Assembly (NCBI RefSeq): GCF_051622035.1
Contig: NC_135360.1
Location: 6,758,001 to 6,822,000 of the forward strand
Reading direction: 5' to 3'
Length of the DNA: 64,000 nt
Origin: Arctopsyche grandis
Taxonomy: Eukaryota > Arthropoda > Insecta > Trichoptera > Hydropsychidae
The notes beneath the pieces were generated by a model. It was not told where the DNA came from, made no database searches, and saw only the letters and a program-made list of their open reading frames with translations. Both the position numbers and the translations under genes were made by a program. Position 1 is the first letter of the stretch. Every line of letters begins with the position of its first letter. Positions 1-64,000 of this stretch are shown piece after piece.

Positions 1-1080
1 AAATTTCTCTGGCTGGTACACATATGCAACTCTGTTTTCATATTTATTTATCTTTACGATGCTGCACTCAAGTATCGATGTGAAGTCAAGCACGCACAGA
101 CGGACAGACAGACGCATCACTTCCGGTGTTTATTCGGCGCGTGCTAACGCGATCAATCTGACGATTTTCTAGATTCAGTTAAGTATCCGATCAAATTTTG
201 CCACACAGACATAAATAATACTCAAATATGTACCTACGGCACTTGTTTTGAGAGCCACCCCACACACACATAACTTTATATTAGATACTAAGATTCACCC
301 CATATTTAGGGGATCAAATTCGGAAGCTCGTAACAAACCGCCACTCTACATAATAATGTAATTTCAATCGTCGATAAATTTTGTTTGATTTTTTTTTTGT
401 TGTTTCCTCAATTATGCGCCGTAGGTGATATTTTTGCCGAATCGGTAATTCGGTTTGTGCGTAACCAACGGACAAAAAGTGAGGGGACGACATTTCGAGA
501 ATCGTAACTCTCAATTTAGAGATCGTAACACTCAAACGGCAAACTTAATCGCTGGGTATGTATGTATGTAATATGTACTCGGTACAACTCCCCCTATGTA
601 GGAGTAGGTAGGTATGGTATGGCGTAAGTGAATTAGAGTAAATGCATAAGAAAATATTATATATTATGCAAGTGAACGATACTTGACACTTTGGAAGGGT
701 TGGATATTCTATAAATTCTTATTTACAATATTTTAGTTATACTACATACTTTAAAGTGCCAGGCTCAGTGAATGCATTTAATTTCAACAAGTGCTATTAC
801 ATAACTTGTCAATGTTTTATCTTTTGTTTAAATAAAACAATAAAGAAATTAAAGAAAAAAAGTATTTTTTCATGTTTCATTAAAAAATATTTATCATACC
901 AATGTATACGAAAAGTATGAAAATATCCTATTGCTTTGTGTAGCAGTAGATACATATGTACATACATACATACATAAAGGATTAGATTAGATTATCAGGA
1001 TTAGAATATTAACATATTCTAATCCTGAGGCACTATATCAGGGCTTTCTAAAAGGTGCAATGATAAGCTTAGATAAGATT
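1..1080. other. Intergenic, no gene seen
   Basis: No open frame here has coding character or a recognisable domain. The stretch is AT-rich with short (TATG)n and poly-A runs. Nothing functional can be supported. Confidence 0.6.
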
Positions 1081-1235
1081 AGCCACAGGGTAGTGAGCTA
1101 TTACATACGAGTATAGAGGTCGTGGGTTCAAGTCCCGGCCAAATACGCAGCTGGCGAGATCTTGTGGCTTTTAAAACACAGATCGACCGTCTCCGAATTT
1201 TACGATTTTTATAGTATGATGGTTCAATAATAATA
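1081..1235 (+). repeat. tRNA-derived SINE fragment
   Basis: A B-box-like GGTTCAAGTCC lies about 40 bases after an A-box-like AGGGTAGTGAGC, as in a tRNA-derived pol III promoter. It is followed by a GATCGACCGT body segment that is also present in the SINE copy at 19.13 kb, and ends in a TAA-rich run. The 5' and 3' parts do not fold into a good tRNA acceptor stem, so this is read as a SINE and not a tRNA gene. Confidence 0.5.
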
Positions 1236-2923
1236 AGCTACTAATTATAATTATAATAGTAATAATAATAATTATTATATTTTTATATATATAATATAAA
1301 AATATGCTACCTACATAATATTGCAAATTTGCTGTATCAAAAAAAAAAAAAATTGATCGTGCATAGATGTCTCTATTCCTAATCTATGTATGTATGTACT
1401 GTTGTTTGAAAAATTGTTAGTACTTATGTACAAAATAATCTAACCATATGGTTACCTTGGGTAATTCCTATCATGGCATATATGATGTATCTTTTGGGTT
1501 TTTTCGATTGTTCTTCTTCCTCGCATATCAAAGATACTATAATAGCATCCGTTTCGTCCATTTTGCTCCGAGGTATCGAACGAATGATTGACATAATCTG
1601 TCGTTCAAGTGCGGTTTACCTAATATTGTCGCACACTGTTGTGAAGTGAAGGATCGTTCGGTTGTCGTATAGTGCGGTCAGACCTTAAGTCTAGATTAAA
1701 GAAAATATTATTAAAATTTATAAGCATAGAATGTGTAGTGTATATTGTACATATATAGAAATATCAACTATGCCATTATTTTTTGAGTTTTATATGAAGT
1801 TTTTGCCTAGTACTTTTTCATTCGATAAAGTTTTGGATTGGCTACACAATAATTGTAAGATATATTGAACGAGATAGTACGAGAACGTATAGTGCTACCC
1901 TTATTTATTTCATGTCCTTTTATCTTCATCTGAACGTATCGTATATGTACATTTGTATATATATATATAGTCGTAGTTGTGATGACGTCATAGTTTCAAT
2001 TTCGCGTCGCATCTTATTTTATTTTCCGATTCTAAAAGAGCCAATTTCAAATGTAGATAAAACATTAATAAAAACTTTTCTATATAAATTAAATTTCCCG
2101 AAATGTTAAAAAATATTCTACACATGTATACGTACATATTTCTAGAAATTTCAAATTTACGTGCGTACGATTCGCATCGTTGATTACGACATAAAACCGC
2201 ACATCCTGCCACGTAAATCAATTACCGATTCGTGCGAGGAATCCTTGAAATTTATAGGACATTCGCATCAAAACAGACTAAACTAATTCCCCCTGTTCTA
2301 TAATAAAAATAGCAAAAAAAAAATGTAAGCGAAATTAATTTTTATGTACATAGGTACATGGATTTGGAACAAGTGGGCAAGGTATACCGCATAGTGACTG
2401 GTCAGAGTTTGCGACGCGAAAGCGTTGGTGTGTGAATGAAATTGACGTGTGACATGATTTATTCGAGTGTCAATCCCTCGCTTTAGTTTAGTCCTTTTCT
2501 CCCCCATGACGAGTTTATTTGGTGAAAGCTGACGAAATCCGCTCTCAGCCCTGTGTCACAATAAAGGTTTAACTGTGCAAACAATAAGCATGCTCACATG
2601 TCGACGGCTCTTCCATTAAGATGATTACATCTTCTGCTATCGATGATACGAGATGGAGTGGGGGAGGGGGGGGGGGAGATCTTCATTGCTTCCAATTGGT
2701 ACTCCATACTGTATTTATCTAATCTTGTGGTATGTCTACATATAGTAAAATTAAGAAAGATTCAGAATTATTTATAAAGTATTACCACTATACATAAATA
2801 CATTATTTTATTTATTTATAGTTTTCGACCATTGTGGTATTACAGGAAGAGCCTAATGCGCCACACCGGTATACATAAGAAAACAAGAAAAAAAAATACA
2901 TAAGAATAAAAAGGAAAAACAAA
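1236..2923. other. Intergenic, no gene seen
   Basis: Low-complexity AT-rich DNA with a G-run near 2,658-2,672 and scattered microsatellites. The small frames present have no signal peptide, domain or splice context. Confidence 0.55.
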
Positions 2924-3303
2924 AGCCAGCAGCCGAGATTTCGCCGGGTTCGATCCCGTGAGTTGACTTCCATTGAAAAGAATTTCTTCCGAGTATATTA
3001 TCTGTAATGCTGCTGGTTAGACTTGGATATTTGTTCTCCAAGTTGATTGTTTCCTATCAGAGTTTGCCAATTTTTCTGATTTAATTGTTGAAACGGTTCC
3101 TTCATTAAATTTACTAAAAACCCATCCTACCCACTATGTCAACACTATTTGAGTATGATTTATGTACAAAATTCATAGACGTCTCGTTAATTTTTCGAGT
3201 TTTTCAGTGTTTCGTAATTCAGCGACTAATGTAATAACAATGCTGTATTGTTTGTAATCGGCCAGGAAGGCGCATTGGGGTTTACCTGTTAGGCCTTCCT
3301 GGT
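2924..3303 (+). repeat. SINE, copy with 3' hairpin tail
   Basis: This is the plus-strand reference copy of the window's main SINE family. It has a tRNA-like head with B box GGTTCGATCCC at about 2,947 (the A box appears deleted) and a conserved body containing GAGTTTGCCAATTT and ATTGTTGAAACGGTTCC. It ends in a palindromic tail at 3,261-3,303, where CCAGGAAGGC pairs with GCCTTCCTGG. The same tail ends the LINE at 37.37 kb, which suggests that the LINE mobilises the SINE. Confidence 0.8.
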
Positions 3304-3582
3304 AAATATGTATATATGTATGTAAAAGCAGACAAATATGATAAGAAACAAAAGAAAAAAATTGACATAAGAAAAAAAATACACAATAAATACCATCAAA
3401 TAAACAGAATACATATGTATATGTACATACTACATATGTATTTACATATTTTATATATATGTACATATACATATATGCTATACTAATACATATACCAGCC
3501 GCAAATAAAAACATACTTGCGAGACCCAAACGGAAGAGAAAAAAATCAAAATTCCACTTACACATTACATCCAATTATGAAA

Positions 3583-3780
3583 ATAATAATGAGCGCAGGC
3601 TACCAAACAAATAGGTAAAAATAATCTCTAATAACCGGCGCTCACTGAGGTGGAAAATATCACATTCAGGCACGGCAGCAAGTATTTCATTAAGAGTCGG
3701 ATGGCGCTTGAAATAGGAGCTATCCGATAAAGAACTGTGCGGGCAGGAGGTACAACTATCAAATGATGATTTTTACCACG
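3583..3780 (-). mobile_element. LINE 3' fragment (Jockey/CR1-like)
   Basis: Read on the minus strand, a short stretch aligns with the C-terminus of the LINE at 37.37-38.56 kb: one frame gives PISSAIRLL, comparable with PLSRAIRLF in that element. No further reverse-transcriptase part is present. It is a short, decayed relic, identified by weak similarity only. Confidence 0.4.
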
Positions 3781-4385
3781 CACATAATCATTAGGGACGT
3801 ACAGTCACGACTGTTCCAGCAACGACGGGCATGATGTATTAATACGTAGAAGCTGGAGAACAAAACGTTGAATTAATGAGTTTATCCAAGGAAATTATAC
3901 CCAAGCATGCCCAAAAGGAAAAGAGTAAGGTAGAGCTATCATACATATAGTACTTCTTACTTCAAAAATATATACATAAGTGTTAATATATTCTATATGT
4001 TGAGTCTGGCCAATAATTACCATACAATATACACGGGTAAGCGATTTCACTTTCATTTTTATACGTGACTTCATTCAATACTTTGTTCCTTAAAGGGTAC
4101 AATTCAATCTACGTGACTTCACATCCAAGGTCTTGTTCCTTAAAGGGTTTAAATTTACTTTCTCAGGGCTGTGTAATCGAATTCAGCGATGAAGTTCGAT
4201 TTAGAATTGTAGTCGAAAGCTGAAGTTTGGGTGGTAGCAGGAGTCAAAGTCGGAGTCGTGATTGAAGTTGAAGGCGAAGCCGGAGTATTTTGAATTTTAA
4301 AATGGAGTCGAAGAGAAATTGAAGGACAAAATTTTAATCCTTATAAGTTATAACCAATCAGCAACATAGCCATCAGTATACATAC

Positions 4386-4672
4386 ATAGCTCGGTGGTTG
4401 CGTTAATGCGAACCACCGAGAGGTTCCCGGGTTCAAGTCCTTGGTTTGATCAGTTTGATCTCGATTGAAAAAAGAATTCCGAGTATTATCTGTAGTGCTT
4501 CTAGTCAGACTCGGATATTTGTGACTCCGAGTTGATCGTTTTCTATCAGATTTTGTCAATTTATCCGATTTCATTGTTGAAATGCTTCCTTATCAAATTG
4601 GCAAAACCATCCTTCCCACCATATCACCACTATTTGAATATGATTTCAAAATTATAATCTATAAATTTACAT
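4386..4672 (+). repeat. SINE, copy lacking the hairpin tail
   Basis: This copy belongs to the same family as 2,924-3,303 and has a better preserved head: GCTCGGTGGTTGCGTTAATG, then GGTTCAAGTCC as B box. The body matches over GTCAGACTCGGATATTTGTG and TTGTTGAAA. It stops after the TTTGAATATGATTTCAAA segment, before the palindromic tail. Confidence 0.75.
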
Positions 4673-7209
4673 ATGTATAATACAACTTTTATACCATAGG
4701 TGTCGCTCAGTGGCACCCCATAATGGCATCATGAGAAAATATAAATTGAAAAATAAATAAACAAGTTTAAATTACATACATATATATAAAATTGTATAAA
4801 ATTAATTATGAACATTTAGAAGAATTTGTACATAAATAGGTTTTTGAGCCTTTCTTTTTATTATAATATAAATATGTGTACAAGTGCATTTATGTATCAT
4901 ATATGTGTACATACATATGTGTATATGTATGCTACAGTCCAAGTGTGAACATACTAGTTTGTTCATACACGCACTGATTTGGCTAGTTATGGTGTACACA
5001 AAATAATTAATTAAAAATACATATGCCTACCATGGATTGAAATATTTTTCAAATTAACTGAAACGGGAATTATAGCAACTTGTAATGCAGTTTCATAGGA
5101 TTTTCCATTTAAATAATTTAAATATTTTCCATTTGACAGCTAAAAGTTGCATGCGACATCTGGTGAGTCTATTTGAAGAAAGCTTTTGACTATTAGCATT
5201 TAAACTAAAACCTACATAGGTACGTTATGTATATGTAGTTCGTGTATGGACAAGCTAGTATGATCATGAACGAACCGGAGTGAACACTTTGACTGTAGCA
5301 TTGTACATATATACTATCATTAAATAATACTATTTATACTAGAACATAAATGTGTTGAAAATAGATAATTATGTATCACTGGATCAGTAGCTATTAGAAT
5401 AGACCTAAGAAGTGAGCATCAATAAAAAGCAATTCAAAAAAATTGTAGTCCTGGACAAAATTTTATATGAAGCCAAAATCGAAGTCGTAATTTTTGAATT
5501 GAAAGTTGAATTTCAAATAAAATTTTGAGTTTCGTTGTAGTTAGATTAGGATTTAGTTTGGCCATAGATTTATAAATTTGAATTAAATCAGAATTGCAGT
5601 CAAAATAATATGAGTAATACTGATGTGATTTTTATTTCGCGAATAAAATTTATAAATTTTTTTTATACAATTTATGAGTGTCGAAATCAATGAGTTAAAA
5701 GAAAATCCAATACATCACGATGATGCATTGCTGTGCATTTTATTTGCATTTTTATTCAAATACGGCCCATTTATGGTTGTATAAGGGTTTCGACACCGAG
5801 AAGAGGGTTGATTTTATGTTGCAATATTTTTTTTATTCCTTTCTCCTTGTTCATCCCTATTGTTCCCCCTCCTCGCCCACTTTGCAGTGAATTATGCGCC
5901 AGTGATATTTCATTAATCATAACTCTTAATTATGTTTATTCGAAGTATTCGGGCGGAGACAATTCATTATGTTAAAAACAAAACGACAGACGACGCTTTG
6001 ACTGAATACGTTTTAGTATTAATTCAATTATCCTTTTTTACTACGTAAGCAAATACCCTATACATATACATACATACTTATAAGATAACATACAAAATAT
6101 TTCTCTAGACCCTCTATTCTAAAACTTTAAATACATTACATCAAATAGATACGACTACACTTCACATATCTACATTTTATTATAGGCATTTTCAATCATA
6201 TGTAGTTAGAAAAAGTTATAGATTTTTTATATACATAGAAATGCATACTATATAAATAGATATGTACATATATAGGAGGGGTTGAAAACTAATGGAAACG
6301 TCGACCTTTTTCAATGGAAAACTTTCCGCTTTCTTTGCTTGCAAGAGGAAGCGGAAATGCGTCAGCATTTGCCAAAAACCGGAAGTACACGCTATGTTCT
6401 CCCGATTTCTATGTACCAGTGATGCTGTGCCCTCTGCCACGCGTCCAAATACTGATTGATTTTTGCTGGTTCAAGCTATTGAAGATGTTTTTGCTGTAGT
6501 GGCTTCGTTCTATATATGTATATGTATATACATATATACTTTTTGATGAATCGACATCTTATTTTTTGTTTAAAAAATATATATTATTATGGAATGAAAG
6601 TATATTGCCTACTTTAATTAACAAATTATGACATTCATAACAATAATTGGCCTGGATATAGAGTTGGTAAATTGGATTAAATATTATATAAAAATAAATG
6701 TTGTAAACAAAAGCAAATCTGTGTGCATATTTTATCAATAAAATTAATTTAAGTTTACATATATGCATTTACATATGTACATCGCTTAGATATATCATAA
6801 TGCCGTTTCAGTTTTATATATTTGTTTGTTAAATTGCCTTTAACAATTTTTTTTTAATTTCTATGAAGAATACGTTCTTATGTTATTAAATGTAAGCATT
6901 TTTCGTATGAATGTAAATAAGAAAGTTTATGAATAAATTCGCATTTACTTTTTTTAAAGTTTCATTTGTTTTGTTTCACTTTTAAATTTATATATTGTTT
7001 TTATTTATAAATTTATTTGTCTCATTACTTTTAATTCATACTAAAAATTTAACCTGACTGCAAGTTTGACATTGCTTATACATAAGTGAATAAAAATAAA
7101 AATGGTGTCAAAAAATTTTAAATGGTGTCATGGCGCGTATGAAAGTATCGAGTCGAATCTTTAAATAAAATTATTCTATATTCAAATATCCGTGTATCGA
7201 AAATTATGG
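4673..7209. other. Intergenic, no gene seen
   Basis: AT-rich DNA with CATATG/TATG microsatellites. A somewhat GC-richer patch near 6,300-6,450 has open frames on both strands but no recognisable product. No exon, RNA gene or transposon end can be supported. Confidence 0.5.
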
Positions 7210-7441
7210 TAACATATAATTTTCGGTGCAGTGACAATTTCGCACATGGCGATCTCGCACACGACACGATCATTGCCACGGAAATCGCGAATACAGAATA
7301 TCTGGTACTCAAATTCTCGTTAGCGCGATAGTTTATGTGGGTAGGTATTTACTCTCGGTAGGTGGAATTTTCGAGTGCCAGATATTCCGTGTTTGAGATC
7401 TCTATGTGCGAAATTGTCACCGCAACGAAAATTATATGTTA
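7210..7441. repeat. Foldback (MITE-like) element
   Basis: The outer ~38 bases are near-perfect inverted repeats: TAACATATAATTTTCG at the left returns as its reverse complement at the right, with 2 mismatches over 38. The arms continue inward imperfectly around GATATTCCG/AGAATATCTGG. There is no coding capacity. A related segment occurs at 57.61-57.73 kb. Confidence 0.65.
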
Positions 7442-9064
7442 TAATAACATACATAGATACGTGACTTAAAATATAAACATTATATAGCGAATGCATTTCC
7501 ATTCTGCTTCAATAATATAATATTATATATCTCGTTCAGATTGTGTTTAGAACACGCTTGATGTAATATTGTTTCCATTGAGTCGAACTTACCCCCCTTG
7601 CCCCCATCTCATACATTTACATTTATGTTCGCGAAGAACATTTTACAGTAAGTAATAGATTCGGCGACGTCATGAAAATTCTCGTTTTCCGCGGCAATAA
7701 AAACCGATGATTTATGATCGCGGAGCATCCCCAGACATTCGGCCCTTTTAGGGTTGAAAGTCTAAAGTTTCTCTCTCTCGAGGGGTACAACTATATATTA
7801 TACACATATTATATTATAACATACATATATAGCGCGGCAATGGCGTTCGCTTCAATTGTTTCGAACGCTTCGACGGACAAATGCTAATTCTTTTAGTACT
7901 GTTCTGAACCCGAGCTGGATTAAAGTTTTCATAAGATACGCCGAATGACGCGGCGTATTAATCATATTATAATACGCTTGCTGGATCGTTAACGAATTTA
8001 AAAATTTGCCGTTAGTCTTATGTCGTTAGTAGGTACTGGGTGGATATGTAGGCGGCAAGTTTGAATCGATTTTTTGTCGACTTTTAAGGGTTTATACATA
8101 TTTTTAACGCAGGCAAAAGGTTAAAAGTTATATTAAACATCGATATAATACAGAAATGAAAATGCTGCAGTACGAATTTTATCAATGACAACACGAAGAA
8201 TATTCGAAACATCAAAATTGAGCAATATATTTGACAGTTGTTGTGCGTGATGTGAACGTAACATGATTAATTTCGTCCATACTCCCATATAACAGTTGAG
8301 ATTTTATATCACATTTAAACGTTTTAATACCATTAATGCTTTACTATTGAATGTGAATTTCTCTTTTAGAACAGTTTAAAGAATATAAATCACAAACATT
8401 ACCTAGGTTTATATAATCTTTTGTTCACCAATGTCTCTTTTAAAGCACTATCTCCGAACAATTTTTCCACAGTTTCGAATTACGGCAAATGTGAGGTTAT
8501 TCCCCCTTATCAGATTGTTAGAGACGATGTTTCTGCGTCGATGACAATAATATAACCATACGTGGGTGTAGAGGGCGATCTACCTCCCCCCCTCTTATTT
8601 TTCTCAATCTCCTCTGCTGCCAGTCCTACCGAGTGCTGTCTCTTTAACGACATAATGGTTTATTTATTGCCGAGGACGGTTCTTTTGGCCCTTCGCTACT
8701 CAATTTAGATTCGTACCAATGCACAGATACACCCCCGAAATGTATAAATGTAAAAATCAGTCGACGAGCAACAACGCCAGTGACCTGTGATAAATTTCAA
8801 ATCTTGACAAATACATAAAGTTAATAACAAAAAAATCAACGAATTATTTAATGTGCATTTCAGTTGAATTTTTAATACAATGATGGAAGTAGAGGAAATG
8901 TGTATGTGTAAGTATTGCGTGTAAAATAAAAGAATGAATTTAGGGAGGCCTGTTTATCTCGAGCAACTTTGCTCTTACAATATCCGAACTCGGCGGAAAG
9001 TAACTTTCTTTTGTGAGTTATGACAGAAAATATATCAACATAATTTGTCTGGCCTTGTAAGTAG
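7442..9064. other. Intergenic, no gene seen
   Basis: Mixed-composition DNA, less microsatellite-rich than its surroundings, with no open frame of coding character. It could hold conserved regulatory DNA, but the sequence alone gives no direct sign of that. Confidence 0.45.
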
Positions 9065-9327
9065 CAGTGGCGGCGTGTGCCAGTAATATTCTCGGAATTG
9101 TGACCAATTTAATCGTTTTAATAGTCAATCCAAAATGCTATTCCTTTTGGAGGGGTCGAATAAAATATTGCTGCGAACAAATCAACCAAGCCGTTCACAC
9201 TAGTTAATTAATTTTAATTACGAACCGTCGTACAGTTTTGGTCTGTGACTTGCTGAAATTCGTCCTTGATCCTTTTTATCAATAAGGGACGAACATTTAT
9301 TTTGATAAGAGATACGCGCCACCGCTG
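9065..9327. mobile_element. Possible small hAT-type element
   Basis: The left end CAGTGGCGGCGTG and the right end (reverse complement CAGCGGTGGCGCG) look like imperfect hAT terminal inverted repeats about 260 bases apart. No matching 8-bp target duplication was found, so the call is tentative. The interior encodes nothing. Confidence 0.3.
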
Positions 9328-9609
9328 CGGCCCTGTCCTCCAATCCTTACAAATGGCAACTATCTGTCTGCGGAGGAAATAAAAACATGCAGAGCTCAGT
9401 GGCGCCCTTCCGGTGGCGCCCCCATTCGGCGCCCAGCCAGCCGTCTGCGATTGGTAGCCCTGCAGGATCGTGAATGGTGCCGTATCATAGGTATGTATGT
9501 ACCTACAATATACATAAATTATTTGATAAGCATTTGTATTTTTTAATTGAACGTACTATTATCGATGAAAAAGAGCACCATTGTGGGCACATGAGGCTAC
9601 TAATGCTAT

Positions 9610-10067
9610 TTATAATGGTTGTGGCTATTTGCAGGTACTATATCTATGAATTATTGGCTATTTGCAGGTACTATATCTGCGCATGCGCGTGAACTTCCGA
9701 TTGTAATTTCTTACATTTAATGTATGTATGCTAGACTTGTTTAATCAATCGTTCATTATATGTACTTGAGGAAAATAAATTTTGCACATTATTATAATAG
9801 ATTTATATCATTTACTTAGTTCGCGGCTTGTACTTGTATTTAGGTATTATACGTTGTATATGATAATAATTTTCTAACAATTAATAATATTAACTAATTT
9901 TGATTATATTTTTTACTTACGTCACTTTACGAGTTCGAACTAAATTTTAAGAGGTTTAAAACAAAATTTTAACAGTAAACACGCTGACAGTGACAGTTCA
10001 AGCGCATGGGCAGAAGGCTTTGCGCCTGTCGCAGATATAGTACCTGCAAATAGCCACAACCATTTAT
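9610..10067. mobile_element. Non-autonomous element with ~36-bp terminal inverted repeats
   Basis: GGTTGTGGCTATTTGCAGG...ACTATATCT at the left recurs as the reverse complement at 10,033-10,067, giving terminal inverted repeats of about 36 bases and an element of about 460 bp. The left end carries a second internal copy of the same motif at about 9,655. There is no transposase. The superfamily is undetermined. Confidence 0.6.
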
Positions 10068-10334
10068 AATTACAAGTGGCTAGGTATTATTAATATTATT
10101 ACAAGTGGCTAGATATTATTGGCTGATACATACATACATACATATGTATGTATGTATGTACCAGCCGATTACTAAAATATCTCCTTTATTTATTTCTCAA
10201 TATGAAATACATATGTATGTAAAAGTCGAATTGCCTGACGTTGTTGATCAGGGGAAAATTTAAAAAAATACCTATTCAAAAAATTTTATGGTCTTAAATT
10301 CAAAATTATGAGTTGATAAAAAAAAACAATAATC

Positions 10335-10580
10335 ATTTACTCCACTCATACACTCATCTCTGTTTAGAGCAACTTTTACCGTTGTTCTAATTTAATCCAC
10401 CTTCTTCTCTCGGGTAACATTCGAACAATTTTTTTGTCCACACTTTCTAGCTCCGTGGCCTGCTATTTCAATCTCTTCTCTATTTCAACAACCCTTGCCA
10501 CATCTAACCCAAGTATTCCATTTTCTGTCTCTTCTTGTTATGCCGAGCATACAGCGTTCTATACTTATTTGAATACATTG
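10335..10580 (-). mobile_element. RTE-type LINE 3' fragment
   Basis: This matches the 3' coding end of the RTE element at 24.5 kb on the minus strand: the tracts reading CATACAGCGTTC, GGCCTGC and CAATCTCTTC appear in the same order. It is internally deleted and unable to encode protein. It lies back to back with a plus-strand fragment of the same family. Confidence 0.65.
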
Positions 10581-10617
10581 GATGTTTATTTAACATAACT
10601 AAGTTTTCTATATATTA

Positions 10618-10945
10618 TACTATAGTATATGGCATAACGAGGAAAGACAGGAAGCGGAATACGTGGGTGAGAAGTATGGCAAGGGTAGTGGATTAATGGA
10701 TAGAGTGAAGAGATTGAAATAGCAATGGGCGGGCCACGTGAATAGAAGAATGGATGAAAGGTGGACAAAATAAGTGATTGAATGGTACCAGAGAGAATGC
10801 AAATGGGTAAAAGGAAGCGGGGAAGTTACCAATCTTCCCCACGATTTGTGAGGTGAGATGGATGAAAGTTGCGCAAAACGAGTTGAAGTGAGTTGGAGAG
10901 ACCTTCATCCAGCAGTGGATGGTGAATGGCTGTAAACAATCAGTG
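10618..10945 (+). mobile_element. RTE-type LINE 3' fragment
   Basis: On the plus strand this corresponds to the RTE C-terminus: RKDRKRNTWV, then DRVKRLK, QWAGHV and RRMDERWTK, ending at QQWMVNGCK. Several in-frame stops and a small deletion make it non-coding. It is a 5'-truncated relic. Confidence 0.7.
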
Positions 10946-11194
10946 AGAGAGCAGCATTTCGTAGAAATACTACTCACATACGTGCAAATATGAACTGTGC
11001 AATATACAGCACCTGACCAGCCGCCACTAATGATGAATATATGTAAGATTGCTCGGCTTTGCTCAGATATTTTTATTAAAGTTCCCCCTGGCTTGACCCT
11101 GAGCTTCAATCCCTTACAAAAATCGTCTACGGCTTAATTTTAAGCTGTAGACTCACATACCGGACAAACAAATATGTAATTTTTTCTTTATATG

Positions 11195-11689
11195 GTAAGC
11201 TTGACCCGGCTTCGCTCGGTAAACATTCATTTTTTTTTTATTAAATTTATTTGAATCGAAAAAAATATATATTTAACGACAGCCAAAAAGAAATTACATA
11301 CACATAAAAAATGGTTTCTTTTATATATGAGGAAACCGGAACTGAAAAAATAATCCTGATCCGGAAAATCAAAAATACTGATCCGGACAAAGGAATCTGG
11401 AACTGGAAATGAAAATGGAATCCGGATACGGAACTGAATAAAGAATCCGCAACTATAACTGAAAAAGTAATTTGAAATTGGAATTAAATTAACATAGGTA
11501 GTCGGAACGAAATCGGAATTGAAAATCAGAATCGGAATCGAAATTGAAATCGGAATCGAAATCTGAATTAAAAACGGAATCAAAATCGATATCGATATCG
11601 TCGTCATAGAAAATTATTTTTTTCCATAACGTCACGGATTCTACGAACCAAAACTTACATACAAATCTCTTTCGAAATTATATATTAGA
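11195..11689 (-). mobile_element. Non-autonomous Helitron, degenerate
   Basis: On the minus strand the 5' end reads TCTAATATATAATTTCGAAA and is followed by GAGATTTGTATG. Near the 3' end is ACCGAGCGAAGCCGGGT, the hairpin seen in the other Helitron copies, but the final CTAG is lost. The interior (about 11,330-11,600) has expanded into degenerate GGAATC-type hexamer repeats, making this copy longer than the ~200-bp standard form. Confidence 0.65.
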
Positions 11690-12810
11690 TATGTATGTAT
11701 GTACATACGTATATAGTTACATACAGTGATAGCAATAGTTGAACTGCTGAATACAAAACATTCCGTTGACTGCTTATTACTTCTACACTTTGCCAACGTA
11801 CACTAAATGCTAGTTTAGATAAAATCATATCAACTTCGAATGTATCGCTTTATTTTAGTATTTTTTCTTGACCAATGTGCTATTCATAGACGAGGCGGAA
11901 GTGCGTCGAGCGCCATAGTAAATTAGTCCGAATGTTGTGTCGATCGCAATCGGAAAATCAAAGTGGCCGACGGAAAATAGAATATCGTTACTTGTGCTTT
12001 TTCATATATAAATGGCAAGAAGTCGTGTGGAGAACGCAATCGTCAAAAATAGTCGGGGGCGTGGTGCAGACCAATGGCGCCATGCTGTATGGATTTTGAT
12101 ACAAAACTTTGAGAATTGCCACCTACGAGTAGGGAAACGGGAGGAATGGGGTGGAGGGAGGATGTGCTATCTTCTCTTCTCATTCTCCTGCCCCCCCCCC
12201 CTACCACCCCCTCCCGCTCACCGCCAGGCCGTGAGATTTCTGTGCGAAAAAACTATCCATTTCTCCCTTTAAAATTACCTAGTTGGCATCTCTCACTCCG
12301 ACTTTTGGTCTTACATAAGCGAGCATACCCAGAAAATATTACAGAGATATAATATAAAATACGAGAATTCTCCCTAATTTTTTTTCCTTTACTTAGTTCA
12401 TTGACTTTTTACGCAAATGCATTTCTTTGAACCCCTCTTCTACGTCTCTTTTTTTATTTTATATTATAACTAAATTTTGATTAAACATACATATTCATTC
12501 AACTTTATATGAATGGTCGTAGCAATGGCTCAATCAATATTGTTTTTAAACTCGTATTAATTCTTCATTACAAGATTTTTATTAGCTTCACTTCGCCAAT
12601 TGGTATTCTTACATTCTTCCGATCGCTTTGAAACTTTTCCATTTTGCGAGCTTTGGCCACTGATCTATATTTCAATTGCTTCTGTTAATTCGATGGTGAA
12701 GTATAATCCAAATCCAAAGAATCCAAAAATTTTGGAGACGGTGACAGCTAGCCCTTTGCCACAAGGCTGTAGCCTTATTTTATTTTATTTTATTTTATTT
12801 TACATATATA
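11690..12810. other. Intergenic, no gene seen
   Basis: Contains C-runs at 12,190-12,215 and AT-rich DNA. Open frames near 12.0-12.35 kb overlap in two phases and carry only proline/glycine low complexity. They have no domain, signal peptide or splice context. Confidence 0.5.
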
Positions 12811-13219
12811 CCAGGAAGGCCTTACAGGTAAATCCCAATGCGCCTTCCTGGCCAATTACAAATACAAATGCAGCATTTTTTTATTATAAGTCGTTGAATT
12901 GCGAGACACTGAAAAAACTCGCAAATTAACGAGACATCTATGAATTGTACATAAATTTTTATTGTACATCCATCAAATTTCAAATAGTGGTGACATAGTA
13001 GGTAGGAAGGATTTTTAGCCAATTTTTTTTTCCGGGAACCGTTTCAACAATGAAATCAGAGAAAATTGGCAAACTCTGATAGGAAACGATCAACCTGGAG
13101 TCACAAATCCAGGTCTGACCAACAGCATACTCTGAAAAATTCATTTTCATTCAGGGATAGAACCCGGCACCTTCTTGACGGTAAGCAGAAGCTTAACGTC
13201 CGAGCTATGCTGCTGGCTA
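12811..13219 (-). repeat. SINE, full-length with hairpin tail
   Basis: Minus-strand copy. The palindromic tail (CCAGGAAGGCC...GCCTTCCTGG) lies at 12,811-12,853. The body follows, and the tRNA-like head ends with reverse-complemented AGCCAGCAGCATAG at about 13,219. The B box is visible as GGGTTCTATCCC on the minus strand. Confidence 0.8.
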
Positions 13220-13364
13220 ATATGTTTGACTTTCCGCCCCCCCCCCCCCCCCCCACTCCTTTTGTCAGATTTTAATTGTTTAAACGCCCATAACTTTATC
13301 TTTTTCACACTATATCTTATATATATTTTTTGAAAATCTTTGTAGTACTAGTGCAGATATTCTA

Positions 13365-13569
13365 TCTAATATATAATTTCGAAAGAGACTTTGTATGTTT
13401 GTTTGGATCGTAGAATCCGTGACGTCGATATTGATATCGTTGAATTTTATTTTTTTTTCGATTCAAATAAATTTAATAAAAAAAACAAATGAATGTTAAC
13501 TATTATGTTAGCCATTTGCTTAAGCGGTTTATAATACAAACACTGAGCGAAGCCGGGTAAAACCACTAG
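13365..13569 (+). mobile_element. Non-autonomous Helitron (205 bp)
   Basis: The 5' end TCTAATATATAATTTCGAAA starts with TC. The 3' end has the short GC-rich hairpin GAGCGAAGCCGGGTAAAACCA followed by terminal CTAG and a flanking T, as expected for Helitrons. There are no terminal inverted repeats, target duplication or coding sequence. It is the cleanest short copy in the window. Confidence 0.8.
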
Positions 13570-13789
13570 TCTAATATATAATATAATTTCGAAAGAGACT
13601 TTAACTATTGTTGGTTCGTAGAAACACAAATGAATGAATTTAAATGAAATAAAACTATTCAAATAAAATAAAACTATTCAAATAAAATAAAACTATTGAA
13701 ATAAATTGAATAAAATGTTTACTATTAGATTGGCCATGTTTAAGCGGTTTATATTACAAATACCGAGCGAAGTCTGGTAAAAGCACTAG
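13570..13789 (+). mobile_element. Second Helitron, abutting the first
   Basis: This begins at the T immediately after the CTAG of the preceding copy and ends GCGAAGTCTGGTAAAAGCA then CTAG. Its interior carries a short tandem duplication of ATAAAACTATTCAAATAAA. The two are joined head to tail without spacer. Confidence 0.78.
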
Positions 13790-15537
13790 TGTACTATATT
13801 TAAAATGGTTTAAAAAATTCCGTAAACAAAAGAATATTTAAAATCATGTTATGTAAGGGAAATATTTACAGTAAAAATGGTTATTTTTAAAGATATAAGA
13901 TAAGATATATATGAATAATATATATTCGATCGATCCTCGAACCTCCCAGACCATCAGCAATTTCTCCATACACACCTATTCTACATACAAACATGTGAGT
14001 TGTTTACTTTGAGCTGTTGTGTTAATTGTGCGACACTTACCATCAGACGGAAGGGGTTTCTGGCGCAATAGGCATAGATACATTTCGAAAATATTATTCC
14101 AAGTTAAGTGCCCTTATAGACCCTCTCTAGATGGGTCCCTTGCCAGTGGCAATCAATACATTTAATAAGTAAATGAAGCGGAACCCCTACGAGCCACGAG
14201 TCCGTGTCCCGTGGCGAATGGGACGAGGGGATGACAAATGTTGCACTCGCGGGGTTACACCGACCCCAGCTGAATTGTCATCATATCTTCGGACAAATCT
14301 TCACTTATTCGAATAAATCGTACGCCGATACACTTTTATCGGATTGTGGCGAATTGGAAACTTTGTGTAAGGATCCAATATGTATGTGTAGATTGCACTC
14401 TGTATTCTACTTTATTATACATATGTATATAGGTATGTAGAAAAGGACTGCCTTTTATATATATAATATGATTGATTGATTTATTGGGTGTGTAAAAATT
14501 ACTATAGTAGAGGGAGAAATGTATTGCTGATAAGAAAATTGATAATATAATAAATTGCTTCGTTTATTTATTTACAAAAAAAGATTTTTGGCATTAAAAC
14601 AATGTTGTTGAAGTCCAACTATAATCATATCGGCCATATCGCTACAAATTTCAGATTTTATTAAGAAATACATGATTTTAGTTTAATATGCATGTATTTA
14701 TATGTAGTTGGAAAAATGGAGAACGGATAATGTATTATACATGAAAATTTATATGATATGTATTAAGGTATATTCACAGCACAACACGTACCGGTAACTT
14801 CAAGTAACCAGCAGTATTAAAAGTATTCTTTGATACATTTTATATGGACACATTCATGTCTAACGTGGCGTAGACGTAACAGCATGTAACATTAGTAGCC
14901 GACAAAATCTATTCATATTATACAGTAGTGCATGTCACGATTACGTATCAAGCAAAACCGGTTTTTTTTACCATTGTGGATTTTTTCTCGCACGTGGTGA
15001 CGTCATAGTAGCTAGTGTACGCGCACTAACGAAAGTGCGCATGCGCATTTGATTTTTTTCAGCAACGTCATATTGTGACAATATTTACTCGATAATACGA
15101 CGCAAGCAATATTGCGCCATATCGTCGCGCTCTGTAATGTATATGTAAGTCGATTTTTCCTTACACTTGGCCAAAACTTGTCTGTAGAGCGTGAATAAAA
15201 ACTGTCGTTTACGTGAGCTGCTGTGCTGAGTTTTAGCCGAGATTTTCTGGATAGACATTTAGAATTAATATTCGAATATATCTAGAATAAGTTGAATATC
15301 ACGAGACTCAAAATAACGACAGGAGCGGTCTATTGTTATTTAAAAAGCACCAAGCCAACACTCAAGTCTAGTAACGAGTTATAAAAATCATTCCATGTAC
15401 TTTGATTTTTTTTTAAATTATCCACATTTAATCATCGATAATTTGTTTGTACTATATATCCAATGTTATAAACAACTTTGGACTTTTTATTGAAATTGTA
15501 TTATTTTACATACATACATATATACATATTTATATAC
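13790..15537. other. Intergenic, no gene seen
   Basis: The segment at 14,770-14,930 resembles DNA inside AP-3 sigma intron 3 (54.66-54.81 kb), sharing AAAGTATTCTTTGATACATT and CCGGTAACT. It is probably an undefined repeat family. Nothing else is recognised. Confidence 0.45.
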
Positions 15538-15889
15538 CAGGAAGGCCTCACAGGTAAACCTCAATACCTAATTTTTTATTACCTAAGTCGCTGAATTACG
15601 AGACACTGAAAAACTAAAAAATAACGAGAAATCTATGAATTTTAAACTTGTAAATAAATCATATTGAAATAGTGGTGACATAGTAGGTAGGATGGTTTTT
15701 AGCCAATTTAATGGAGGAATCGTTGGTAAACTCGGAATAGGAAACGATCGGCTTGAAGTTGCAAATATCCAAGTCTGACTAGCAGCATTACAGATAATAT
15801 ATTCAGAATAAATTCTTTTTAATCGAGGTCAACTCACGGGATCAAACGCCAAACCCCAAAAGCCCAACCACCGACCCATGCTGCTGGCT
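15538..15889 (-). repeat. SINE copy, minus strand
   Basis: The tail starts with CCAGGAAGGCC but its second arm is lost. The body matches the family (GACTTGGATATTTG on the minus strand), and the head terminates at AGCCAGCAGCATGG near 15,889. Confidence 0.75.
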
Positions 15890-17191
15890 GAAATGTATGT
15901 AAATGTATGTAAATATGTAAATTACACATACAAGCATCCATTAGAAATGCATATAAAAATAATAAAATTACTAAGAAAGACTCATTTTATATGTAAGTAA
16001 ACAAATACTATTGAAAAAATTTGAAAAAGTTAAAAAAAAAACAAACGAATATCACGTATTTTTTCTTGTGTGAAAAAATACGATTAATTTCACGAATGAA
16101 ACCAAGCTATTCAGCGTCATTCAAATGTAAATTATATAAATCTGAAATACTGATAACATATAAGGTATGTGCTGATTTTGTATGTATGTATGTTTGTAGA
16201 AACATTTTGATAGCAATATTCCTGACCGCTAAAATGAAGGTTATGTTCGTCTTATAAAAGTTATGCGTAAACCAAGTGATTAATTTTATCTTGATATTAT
16301 TCTAGCTCGATAAAATCAAAAAACATAATTGATGTTTTTCACCTTTGATCGTTATCGACAGATATGGTTAAATTGTTTATTATTTTAATCTCGATTCCTC
16401 CTACATATTATCGTACGGCGGCTAAAACGCGACGATAAAAACAGGGGTGGATCGTAAAAAAGGCAAGAATAAATAACAGTAACGATTTCAAGCGGCGAAA
16501 GCGCATGAATGCCTTTATTTATGTATTATTCGCAACGAGACACGAGGGGAGCTTTTGATAATTGCTAATTGCATTTGTGACGATTCGCTTGTAATGGACC
16601 TCGGTGGAACTATTACCGACCGTAATGTCAACATTGAAACTTTCCGCTCATGTAATTTTGCATAATGATAACTTTTCCCTTTTGGATTCAACTTTGAACA
16701 TTTATCGGCTCGAGCTCGGTTTATTTTTACAATTGGTATATTGCACGCGTGGAAGAATGGATTTTATTTTTTTTTAGTTCTCGATGTGTACGTTTCTCGA
16801 AAAAAGCTTTTACGCGCGAAGGAAATGCGGCGAGGCGCCATTTTGCCGCATTGGTCGGCCATTTTGTTCGTCGCCATATAGACGTGGCAGCGAGACGAAG
16901 ATGCGAATAGAATAGGGGTGGGAGGGGTTGTTTTCAAGGCAAAAAAGCCTCCTTCATTGGGAATGGGAAGTCGCGGAGCGGTTGATTCCGTTTCGTGCAG
17001 GAAAATAGGGAAAAAGGGATGTGAGAGGATAGTCGTCCTGGCGCCATTTGGACACTCGGCCATATCGCTACAAATTCACGTCAAGAGCAATATAACATCT
17101 CTTTAAGTGTGTTTTCTACTATAATTATTTTTAACTTTCCGATAAGGCAGCTTAAAATATACTCAAATCTGAATGCTTCGTATTATATTAA
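15890..17191. other. Intergenic, no gene seen; GC-richer patch
   Basis: Positions 16,400-17,060 are richer in GC and free of microsatellites, with overlapping open frames on both strands but no recognisable domain. This could be regulatory DNA or an unrecognised exon; the sequence does not decide. Confidence 0.4.
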
Positions 17192-17229
17192 CTAATATAT
17201 AATTTCGAAAGAGACTTTGTATGTATATG

Positions 17230-18828
17230 CAGTGGCGGACTGGCCATACAAGCGTACATGCCCGATGGCATGTGGGCCCCACTATCCGTTAGAAAATATG
17301 GGCCCTCAGTAAAATTAAATAGCTTTTTAACTATTTCACGTGTGTAAAAATTTATAGCATATTGCACTTTGGGACCTAGAGTTTGGGTATTTCAACAAAA
17401 CAAATTTCTTACGATATACACAAACAACTAATACCTGCTTTAACAGCCCAAGGATCGGTTACCTTTTTTTATTAGGCTCGAAATGTAAGTTTCAACATTT
17501 GCTTGGGCCCTTTTACCGGGACCATTTCCAACCTCAAGGTTATTTAATATTTCCAACCTATGTAACAACTACCTAATGAAATAAAAATGGGAATAAACAA
17601 ATTTCCGTGAATAATATAAACTGAATTGCTTAAAACAATTTTGATAGGACGATTCATCATCAACCAGCGATTTAAATTTACTTCATACATACTTTCAAAA
17701 TAACATTTGATTATACTTCGACGATATAGTAAGATTTAAATACACAATTTTAAACAGTTTCCGAATATAAAATCTATTCCTAATCTAGACACATCCATGT
17801 ATATAGAAATAAGGATAGGGGCCCCTCCCCAAAATCTCGATTTTCGATTAACATTAATTGAAAATATTATGCATTTTTTGTTTTCAGGGACGTAATTTGG
17901 GGGGGGCACTCGCCCCCCTAAATTAAGAAATAGGTGAATTTAGAAAATATTATGAATTTAATGATTAATGAGATACTATGGATCTATGAATGCTGCGTTT
18001 ATTTCTTATATTATGTTACTTTTGTGTAACTAATAAAATAATCGCTGCTATGTGCTTTGAAAAAAAAAGATTTTATTATTTTGAAGCAAATATATTTTGG
18101 TTTTTAAGTGGTATGCCTTGGGTAACATTCTTAGAAACTGTTCATCCCATTGAGCGAATCGTTAGAAAGGTCGCCTTTACTTTATTTTGTCTCAAAAACA
18201 GATGTGTATCGTTTATTTTTCCGAAAGTTTGTATATTTTTTTTATATAGTGATACATTTTGATGGTCGACTTTTGTTAACCATTTTGCGACCATGTGTAG
18301 ATTTTTGGAAAAAAATTTTCGCCTGCGGCGCTTTTTTGGCTTTTTACATAAGATATTTTTATATATATATTTTCAAAAATAAGCTTATTTTTTTCATATT
18401 GTATATTTTCCATTTTTATTCCGATATAAAAAAGATTTTTTGAAAAAAAATTCAATTTGACCAATCTTTGCCTGCCCCCCCCCCCCCTCCAAGAAAAAGC
18501 TGAAATGACATCCCTGATTGTTTTCTACCGAAAGTAAAAGCCGCTTTTATGCCGCATTCTTTTACGATGCATTCTATTTACCTAGGACAAGGATTAAAAC
18601 GAAATATACAATGTAATTTATGGATCTATTTTGCTTTTGCCATTTTTCTTGTACCTAAATTTTTTTATTCCCATTTTTGAAAATTTTATTTATTTTTTGC
18701 CCTTGATTTTTAGCGTGATGGAAAGAAGAAAATTTTGTTATATGGGGGGGGGGACAAATTTTTTTAACCCTGGGTGGGGCCCCCTTTGACTCCTGGCATG
18801 CACTGATTTCAGTCCCAGTCCGCCACTG
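17230..18828. mobile_element. hAT-type transposon inserted in the Helitron
   Basis: Terminal inverted repeats CAGTGGCGGACTGG are identical over 14 bases at both ends. Perfect 8-bp target duplications TGTATATG lie at 17,222-17,229 and 18,829-18,836. The interior contains G- and C-runs and no intact transposase, so it is non-autonomous. It is itself interrupted by the element at 17,885-18,516. Confidence 0.88.
17885..18516. mobile_element. Second hAT-type element nested in the first
   Basis: The ends are CAGGGACGTAATTT and, on the other strand, CAGGGATGTCATTT (12 of 14 identical). They are flanked by TTTGTTTT and ATTGTTTT, an 8-bp target duplication with one mismatch. Its ~630 bp include a C-run at about 18,474-18,488 and no transposase domain I can recognise. 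Confidence 0.78.
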
Positions 18829-19132
18829 TGTATATGTATTTGTTTGTTTGGTTCGTAGAATCCATGACGTTCAATTTAATAAAAAAACAAATTCAAATAA
18901 ATTTAAATAATATAAAACTATTCAAATAAATTTAATCAAATGTTTACTATTAGATTAGTCATGTGTAAGCGGTTTATGCTACAAATACTGAGCGAAGCCG
19001 GGTAAAACCACTAGTTAACTATAAGTTGCTCTTAAATATAAAGTTTTATACCTACGTTATATTTTTATAGGTACGTATTGACTTATACACAAGTATTACC
19101 TATATCCATATATGTACATACATATGCATATT

Positions 19133-19300
19133 CCAGCAACATATGATACCTCAGTGGTTAGTGAAAAATGCTAATAACTGAGGGGTCACCGGTTTGAGCT
19201 CTGATCTCGTGCTGCTGGCCAGACATTGGATCGACCGTTTCCTATCAGTGATTTCCAACTTGAATGATTTCATTGTTGAAACGGTTTCGACCACATTGAC
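19133..19300 (+). repeat. SINE head fragment
   Basis: An A-box-like CTCAGTGGTTAGTG and B-box-like GGTTTGAGCTC are followed by GATCGACCGTTTCCTATCAG and TTGTTGAAACGG, as in the main SINE family. It is truncated before the tail and lacks part of the body. Confidence 0.65.
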
Positions 19301-21446
19301 TTTGACATTATTTTTAAATCAAATAAAAATATCAAGTAAATATGTACATATGTACATATGTATGTATACGTTTGCTTTTTGATGCTTTTTAGTCCTAATA
19401 GTTCTTTCGTTCAATTATAGTTTTTTTTTGATTATTGCGACAAATAAATTCACAACTAATATAATAATATATTATTTAATTTCAATATGTTATGGGTAGA
19501 GTGACCATACGTCCCGTTTTGGCCGGGACGTTTTTTACGTACTTTGAGTTCGTCCCATCGTTTTCACGAAATTATTTAATTTGTCCCGTTTTGTCCTTGT
19601 TTTTCCAAAAACAAATATTATTGTATAAATATACATCTTCACACAATATATTAACTTTAAAGTAAAATTAAAATTTTTTGTTACATGATTCATTTTACAT
19701 TTTCATGACAATTATTTTTAAATAACTGTAAAATACAATACTATAGTCTATATTATTTTCGTTATTTTTATATCGTTTTATTTTCTTCTTTTAAAGAAAT
19801 ATGTGTTCTGGTAAAAGTTGTATTACTAAAGAAATCAAAATTATAGAAATCAAAATTTTTACAATTATTATATGTATAAGAAACCGACAATATATTTTTG
19901 GAAAGTTTGTAGTTATTTTATCTGCTAATTTTATACGTGTCAGAAAAAAAATACACGTTTCATTTGCTCGCAGGTGCACGAGCATCAAATTAATTAATTA
20001 ATTAACTATAAACTACATATAAATAAACTATATTGAACTATAAACTACGTACATGTAATCAAACTATACTTTTTTTATCTTGTTTCTATTTTCCTTGTAC
20101 ACAAGAATTTTACATTCTGAAAAAATTATAATTCCTTGACAATATTAATAGTTATTTGAAAGAAAAATTATAAAATTTTTAGACGAGTGCCACAATTTTG
20201 ATTCCTAAGAAATATGATCAACTTACCTATAACAATTTGGTTATGCTATGTCTATTCAGAAAAAATGTATTCATTTTAGAATTCTAAATAATATGTATGA
20301 GTTGGCATTTAAAAATAATGCTGTCTATCAAAATGATGAAAATTTAAAGAGTATATCTTCATAGCTAGTAAAGCCACTTTAATTTGATAAAACTAATATA
20401 AAATATAGCATTTATTTATATTGTAGTCATATAGATAAGTGAAATTACCTACTGAAAAAGTGAAATTAATCATAAATTTCGGGTTATATGTAAATAAGTT
20501 TTTCCAATATGCATAAATCGCACACTGCAGTACGGCATAGACAGTTGTAGACCAATTTAGTTTTTATTTCTAGGTCTTAAAAACGGTTATCGCTTATTAT
20601 ACAATACGTGCAGTGGCGGGAAAAAAAAGCAGTGTAACGATGCAATAAAACAAGACATTTTCTCGTATTGTGCGGAGTTTCGGGGATGAGAAAACAGGGG
20701 ATGGGAATGGATGGGATGGGATGGGAAATGGGGAGGAGGTTGCTTTTGAATGTCGGCAGTTTGTCAGTCGGCGGCGGGGAACAAACATTCCCATGGCGTT
20801 TGTTACGAAAACAACTTAACTACCCCGCAGCGAGGGTGATTCTCCCCACCAGAGATGATGGGGGTGTAAGGGGAGGGGAAATGGAGATGCGAGAAACCCC
20901 ACGCGAACCCCCCGATGAACTGAAAAATAAATTTAATTGATGAGTCGTATTGTTGTGAGCGCGCGCGCCATTCGATCGTTGTAAACCAATTAGGATTATC
21001 TGATTTTTCCACAATAGGGGTATTTATGTGATGAATGCATATGCACGTAAGAGACCGGAGCGAAAAGTGAACAATTTCGACCTTCGATGTACCCAATTGA
21101 TTAATGTAATGTATTTTTTTTTCGAAAAACAAAAATTAAGTTTTTTTTTGTTTTTTATATTCTTTCTATACTTTTTTTTAAATACAACCGATTATAATAT
21201 GTTGTTGTTTGAATGGGTCGGTTATGAAGAGTCTACTGATTAACGATAGTTCAAAGCCATCGTATCTTTTTAGTTTTTGAAGATATCACTAAGTTTAATG
21301 GGTCTATTATAATTGTAAATATGTACATACATAAGTCGATCGACATTGAAATATGAACACTTTTTATTGAAATTTATTTACATACAATGTTTTTTGTTAA
21401 TATATCATAAATAAATTAAATGTTGTCGTTTCGATGAGTCGATGAG
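19301..21446. other. Intergenic; possible transposon relic, 3' flank of gene A
   Basis: At 19,500-19,580 the sequence GTGACCATACGTCCCGTTTT with following CGTCCC motifs looks like the end of a DNA transposon, but no partner end is visible. The G-rich stretch 20,680-20,900 encodes nothing recognisable. A minus-strand AATAAA lies at 21,363-21,368, 79 bases past the gene A stop, and is a likely polyadenylation signal. Confidence 0.45.
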
Positions 21447-23390
21447 TTAGTTTTTTATTTTGTACACAAAACTGCCATATTGAATGTTCAAGTACTTGTA
21501 AGATATTTTCGATTGAGAAGCGGTGCATCCGGTGTCAGAAATCTCTACGCAAAGCTGAAAATTTAAAAATTATTTAAAATCGTGCCATTTATGTATGTAT
21601 ATCCACATTAATTTGAGTGACATTGAAAATCACTTACTTGCAAAGTTGGATCATATTCCAATCCACTGCCGCATTCATAAAGTATTGGAAATCCGCTTAA
21701 ACAAAAGTAATATTTTTTACAGTCGCTTTCATGGGGAATGAATCCCGAAAAGGATGGGTCCGAACAAGGTGGTGTAGGCGTTGTCGGTTCCGGAGTTGTC
21801 GATTCAGGAGTTGTCGGTTCCGGAGTTGTCGGTTCTGGAGTTGTCGGGTCTGGAGTTGTCGGTTCCGGAGTTTCGAGATCTGGAGTTGTCGGCTCTGGAG
21901 TTGTCGGCTCTGGAGTTGTCGGCTCTGGAGTTGTCGGCTCTGGAGTTGTCGGCTCTGGAGTTGTCGGCTCTGGAGTTGTCGGCTCCGGAGTTGTCGGCTC
22001 CGGAGTTGTCTCATCTGGAGTTGTCTCATCTGGAGTTGTCTCATCTGGAGTTGTGGGCTCTGGAGTTGTCGATTCGGGAGTTGTCGGTTCAGGAGTTGTC
22101 GGTTCAGGAGTTGTCGGGTCTGAAGTTGTCGGATCTGGAGTTGTCGGTTCTGGAGTTGTCGGGTCTGGAGTAGTTGTTGAAGTACTGGTTGAAGTACTTG
22201 TTGAAGTAGTATTTGGTGTTTGCGCTAAACACCCACTGTCAGAAATCCAATCGCAAATCTATGAAAAATTGCAATAATCATATCAGAAAAAGGATCAAGA
22301 AAAAAAAAGGTTTTTAAAATGGTTTTGAGTATTATGGTGTATTAAGGACTAGATAATCAGAAAACTGGAAAGTTTGTTCTTATTTATATTTTATTGTTCA
22401 TGTTGGATCATAACAAAATTACAGGTTGGGAATATCTGTAATATTCATCGCGATGACCAATTTCAATACAATCTACATATGTACATATGTATGTATGTAA
22501 ATACATGTATATGTACTTTTTTTATCGCACAACTTTATGTGTGCGAGCAGGATACAAGGGGATTGGGTGACGTCATACCGAGTCCATTGTATCCTGCTTG
22601 CTCACACGTAAGTAAGGCTGTGCGATAAAAACAAGGAGATTTCTACGACACGCCACTGGACTATGTACCGTTTTTGATGACAACCAACCAGAAATCTACC
22701 GTTTCCCATCGATTTTCAAAACATTTTTAATTCGAAAATTCTTAAAGATATGTATGTTTCATAACATAAAAACTAGTAATGATTAAATATGTATGTATGT
22801 ATAATAGTTGTTGTTTGAAATTACACTTACCAGTTTGTCAACATTAAATTCTGTTCCTTCGGGACAAACTAACAAAGTCAATATACCGTTCACACAGGAA
22901 TAGAATAACGTACAAGAAGTTGCGTGTGGAAAATATATTGTAGTTGTTTGATTTCTCCGACATTCCGGAAGATCATCATCTTTCAGAATTGATGAAAGCA
23001 CTCGTTGCGATCCAAAATGTATTAGTGATTTTTCCAGAACAGGTTCTAGACAAACCTAAAAAGAAAAAAACACGCAATATATTTTATAGTGAAATGTTAT
23101 CATATTTACACAAAAAGTACTCACTTTTAACTCTGCATGAAATTCTTGTCCATCAGGACATGGCATGACAGTCGCTGAGCCGTCATGACATCGATAGAAC
23201 TTTGTACTGTCATCGTGCACTATGTCTCCCTTGAAGTTTTTCGGACATGCAAGTGTTGATGTTAATGATATTACTATCACGAGAACTACGCCTAAAAATG
23301 AGGATTTGGGTAAGAGCTAATCACTCCCGAAAATCTTTATGAATTTGTTTAATTGTGAAAAAACGTACCGAATGTCAATTTAAATGACAT
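21447..23390 (-). CDS. Gene A: secreted chitin-binding peritrophin/mucin, 3 CBM14 domains (380 aa)
   Basis: Five exons with GT-AG junctions: 23390-23369, 23291-23125, 23055-22831, 22258-21638 and 21554-21447. The joined product starts MSFKLTFG and has a hydrophobic signal peptide ending near LTSTLA-CP. Three six-cysteine CBM14 (peritrophin-A) domains follow, beginning at CPKNFKGD, CRRNQTT and CSDPSFSG; each is split by a phase-0 intron between its fourth and fifth cysteines. Domains 2 and 3 are joined by about 120 residues of tandem TTPEP, a mucin-like and probably O-glycosylated linker. CBM14 proteins bind chitin outside the cell, typically in the peritrophic matrix or cuticle; the exact matrix here is inference. 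It ends after the last half-domain with a short basic tail (KISYKYLN...KIKN). Confidence 0.92.
21776..22170 (-). repeat. 15-bp tandem repeat encoding TTPEP (gene A mucin linker)
   Basis: About 26 copies of a 15-bp unit (minus strand ACAACTCCAGAGCCG and variants) keep frame and encode Thr-Thr-Pro-Glu/Asp-Pro. Ser and Glu variants occur (TTPDE three times in a row). The in-frame unit length allows copy-number change without frameshift. Confidence 0.88.
22519..22631. repeat. Foldback element in gene A intron 3
   Basis: TTTTATCGCACA...GAGCAGGATACAA on the left pairs with TTGTATCCTGC...TGTGCGATAAAA on the right, forming a palindrome of about 113 bp. The GCGAGCAGGATACAA core recurs at 58.63 kb inside another foldback, so it belongs to a dispersed family. 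Confidence 0.65.
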
Positions 23391-23492
23391 TTTTAATTTG
23401 TGAAAGGAAGGATGTTCGAATGGCAAAAGGTCTTACGTGACTGCGTTGAAAGTTTTGCGCACATTTTTTGTATACCTTCAAACACTTATTAG

Positions 23493-23522
23493 TTATCGAT
23501 AAAACTATTTGAAAACATCGAT
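23493..23522 (-). promoter_or_regulatory. Conserved upstream block of gene A with TATCGATAA
   Basis: This 30-base block, 103-132 bases upstream of the gene A start codon, matches the block at 33,545-33,574 upstream of gene C with only three differences, at nearly the same distance. It contains TTATCGATAA, which includes the DRE-type motif TATCGATA and overlaps a GATA-like site, and ends in ATCGAT. Conservation between paralogues suggests a promoter element; function is inferred. Confidence 0.55.
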
Positions 23523-24501
23523 AAATCTCATTTTTATCTTTATTTTTTAATTAGTGATAAATATTTGTTTGATATAGACATAGTGCGGCTTAATATAGCG
23601 CCAACCAAAAGGAAAATATTTTCACTAAATGGACTCAAAACTATGCATATACAATAGTTTAAGGCAATGTACGCCACGTGGGCTCTTTTCGGATGTAGTT
23701 TTTATATTTTGGGGGTAAAGCTTTTTTTCCAATTAATAAAAGACGAATACCAGTCAAGAAATTGATATTGTTCTCGCATATTTTCAAAAGAAATTAATAC
23801 TTAAGGTACACCTGCTATGCACGTATGTTTGTACATTGAGACTATTTTTGTATGAACTTACTGTTAACTAAATACGCTTTTCTCTAAGCGAGACACTATT
23901 TATGTATCTGCTATCAGGGATGCTCATTTTATTTCAGAATAATACTCTCAAAGGAGCCGAATAGTTTAAAACAAGAAATAAATAATATTACGGACAGAAA
24001 ACCGATGTTGTATTATATAATGTACGTGCAAGCCTAAATATAAAAGTGGGTATAAACCATCTCGATAAATAGAAAAAAAGGAAATGGAAATCTTATCTAT
24101 AATATTTAACACGGAAATATTTTAATTGTTATTATTTATTTTATTACAATACATAAAACTTGATTATTTATTTTAGTGTTATTTATTTTTATTAAAATAC
24201 ATATTATATTTCATATTGAAAACCCCTGTCGACTGCATCTATAGATAAAAAATATAGGCCAATAGAATAATACTGGAAAAATGAACTATGCAAAAAAAGA
24301 AACCGCGTGGCGTACTGTGGCTTAAGGCAATACAAAATTATTTTAGATTTGGATGAAAATGTACGGTAATAAAGTAATGTAGTTATTTAGCTTTCACTCA
24401 TAAATTACGCCAGGTCCGTGGCGGGGGGGGGGGGGGGGGGGCGAAACTTACGCGAGTAGACTTCGCGTGGCAATTATTTGTATGTTAATAATTATTATTA
24501 A
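23523..24501. other. Intergenic, no gene seen
   Basis: AT-rich DNA ending in a run of about 20 Gs at 24,423-24,442, just before the RTE element. No coding or RNA feature can be supported. Confidence 0.55.
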
Positions 24502-27192
<2,691 letters not shown>

Positions 27193-27594
27193 CCAGGAAG
27201 GCTTGACAGGAAGACCCCAATCCTAGACAATTAATTATAAACAATACAGCATTTTATTATTACATAAATCACTGTATTTCTAGAAGCTTGAGAACATGAA
27301 ATAACAATTAATTCATTCATTCATTACATAATTAATCCATTGAGACATCTATGGATTTTAGATTTGTACATAATTTTTACAAATTGTACATACAATAAAT
27401 ACAGAAGATTTGTGACGCAGGAAAGATGATTTTTTGCCTATTTTGAGGAACCGTTTCAACAATGATCAGATATAATTGGCAAACTCTGACAAGAAACGAT
27501 CGATTTGGAGTCACAAATACCGCCAAATCTACCAGCAGTATAGCGGATTGAATCCACTGATCATACACGCTACCATTAAGCCATACTGCTGGCT
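27193..27594 (-). repeat. SINE copy in the presumed 3' UTR of gene B
   Basis: Minus-strand SINE: the tail starts CCAGGAAGGCTTGACAGG at 27,193, and the head ends at AGCCAGCAGTATGG near 27,594. It begins only 33 bases beyond the gene B stop codon, in the same orientation, and therefore probably lies in or replaces the original 3' UTR. Confidence 0.78.
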
Positions 27595-27626
27595 ATCTCA
27601 TATACATATATACATACATATGTATA

Positions 27627-28532
27627 TTAGATATTTTGATCAAATGTAGTCTTAGAAGCAAAGCATCCGCTGTCAGATATGTAAACGCATTTCTGAAAAC
27701 AATCATAAATTAAAATTCGACTTAATTTAAGGTAACAATTTTTTTTTAACATATTTACCCGCAGTTCAATATCAAACTCTTCGCCATCTGGACATTGCAT
27801 GTGCTGCGGAATTCCACTGAGACAGAAGTAGTATTTTCCACAGTCACTCTCATGAGGCACAAAAAATATATTTGGATCGTTGCATATTACGTGTTGATTA
27901 GTTGTACGAGATGAGCAACCACCATCAGTTATCCAATCGCAGTACTATTAGAATGGAACTTCAATTATCCAAATGTACACATGTATATATGTATGTAAAC
28001 AGAAAAAAATTACAAGAATAGATCTTACCCCCTTCTCAGGGATGAATTCAGTTCCAGCTGCGCAATCTAGTATCGTCAATAATCCTATGTTACAAGAGTA
28101 AAATTTGGTACAGTAGGTCTCGTGAGGATACAGGATTGTTTCACTCTGATTATAAGGACAATCGGGACGTTTGTGTAGTTGATCGATTTGAGAATCTAAT
28201 TTAAATATATTCCTACATCCAAAAAACAGTGGCTTTCTACACGTCTAAAAATACACCATGCTTCTAACTTCTATACATATGTATATAAGGAATATTATAT
28301 ATGATTGACTCACTTTTGATTTGGGATCGAATTCTTGACCACGCGGGCAAAATTTTAGCATCAAAACACTGTTAGAACATTGATAATACCTGGTGCAATC
28401 TTCGTCGAAGACGATGCTCCAACTTGTTCCAAGTTTACATTTTTTCAGTGCTGTTGTTGTAGCAATCAATCCTACCGTTGCCAGCAATAAAGTACGTACT
28501 GAAATTTGGCCAAAAACTGTTTCATATGAATG

Positions 28533-28614
<82 letters not shown>

Positions 28615-28641
28615 GTATCGTTTAATTATACCAAAACTCAT
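27627..28641 (-). CDS. Gene B: small secreted chitin-binding protein, 3 CBM14 domains (220 aa)
   Basis: Exons 28641-28632 (ATG AGT TTT G), 28498-28314, 28244-28029, 27944-27759 and 27692-27627 join in frame with GT-AG introns. The start is supported because the tiny first exon gives MSFVRTLLLATVGLIATTTA, a good signal peptide. Three CBM14 domains begin at CKLGTSWS, CPYNQSET and CNDPNIFF; the last closes with CVYISDSGC. Unlike its neighbours it has almost no mucin linker (the inter-domain segments are short and Thr-poor), so it resembles a plain peritrophin. Intron 1 carries a (TA)n array. Expected to be an extracellular chitin-binding protein. The assignment to the family is firm; tissue and partner are not visible. 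Confidence 0.9.
28538..28612. repeat. (TA)n microsatellite in gene B intron 1
   Basis: A TA dinucleotide array of about 70 bp, located between the 10-nt first exon and the signal-peptide exon. Confidence 0.85.
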
Positions 28642-29131
28642 GTCCGTTGATATACGTATGTTATTACATACGTAATGTTGAGAGAATACTGATAATAAAA
28701 TAATGTTCTGTCATAACTTCAATTTTTATTTCCAATGTATACACATATGTATGTATGTATGTATGTTCATATGTCTATACGTATTACGTTACATATCAAA
28801 TAGATTGATCGGTTTTTTTTAACAAAATTAAGAGATAAGGTTAGTATCATATTTTTATGACGTGGAGTGATTAATATAATTTTTTTGTACAATAACTACA
28901 TATATACATATATACATACATATGTTTGTACTATATATATTTCGATATCTTTCTAGTGTCATGTATTGAAATTTAGATTAAATGTACTATGGGTGATGGA
29001 AAATGTAGATGAGTGTAATTTGAGAAAGCAGGGTTGTAAAAGTACATTGTTCTGCAAAAAGGATTCAGTACAAGATTCAGCACATATTTTATTTAATCAT
29101 TGTAGCTTCGTGAATTTATTCTGTATAGTAT
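28642..29131. other. Upstream flank of gene B, nothing else seen
   Basis: AT-rich with CATATG-type microsatellites. A plus-strand frame at 28,966-29,268 runs into the LTR and has no recognisable domain. Confidence 0.5.
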
Positions 29132-29477
29132 TGTTGCGTACGGGTGGGTGGAGGATCCAAGTAAAAGTCGTTTCACAGCATTTATTGATGATTAAGGAGC
29201 TACACGCACTGTCACTGCTCCGTCCAGAATTACATGATATCGCCTACGTACCGCCTTATAAGGGGTAGATCTCTCAGGACGTCTAATCTGTTTACCTACT
29301 GTATAGTCACGTATTCGGATATGTATTCCCACGGTATGAGAAGTGCAATCATTGTTTCATGCACTTAGCTTGTCGCTAATCCTTAAAACCACTTAACCCG
29401 GTCACACGATCTCTCAGGACGCTACCCGGTCTAATCCGATCGCAATTACTCGGCGGCTCTGTTTAGTATACGTTACA
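29132..29477 (+). mobile_element. Solo LTR, relic
   Basis: A 346-bp unit starts TGTTGCGTACGGGTG and ends TACGTTACA, flanked by the 4-bp duplication GTAT on both sides. No internal retroelement sequence adjoins it, so it is a solo LTR, probably of the Gypsy type from the duplication length. A related, more diverged LTR lies at about 51.86-52.18 kb in the opposite orientation. Confidence 0.6.
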
Positions 29478-30666
29478 GTATTAAAAACCAATTAGTGCTT
29501 TGCCCGTTGATATATCAACGAGTGGTTTTGAAAATGTATTGATATAATAATTTAATTTATGTAGATGTCGCATCGGTTGAAGAGTTGATTTCTCACGGTA
29601 TAATTTTGAAATAATATATAATATGTACATAAATATTGTGGAATTGATGCGTCGAATAAAAAAACTAGGCGGAAATAATTGGACAATTATTTAGTTTAAA
29701 ATAAAATGTTTTATTGGTAATAAAATATTTACTGGCTGAATAATAGGAAACTCTGTATGTATTTATGTATGTATAAGATGATGTGCCGTCATAAGCATAA
29801 GAAAAAAAGTCAGTTATTTTTGTCAACATTAAAATCGATTTACAATTTTTCTTATTTTATTCTTCCTTAATACAATACTTTTAAGTTTAATACATTCCTC
29901 GCAGGTAGTATTTGAATACATAAAGTGAAATACTAGATGAGAAACGAAAAATTTCATAATGTACATAAAAGAAAGACCTAGTGAAAATTTAATATATATT
30001 TTTTTACATTTTAATTAAATCAAAACTAATAATTTTTTTTTGAAAAATGGATTCAAAAAATTATAAAAGATTACTGTAGAAAATGATAGAAATCAAAATA
30101 TAAAATAATTTTTGTAATAAAAGTGAAAAAACTATTATATAATTTTGTATTGTGCGCTAATGTCGGCGCGATTTTGTCAGGGTACCTTACTGAGCACCCT
30201 ATTCTTACATGCTAATGTCAGGATGCCGTATAAGATTATTTTAAACAATAATTTTTCCCCTTTGTTGATTTTTTTGTATTATTTTATATACTGTTGGATT
30301 TCTCAGCGTTCCTTGGTCGGATTAAAATTGGAAAACAAAAGTAAATACGGAACTTTTTTAGAATATTTCATGAAGTCTACGGTTATTAAATATCATATTA
30401 AATATGGTGATTTGAAATTAAAAACTGGTAATTTGTATAGCGGAAAAACAAATAGACCCAATGTTGTGTAGGTATTTCTGTATATGTATGTACATGCCCT
30501 TTGCATCTTCTCAATTCAATAGGTTTGTTTTTTCATTGCGATGAGGATTTATTAAATTGCATCTGTCCAAATAATACTTGTTTGGATCTTTGGATCTTAT
30601 TCGCAGAATTATGAATAAACAAAAACGATTGAAATTGAAAAGTTATTATATTGTATTTTTCAAAAT
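29478..30666. other. Intergenic, 3' flank of gene C
   Basis: Positions 30,140-30,240 contain TGCGCTAATGTCGGCGCG, a motif repeated in variant form at 60.90-60.99 and 62.6 kb and thus probably a dispersed repeat. A minus-strand AATAAA at 30,548-30,553, 114 bases after the gene C stop, may be its polyadenylation signal. Confidence 0.45.
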
Positions 30667-33435
30667 TTACACACGTAGTATAACTTTGAGAACTAAGATT
30701 GTTAATAAATTAAAAAATATGTGCATTGAGCCAGGCCATGCAACATTACTTGATGAACATCGATCGCCTTTGAGTTCGACACATTGCTAAAAGAAAATAT
30801 TATATAAAACATTAATTGAAATAAATTAAAAAATATATAAAAAAAATGTATGTATGTAAATATCTAAAAATAAATTACTTTAGCGTTTGCATCGAATTTG
30901 TGCCCACTTGGACACTGCAACTCATATGGGATACCATTCATGCAAATGTAATACTTGGTACAATCGCTCTCGTGTGGTACAGCACCAAACTCTATTTCTG
31001 AACAAATTAATTTTTGAGTCGTGGAACTTTGCTGCTCTGTTGAGTACTCCATTGTTGTGGTTTCAGGATCTTCGGTTGAAGATGTTTCATCTGTAGTACC
31101 ATCAGTAGCAGGATCTTCTGTTGTGGGTGTTTCATTTGTAGTGCCATCGGTCTCAAGATCTTCAGTTGTAGGAACTATCGTTGTAGTACAGCCACTACCA
31201 GTAATATCAACACACTCCTGAAATATAAAACATTTATGAAAGCGCTAATAGCATGTGTGTATATACATATATATAAATGTTTGTGTAACAATAATGTACT
31301 GTGATATCTTCATCAAATTCTTGACCATCGGAGCACTGAAATTCTTGTGGGATACCATTCGTGCAAAGGTAATACTTGGTACAATCGCTCTCGTGTGGTA
31401 CAGCACCAGATTGTGTTTCGGAACAAATTGATTTTTGAGTCGTGGAACTTTGCTGCTCTGTTGAGTACTCCATTGTTGCGGTTTCGGGATCTTCGGTTGT
31501 AGGTGTTTCATCTGTAGTACCATCAGTAGCAGGATCTTCCGTTGTGGGTGTTTCATTTGTAGTGCCATCGGTCTCAAGATCTTCAGTGGTAGGAGTTATT
31601 GTTGAAGTACAACCGCTGCCCGTAATAGCAACACAACCCTGAAATACAGAACATTAATTAAAGTGCTTTCAGCATTTGTACTAATGTTTACATATATAAC
31701 AATAATATACTTCGGCATCTTCATCAAATTCTTGACCATCGGGGCACTGTCTTTCTTGCGCAGTACCAGCAACGCAAAAATAGTACTTGGTGCAATCGCT
31801 TTCGTGTGGTACAAATCCGACTATTATTCCTGAGCAAAGTGATTTTTGAGTCGTGGAACTTTGCTGCTCTGTTGAGTACTCCATTGTTGTGGTTTCAGGA
31901 TCTTCGGTTGAAGATGTTTCATCTGTAGTACCATCAGTAGCAGGATCTTCTGTTGTGGGTGTTTCATTTGTAGTGCCATCGGTCTCAAGATCTTCAGTTG
32001 TAGGAAATATCGTTGTAGTACAGCCACTACCAGTAATATCAACACACTCCTGAAACATATGAAAGCGCTCATAGCACGTCTGTATATACATATATTTAAA
32101 TGTTTGTGTAACAATAATGTACTGTGATATCTTCATCAAATTCTTGACCATCGGAGCACTGAAATTCTTGTGGGATACCATTCGTGCAAAGGTAATACTT
32201 GGTACAATCGCACTCGTGTGGTACAGCACCAGATTGTGTTTCGGAACAAATTGATTTTTGAGTCGTGGAACTTTGCTGCTCTGTTGAGTACTCCATTGTT
32301 GTGGTTTCAGGATCTTCGGTTGTAGGGGTTTCATCTGTAGTACCATCAGTAGCAGGATCTTCCGTTGTGGGTGTTTCATTTGTAGTGCCATCGGTCTCAA
32401 GATCTTCAGTGGTAGGAGTTATTGTTGAAGTACAACCGCTGCCCGTAATAGCAACACAACCCTGAAATACAGAACATTAATTAAAGTGCTTTCAGCATTT
32501 GTACTAATGTTTACATATATAACAATAATATACTTCGGCATCTTCATCAAATTCTTGACCATCGGGGCACTGTCTTTCTAGCGCAGCACCAGCAACGCAA
32601 AAATAGTACTTGGTGCAATCGCTTTCGTGTGGTACAAATCCGACCATTATTCCTGAGCAAGGTGATTTTTGAGTCGTGGAGCTTTGAGGCCCTGTTGAGT
32701 ACTCCATTGTTGTGATTTCAGTATCTTCGGTTGAAGGTGTTACATCTGTAGTACCATCGATTACAGGATCTTCAGTTGTAGGTGCTTCAATTGTAGTACC
32801 ATCGGTCCCGATATTTTCAGTGGTAGGAGTTATTGTTGAAGTACAACCGCTGCCCGTAATATCAGCACAACCCTGAAATACAGAACATTAATCAAAGTGC
32901 TTTCAGTATTTATACTAATGTTTATGTAACAATTATATACTCCGGAATTTTCATCAAATTCTTGACCATCGGGGCAGTCGTATTGTGTTTGGATACCATC
33001 ACTGCAAAAGTAAAATTTAGTACAATCGGTCTCGTGTGGTACTAACCCGACCGTTATTCCTGAGCAAGGTGATTCTAATGGAGATATTTTCAGTATAGAT
33101 TTCAGACAAACCTAAAAAAAAACTCATAATTTATTTTAAAATAAAATTTTATCAAATTTGAATGAATAAAAACACTTACTTTTAATTTGGGATGAAATTC
33201 CTGTCCATTAGGACATGATATTATAGAATGTGAGCCATAATGACATCGATAAAACTTATTCATATCCTCATGCACCATGTCTCCTTTGAAGTTTTTCGGA
33301 CATGCTAATATCGTTGTTAATGACATCAATAGCAAGAGAACCACACCTTAAAATGATAAATTGGTTAATCGATGAATCGTAAAAACTTTTAGAATAATTA
33401 TGAGAAAACTTACGGAATGACAGTTTAAATAACAT
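30667..33435 (-). CDS. Gene C: secreted chitin-binding mucin, 7 CBM14 domains (724 aa)
   Basis: Nine exons: 33435-33414, 33346-33180, 33111-32941, then five of exactly 339 nt (32872-32534, 32461-32123, 32049-31711, 31638-31300, 31217-30879), and 30786-30667. All introns after the first are phase 0. The product starts MLFKLSF with a signal peptide ending at TTILA-CP, near-identical in design to gene A. Seven CBM14 domains follow; the middle ones read CSGIxVGFVPHESDC or CSETQSGAVPHESDC, separated by about 55-residue linkers rich in TTEDPxTDGTT. Exons 4 and 6 form one sequence type and exons 5 and 7 another, indicating duplication of a two-exon block. Unusually, the C-terminus after CSSSNVAWPG is a hydrophobic run (MHIFFNLLTILVLKVILRV), absent in the other four genes; it may be a GPI-anchor signal or membrane segment. 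Expected extracellular, chitin-binding. Confidence 0.92.
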
Positions 33436-33544
33436 TTTTAATTTACAAAAGTTGGGTTGTGCGGTAGCCAACAACCTTAAGTGACTGGTGAAGGTTTCAA
33501 ACATATATTGTAGGTATATTCTATTTGATAAAATACTGTTGGGA

Positions 33545-33574
33545 TTATCGATAAAATTATTTGAATACATCGAT
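33545..33574 (-). promoter_or_regulatory. Conserved upstream block of gene C with TATCGATAA
   Basis: Counterpart of 23,493-23,522, at 110-139 bases upstream of the gene C start codon. TTATCGATAAAA, ATTTGAA and ACATCGAT are shared in order, with three mismatches in 30. The surrounding intergenic DNA is not comparably similar, which argues for functional retention over simple recent duplication. Confidence 0.55.
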
Positions 33575-34241
33575 TAATTATATTTTAATCTTCGTTTTTA
33601 GTATTATTATATACAAAATGTATGCATAATCTGACAAGACCATGGCATGATTTCGTCGAAAAAAAGCAAAACGATTGAAAAAAAAAACGATTGACTTTAC
33701 TTTAAACGCGATAAATAACTTTAATTAACAATTAGAATTTAATTTTTAAAAAGTAAGCATTTTACTAAAATTTACAAAATCTCTTTGGTTCAATGACAAT
33801 GCAGGTAGAAAATAATGTCAAGCTTAAAATATTGCAAAAAATTAAACGGAATTGAATATTAAAGTTATGTATGTACATATATGTTTTCCATAATGAATTG
33901 TGAGTTACGTTTTTTCTTATTTTCTACTAATATAATATTAAACTTTTATAAAATTTTCGGAAAGTAATTGATATCTACGTGATTTGTTATTGAAGTGAAA
34001 TTATATTTTCACTTACATGCATACATACACATGTATGAACGTACATACATACACGATATTTTAAAAGTTTGCTTTTTATAGTTAAAAAGTGTAATAATTC
34101 TCATGTAAGTTAGATCGTTTTCGTAGAATTAATGAAATAATAAAAAATAATTTGAAATTAAACAATATTTATTAAATTCACACATACATATGTACATACA
34201 TGTTTGTAATTTATCTTTGGATACAAAAATTAAAAATTATT
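33575..34241. other. Intergenic between genes C and D
   Basis: AT-rich spacer with CATA microsatellites. A minus-strand AATAAA at 34,168-34,173, about 70 bases after the gene D stop, is a plausible polyadenylation signal. Confidence 0.55.
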
Positions 34242-36283
34242 TCAAATATATCCTAAAAATCCAAACCAAGCTTCATTGTTTGATGAACATCCGTCACTCG
34301 TAATATCGACACAAATCTAAAATAAAACAAACATAAAAGAGTAATAAATTTTTTTAAATCATCTTTAAATACATATTTTATCATAAGATAACATACTAAA
34401 GCATTTGCATCGAACTCTTTTCCATCTGGACACTCCAACACTTGTGGAGCACCATTAAAGCAAAAGTAATATTTGGTGCAATCGGTCGGATGCGGTTCAA
34501 ATAGTCCAGCTCCTGAACATGGCGCTGGTCCAGTTGTGGTTTCAGGGACTACTGTCGGAACTTCAGTTGTAAGTGCTTCAGTTGTAGGTTCTTCAGTTGT
34601 AAGTGCTTCAGTTGTAGGTTCTTCAGTTGTAGGAGCTATCGTTGTAGTACACCCGCTTCCCGTAATATCAATACACCCCTGAAATAAAAATAATTTATGA
34701 TAGTACCTACTAATAATATCTTTATGTACTCATATATCAGCGACATACTCTGGCTTCCATATTGAATTCTTGCCCCTCGGGGCATTCGTACATTTGCGGG
34801 ATGCTGTTTATGCAAAAGTAGAACTTGTTGCAATCGGTCTCGTGTGCTTCAAGACCAACCGTTATTCCTGAACAGATTGGTTTTTTAGTGGTGGTGCTTT
34901 GTGGCTCTGTTGTGTACTCCATTGTGGTAGTTTCTGGTTCTTCGGTTGTAGGTGCTTCAGTTGTAGGATGTATTTCAATGCATCCGTTACCCGTAATATC
35001 AATGCACCCCTGAAATGAATTTCATTTTTGAAAAAGAAATATTTGTTTAATAATGCCTTTATGACCATAACATACTTGAGCGTTTATATCAAACTCCTGT
35101 CCATCGGGACATTGAAACATTTGCGGAGTACCACTTAAGCAAAAGTAGTACTTGGTGCAATCGCTTTCGTGTGGCTCGAGACCAACCGTTATTCCTGAAC
35201 AGATTGGTCTTTTAGTCGTGGTACTTTGTGACTCGGTTGTGTACTCCATTGTAGTAGTTTCAATTACTTCAGCTGTAGAAGCTTCTGATGTAGATGTTTC
35301 AATTGTAGTTTCTTCAGTTATAGCTTCTTCAGTAGGAGCTTCTTCAGTTGGAGTGTCTTCTGTTGTTGAAAGTACTTCAGTTGAAGCTTCTTCTGGAGTT
35401 GAAGGCACTTCAGTTGTTTCTTCTTCTATTAAAGTAGAATCAGTTACACCATCAGTCGTAGGAGCTTTGGGTGTTGTACGGAGCGTACATCCGTCCTCAG
35501 AAATCCAATCGCAGTTCTATAAAACCCAAGTTACATATGTTTTGTATAAAAAGAGACCGTACACATGAAAAAGTTACTCCCTATTTTGAACTACTTACTC
35601 CCTTTTCTGGATCAAATTCAGTTCCGCCAGCACAGTCAAAAGCAGTCAATACACCCATATAGCAGGAATAAAATTTGGTGCAGAGAGTTTCATGCGGTAA
35701 ATAAATCGTGGTATTTTGGTCAAGAGGACAAAATGGAACTCTAGGGCTCCCTTCAACCAATGAGCTTAAGAACAAGTTCAAGCATCCTGGAACAATCGGC
35801 GTTTGGCAAACCTGAAAATATTTCTCTGTTAAAAATGTTTCCTGTATTAATTGAATGAAGAAAATTCTATGCAGAAATGTTGACGTACTTGTAATTGTCG
35901 ATTGAATTCTTGACCTCCATTACAATACATCGTTTGTAGAGATCCGCCATCGCAAAGAATATATCTAGAACACTCGGAAGGATCGGCTATCCTTCCAATG
36001 GAATTCGCAGGGCATTCTAATGCCGATGTTGCCCCAATTAGTAATACAATACAAAGTGAAATGATTCCTGCAATAATCAATATTAATTATAATTTCATAG
36101 AATAGCTTATTTTTATTATATTATATGAAGGGTATTCAATCAATAACGGTTATATAATTTTTTTGACGAATTATTGCACAAATAATGCACCTGTTTTTGA
36201 CACCATTTAAAAATATTTGCACGATTTCAAATTAAAAAATATAACCACTCGAATAAGACAACATATACTATAATACTTAGTCG

Positions 36284-36358
<75 letters not shown>

Positions 36359-36397
36359 ATTTTATATTCTTAAACACTAGTAAAACGTACCGTACAT
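34242..36397 (-). CDS. Gene D: secreted chitin-binding mucin, 5 CBM14 domains (485 aa)
   Basis: Exons 36397-36391 (ATG TAC G), 36067-35889, 35811-35599, 35516-35076, 35009-34749, 34678-34397 and 34316-34242 join in frame by GT-AG introns. The 7-nt first exon plus exon 2 give MYGIISLCIVLLIGATSA, a signal peptide; gene E has the same 7-nt first exon. Five CBM14 domains start at CPANSIGRI, CPLDQNTT, CSGITVGLEPHESDC, CSGITVGLEAHETDC and CSGAGLFEPHPTDC. Domains 2 and 3 are separated by about 90 residues rich in Thr/Glu (TPTEEAPTEEA, TTEEPTTEAL later). It ends CVDITSDGC plus a short tail. The first two domains align closely with those of E (SIGRIADPSECSRY versus YIGRIADPSECSRY), so D and E are sister genes. 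Role as for the cluster: extracellular chitin binding. Confidence 0.92.
36287..36350. repeat. (TA)n microsatellite in gene D intron 1
   Basis: An array of about 64 bp of TA dinucleotides between the 7-nt first exon and exon 2, comparable in position to the array in gene B intron 1. Confidence 0.85.
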
Positions 36398-36454
36398 AGT
36401 TAATATAGTGGCGATCGTTTGTATATGACTATACTATCTCAGCTAAACTACCTA

Positions 36455-36515
36455 TATTTGTAGATAAAATTAAGTAGAATGTTACGTGAGATAAATAAGC
36501 GATAGATTTTATCAT
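36455..36515 (-). promoter_or_regulatory. Putative promoter of gene D with GATA-like sites
   Basis: On the minus strand the order is TGATAAAATCTATCG, TTTATCTCACGTAACATTC and TTTTATCTACAAATATAGG, about 60-120 bases upstream of the ATG. The same order, with similar spacing, occurs upstream of gene E (TTTTATCTATAAATATATG). The A/T core just after TTTTATCTA may act as TATA box, and the GATA/TATC motifs fit binding by GATA factors. Inferred from paralogue conservation. Confidence 0.45.
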
Positions 36516-37366
36516 AAAGCATGTGCTAAATCGAAGTTGCTGAATGGGCAACTGCGTGTTTAGTCTTAAGCCTACTTACATATGTATATAGATTTACCGT
36601 CGTAACCTACCTAAATTAATTAAAAATATCTCGAGATTAAATTTTCACACCCTCACAATACCTCATCTATTTTGTATATAAATTACTAATAAAGAATGGT
36701 AGAATTTTTTTTAAATATTTAAACATATACATGGTATATAATATATCATAAATCCGTTTGAATATGAAAACTTTCAATGAATGAGTTTTGTCAGTAATGA
36801 CGTAGATATGTGAAACTTGTATGGTTCCATCACAGTTATCCAAAATGCGCATAGAAGGTTTTGATGACATAAATATCCTGTATAATTTCTCAAATTTTGG
36901 GTTTTTGATGTTTGGATTCAAAGGTAGGGAGTTCACAGTTTTTCCGTTTGCGTAATTAATAATGTACTTTTTTTAAATACAGTTCCAATAAACAATTGCG
37001 GAATAGTCAATTGTCGATTGGACTTTTGTGTAATCACTCATTTTTGGATGATAATAATACGTATGTACATATTTGGATGATAATAATTTAGATAGAGAAC
37101 ACATTGTGATTCTTTTATATTCTTGAAAATGACTCAGTATTGAAATCGAATTTTCAAATGATTGATGAACAGAATAGAAGTTTATCCTTTTACAAAACAA
37201 TGATAATTTTTAAACAATGAAAAATTGCAGCTGCGTAAAAAGGATTCAATCCATTTGTTACGATTACGATATTTTACCGAGTGCACAATTATGTGCACAC
37301 AGGCAACTATTTTTATAATAAAGTTTTGTAGGCAACGACTTTTATTTTTTATTTTTATTTGATTTA
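36516..37366. other. Intergenic between D and LINE
   Basis: AT-rich DNA with no recognisable feature. Confidence 0.55.
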
Positions 37367-37534
37367 TACCAGGAAGGCTAACAGATAAACCCAATGCGCC
37401 TTCCTGGCCAAAGACAATTATATAAACATATATGTACACCATCCATTTATACACAAATACTTACACGTATACATAAATACACATACATACATACATAAAT
37501 ATAAAAATACACATATATACATACATACACACCT

Positions 37535-37597
<63 letters not shown>

Positions 37598-38570
37598 CAT
37601 ATACATATACACATAGATACATACACATACAAATACATACATCTATATACATACACACATTATATAATACATGCATATACACATAAACACATAAATAAAG
37701 ATAAATTACTCATATATAAAAAAATAAAAAATAGCATACATATATAAATAAAGATAAAACCAACATAGATACATACACATTATGCTAAATAATAATATTA
37801 CAAAATGAAAACAACATGTGTAAATATGTAGCTAGAAGTCATTTAAAATATGCTGCCTGACAGTAAAAACATCAAGGCTCCCAGAAAGCAGGTTAAATAA
37901 TCGAATGGCTCTTGAAAGGGGCGAGTCATCAAGCACATTAGTTCTGGCCCGAATAGGCAGAAATAGAGTTCTGGAGTGAGATTCTCTCAGTTTCTCAGGT
38001 ACCCTAAGTTTAAGATTAGACAGAACTTCAGGAAGATGACATTCACCCCTTAGAATTTTTAGAAAAAGCTTACCAAGTTGATTGTTTCTACGTGAAGCTA
38101 AGGAGTCAAAGCCCAAGGAGCCCATGACAAACTTACTGGGAAATAAGTAGGGATAGCGCCCAAACTCTTTCATGTACAGATAACGCAGATATTTTCTTTG
38201 CACTCTCTCTAACATGAGCGTGTACCTTAAATGGTTAGGACTCCATATGGCCGAGCCAGATTCAAGCAAACTGCGCACCAATGTACATATGTAGTATACA
38301 GTAAACGTATCACGCTGGTACTATTAAAGGCGCCTGAGTTTCTGACAACGAAGCGTAATGTTTTTGTAGCCCTATTGCACACATCTTGGACATGAGAATT
38401 AAAATTCCAGATATTTGAAAAAGTAATTCCCAAATCATTGACATGTGTGTGACGGGCAAGAATAGAGCCATCAATCTTGTAACCAAATTCAATTGATGAT
38501 CGAGATCTGGAAAAAGAGACAATGTGACACTTGTCAACGCTTATCGGAATATGTACATATGTATGTACTT
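37367..38570 (-). mobile_element. Jockey/CR1-like LINE, 5'-truncated, with SINE-type 3' hairpin
   Basis: Read on the minus strand from about 38,560: ISVDKCHIVSFSRSRSSIEF, then VNDLGITFSNIWNF, CNRATKTLRFVVRNS, then in another frame LLESGSAIWSPNHL and VQRKYLRYLYMKEFGRYPY. These are the thumb/C-terminal part of a non-LTR reverse transcriptase of the Jockey/CR1 group. A frameshift at about 38,280 separates the two parts; the catalytic core is missing. The C-terminal segment (37,832-38,281) ends DVFTVRQHILNDF. After a microsatellite-expanded 3' UTR (37,440-37,680), the element ends in a palindrome GGCCAGGAAGGC...GCCTTCCTGG, the same tail as the SINE family. Confidence 0.8.
37440..37680. repeat. 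Compound (CATA)n/(TA)n microsatellite in LINE 3' UTR
   Basis: About 240 bp of CATA, CACA and TA repeats, including a pure TA array at 37,542-37,594, between the LINE coding relic and its terminal hairpin. Confidence 0.85.
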
Positions 38571-38710
38571 GTTTTGTAAAAAATGATTGGTGAAATTTCA
38601 GTGATTAATTTATTCAAAATAAGGAAGAAAATAAACAAGTTTAAATAAAATGATATTTATTACATAATATTTTTAATAATTTACACATATAATTTATCTT
38701 TATGAATTAT

Positions 38711-41700
38711 TTAAAAGTTATATTCATTGAATCCATCAAAAATTTGGCTGATCGATGAGCATCCGTTTCCCGTGATTTTAACACACTTCTGAAAGAATAC
38801 AAGAGAAAATATTACTGTATATACGTTTAAAAAAATCTACGATAATATTTTCATATTTAATTGTAACATACCCTAACGTTTATATCGAATTCCTTTCCCT
38901 TTGGACATTCCATTTGAATGGGAAAACTGTTAAAGCAGAAGTAAAATTTGGTGCAATCCGTGGGATGTAGTTCAAATACTTCATTTCCTGAACAGAGAAG
39001 CCTTCCAGTTGTAGTTTCAGGGGCTGATGTGGTGGGAAGTTCAGTGGTGGTATCCTCGGTATAAGTCACCTCGTCGGTAATAGGTTCGTCGGTGATGGGA
39101 TCTTCAGTGATAGGAACTTCAGTAAGGGGCTCGTCGGTAATAGGATCTTCAGTGGCAGGTTCCTCAGTAATAGGTTCTTCCGTGATAGGAGCTTCAGTAG
39201 CGGGTTCCTCAGTAGTAGGATCTTCAGTAGGAGCGTCAGTAGCTGAACATCCACCACCCGTAATATCTATACAAGTCTAAAAAAAAAATTCATTGATTGA
39301 AAAAACACACGAACATGGATTTATATTTGTATATACAAATAGTTTTACAAAAAAAGGATCTAGTTCATATGAGTAAAAATTTAACTTGTATATTGTACAA
39401 AAAAAAAATAAAATTGGTATGGTCAAAATACTTCTCATATGATTTGGATCATTTTTCAGAGCTACACTAATAATATGAGAGCATACTTTGTCAATTGGAT
39501 CGAATTCTTGTCCATCATTACACTGGAATTCTTGCGAAACACCATTCATGCAAAAGTAGAACTTGGTGCAGTCGCTCTCGTGCGCTTCTAGACCAACCGT
39601 AATTCCCGAACAGATGGGTCTCCGAGTCGTAGTAATCAGTTCAGTAGTATATTCAACAGTTGTAGGTTCATCCGTAATGGGAGCATCAGTTGCAAGATCT
39701 TCAGTTGTAGGAGAATCAGTTGGAGGATCTTCAGTTGCAGGAGCATCAGTTTCAGGATCTTCAGTAGTAGGAGCATCAGTAGGAGGATCTTCAGTTGCAG
39801 GAGCATCAGTTTCAGGATCTTCAGTAGTAGGAGCATCAGTTGGAGGATCTTCAGTTGCAGGAGCATCAGTTGACGGATCTTCAGTTGTCGGAGCATCAGT
39901 TGTCGGAGCATCAGTTGACGGATCTTCAGTCGTAGGAGCTATTTCTACAGTACATCCACTACCCGTAATTTCAACACACCCCTGAAAGAAAACTCACAAT
40001 TGAAAGACATAATGATATTAATACATATTAATGTTAATATGACAATAACATACGCCGGCGGCAATATCGAATTCTTGTCCTTCGGGGCACTGGAATTCTT
40101 GTGGAACACCATTCATACAAAAATAGAACTTGGTGCAATCGGTCTCGTGTGCTTCGAGTCCAGCCTGTATTCCTGAACAGATTGGTCTTCGAGTGGTGGT
40201 GGTCGATGGTTCTGTGGTATATTCATCAGTTGTAGGCTCTTCAGTTGTAGGATCTTCAGTTGTAGCAGCTTCAGTTGTTGGCTCTTCAGTTGTTGGCTCT
40301 TTAGTTGTTGGCTCTTCAGTTGTTGGCTCTTCAGTTGTTGGCTCTTCAGTTGTTGGCTCTTCAGTTGTTGGCTCTTCAGTTGTTGGCTCTTCAGTTGTTG
40401 GCTCTTCAGTTGTTGGCTCTTCAGTTGTTGGCTCTTCAGTTGTAGGAGCATCAGTTGACGGATCTTCAGTTGTCGGAGCATCAGTTGACGGATCTTCAGT
40501 CGTAGGAGCTATTTCTACAGTACATCCACTACCCGTAATTTCAACACACCCCTGAAAGAAAACTCACAATTGAAAGACATAATGATATCAATACATATTA
40601 ATGTTAATATGACAATAACATACGCCGGCGGCAATATCGAATTCTTGTCCTTCGGGGCACTGGAATTCTTGTGGAACACCATTCATACAAAAATAGAACT
40701 TGGTGCAATCGGTCTCGTGTGCTTCGAGTCCAACCTGTATTCCTGAACAGATTGGTCTTCGAGTGGTGGTGGTCGATGGTTCTGTGGTATATTCATCAGT
40801 TGTAGGCTCTTCAGTTGTAGCAGCTTCAGTTGTTGGCTCTTCAGTTGTTGGCCCTTCAGTTGTTGGCTCTTCAGTTGTTGGCTCTTCAGTTGTTGGCTCT
40901 TCAGTTGTAGGAGCATCAGTTGACGGATCTTCAGTTGTCGGAGCATCAGTTGACGGATCTTCAGTCGTAGGAGCTATTTCTACAGTACATCCACTACCCG
41001 TAATTTCAACACACCCCTGAAAGAAAACTCACAATTGAAAGACATAATGATATCAATACATATTAATGTTAATATGACAATAACATACGCCGGCGGCAAT
41101 ATCGAATTCTTGTCCTTCGGGGCACTGGAATTCTTGTGGAACACCATTCATACAAAAATAGAACTTGGTGCAATCGGTCTCGTGTGCTTCGAGTCCAGCC
41201 TGTATTCCTGAACAGATTGGTCTTCGAGTGGTGGTGGTCGATGGTTCTGTGGTATATTCATCAGTTGTAGGCTCTTCAGTTGTAGGATCTTCAGTTGTAG
41301 CAGCTTCAGTTGTTGGCTCTTCAGTTGTTGGCTCTTTAGTTGTTGGCTCTTCAGTTGTTGGCTCTTCAGTTGTTGGCTCTTCAGTTGTTGGCTCTTCAGT
41401 TGTTGGCTCTTTAGTTGTTGGCTCTTCAGTTGTAGGAGCATCAGTTGACGGATCTTCAGTTGTTGGCTCTTCAGTTGTTGGCTCTTTAGTTGTTGGCTCT
41501 TCAGTTGTAGGAGCATCAGTTGACGGATCTTCAGTTGTCGGAGCATCAGTTGACGGATCTTCAGTCGTAGGAGCTATTTCTACAGTACATCCACTACCCG
41601 TAATTTCAACACACCCCTGAAAGAAAACTCACAATTGAAAGACATAATGATATCAATACATATTAATGTTAATATGACAATAACATACGCCGGCGGCAAT

Positions 41701-44555
41701 ATCGAATTCTTGTCCTTCGGGGCACTGGAATTCTTGTGGAACACCATTCATACAAAAATAGAACTTGGTGCAATCGGTCTCGTGTGCTTCGAGTCCAGCC
41801 TGTATTCCTGAACAGATTGGTCTTCGAGTGGTGGTGGTCGATGGTTCTGTGGTATATTCATCAGTTGTAGGCTCTTCAGTTGTAGCAGCTTCAGTTGTTG
41901 GCTCTTCAGTTGTTGGCTCTTCAGTTGTTGGCTCTTCAGTTGTTGGCTCTTCAGTTGTTGGCTCTTCAGTTGTTGGCTCTTCAGTTGTAGCAGCTTCAGT
42001 TGTAGGAGCATCCGTTGACGGATCTTCAGTTGTCGGAGCATCCGTTGACAGATCTTCAGTTGTAGGAGCATCAGTTGTAGTGAGCTCTTCAGTAGTAAGA
42101 GCTTCAGTAGTAGGAGAGTCAGTGACTGTAGGAGCTAGAGTGGTTAAACATCCATTACCAGTAATATCCACACACATCTGAAAATTACATAATCGATTGA
42201 AATAAACGAAGAAACATCTATAGCGCTAGATATATGTATGTATTTAAAATAATTTACATTCAAATTTGGGTCGAATTCTTGTCCTTCGGGACATTGAAAT
42301 TCTTGGATGAAACCGTTTACGCAAAAGTAAAACTTCGTGCAATCGCTCTCATGTGGCTCAAATCCGACATCAACACCTGAACAGATCGGTCTTCTGGTGG
42401 TTGTAAATTCCGACTCCGTTGTGTATTCAATTGTAGTATCTTCAGGAGCTTCTGTGGGTGTAGGAGGTATCGTTGTAGTACATCCACTACCCGTAATATT
42501 AACACACCCCTAAAATAAAGCTCATTGATAAAAGTGATAAAATATTTCTAAATCCTATTATATAACAATAACCTACTCTGGCGTCCATATCGAATTCTTG
42601 TCCATCGGGGCATTCATACATCTGTGGAATGCTATTTATGCAAAAGTAGAACTTGTTGCAATCGGTTTCGTGTGCTTCTAATCCAACTTGTATTCCTGAA
42701 CAGATTGGTCTTCGAGTCGTCGTACTTTGTGGTTCTGTGGAATATTCAATAGTTGTAGGTTCTTCGGTGCTAGGAGCATTAGTTGCAAGATCTTCAGTTG
42801 TAGGAGAATCAGTTTCGGGAGCATCAGTCTCGGGATCTTCAGTTGTAGGATCTTCAGTTGTAGGAGCATCAGTTGCAAGATCTTCAGTTGTAGGAGCATC
42901 AGTTTCAGGAGCATCAGTTTCAGGATCTTCAGTTGTAGCAGCATCAGTTGCAGGATTTTCAGTAGTAGGAACTTCAGTAGCGGGTTCTTCGGTGATAGTT
43001 GTAGTAGTTTCAGGGGCTGATGTAGTGGGCAGTTCAGTGGTAGTATCATCAGTATAAGTCTCCTCGTCGGTAATAGGTTCATCGGTGATGGGATCTTCAG
43101 TGATAGGATCTTCAGTGGCAGGTTCCTCAGTAATAGGTTCTTCCGTGATAGGAACTTCAGTAGCGGGTTCAGTAGTAGGATCTTCAGTAGGAGCATCAGT
43201 AGCTGAACATCCACCACCCGTAATATCTATACAAGTCTAAAAAAAATCATTATTAAAAAAATACATGTACAACACAAGTAGTTTTACAAAAAAAAACGAT
43301 CTAGTTCATATGAGTAAAAAGTTTATTTTTATATTGTACCGAAAAAATGAAATTGCGATGGTCAAAATAATTCTCATATGATTTGGATCATTTTTTAGAG
43401 CTAAAATAATAATATGTTAGCATACATTGCCAATTGGATCGAATTCCTTTCCATCATCACACTGAAATTCTTGCGAAACACCATTCATGCAAAAGTAGAA
43501 CTTGGTGCAATCGCTCTCGTGCGCTTCTAGACCAACCGTAATTCCTGAACATATTGGTCTCCGAGTCGTAGTAATCGACGGTTCAGTAGTATATTCAATA
43601 GTTGTAGGTTCGTCGGTAATGGGAGCATCAGTTGCAAGATCTTCAGTTGTAGGAGCATCAGTTGCTGGAGCCGTAGTTGGAGCATCTTCGGTTGTAGGAG
43701 CATCAGTTGCGGGAGAGTCAGTTGGAGGATCCTCAGTTGCAGGATCTACAGTTGTAGGAGCAACAGTAGGAGAATCTTCAGTTGTAGTATCAGGAGCAGG
43801 ATTTTCTGTAGTATCAGGAGCTGTTACAGAACCTTCAGTTGTTGTATGATATGTACATCCATTCGGAGAAATCCAATCACAGTACTATAATATAAAAAAA
43901 ATTAAAATTTTGAAAAGTGTATACATATACGCTTATAAATATTATCCAATTCTTAAATCAACTCTCTTACTTTTTTTTCAGGATTGTACTCAGTTCCACT
44001 GGGGCAGTCAAAAGTAGTCAATATACCCATATAGCAGGTATAAAATTTATTGCAGGCAGTTTCATGTGGTATATTTATTGGGGGTCTTTGGAAATTAGGA
44101 CAAATTGGAGCTCTAGGGCTATTTTCAGCCGATGGGCTTAAAAACAAGTTGAAGCATCCAGGAATAATTGGAGTTTGGCAAACCTGGAAATATTTATCTG
44201 TTAAATGTTTCTCATATTAAATTAATGAGCTATTTCCATTTAGATTATCACATACTTGTAATTGCTGATTGAATTCTTGACCTCCATTACAATTCATCAG
44301 CTGTGGAGATCCGCCATTGCATAGAAAATATCTAGAGCACTCGGAAGGATCAGCTATCCTTCCAATGTAATTTTCAGGACATTCTAGTGACGACGCTGTA
44401 CCGATCAATAATATAAGGGAGAGCGAAATGATTCCTAAAAACACGCAATACAAATTTTAAATTGTTACAAAACCAATATACACGCAAAGTGTCGTATTTA
44501 ATAAAGCAAATATGTATTTTAAAATTAATAATTGCTAGAAATACGTACCGTACAT
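38711..44555 (-). CDS. Gene E: large secreted chitin-binding mucin, 11 CBM14 domains (1551 aa)
   Basis: Thirteen exons, all GT-AG and in frame: 44555-44549, 44434-44256, 44183-43971, 43884-43426, 43236-42577, 42509-42258, 42177-41689, 41616-41089, 41016-40624, 40551-40054, 39981-39487, 39276-38872 and 38788-38711. MYG plus exon 2 gives a signal peptide (IISLSLILLIGTASS). Eleven six-cysteine CBM14 domains follow, from ECPENYIGRI to CSGNEVFELHPTDC; the central ones read CSGIQAGLEAHETDC...CPEGQEF. Introns are phase 0 between cysteines 4 and 5. Linkers of 40-150 residues consist of TTEEP, TDAPTTEDP and PITEEPIT repeats, a classic Thr-rich mucin pattern for O-glycosylation. Exons 7-10 are nearly identical except in repeat number. 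The protein should cross-link or coat chitin outside the cell. A minus-strand AATAAA lies at 38,657-38,662. Confidence 0.93.
40205..42070 (-). repeat. 15-bp TTEEP-coding repeats within exons 7-10 of gene E
   Basis: In each of four consecutive exons, the unit GTTGTTGGCTCTTCA (plus strand) encodes T-T-E-E-P on the minus strand, in different copy numbers per exon (roughly 4 to 11). TDAPTTEDPS blocks also vary. All changes are multiples of 15 bp, so the frame is kept. Confidence 0.88.
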
Positions 44556-44621
44556 AGTTTATTGTAGTAACGATCGATTGCATATGACTGGTCACAATTT
44601 AAAATTTGTCTTAACTATACC

Positions 44622-44692
44622 ACATATATTTATAGATAAAATTGAATAAAGTGTAAGATGAGATTGATTGCGAATCTGCAGATTTTATCTCA
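44622..44692 (-). promoter_or_regulatory. Putative promoter of gene E with GATA-like sites
   Basis: On the minus strand: GAGATAAAATCTGCAG, CAATCAATCTCATC, then ATTTTATCTATAAATATATG, with TATAAATA as TATA-like core about 70-80 bases upstream of the ATG. The block is colinear with that of gene D. Proposed as a conserved promoter with paired GATA/TATC sites; not demonstrated. Confidence 0.5.
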
Positions 44693-44951
44693 AAACATGT
44701 GTTAAATCGAAATATATGAATGGATGGCATGATTTAATGTTTGATAATATACTTGAATCACGTGTTCAGCATTGCTTAAAGTTTTTGCTACTTTTATATT
44801 TGAAAGCTGCATATTTAAATGTCACTAAAATGTCACTAAATGGAAAATATCACTAAAATAGAATATGAGCATTTTAAGCACTAAATTTGGATTTTCAACT
44901 GAAAAATATTATTTAAACCCACGCCTGATGTACGCACAAAAAAATCATTGA

Positions 44952-45320
44952 ACTATGTAATCATCATCTACAGCCATTCACCACCCACTGCTGGATGAAG
45001 GCCTCTCCAACACGCGTCCACTCGTCTCTGTTTTGCGCAACTCTCATCCATCTCACTCCACACATTTTCCTAATTTCGTCAACCGATCTTACCTGCGGTC
45101 TTCCTTTTACCCTTTTTCAATCTCTTGGGTACCATTCTAGCATTTCTTTTGTCCACATTTCGTCCATTCTTTTAGCCACGTGGCCACTCATTGCCATTTC
45201 AATCTCTTCACTCTATCCACTATATCCACAACCCTTGCCATGCTTCTCACCCACGTATTCCATTTCCTGTCATTCCTCGCTATGCCAAGCATACAGCGTT
45301 CAATACTTCTTAAAGAATTG
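44952..45320 (-). mobile_element. RTE-type LINE 3' fragment
   Basis: Close to the 3' end of the 24.5-kb RTE element: it starts with the (ATC)n tail and the reverse complement of the CAGCAGTGG segment, and proceeds through the same C-terminal coding tract with several disruptions, stopping near 45,320. 5'-truncated, non-coding. Confidence 0.75.
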
Positions 45321-46593
45321 AATTATGTATGCCTGGATTAATAAGAATAAATCAAAATATATAAACTTCGGTGAGAAATGTCATCAATATAGAGTGATAT
45401 TTCGCTAGAGTGGAAAATACTGGACAAATTAGCGTATAAGATAATGATGAATGAACCATCAGTATACATGTTAATAGTTTTGAAGATTACTCAAGATTGA
45501 TTGAAAGAGTCAAAATCGGATTATGATGTTGATGATATTGTACATTAATTTTTAATTCATAGTTTCTTTTGACGTGTTCCTAACTAAATCTAAGTATATT
45601 ATAGATTCCTCATACTTAATATTTGAGTTAGAATATTGAAGCTTGGGAACACTCTATTCTAGAAAATTCTTTTCATTTGAATACGTTTGTAAATCAATTC
45701 AAAGGTTGTTCCAATAATAGAAGCAGAATATGTCAATTACTGATTAAATTCAGCAATACGTTAATTGTCATCTAATCCCTAATCACTCATTGTTCCCATC
45801 ATACGTATAATATTTGTACGATAGTGATGAAAATATTTAAGATACGTTGCCAGATTTTGAAATTCCTCAAAACGATTGTTGATTGTACGTACGTACATAT
45901 GATTGATGAACGGAAACGGTCTTATTTATATATCGCAATAATCGTTTTTAAACAATGAATTTGTCAGCCAGTAGCTGTAAATCACGCGTTAAACATATTT
46001 CCATACATATATGAGTTGTATTGTTCTTATTGAATTTTTAGTTTTTTTTTTCTCTTACGTTTCGCTGGGAAGATGGCGGTGTTGTAGTTATCGATTGCAT
46101 TTGTCATATTGCGGTTTTTCCGCTGCTATTCGCGTATGCTGAGGTATATATGTATGTATGCTTGTGTATTTTCCGGGCGTGGCTACGAGCACCAATAGCC
46201 GTGGAAAACCTTCGCTAGCACCGCCCACCAAAGGACTTTTCTCCTTTTTAGGTAATGCCGGCATACGCACTCACACTGACAATGTCCTGACACAACAACA
46301 ACAACAACATCAGCGTTTCGCAATATTATTCTGCTTCCATTATAAAGCAAAAAATAACTGAGGCATAATAAAAAAAATCGTATTATATAAGAGGCTTTTC
46401 GACCTGGTTTTTAAAATCATAGTTGTGAAAAATTAAGGAAATAATTTTTTATTTTTTATTTATACCAGGAATGCCTGATAGGTAACCCCGGGTACCAGAC
46501 GGGTGCGCCTGATAGGCCTGATATGTACATATGTACATAGGTGCGGCCTCCGCGCCAGAAACATTGTACATTTGATACAAATATTATTATAAT
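45321..46593. other. Intergenic; SINE-tail remnant at 46,463-46,520
   Basis: ACCAGGAATGCCTGATAGGTAAC at about 46,463 resembles a decayed SINE/LINE hairpin tail. A short frame at 46,158-46,361 ending in CAA repeats has no domain I recognise. The rest shows nothing. Confidence 0.45.
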
Positions 46594-46712
46594 CTAATAT
46601 ATAATTTGGAAAGAGACTTTGTATGTATACTAAGCCCGCTTTAAAGGTCAAGGAATTTGATCCTTAAAGCCCTCAACATGAGGCCACCACCCCCCCCCCC
46701 CCAACGAATACA
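46594..46712 (+). mobile_element. Helitron 5' end
   Basis: TCTAATATATAATTTGGAAAG and the following GACTTTGTATGTAT match the Helitron 5' end. The interior then differs from the short copies (CCCGCTTTAAAGG...). The 3' end is not identifiable; a hAT insertion follows at once. Confidence 0.55.
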
Positions 46713-46720
46713 GTCTAAGA

Positions 46721-47492
46721 CAGTGCTTTCCAATTACTTTCATGTCACGCCCCCCTAAATCTGAAAGAATTAATTCCCGGCCCCCAAAAAAGTTTTTTTT
46801 CTAGTTAAAAGGTTTATTTGGCGGTAATTATTACAATTATAATACACATATTTATATTCAGCACAAAATTAAAGGAACTTGCTGAAAAACATTTTTTTTT
46901 AAATAAAAACTATACACACATGAAACAATTTAATGCGATAGATTAAGGTCGCATGTTTTTACATAACAAATCAATATCGGGTTCAATGTCAGAAATGCTA
47001 ACTCGCAAAGCATCTTCCAAAGTCTCCGTGGAAAGACATAACCTTTGCTGATTTTTTAATATAAGTAATGACGAAAATACTGTTTCGCATAGGTACGTAG
47101 TCACGAATGGAATAAGAGTTACCAGGGCTTCTTTTCCAATAGCAGGATATTCTTGCTGTCGCCTTAACCAAAATTCTGAAATACTTTTTTCATTAAATTC
47201 CACTTCAAGCAAATTATCTGATCTGATATCGATCAACTCTTCTTGGATTGTCCACGTAATATGATCATATTTAAAGGACTTGGCAAATGGTGTTCTTATC
47301 CAATTATTCCTTTCATCCTCATTCAAGTTTGGGAAATATTTCCTTAAATATATATGTACATTCCCTAAATATGTAATGTGGAAAAATATTCATAAATGAA
47401 TATTTGTACTTTCTATTGAATATTTTCGCGGCCCCCGGGAGAAATACTACGGCCCCCCAAGGGGTCGCGACCCCCCAATTTGGGAAACACTG
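46721..47492 (-). mobile_element. hAT transposon, internally deleted, with transposase C-terminus
   Basis: Ends CAGTGCTTTCCAA and, on the other strand, CAGTGTTTCCCAA. Perfect 8-bp target duplications GTCTAAGA lie at 46,713-46,720 and 47,493-47,500. A 127-codon minus-strand frame (47,326-46,943) encodes the end of a ZBED5/SCAND3-like hAT transposase: FWLRRQQEYPAIGKEAL, TYLCETVFSSLL and LSTETLEDALRVSISD, i.e. the hAT dimerisation region. The N-terminal BED finger and the catalytic domain are missing, so it is a non-autonomous deletion derivative. The exact target duplication suggests fairly recent insertion. Confidence 0.9.
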
Positions 47493-47500
47493 GTCTAAGA

Positions 47501-48911
47501 GACCCTTTCGTCGGAGAACGAGACGGTTGTTCATGAATATCGCACAAGAAAAACCGCATATCACTGTTCTAATAAAAATTAAGTGGTCGAAAAAAATTGT
47601 GGAAGAAAAATCGAACAAGAGCAAACTGCCAATTGAGGGATGCTTACCAAATTTTATCCATAACTTGCTATTACGCTTAAACTTCTAGATATGAAATTTC
47701 AGTTCAATAAACCAAAAGGTTTCTGAGAAAAACATAAAAAACCTCGATTCTCTAGAGTAAAACTGCTACTTCTGGTTCAGATAAAAATATTTAAAAAATA
47801 TAAAGTTATAAATATTATTATTTCTATTACATTTAAAAAAAATTAATCCGATTTAGTTGGCGTTTTGGGAGATAATTGAATTCAAAAACTTAAAAAAAAG
47901 AGGACACCTATAAGGGGAGGTACCATTTCCGGTCATCTTAAAAATTTGAAAAAAATTAACGTCATGTCGATAAGAATTTCAGTAACTGATACTAAGTTTC
48001 AGTTTGATAAGACTAGCGGTGTTCAAAAAATCCCCAAAATACACAGACACACACACACATTTTTTCTAGATCATGAAAACGTGATCAGTAATCGATTCTG
48101 AGTTCGAATCAGTCAAAATCTCGAGTTCGAATTTTCGCATGATCACAAAACTTCATCTATTGTTACTACGTACGTAGATAAAGTAAAAACCACACTGTAC
48201 ATAACCAAGTACAAAATAAACAACAACGCATGAACACATAAAGCATGCATGCGTTAGGAAATAATACCTGAAATGTGCCGTGCGAATGCACGCACACCTC
48301 AAGTAAACATATGTATATATGTAACCTTCGTTCGTTGGGTCGTAAACAGAGAAATGTTATAATAATATAAGTGACTTTAGGCGTTATATTTTTGTCAAGT
48401 GACGATTGTCCACAGATAATCCTAAATAATTTTAGCATCAGTCGTATTTGATGCTTGGTGGTCGACGTATGTATGTCCGATAAAAACTTCTCTGGGCAAG
48501 GGCAACGGGCAAGTGCATCATTAAAAATTGCACGATGCATTCAAAAACACACAAAAAACAACATGGGATATATTTTTATAAGTAAATTTATCATTTAAGT
48601 AACATATTATTCAATTAACATTGTATATGAAAGTTTTCATGAAAGCGTCTTGGCGACAGCTAGCATACGCATACGCGTACAATATTGCGTTGTTATGGAA
48701 ACGGTACGCGTGTATTGAAACAAGAATTGTATTCCAAAGGGCGCTTTTATTATTATAACATTCTCTGGTCGTAAATCCATGACGTCATCGAACAAATAAT
48801 TCGACTTTTTTCGATTCAAAGGATTCGAAGTCCCCGGGGGCAAAGGCGCCGAGGCGAAGCCTAGGGGGCGTAGACGCCAGGGCGGAGCCCTAGGGGGCGC
48901 AGGTGCCGGAT
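47501..48911. other. Intergenic with dispersed repeat-like segment
   Basis: Positions 48,030-48,150 contain (CA)n, then TCATGAAAACGTGATCA and GAGTTCGAATCAGTC/GAGTTCGAATTTTCG, palindromic motifs suggestive of a transposable-element end. CG-rich repeats AAGCCTAGGGGGCG...GAGCCCTAGGGGGCG lie at 48,858-48,900. No gene seen. Confidence 0.4.
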
Positions 48912-49098
48912 TCTGATATACATATAATTTTTTATAAGAGAGTTACTACATATGTATGTTCGTTTGTTCGTGACAGTCAATTTAATAAAAAAAACAAATG
49001 AGTATTCAAATAAATTGAATAAAATGTGTACTATTAGATGAGTCATGTTTAAGCGTTTTATATTACAAATACCGAGTGAAGCCGGGTAATACAGCTAG
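48912..49098 (+). mobile_element. Non-autonomous Helitron (187 bp)
   Basis: Starts TCTGATATACATATAATTTT and ends with hairpin GAGTGAAGCCGGGTAATACAG and terminal CTAG. The interior TTCGTTTGTTCGTGACAGTC and TTTAAGCGTTTTATATTAC match other copies. Confidence 0.75.
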
Positions 49099-50201
49099 TA
49101 CTACTATAAAAAAATAAATCGAAAACGTTGTTGAAGTTCTGAAAGTAGAGTATAAAAGAAAGGCGATTTTCTTACCAATGAACATTGAAAATTACTTAAT
49201 AAAAAAGACGAATAATTTCCGATTAATTTTATAAATACTCGAATTTTTTAATATTGAAAAAGCAGCGAATATATTCGCCTATCGAATATTCTAATATTCG
49301 ATTGGGACCCCTAACTGAGACACAAGGATACCGACTGTCACTGACTGAGGGGGCGAGAGCCTGTAAACTGATTGGAGAATCATCCCATATCTGACCAATA
49401 AAAGGACCCCCTGAATTTGGACCTCTTATGACTAGAGGTAGGATAGTCACAGTGCTATCCATTGTTCCATTGTTGTAAATCCTTTGTAAAAAAGGTTCGG
49501 CAAACCTTTAACAATGCATTTACAACCTTTGAACAATACGCGGCACCTTCTGGGTCCGGTGACTACTTATGACATTAGTGCCAATGGGCACTAATAAGAA
49601 AAATAAAATAAAAGTGTCGAATATTCTATGAGCGATAGATGGCAAAATTAATAAAAAAATATATAAGATAAATATTGAAATTTTATAAAAATACTTTAAT
49701 AAATTTTATAAAAATGCTCATGTCACATTTCTTTGAGGGGGAGAAAGAAGGGGGTTGGAAACGAAGTCATATTTTTTTGGAAAACGTGTTGAATATCACT
49801 GTTATTTTGTACTTATTTAGATGTCGTAACTAATTAGCTATCGAAAAAATGTGTTTTCGAACGTGTGTAGGTTATAAAACACATAAAATCGTAGAGATTG
49901 ACTATGCAAAGACTGATAACGATTCGTATGATAACGTAGAACAAATAATCGGATGTAATTAAAAATAATATAATACATTATCGTTGCTAGCATTTATTTT
50001 TTCATAAATATTTTCATCGCAAAGTTATTGCCTATGGTTATTTTAGATAGGACATTGATTAGATACTTTAATTATATAATATACATATCTACATATGGTT
50101 ACCAGAAGTGTCGAATCTTCCCGGACGTGTCCTCTTTTTTTGTTAGTATCGTCTGAGGTCGTTCTTAAACTGAAGGCAATATTGCTTTGAATGCCAATCA
50201 T
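49099..50201. other. Intergenic, no gene seen
   Basis: AT-rich, with a G-run near 49,736. At 50,100-50,150, GGTTACCAGAAGTGTC...CCCGGACGTGTCCTC resembles the transposon-like motif at 19.5 kb, but no paired end is seen. Confidence 0.45.
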
Positions 50202-50345
50202 CATCATCATCATCATTTACAGCCATTCACCATCCACTGTTGGATGAAGGCCTCTCCAACACGCTTCCATCTCACCCCACACGTTTTCCTAATTTCGTCT
50301 ACCCGTCTTCCCTGCGGTCTTCCTTTTACCCTTTTGCATTCTTTC
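50202..50345 (-). mobile_element. RTE-type LINE 3' end fragment
   Basis: (ATC)n tail followed by the reverse complement of the RTE C-terminal tract (GGATGAAGGCCTCTCCAACA), ending near 50,345. A short 5'-truncated insertion. Confidence 0.75.
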
Positions 50346-51859
50346 GAATGCTGAGCAACGCCGATCAGCGTTTTGCCGACAAGTGGGCCTGAAAAACGAC
50401 GATAGGCGTTGTATATTGAGCATGTACAAAGTAAACAAGAATACTTCCTGTTGAGCCTTTTCAGTTAGCATTGAAAAAAAATGCATTGAACACGGGTCGT
50501 GTAATCCGTTCAATTGTTTTGTCTACGTTTATAATGACAAGTTTACACCGGAGTTTCTAAATTGTGGCTTGGTCTGAGTATTCTAGATTGTTACACATAG
50601 GAACGATTAGATTGAACAGAATAGAATATTGGAAGTAGCATCACTCATTTAATATACCGGCATTTTGCCAATACAAGTCACGCGATCGATCTTTATTAAT
50701 TTTAGAGCATTACATTTTAACAAAATGAAGAAGATGGAACTAGTTTTGGAAAAAAATATTGATAGACTTCTTTGTTTATTATATATTGTTGCAAGATATA
50801 CATATGTATTAGGGAGGGACATACCTTTATAAAACACGAAATCTTCGGCTGTAGTTATATAGGATTTGTTTGTATTAATTACAATTTTTATAATTGCTTT
50901 CTATTGGATTTCTAAATAATTCTAGTTGGAAATGTTGGCGCAATTTTCAGCGTAGCGGGCTTTGAACACTGTCGATCGTTTTTATTTTTACATACCTCCT
51001 TTACGTTTCACTTACGATTACAATTCAGGAAAATTTTTCCCTCTTATCCGATCGTTTTCATACTTTGCCATATTGCTCATTTTGGTCATCAATATAAGTA
51101 AATGGATCCTCCGCCATTACGATGGTGCAAAAATATCGTGTAAAATGCGTTTGATATCTGCCCGGCGAGATAGTCATTGACGTTTATCCATCGTTTGCTT
51201 ATTAGTTTTAAACATAGATGCCGGTAGTAAAATAAAATTATTGTTTTTATTAAAAAAAAAAGTTTTTTTTTCTTTTAAGCACGAACGGAAATCAAGCATC
51301 TGATTAGACAATGATTTGTCGAAATCATTGACAAATTGGTCGACTAGAGATTTGACTTCACGATATGCATACATACATACATACGTATGTAAATCGTCAT
51401 CTGATAATTCAACAACATTTTTGCTTTGCAGGAATGCGAACTTTGAAACAATGTCATTAAATGACGTGAAACGAACCTCCAATTGCACTAAGGTTATTTC
51501 TATGTATATAGTGCCGCACAGTGGCGTAACTACTATGTAGCGGGGGTAAGCAATACTTACGGGCCCACGGAGATAGGGGGCCATAAATCGACAAAATAAC
51601 TGTTCAAATTAAAACACGTTTTGCGGGAATGCAGGCAGTGAAAAACTATTGCGGTTTTCTTGAACCTAGGAAAATTATTAATATGCTGAAAACAGATAAT
51701 CAAGACCATTGTTTGAATCTCAGAAAAAAAGTATGCAAATAGGTTGAAAAATAAGAGAGGTTTTTAAAAAATTAATCACAAAGAAATTACAGAACAATTT
51801 TAAAAATTAGTGAAAAAGGGGCGCCCCCCTATCTAATGACGAATCTAAGAGAGAGAGAG
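50346..51859. other. Intergenic; lone hAT-like end
   Basis: CAGTGGCGTAACTACTATG at 51,519 resembles a hAT terminus, and GAGATAGGGGG at 51,572 returns as CCCCCCTATCT at 51,823, but no matching second terminus is found. No coding feature is supported. Confidence 0.4.
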
Positions 51860-52183
51860 ATAGAGAACAATAGAAACCTCGGATTAGGCGAATGGGACTC
51901 AGTAAGTGCCCGGACAAAGGATACGCTGGAGTTCTCAATGACCTGGGCGAGTATATGCGTAAACAAAATACTCGCCAGGGTAGATCTTTAAGTGCCTAGA
52001 CAATAGACATAGTAATGGATCAGAGAAGCTGTGATGGGCAACTTGTCCTTGTCCAAGGACAAGTTAGATCAGAGTATTTTGGAGTGAGTGAGTGGTTACG
52101 TGTGGACCTCCTGAATCGTTGAATATATTCTGTGAATCGATTTTGGCCTTTCATTTGGATCCTGAACTCACCCCTACGCAACA
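51860..52183 (-). mobile_element. Relic LTR related to the one at 29.1 kb
   Basis: Read on the minus strand it starts TGTTGCGTAGGGGTGAGTTC and continues AGGATCCAA, the same order as the 29,132-29,477 LTR (TGTTGCGTACGGGTGGGT...AGGATCCAA). The far boundary is approximate and no internal retroelement part adjoins. Old and decayed. Confidence 0.45.
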
Positions 52184-52880
52184 ATATGTAGTTTTATTTT
52201 ATTTTCAGTTTAATTTTCGCTTCCAAGATAGAACCTACATTTAATCGAAAAATGGATTTTGTCAAATGTTGGGACTCAAATCTAAGTATTAAGAACACAA
52301 AAGCAAATGTCATATATTTTATTTATAATTTGACTTCATTATATATATATATATAATTATATTAGATACATAGTGATAAATCACACACTGAATATTATGC
52401 TAAATATAATATTACAAAACGAAGATTTGATATTAAAATATCCATGAGGTTATTTTATTTTTATTTTCATAAAGGCGTTGAAAACTCGTCGAAAATTCAA
52501 AATGGAATGACGAAATATTTTAAAAAGTACAATTTGCACATACATCATCACACCTTGGCCAATTTAAAATTGTAATAAAATATACATAACATTGCAGATG
52601 GATCAACAATCGATACTTTCACACGTAAACATATTCATATTCGATATAAACATATAGAGTAAACTAACAAAATTAACAAACGTACTTATATAAAAGGCCA
52701 CACCTAATCAATAAGAGTACGCTCTCGATTCAAATACATTAAAATCATGAATGAAAAAGTTTTGCATCGGTGGCATTGTGAAATATGCGGCCTATGCAGA
52801 TTTTATCGACACATATAATATAATAATTAACATCAGAAAATTGGAATACAAGTCATTAACAAATTTAACAAGCTATAGTA
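52184..52880 (-). other. Probable 3' UTR region of AP-3 sigma
   Basis: AT-rich DNA following the last stop at 52,881. Minus-strand AATAAA motifs occur near 52,450 and 52,320. I saw none between 53,507 and 52,881, so the mRNA most likely extends through the downstream frame. Confidence 0.45.
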
Positions 52881-53507
52881 TCATTTGGAATATCGTTTAA
52901 TGTCGCTCTTCTTTTGACTGTCGGATATGCTGGGGTACATGAGGGTCGGTCTGCACAGGCTGACGAGGTCCGAAGACGTCGACGATTTCTTCTTCACCTT
53001 TTCGCTCTTCTTCTTCCGCCTGTCGCACGTGTTGTCATCCGAGTCCGGCTTCGAACCAAAGTTGCTGGTTAAATGTATAACGCTCTCGGCATACTCGTAA
53101 TCCATAGACTGCTCGGAAATGTCTTGATAGCCCGAGAGCGTTCCGAGCGATTTTCCGCTGTTGAACGAGAAATCTTTTCCTTGATTTTTCTGATAACTAC
53201 CGCTACTAGTGCTGCTGGTGATGCTGCGATTACTTTTCGTTTTGGAATCGTTCGGGATTTGATATTCCAACGAAGGCGGGGATGATATGTGAGGTAAGAT
53301 TTTCGGCGCGAAGGGCTTTTGCACATCGTGAAGATCTTCATAATCCTGATGAGACCCACCCGTATATAGCGAATTGATTACATTTGCTGCCATGGTGATC
53401 GGTGTGGACAGAAAACCCGATGCGCCGGTTTGACTTTGGGATTTTTCGAGAGCGAATTCCGGATTAAAATAGGTTCGATGATCGGCTACTGGTTGACCGG
53501 TGATTGG
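52881..53507 (-). CDS. In-frame 208-codon extension after the AP-3 sigma stop (readthrough candidate)
   Basis: Immediately after the TGA at 53,510-53,508 the same frame continues PITGQPVADHRTYFNPEFAL and stays open for 208 codons to TGA at 52,883-52,881. Codon use is clearly coding-like: many G/C third positions in an AT-rich neighbourhood, no other stop. It contains serine runs (SITSSTSSGS) and a lysine-rich stretch (DRRKKKSEKVKKKSS) and ends KKSDIKRYSK. The first Met is at codon 39, but the 38 codons before it look equally coding. The exon-6 acceptor is directly before GATTTGAAATTC, and I see no alternative phase-0 acceptor that would bypass the TGA. I do not recognise the extension's domain; it looks disordered. 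Alternatives: unseen alternative splicing, or a separate downstream ORF. Confidence 0.7.
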   Translation of the reverse strand, partial: PITGQPVADHRTYFNPEFALEKSQSQTGASGFLSTPITMAANVINSLYTGGSHQDYEDLHDVQKPFAPKILPHISSPPSLEYQIPNDSKTKSNRSITSSTSSGSYQKNQGKDFSFNSGKSLGTLSGYQDISEQSMDYEYAESVIHLTSNFGSKPDSDDNTCDRRKKKSEKVKKKSSTSSDLVSLCRPTLMYPSISDSQKKSDIKRYSK

Positions 53508-56500
53508 TCAGAATTTCAAATCCTAAAAATTGACAAATCAATCAAACATATGTACAAAGATAATCAAAAAAATACGAATTTAATTGAATGTATAATACTT
53601 TGATTGCTTGTGGAAGATCTGGAAGTTTCATATCTCTAATTTGCTGTGGAAGATTCATACTTTTAACGGCAGAGACGGCTCTAGCTGGAGCCGCTGATAG
53701 GCCAGCCTATATGAAAAAGGAACAAAATCGAGTTTAAGTAAATCATATATGTACATATGTATACGTTTTAAGCGATGCAATGTGTGACCTCTTGCTTTTG
53801 TAATTTGTTCTGTTCTTCGATGCGCGCTAAAATATCAGCCATGTTGGTCTGCAACACCATGCCTCCCATAACGAGTTCGCTGAGGATGTGGTGGACGCAG
53901 TCGGCATGAAATATCAAGTCAAGCTCGCACACATTCTCGAAACATTTATCTAAAGTTTCTACGAATACCTGTAATTAGAAACAAAAGATTATAGTACAAT
54001 GGAAAATGCTAATCAACTTTTATATTCCATTCTCCTATCACAAACTACTTTCATCAATATGATATGGTAGTAAAATTCTAAGCCCACTATGCAATTAAAG
54101 ATCTATTCAAACTGGCACAGCAAAGACCGGTAACTGCACTTAATCGTTTTCCCGCGGCCGTCCTCTATGGAAGCTTTGGGCGACAAGTCTGTAGCGCAGC
54201 TGTCTTCCATAGAATTTCTGAACTTTGCACGGGATTTTGAGGCTTATATGCGCCTATTTCAACTGTTTTAAGGTTCAAAATTGGTTGAATATATTACCGA
54301 GAGTTGAATGCCATCTATTCAATTTGCTTAAAATGAATATATACCAATCAAAAATTAGTTTTTTGTGGAACCATACTGAAACCTCGTTTATGTAACGTCA
54401 CATCTTTATTTGACAATTAATCCAAAACTACGAGATATATTATGTATTTTATTGTATAAAATAATACTTTATGTGTTAATTAACATATCTGGTTACTTGA
54501 GTAAATATTAAAATCTGTATTTAAGGACGAAAACTCGATTGCCAAATTCGCGAAAAAGGTGCCGCATACAGGGCTTGTTCGCTATATTTATTGCCACGGG
54601 CAAAGGGTTAATCAATATGATATGCTAGTAAAATTCTAAGCCCACTATGCAATTACTATTCAAACTGGCACAGCAAAGACCGGTAACTGCACTTACACAA
54701 CAATACGAAAAGTATTCTTTGATACATTCATATCTTCCGTAATGTGTATGCATATGCTGTAGACGTACTAGCAGTAACTGACAAAACCCATTCATGGTGT
54801 TGAATTGAAGATGGTGGATGATTTTAGCGATTTGGGAGTCTTGTTCTCGAGGAATTTTTGTTTTAAACAACGCATTGATAATTAGCCAGCAGCATGGCTT
54901 GCTGGTTGTGTTGATACTAATCCCGTGAGCTGAAAATAATGTATTCCGAGTATAATCTTTAATGTTGCTGGTCAGACTTGGATATTTGTGACTCCAAATC
55001 GATCATTTCCCATCAGAGTTTGCCAATTTATCTGATTTCATTGTTGAAACGGTTCCTCACATAAAATTGGCAAACAATATCGTACCCACTATGTCACCAC
55101 TATTTGAATATGATTTCAAAAATTTATTATCTATGACATACATATGTCTGGCTAATTTTCTTATATTTGTATTACGTTTATGTGTCTGGTCACATTGACT
55201 TTTGTAATGTCACTGTGGCTAATATGTAAATAAATAAATTTGTTTATGGGCTTGTAAAATTCTAGGATTCTTACTAAGAGTTAGTAAACCTTTCCAGAGT
55301 TTGTTAGTGCTTAAAATTCTTTAATTCTCTAGTATGCAGCATCCAAGAATTTTCTTCCATTATATGTATGAAGTCCAACTCATACGACTCATTCATTGAA
55401 GATTGAAAGAATCCAAAAACGTTTTCTCAGATATCTTTATATGAAATTGTATGATTAATATCCCTGGCTTTTCTATTCTCAGTGCTTTTCTACTAGGGGC
55501 GTTAGGCTTTAACTCATTGGAGCCACGTCGTGTTACTTTTCTGGGTAAGCATTTTTTTAAGCTATTAATTTAAGCAGGAAGGCGCATTAGGGTTACCTGT
55601 TAGGCCTTCCTGGTATAAATTAAAAATAAATAAATAAAGTGTGGAATTTATAAGAATATTTCATACCTGTATTAAATCTAGGATTCCTAGTTCACTCTCG
55701 GACGAATCCACACAAAAGACAAAATACAACGTAGCATAATGTCTATATATTAATTTATAGTCCGATCCTCCAATAAGGCTGGAAATATATAATTAAAGAA
55801 AATATAAATATAAAGTCTTGTATATTATTTTTTTTTTGCTTTATTTCCAATGACACTTGTTTTACCTTCCTCCTTCTAAAAAATTGCAAACGTTATCATC
55901 CCGCTTGGAGACTAGTTGGAACGTCTCTTTAATGATTTGTTGTTGCATATCTTCATTCTGGAAAGCAAAAATAAATGATTCCGATCATAAAAAATCAAAA
56001 TTAAGACCATATTGTGTAATTGAAAGTTTAATAAAAAAAATATATATATACATTATAAGCAATACGCTTACGAATTAAGAGCATAAAACGATAATTTAAA
56101 TAAATTAAAAAATTCCGAATTTAAAGGTTATACTTGAATTTCAAAATTGCAGGCGAAGATTATCATAATTCAATTAGAGATTGCACGTAGAAAATGCAGA
56201 GCAGCGATTACAACTGCACTCGAATGATTTGTCATCAATTACTATATAAACTTTGATAACAATATGTTTGGTATTTAATGCTTCGATAACTAAGCATATG
56301 TTCATCCAGCCGTATAATTCAATGCTTTCAAATAGTACAAATATATATATGGTGGATTTTATGGGTTAGGTTAAGGCCAAAAAATAAACCCGCGTAAAAA
56401 AATACCATATAAAATAATCGATAGCTATACGATGACAGATTGTGATTGGAGCATATTGTAAATTTTTACTTACGAAATATTGATAAAATTTAGAGAGTCT

Positions 56501-56542
56501 AGGTTTGCCATGATTGTTGAATACTAGGATAGCTTTTATCAT
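53508..56542 (-). CDS. AP-3 complex subunit sigma (191 aa)
   Basis: Six exons, GT-AG, in frame: 56542-56474, 55957-55866, 55778-55667, 53968-53789, 53706-53599 and 53522-53508. The product begins MIKAILVFNNHGKPRLSKFY and contains LEGGSLIGGSDYKLIYRHYA, FVFCVDSSESELGILDLIQ, VFVETLDKCFENVCELDLIF and MGGMVLQTNMADILARIEEQ, the hallmark blocks of the sigma3 small adaptin. It ends LPQAIKDLKF. The length equals that of known sigma3 proteins. AP-3 is a heterotetramer that sorts membrane cargo from endosomes or trans-Golgi to lysosomes and related organelles; sigma packs against delta. The protein is called orange in Drosophila; I leave the symbol empty because orthology was not tested. Intron 3 (1.7 kb) contains a SINE and other repeats. 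The stop is followed by a long open frame in phase (see the extension). Confidence 0.96.
54059..54695. repeat. ~85-bp direct repeat in AP-3 sigma intron 3
   Basis: A segment starting ATCAATATGATATG and ending CCGGTAACTGCACTTA occurs at 54,055-54,144 and again at 54,612-54,695, with one 6-base gap and one substitution. The 470 bases between differ. This suggests a duplication or two copies of a repeat; related sequence also occurs near 14.8 kb. Confidence 0.6.
54884..55140 (+). repeat. SINE copy in AP-3 sigma intron 3
   Basis: Head AGCCAGCAGCATGGCTTGC is followed by a body with GGTCAGACTTGGATATTTGTG and ATTGTTGAAACGGTTCC, ending after TTTGAATATGATTTCAAA. Plus strand, antisense to the gene. 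Confidence 0.75.
55574..55613 (+). repeat. Isolated SINE/LINE 3' hairpin tail
   Basis: CAGGAAGGCGCATTAGGGTT...AGGCCTTCCTGG followed by AT-rich (AAAT)n. Only the tail is present, consistent with extreme 5' truncation of a LINE or SINE insertion. Confidence 0.65.
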
Positions 56543-56826
56543 TTTGTCGGCTGACAGATGTCAGTGACGACGAGAGCTATTCAGAGCTCAAACTAGTCGC
56601 GTCACTTGACAGCTGGCGGCCGTAATACACTTGAACACGGCCAGCTACTGATCGATATTGTCGATGATATTTTTCTGGGTTCGGTGAATATTGGTCACAA
56701 AGCGCTCGCCCAAAAGTCTCTAAAATCTTTATAACGGAACAAGTGGCAGCCGAAAAGTCCATCATACTAACGAAAACTCGAGGGCAAAAGTGGGGATTCT
56801 CGACAGGGTGGACCCTCTAAGCTCGG

Positions 56827-57363
56827 AAGCGAGGCTCGGTTGACCCGCTCCTTCCTCTCATTGGTTGCTCTTTGCGACTACTCTAGTATTGCCGTGCCCT
56901 GAATTAACTCGACTTTTACCTGATGAAATACTCCGACATATACTGCCTGGTTCGCATATAATTTCAAACGGTTGGGCAGCGTACGGAAATAGTCCACATA
57001 TTGCTAATGGAATATTCACGCATTTGTTTGTGGTTTAATACAAATTCATCTAAATATGAATCAAAACGGGCACGCGTTGTGCCAAATTGACGCTTCATCT
57101 TTCTTTTCACACGCATTCACATATTTTCCACATTTTGCGTATGTATTACACTATCATTTGGATCCACGAAATTATAACTACTTTTACCGGAATTCGGAAT
57201 ATTTCCGTACGCTGCCAACCGTCCGACATTATATGCGAACCAGGCAGTATATGTCGGAGTAATTCATCAGGTAAAAGTTGAGTTAATTCAGGGCACGGCA
57301 AAACTAGATTAGTCGCAAAGAGCAACCAATGAGAGGAAGGAGCGGGTCGACTGAGCCTCGCTT
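56827..57363. repeat. Long inverted repeat upstream of AP-3 sigma
   Basis: Arms of about 165 bp (56,827-56,991 and 57,200-57,363) are reverse complements with few mismatches, separated by about 208 bp. Matched blocks include CCGCTCCTTCCTCTCATTGG, AATTAACTCGACTTTTACC and CATATACTGCCTGGTTCGC. There is no protein coding. It begins about 285 bases upstream of the AP-3 sigma start codon. A foldback transposon or an inverted duplication. Confidence 0.8.
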
Positions 57364-57609
57364 CCTCTCATTGGTGGCAAAGTGGCAAATTTTCCGTATT
57401 CGCAATTTTCATGGCAAAAATTGGCTTTTGGGCGATCTTGATTTGACAAATAATCCAATTACCATTTTTCTGCTATGTGGCCGTCGTTAGAGTTCCGAAA
57501 AAAGGTCCTGAAAATACTACACGTGTGATGAAGCCAAATACATTTGTTATTAAAACAAATTTGATTTCAATCATCTTATTAAAATGGTTCGGTGATTATT
57601 CCGCATACA

Positions 57610-57725
57610 GCGATCTCGCACACGTCACTAAAATCTCGATCACGGAACATCTGGCATCCGATAATTACATAGAACTTGAGTGCCAGATATTACTTATTCG
57701 CGATTTTTATGGCAGCGATTTTCGT
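57610..57725. repeat. Fragment related to the 7.2-kb foldback
   Basis: GCGATCTCGCACACG, ACGGAACATCTGG, GAGTGCCAGATATT and TTCGCGATTTTTATGG match segments of the 7,210-7,441 element in a similar order. It is itself partly palindromic (CATCTGGCA...TGCCAGAT). Confidence 0.5.
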
Positions 57726-57726
57726 G

Positions 57727-57850
57727 TACTAGTGGTTAGCATATATGCTTTCGAACATAGTGGATTTGAGTCCCAATGGCAGACCTTGATTTGTGACTCC
57801 AAATCGATCGTTTCCAATCAGAGTTTGCCAAATTATCTGATTTCACTGAT
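57727..57850 (+). repeat. SINE head fragment
   Basis: A-box-like CTAGTGGTTAGCATATATG and B-box-like GATTTGAGTCCC, then TTGTGACTCCAAATCGATCG and CAGAGTTTGCCAA, as in the main SINE family. Truncated at about 57,850. Confidence 0.65.
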
Positions 57851-57881
57851 TTCATTAATATTAATTTATTGTGAATGTTAA

Positions 57882-58311
57882 GAGGGCTAGACACTAGCGC
57901 CGTGTCCATACAAACGTATTAGACTTCTCCCTTCCTCAATTATGGCACTAGAGAAATTATTTTTTAATATGCTATGGATATCCACCATCGGCATGTGGTT
58001 TAGGAGCTAGGAGCCACCAAACATCTATAAAATCGCCTCTTTTTTACACGCACTAAAAGAGTCCAGCGTGCTTATTTAACGGTTGATTCTTAAAAAAATA
58101 CGAGCACACAAATATCTTTCTCATACGATGAATTGATGAATTATTTTTAAATTGGTCCAGTTTCGGCGGAGAAAACTGGAGAATACGAAACCTCGATTTT
58201 GCCGATTTAAAATACGTATTATCTGGTCGAAGCGCAACTGTCGCATTCACTCAATATATATATCTAAGAAAGGAACGGCAACAAAATTAAGGTTTCGGGT
58301 GTACAGCCCTC
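57882..58311. mobile_element. TTAA-flanked MITE (piggyBac-like)
   Basis: Flanked by TTAA at 57,878-57,881 and 58,312-58,315, with short terminal inverted repeats GAGGGCT. The 430-bp interior has no transposase. TTAA target duplication is typical of piggyBac-type elements. A second right end (GGTGTACAGCCCTC then TTAA) lies at 58,973. Confidence 0.6.
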
Positions 58312-58499
58312 TTAAGCATTCATCGTATGTATATGTACATAAGAAAAAAACGACTCGCGGGTCATAAGTTTATTTAGTATATATGCAAATAATCAATATG
58401 GAAACTTAAATTCCAAAAAATAACGGGGATGAAGACAAAACGAATATAAATATGCAAATTGAATTTTTATGTATATATATGTATATTTATATGGATCTA

Positions 58500-58878
58500 C
58501 CTCACGGGCCCGAAAGTGAAACACCCGAAAACGCAAGTATCGTAAGGCAAAGATCGAAAATCGAAAGATCTTAAGTCGAAAGATAAAAAAAGGGTCTCTC
58601 TCCCCGTCGTACATACTCACTTAATTTGCGCGAGCAGGATACAACAGGAACAAGAGGAACAGGCTTTTCCTACCGTATTCTGCGCGCGCACATTAAACAA
58701 GGCTGTATGAATAAAAGAGAGATAATTTCACCGCATGCCACTCATATATATTATATATACATAGTACTGTTTACCATGCACCCTTTTATTTTGATCTTTC
58801 GACTTAAGATCTTTCGATTTTCGATCTTTGCCTTCCGATATTTGCGTTTTCGGGCGTTTCACTTTAGGGCCCGTGAGG
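58500..58878. repeat. Foldback element with ~95-bp arms
   Basis: Left arm CCTCACGGGCCCGAAAGTGA...AGATCTTAAGTCGAAAGAT; right arm ATCTTTCGACTTAAGATCT...TTAGGGCCCGTGAGG, about 95 bp with few mismatches and about 185 bp between. The spacer includes GCGAGCAGGATACAA, as in the foldback at 22.5 kb. Confidence 0.7.
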
Positions 58879-58879
58879 G

Positions 58880-58973
58880 AGACCGATATTGATATAGGTA
58901 TATTGTCGCTCAATATATGTATATATCGAAGAAAGGAACGGCAACAAAATTAAGGCTTCGGGTGTACAGCCCT
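58880..58973. repeat. Right-end copy of the TTAA MITE
   Basis: GAAGAAAGGAACGGCAACAA and TTCGGGTGTACAGCCCTC followed by TTAA repeat 58,220-58,315 almost exactly. The left end of this copy is not seen; the 58.5-58.88-kb foldback lies where its interior would be. Confidence 0.55.
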
Positions 58974-59438
58974 CTTAAACATGACATCCGTGAATTGAGT
59001 AAAATTTCATACAAAAATATATCAATCTTTTTTTCATGAAATACATATACAAAATTTGCCTTCTTTTACTAGTCTCTTCCTATTTTCAAATTGTTAATAA
59101 GTAAATAAAATCTTACATTAAAAAATCTAGCAAGTAAAAGCCGCTAAATCATATGTGTAATAATTGTAATAATAAATGAAACGTAAAGGAGGTTTGTAAA
59201 AATACATGTGTATAAATAAAAATGATTCTCTTCAAAATTAAGGAAATAAACTTCCTACGATCGAATGTGATGTAAATGAATAAGACACCGTATTACAACT
59301 TATTTGCAATCTTCGCCGGGATTCCAAACGAGAAGGTCGTGTGCATTCATCTACTGGTTCATGGCTATCAACAAATAACTCCACTATCTTCCGGTTATCG
59401 ACAAATAAATCCGACGAAGCAAGCTAGAATACCACAAA
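58974..59438 (+). other. 5' flank of the Methuselah-like gene
   Basis: AT-rich until about 59,300, then less so. A frame overlapping the gene start in another phase is a shadow. No clear TATA box or initiator can be assigned. Confidence 0.4.
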
Positions 59439-62400
59439 ATGTGTCACCAGCAGAAGCTGCAATTAATGTGCTTTTTCTTTGTACTCGCATATTGTCAGTG
59501 CGTCGTCTTAAACAAGTGTTGCAACGATAATGAGGGTATCATCAAGTACCGAACCCCAGAATCTGATAACATAAATTATGAATGCACAGAAGTATTCACC
59601 AACAACGATACAACGCTCCTAAGCAGGACTTTGCATCCATTGCTGAGAGGAAGAGATGATCAAGATTTTTCACACGGGTTTCCTGAGAGATGCAGCAACG
59701 AATCTTACATCGAATTTATCTTTAACCAAAATAAACCGTTACCAGGTGAGTATTGTATCGACAAAGTCCTGGCTGAAGATAGTGAAAATGGATCTGTTGT
59801 GGGTGATGGATCTGTTGTGGTTTTAAAGTGTCCTGGCGAGAATTCCGAATCGAGTGGTGTAAATTTCAATATGACTACAGTAAATAAATGCTGTTTGGAT
59901 AATATGGTCTACAATACTGAGAAGCGCGTGTGTGTCAATAGACCAGAAGCGATTGACCAAAAGGGAGTGTTCTGGGAGTTCGTTGAGGGGGAAAGTTCGT
60001 TATTGAACATCGGATATGGTTTATCAAATTGTACCGCACCAAAAGTGGTTTACGAATACATGAGAGATTATTATAAAATCGAATTGAACCAGAATTTTTT
60101 AAAAGTGATTCGACCGGAGAAATCTTATAACTTGAAGCCAGGAACTTACTGCTTGGATGAGACGATGGACGGTTCACTTGTGGCCAGAGGATGCAGAGAT
60201 GAATGTGATGGTGGACCTTGTGTGTCCAAGTGTTGTCCACATGGACACATTTATGCATTCAGTACCCAAGACTGCTCTGATAATGTAATGTGCGTTCCCA
60301 GAATGGATTTAGGAAATCACATAGAATTCTTCAATGTTTCCGACAAGGAATCACCAGTTCGAGTTTCTACTCCGGGTATGTACATAACTTTGATCTTTTA
60401 TTTTTATCAATTTCTTGCTGATTTCCTAATGTTTGTAATGTGAAATATCACATGTGTTTTAGTATATTTTTTTTATCTATTTGTGTCCGAAATGTCAATA
60501 AATGATGTTTTCCGATCATTATAAAATTCAACATCGTTTTTTTTTTAATGTGTATTTAGATAAAAATCTATTCAGAAAATTAATCTATATTTTAACTAAG
60601 TGGGTGTCCCAACACAAGCACGCAGACATAAGTGCGTCAATATTTAAATTAAGTAAACGAAGATTTATTTTAAAGTATTTTGAAATTAAAAAATACCCAT
60701 TATGTGAAAAACATCAGAAACATTATTTTAGTCAACATTAAAATCGTTTAGTAAGTATTTTATTTAATTATTTCTTAATTTTACATTATATACGTACAAT
60801 GGTGCATCTACCCCCAAGTTTGCAATGTTGACAACTAAAAACGACAGTCGTTGTAAATTTTGTCGATGAACAATCCTGCGAAATAAAATTAAAAATAAGC
60901 TTATTTTTTCAATGTATTGTTTTGCGCGCTTTTGTCCGGGTACATTTCTATGTGCTCAAATCCTGCGCGCTTATGTCGGCGCGGGTCTGTTATTTTTGAG
61001 GGGGGAGAGGCGCTATTGTACGCCAAATTTGTTGTTTCTAAATTGATAACTGTAGATATGCAAACAAAACACTGATTTGATATTGTATTTTGTCGATAGA
61101 TACTGTGGGTATACGATATTCAACACTGTGTCCCAACAATAAATATATAAAGGATGATCCGAAATATTTAGATGTCGTCAGTGGAGATCTAATATTCCCT
61201 GGAAAGGTCAATGAAGGCTATTGTATTGAAACATTCGAAAACAGATGTTTATCTAAAGAAAAAGTGCAAAACCTTGTATTTGTTTGTTTCTATCCAGCCA
61301 CAGAATTCCTCCTGCCGCGAGCGAAAATCGCCAAATTGAGCATAGTGAGTTTTTAACAGTTATATTATATGTATGTAATAATTTATTTTCCTACGGATTC
61401 TATTTTTAACCACTAAACATGACATCATTGATTTTACGCATCACATCAACACATTAATAAATATTATGAACAGTTATGACGAGGTAATCGAACAAAATTT
61501 GGCACAGAGTTTGTTTTTTTTTTTTCACCTTTCCTATTTAGTAAGTCAACTTTGCTATTCATATAATACACGTGTTTTCATTTATGTAATAACCAGAGAT
61601 CAGGTTCAAAGTTGTTTTTATTAATAAAAATAGTTCACTATCGTCAATTACTATTGCCCCACAAAGCAAGAGAGCAAAAAATGGTTAAAAATAGTAATTG
61701 ACAATAGTGAACCATTCTGTGTGCATTAAAGCTACCTTGACGCCGATCCATGGTAATAATAATCAGACTTCAGCGGCCAGGATTCTTTTACACACAAAAA
61801 ATGGTTCCCTATTGTCAACCTTTTTTTGCTCTCTTGCTTTGAAATACAATAGTAATTGACAATAGTGAACCACTGTTTGTGGGTAAAAGCTCCTGGCCGC
61901 CTAAGTCTGGTAATAATTAAGCTAGGAGTCGGGGCACCATTGTTAATCTATCAAAACAAAATATTTTCTTAAAAGGTTTTTTGTTTTATTGCTTTGAACA
62001 ATTTTGCCTATTGTTATTTGCGGCACGTTGACAAAGCCACGCACGACAATGCCGCGCCAACATACCCGCCCAGTACAAAAGTAAATTACCATATATTATA
62101 TTTTATATCCAATCAAAATTAAAACAAATTTACTTATAATTAAATATGTTTTAATTTTGGTTAATTAATGGTTGCAACATTAACAGAAGAAAACTTTTGC
62201 AAGAGCCTAATTGGGGACATTTTAATATTCACAAAATTATAAAATAGTATTTATTTCTTTAAATACTATTTTAAAGCAATGATTGCAATGAAAATATTCA
62301 ACGGAATCAAAGATGCCGAACTGGATATAAGGGAATATATAAAATAAATGCCGACAAAAGGCAAACATTTTACTTTCGCGAGATCATCATGAAGCTTCAT

Positions 62401-63789
62401 GGCGGTTGTAGTTTTAGCCTAGTACGTCCGATTCTTTGTACAATATATTGAGTCCTTATGAAATAGTTGCATTTGGTTGCATAACATTAAAGACAACGAA
62501 TCTTCCGTACCAGTGCTTTTAAAATAGACATTTTTCTCCTAACTTCCTTTCTCCTAAGAATATCTTCTGTTTTATTAAATTAAATAAAAATTTGTAGTTT
62601 GTTTTTGCGCGGCATTTTTATGCGCGAGTTTGTCGGGTCCACGTTATTTGCAATTGCCCCGACGACCATCCGATGTCTAGTAATAACCAAAACATTATAT
62701 CTTTTTCAACATTCCAACATTTTTTTTTCTTTTAGTGCTTAATGATATCGTGTGTTTTCTTAGCTGCTACACTAATAGTGTATATAGTTTTACCATCATT
62801 ACAAAATCTCCATGGCAAAACCATAATGTGTCATTTAGCAGCTATGTTGATTGCATTCTCCTGTATGGCTAGAGTGCAGTGGGATGAAGTACCCCCTGAA
62901 TATTGCGGAATATATGGTAAATAATGGATATCCCGGAAATGGTTATTCCATGTACATATAATATATGTAAAACAGGTATAAACAAGATTGTTTCTATTAA
63001 AACATCTCGTTAACTTAAAGCATTTTTTTTTTTTTTTTTCAGGATACGTTATACACTTCAGTTTGTTGTCGGCCTTTTCTTGGTTGAATGTTATGTGCTT
63101 CGATATTTGGTGGACATTTGGGTGAGATAATTTCCTATCTTTAACCACTTCCATGCTTAGGCATATTTTTAACATTTAAGACTAAAAATTTGTACCCGAT
63201 TCTGATTGTAATTTTGTTTTCATCACACACACTTTTTATATTAGTTCAAGCAATGAGTGAAAAATCTATTGCACAGTTCACCAAAAACTTCTTCATAAAA
63301 CCGGTATGTTTATTTTCTATATATGTTATGTACATAGGACCATTCGTACAGTTCAAATGATGAAGCCTAGTAAAGTTTGGATGTGGTTCTTCATATACAG
63401 TTTGTATGCTTGGGGAGTACCAACTATCCTTACCATTTTCACCCTGCTGGTGGATATTTATGATGTAGCTCCAGGATGGTTGGATCCGAATATAGGCGTT
63501 TCTCAATGTTGGATATCAACTACTGAGTACCTGGCTTGAACTTCGTGTATTTATGTAAATGATATAACCTTTAGATCTACATATGTATTAAATGCAACGT
63601 TTCAGGTACACACAAAAGTCCAATATTATTATTGTTCGTTTTACCAGTGGGGATACAGATATTTTTCAATATGATATTTTTCATATTGACTGCACATTAT
63701 TGTAACAAAGTTAAATCAGAAATACATCGCATGCAGGCTGGAGGCAATAACGAAAACTGGCAAGCAAAATTTTCGGCATATAAAGAAAA
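59439..63789 (+). CDS. Methuselah-like G-protein-coupled receptor, 3' end outside window
   Basis: Exons 59439-60375, 61100-61344, 62736-62916, 63043-63121, 63338-63526 and 63606-63789, the first four junctions being GT-AG in frame. The start Met opens a signal peptide (LQLMCFFFVLAYCQC). The ~390-residue cysteine-rich ectodomain has LPGEYCIDKV and KPGTYCLDETM plus many CC/CxxC motifs, the Methuselah N-terminal type. Transmembrane helices: TM1 CLMISCVFLAATLIVYIV, TM2 TIMCHLAAMLIAFSCMARV, TM3 YVIHFSLLSAFSWLNVMCF with WWTF, TM4 FFIYSLYAWGVPTILTIF, TM5 LLLFVLPVGIQIFFNMIF; TM6-7 lie beyond the window. Methuselah receptors are insect secretin-type GPCRs linked to stress resistance and lifespan in Drosophila. 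The exon 5 to 6 join is out of phase by the obvious sites: donor after GA at 63,526 leaves phase 2, but exon 6 needs one incoming base. A sequence error, unusual splice site or disabling change is possible. Confidence 0.88.
61631..61714. repeat. Hairpin repeat in receptor intron 2
   Basis: TAGTTCACTATCGTCAATTACTATT and its near reverse complement AATAGTAATTGACAATAGTGAACCA flank a ~35-base loop containing GCAAGAGAGCAAAAA. Related to the next foldback. Confidence 0.65.
61751..61919. repeat. Foldback element in receptor intron 2
   Basis: Arms 61,751-61,800 and 61,877-61,919 pair through CAGACTT, GGCGGCCAGGA and CTTTTAC. The inner part contains ATGGTTCCCTATTGTCAAC and GACAATAGTGAACCA, again inverted. 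It is a second, larger version of the hairpin at 61.63 kb. Non-coding. Confidence 0.65.
61920..62735. other. Remainder of receptor intron 2
   Basis: Contains CG-rich motifs CACGCACGACAATGCCGCGCC (about 62,038) and TTTTGCGCGGCATTTTTATG (about 62,604) that resemble the TGTCGGCGCG repeat at 30.15 and 60.96 kb. No exon is visible. Confidence 0.45.
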
Positions 63790-64000
63790 GTATATCTTTC
63801 ATATTTTCAAATATATTTTTTATGTGAAAATGTTTTCTAAATATGCAACATGCTTTATTTAGTTTATTTAAAAAAAGGTAACTTTTGCATACGGGCCAAA
63901 TTTTTATAGTTACATGCTAGTACTTCCGATGCGTAACGTGTGCGAAATGTGCGATGCACATAGGCGCCACAAAAAAAAGCCGCGTAAAATGTGAGATAAA
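63790..64000. other. Window end, intron of the receptor gene
   Basis: Following a donor-like GTATAT at 63,790 there is no further exon before the window ends. TM6-7 and the C-terminal tail must lie downstream. Confidence 0.5.

Follow-up and report, generated by a model that had tools for sequence, protein, structure and literature searches.

Does translation of AP-3 sigma in Arctopsyche grandis stop at the end of the conserved protein, or do some ribosomes pass the stop codon and decode the long open frame that follows it? The locus lies on the minus strand of the window, that is, the whole stretch of 64,000 nucleotides analysed here. The answer depends on the age and context of the first stop codon, on the coding character of the downstream frame and on whether other routes could link this frame to protein synthesis.

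The AP-3 sigma gene ends at an old stop codon

AP-3 sigma (AP3S1/AP3S2; orange in Drosophila) is encoded by six coding exons that specify 191 amino acids with DLKF at the C-terminus:

56474..56542, minus strand: exon 1, coding part (MIKAILVFNNHGKPRLSKFYQYF); gene model by homology
55866..55957, minus strand: exon 2; gene model by homology
55667..55778, minus strand: exon 3; gene model by homology
53789..53968, minus strand: exon 4, in which the clathrin-adaptor small-chain domain ends; PF01217
53599..53706, minus strand: exon 5 (AGLSAAP...LPQAIK), phase 0 at its end; gene model by homology
53508..53522, minus strand: exon 6 up to the normal end, DLKF-TGA, then C; gene model by homology

The assignment rests on homology of both the small-chain domain and the C-terminal segment. 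In a Pfam scan, the frame 53768-53974 around exon 4 matches PF01217 (E 2.1e-17), and the residues encoded by exons 2-6 align with human AP3S1 chains in the PDB (E 1.3e-81, human residues 25-186 of 193). The body is thus nearly as long here as in human AP3S1 (191 versus 193 amino acids), and its end coincides with the human end, so that the TGA at 53510-53508 is the old stop; the same coincidence rules out a recent nonsense mutation or an assembly error at this codon. The human AP3S1 chain in the PDB has no tail, in contrast to the locus described here, where the frame continues.

The next base after the TGA is C, in agreement with the TGA-C context given by an earlier, sequence-only reading of this DNA, and this is a leaky context of the kind associated with functional readthrough in insects. 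TGA-C occurs at 2 of the 39 control stops taken from other loci of the same genome. The sequence directly after the stop, CCAATC, fits neither CUAG nor the CAR-YYA motif. Of three contexts tested in yeast, TGA-C is described as the leakiest in PMC3609751, where a single TGA-C test case with no such motif noted for it gave only 2.9%; C after the stop is also among the cues used for mosquito candidates in the available text of PMC5100048. No stable RNA structure is predicted 3' of the stop (z +0.87, with 157 of 200 shuffles equally stable), and stable structures at this position are predicted in just 9-10% of the mosquito and fly candidates (PMC5100048, available text). A search of 50500-54000 for a SECIS element returned none, the only Rfam hit with E up to 1 being of another kind, and selenocysteine insertion at the TGA was rejected on this ground.

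A 208-codon frame follows in the same exon

The sequence-only reading had described an AP-3 sigma frame ending at LPQAIKDLKF-TGA and continuing in the same phase for 208 codons, and exon 6 indeed has this arrangement. More specifically, the open codons occupy 53507-52884 (minus strand), in the same exon and frame as the end of the body, and can be divided as follows:

53394..53507, minus strand: extension, first 38 codons up to the Met; GC 0.50
52881..53393, minus strand: remaining 170 codons of the extension, ATG (ACCATGG) to second stop, TGA at 52883-52881; coding-like codon score overall
52460..52465, minus strand: first AATAAA past the second stop, a possible poly(A) signal; sequence motif

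The locus therefore has the contiguous, in-frame second reading frame typical of insect readthrough genes, the extent of the mRNA being judged from poly(A) signals only. No AATAAA lies between the two stops, the first one being found at 52465 (minus strand), past the second stop; an ATTAAA is present at 52901, some 20 bases short of the second stop.

Such an opening would rarely arise by chance: the probability is about 6e-6 at the stop-codon frequency of the window and 2.6e-5 at the composition of the tail itself. The longest in-frame opening after the 39 control stops, some of which are possibly intronic, is 126 codons, versus 208 in the tail. Within the window, the tail is the seventh longest stop-to-stop frame. 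The six longer ones span 216-659 codons and include reverse transcriptase and chitin-binding exon frames; the three of them submitted to a Pfam scan (those of 659 and 344 codons and one of 245) held domains or matched them weakly.

Several of these neighbouring frames deserve a brief description. The 659-codon frame (24517-26493, minus strand) matches RVT_1 (E 5.5e-34), probably belongs to a LINE-type element and starts within a TA microsatellite. The 344-codon, Cys-rich open reading frame at 59409-60440 (plus strand) resembles a Methuselah N-terminus weakly (E 0.0053, under the Pfam cut-off). A run of exon-like open reading frames extends over 21608-43884 (minus strand), many of them with a Cys-rich, peritrophin-A-like end and Thr/Pro/Glu-rich repeats; the one that was tested matches CBM_14 (E 9.7e-8). 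Part of the dimerisation region of a hAT transposase lies at 46946-47389 (minus strand; E 1.6e-5).

The extension as a whole resembles coding sequence

The codon model used to score the tail was built from 40 exon stretches of the same genome, 12,005 codons in all, belonging to kinase and RRM genes; the noncoding samples set against it were flanks of these genes and stretches of the present window, some exons possibly being included. The whole tail scores +55.7 bits in favour of coding, a value reached by 0.8% of the noncoding samples and by 1.4% of the GC-matched ones. Synonymous choice alone contributes +26.5 bits, which is equalled by 0.5% of the noncoding samples and by 2.3% of the GC-matched ones. 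Note that stop-filled frames over the same bases are also positive (+33.1 for frame 2 of the same strand, with 8 stops, and +48.6 for the opposite strand, with 17 stops), indicating that part of the tail score reflects base composition. The coding-like composition noticed by the sequence-only reading is borne out for the tail taken as a whole, with a third-position GC content of 0.56 in a window of GC 0.345, and is partly a matter of composition.

GC content rises past the TGA and drops again near the second stop. The two 60-base bins that precede the tail and include intron 5 have GC of 0.27 and 0.23, and the two bins directly past the TGA have 0.48 and 0.52; GC ranges from 0.38 to 0.55 over the whole tail and falls back to 0.28 in the bin containing the last eight tail codons and the second stop. 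Further along the tail frame, the six bins covering 52907-52548, the first of which still contains these eight codons, score between -7.7 and -18.1 bits per 20 codons, with GC between 0.25 and 0.35.

The encoded protein segment is Ser/Lys-rich (18% Ser) and, by the charge-hydropathy rule, falls as a whole just on the disordered side. Neither Pfam, above its cut-off, nor the PDB, up to E 1, yielded a match to it. The best Pfam match, SARAF (residues 67-177, E 0.0042, 17.2 bits versus a cut-off of 30.8), was taken as compositional and rejected as a tail domain. A second copy or a repeat as the source of the tail was likewise discarded, the single match in the 475.7-Mb genome being the tail itself. 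As expected, no relatives of the tail or body were confirmed in viral contigs, nor relatives of the body in prokaryote genomes. Finally, the tail contains three Tyr-x-x-hydrophobic motifs (YEDL, YQDI and YPSI); since we estimate that about two such motifs would be expected by chance in a segment of this composition, they do not constitute evidence.

The segment before the first methionine and a possible second cistron

Readthrough and a second cistron differ in whether the 38 codons that precede the first Met of the extension are coding. The sequence-only reading held that they look as coding as the rest, a statement that our scores neither confirm nor contradict. These codons score +5.9 bits, and 24% of the stop-free noncoding samples do equally well; on synonymous choice they score -1.4, a value reached by 32% of the stop-free samples. 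The test has low power, however, since exon 5, which is undoubtedly coding, scores -9.1 on synonymous choice. By the charge-hydropathy rule, this segment falls on the ordered side.

The same segment bears on the possibility that the downstream frame is a second cistron, in which a 170-residue protein would start at the ATG at 53393, on the AP-3 sigma mRNA or from a separate internal promoter, its agreement in frame with AP-3 sigma being fortuitous. Codon 39 of the tail is the first ATG to follow the stop, whatever the frame; it lies in the tail frame and in a strong context (ACCATGG), which keeps this explanation a live, if unlikely, rival. The sequence from this Met onward also scores clearly (+49.9 bits), whereas the segment before it is statistically undecided. 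Nevertheless, the frames would have to agree by chance (1 in 3) and 38 codons would have to be open by chance (11-15%; openings of at least 38 codons follow 5 of the 39 control stops). In addition, GC has already risen to 0.50 before the Met, similar to the remaining tail, which is uncommon though not rare in noncoding DNA: GC of at least 0.50 is found at 4 of the 39 controls, in 4.5% of the noncoding samples drawn from the window only and in 9.7% of all of them. Low scores are not confined to the segment before the Met, as the 38 codons that start with it reach only +0.5. Reinitiation after an open reading frame of 191 codons is normally inefficient, a further point against a second cistron.

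Possible splice routes around the stop codon

Alternative splicing could link AP-3 sigma to the tail while removing the TGA. Splice sites were scored with a generic matrix, by which the two AP-3 sigma acceptors scored reach 2.6 (53522) and 5.9. Between the TGA and the Met there are three AGs, whose scores run from -7.7 to -1.3, the best standing near the 75th percentile of the AGs in the window. The sequence-only reading overstated the case in denying any phase-0 acceptor that would skip the TGA, given that a weak one is present at 53345 (0.2). Altogether, three routes keep the frame: from the exon 5 donor at 53599 to 53345 in phase 0; from a donor at 53661 (4.3) to an acceptor at 53488 (-1.3) in phase 1; and, in phase 2, from exon 2 to an AG at 53157, which suits the donor of exon 2, unlike those of exons 3, 4 and 5. 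The unused donor at 53661 (AAA/GTATGA) outscores the used one at 53599 (AAA/GTATTA, 0.3), and the AG at 53157, with a score of 2.6, equals the used acceptor at 53522. The donor at 53661 stands 62 bases upstream of that at 53599 on the minus strand. On the other hand, the acceptors at 53345 and 53488 are poor compared with those of AP-3 sigma; if 53345 or 53157 were used, the open frame would stay unexplained over its first 54 or about 116 codons, respectively; and splicing to 53157 would eliminate exons 3-5. We regard splicing as unlikely and somewhat less probable than a second cistron; the poor acceptors weigh against it.

Readthrough compared with the remaining explanations

The tail might also be an untranslated remnant or a chance opening in a 3' untranslated region of odd composition, or else the stop might be altered by A-to-I editing. 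The single genomic copy, the lack of a known domain and the positive scores of the stop-filled frames would fit a remnant or a chance opening, but 208 open codons together with a synonymous signal are hard to reconcile with the absence of present or recent selection; as to editing, no stable fold that would favour it is predicted around the stop. We consider this group of explanations improbable, slightly below splicing in our ranking.

Translation of the AP-3 sigma tail by readthrough is in our opinion the best single explanation, as a candidate to which we give a rough probability of 0.6; this figure and the weights given to its rivals are judgements, not computed odds. It is favoured by the in-frame contiguity of the two reading frames, the step in composition after the TGA and the TGA-C context, and the old position of the stop, the location of the tail before the first AATAAA and the poor splice routes speak for it as well. 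The proposal of readthrough made by the sequence-only reading is partly supported: the segment before the Met is undecided and a strong ATG follows the stop, two features that favour the second cistron. From the genomic sequence we infer that the tail lies within the mRNA and that it would be translated, by readthrough, along with any function it may have. Most likely, the AP-3 sigma mRNA would carry a leaky UGA-C at which the majority of ribosomes terminate after 191 residues. A minority would insert an amino acid at the UGA through near-cognate decoding and translate 208 codons more; the resulting AP-3 sigma would have 400 residues and end in a Ser/Lys-rich tail that is probably disordered for the most part. 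A role of this tail in cargo, membrane or kinase interactions, as put forward in the sequence-only reading, is speculation. Even more conjectural, and in our eyes very improbable, is a conserved, regulated isoform whose disordered tail, with its YxxΦ-type motifs and basic clusters, would act in cis or in trans on the AP-3 cargo site.

Relation to known insect readthrough genes

Readthrough candidates have been catalogued in large numbers in insects, with 333 in Drosophila and 353 in Anopheles according to the available text of PMC5100048, where the criterion is conservation beyond the stop; as a rule, a second cistron is favoured there if the sequence from the stop to a conserved ATG lacks conservation, and splicing where a fair acceptor accounts for the signal. 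FlyBase lists 328 readthrough genes, with extensions of 4 to more than 1000 amino acids, most of them of 8-300; many of the longer ones have low-complexity stretches and a disordered character (PMC4528330, available text, where kel, oaf, Syn and hdc are named). Exons of headcase were located in the A. grandis genome.

The AP-3 sigma locus resembles these Drosophila and Anopheles genes in its second in-frame reading frame, its TGA-C and its long extension of disordered type. It differs from them in the nature of the evidence, which is comparative or comes from footprints or peptides in their case and from the sequence of a single genome here. Dicistronic fly transcripts, as described in the available text of PMC4528330, are similar in that there are two reading frames per presumed mRNA and a good second start context; here, however, the second frame is in phase with the first and open back to its stop. 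The term 'AP-3' is absent from the main text of PMC5100048, PMC4528330, PMC4999894, PMC3609751 and PMC3840789.

As the class is established in insects, AP-3 sigma would be an added member and a testable case in trafficking rather than a new mechanism. If readthrough does occur, leaky termination makes a core subunit of a trafficking adaptor more than twice as long, and annotation that stops at the first stop codon misses the AP-3 sigma tail. Should the very improbable regulated isoform prove real, translation termination would tune sorting to lysosome-related organelles.
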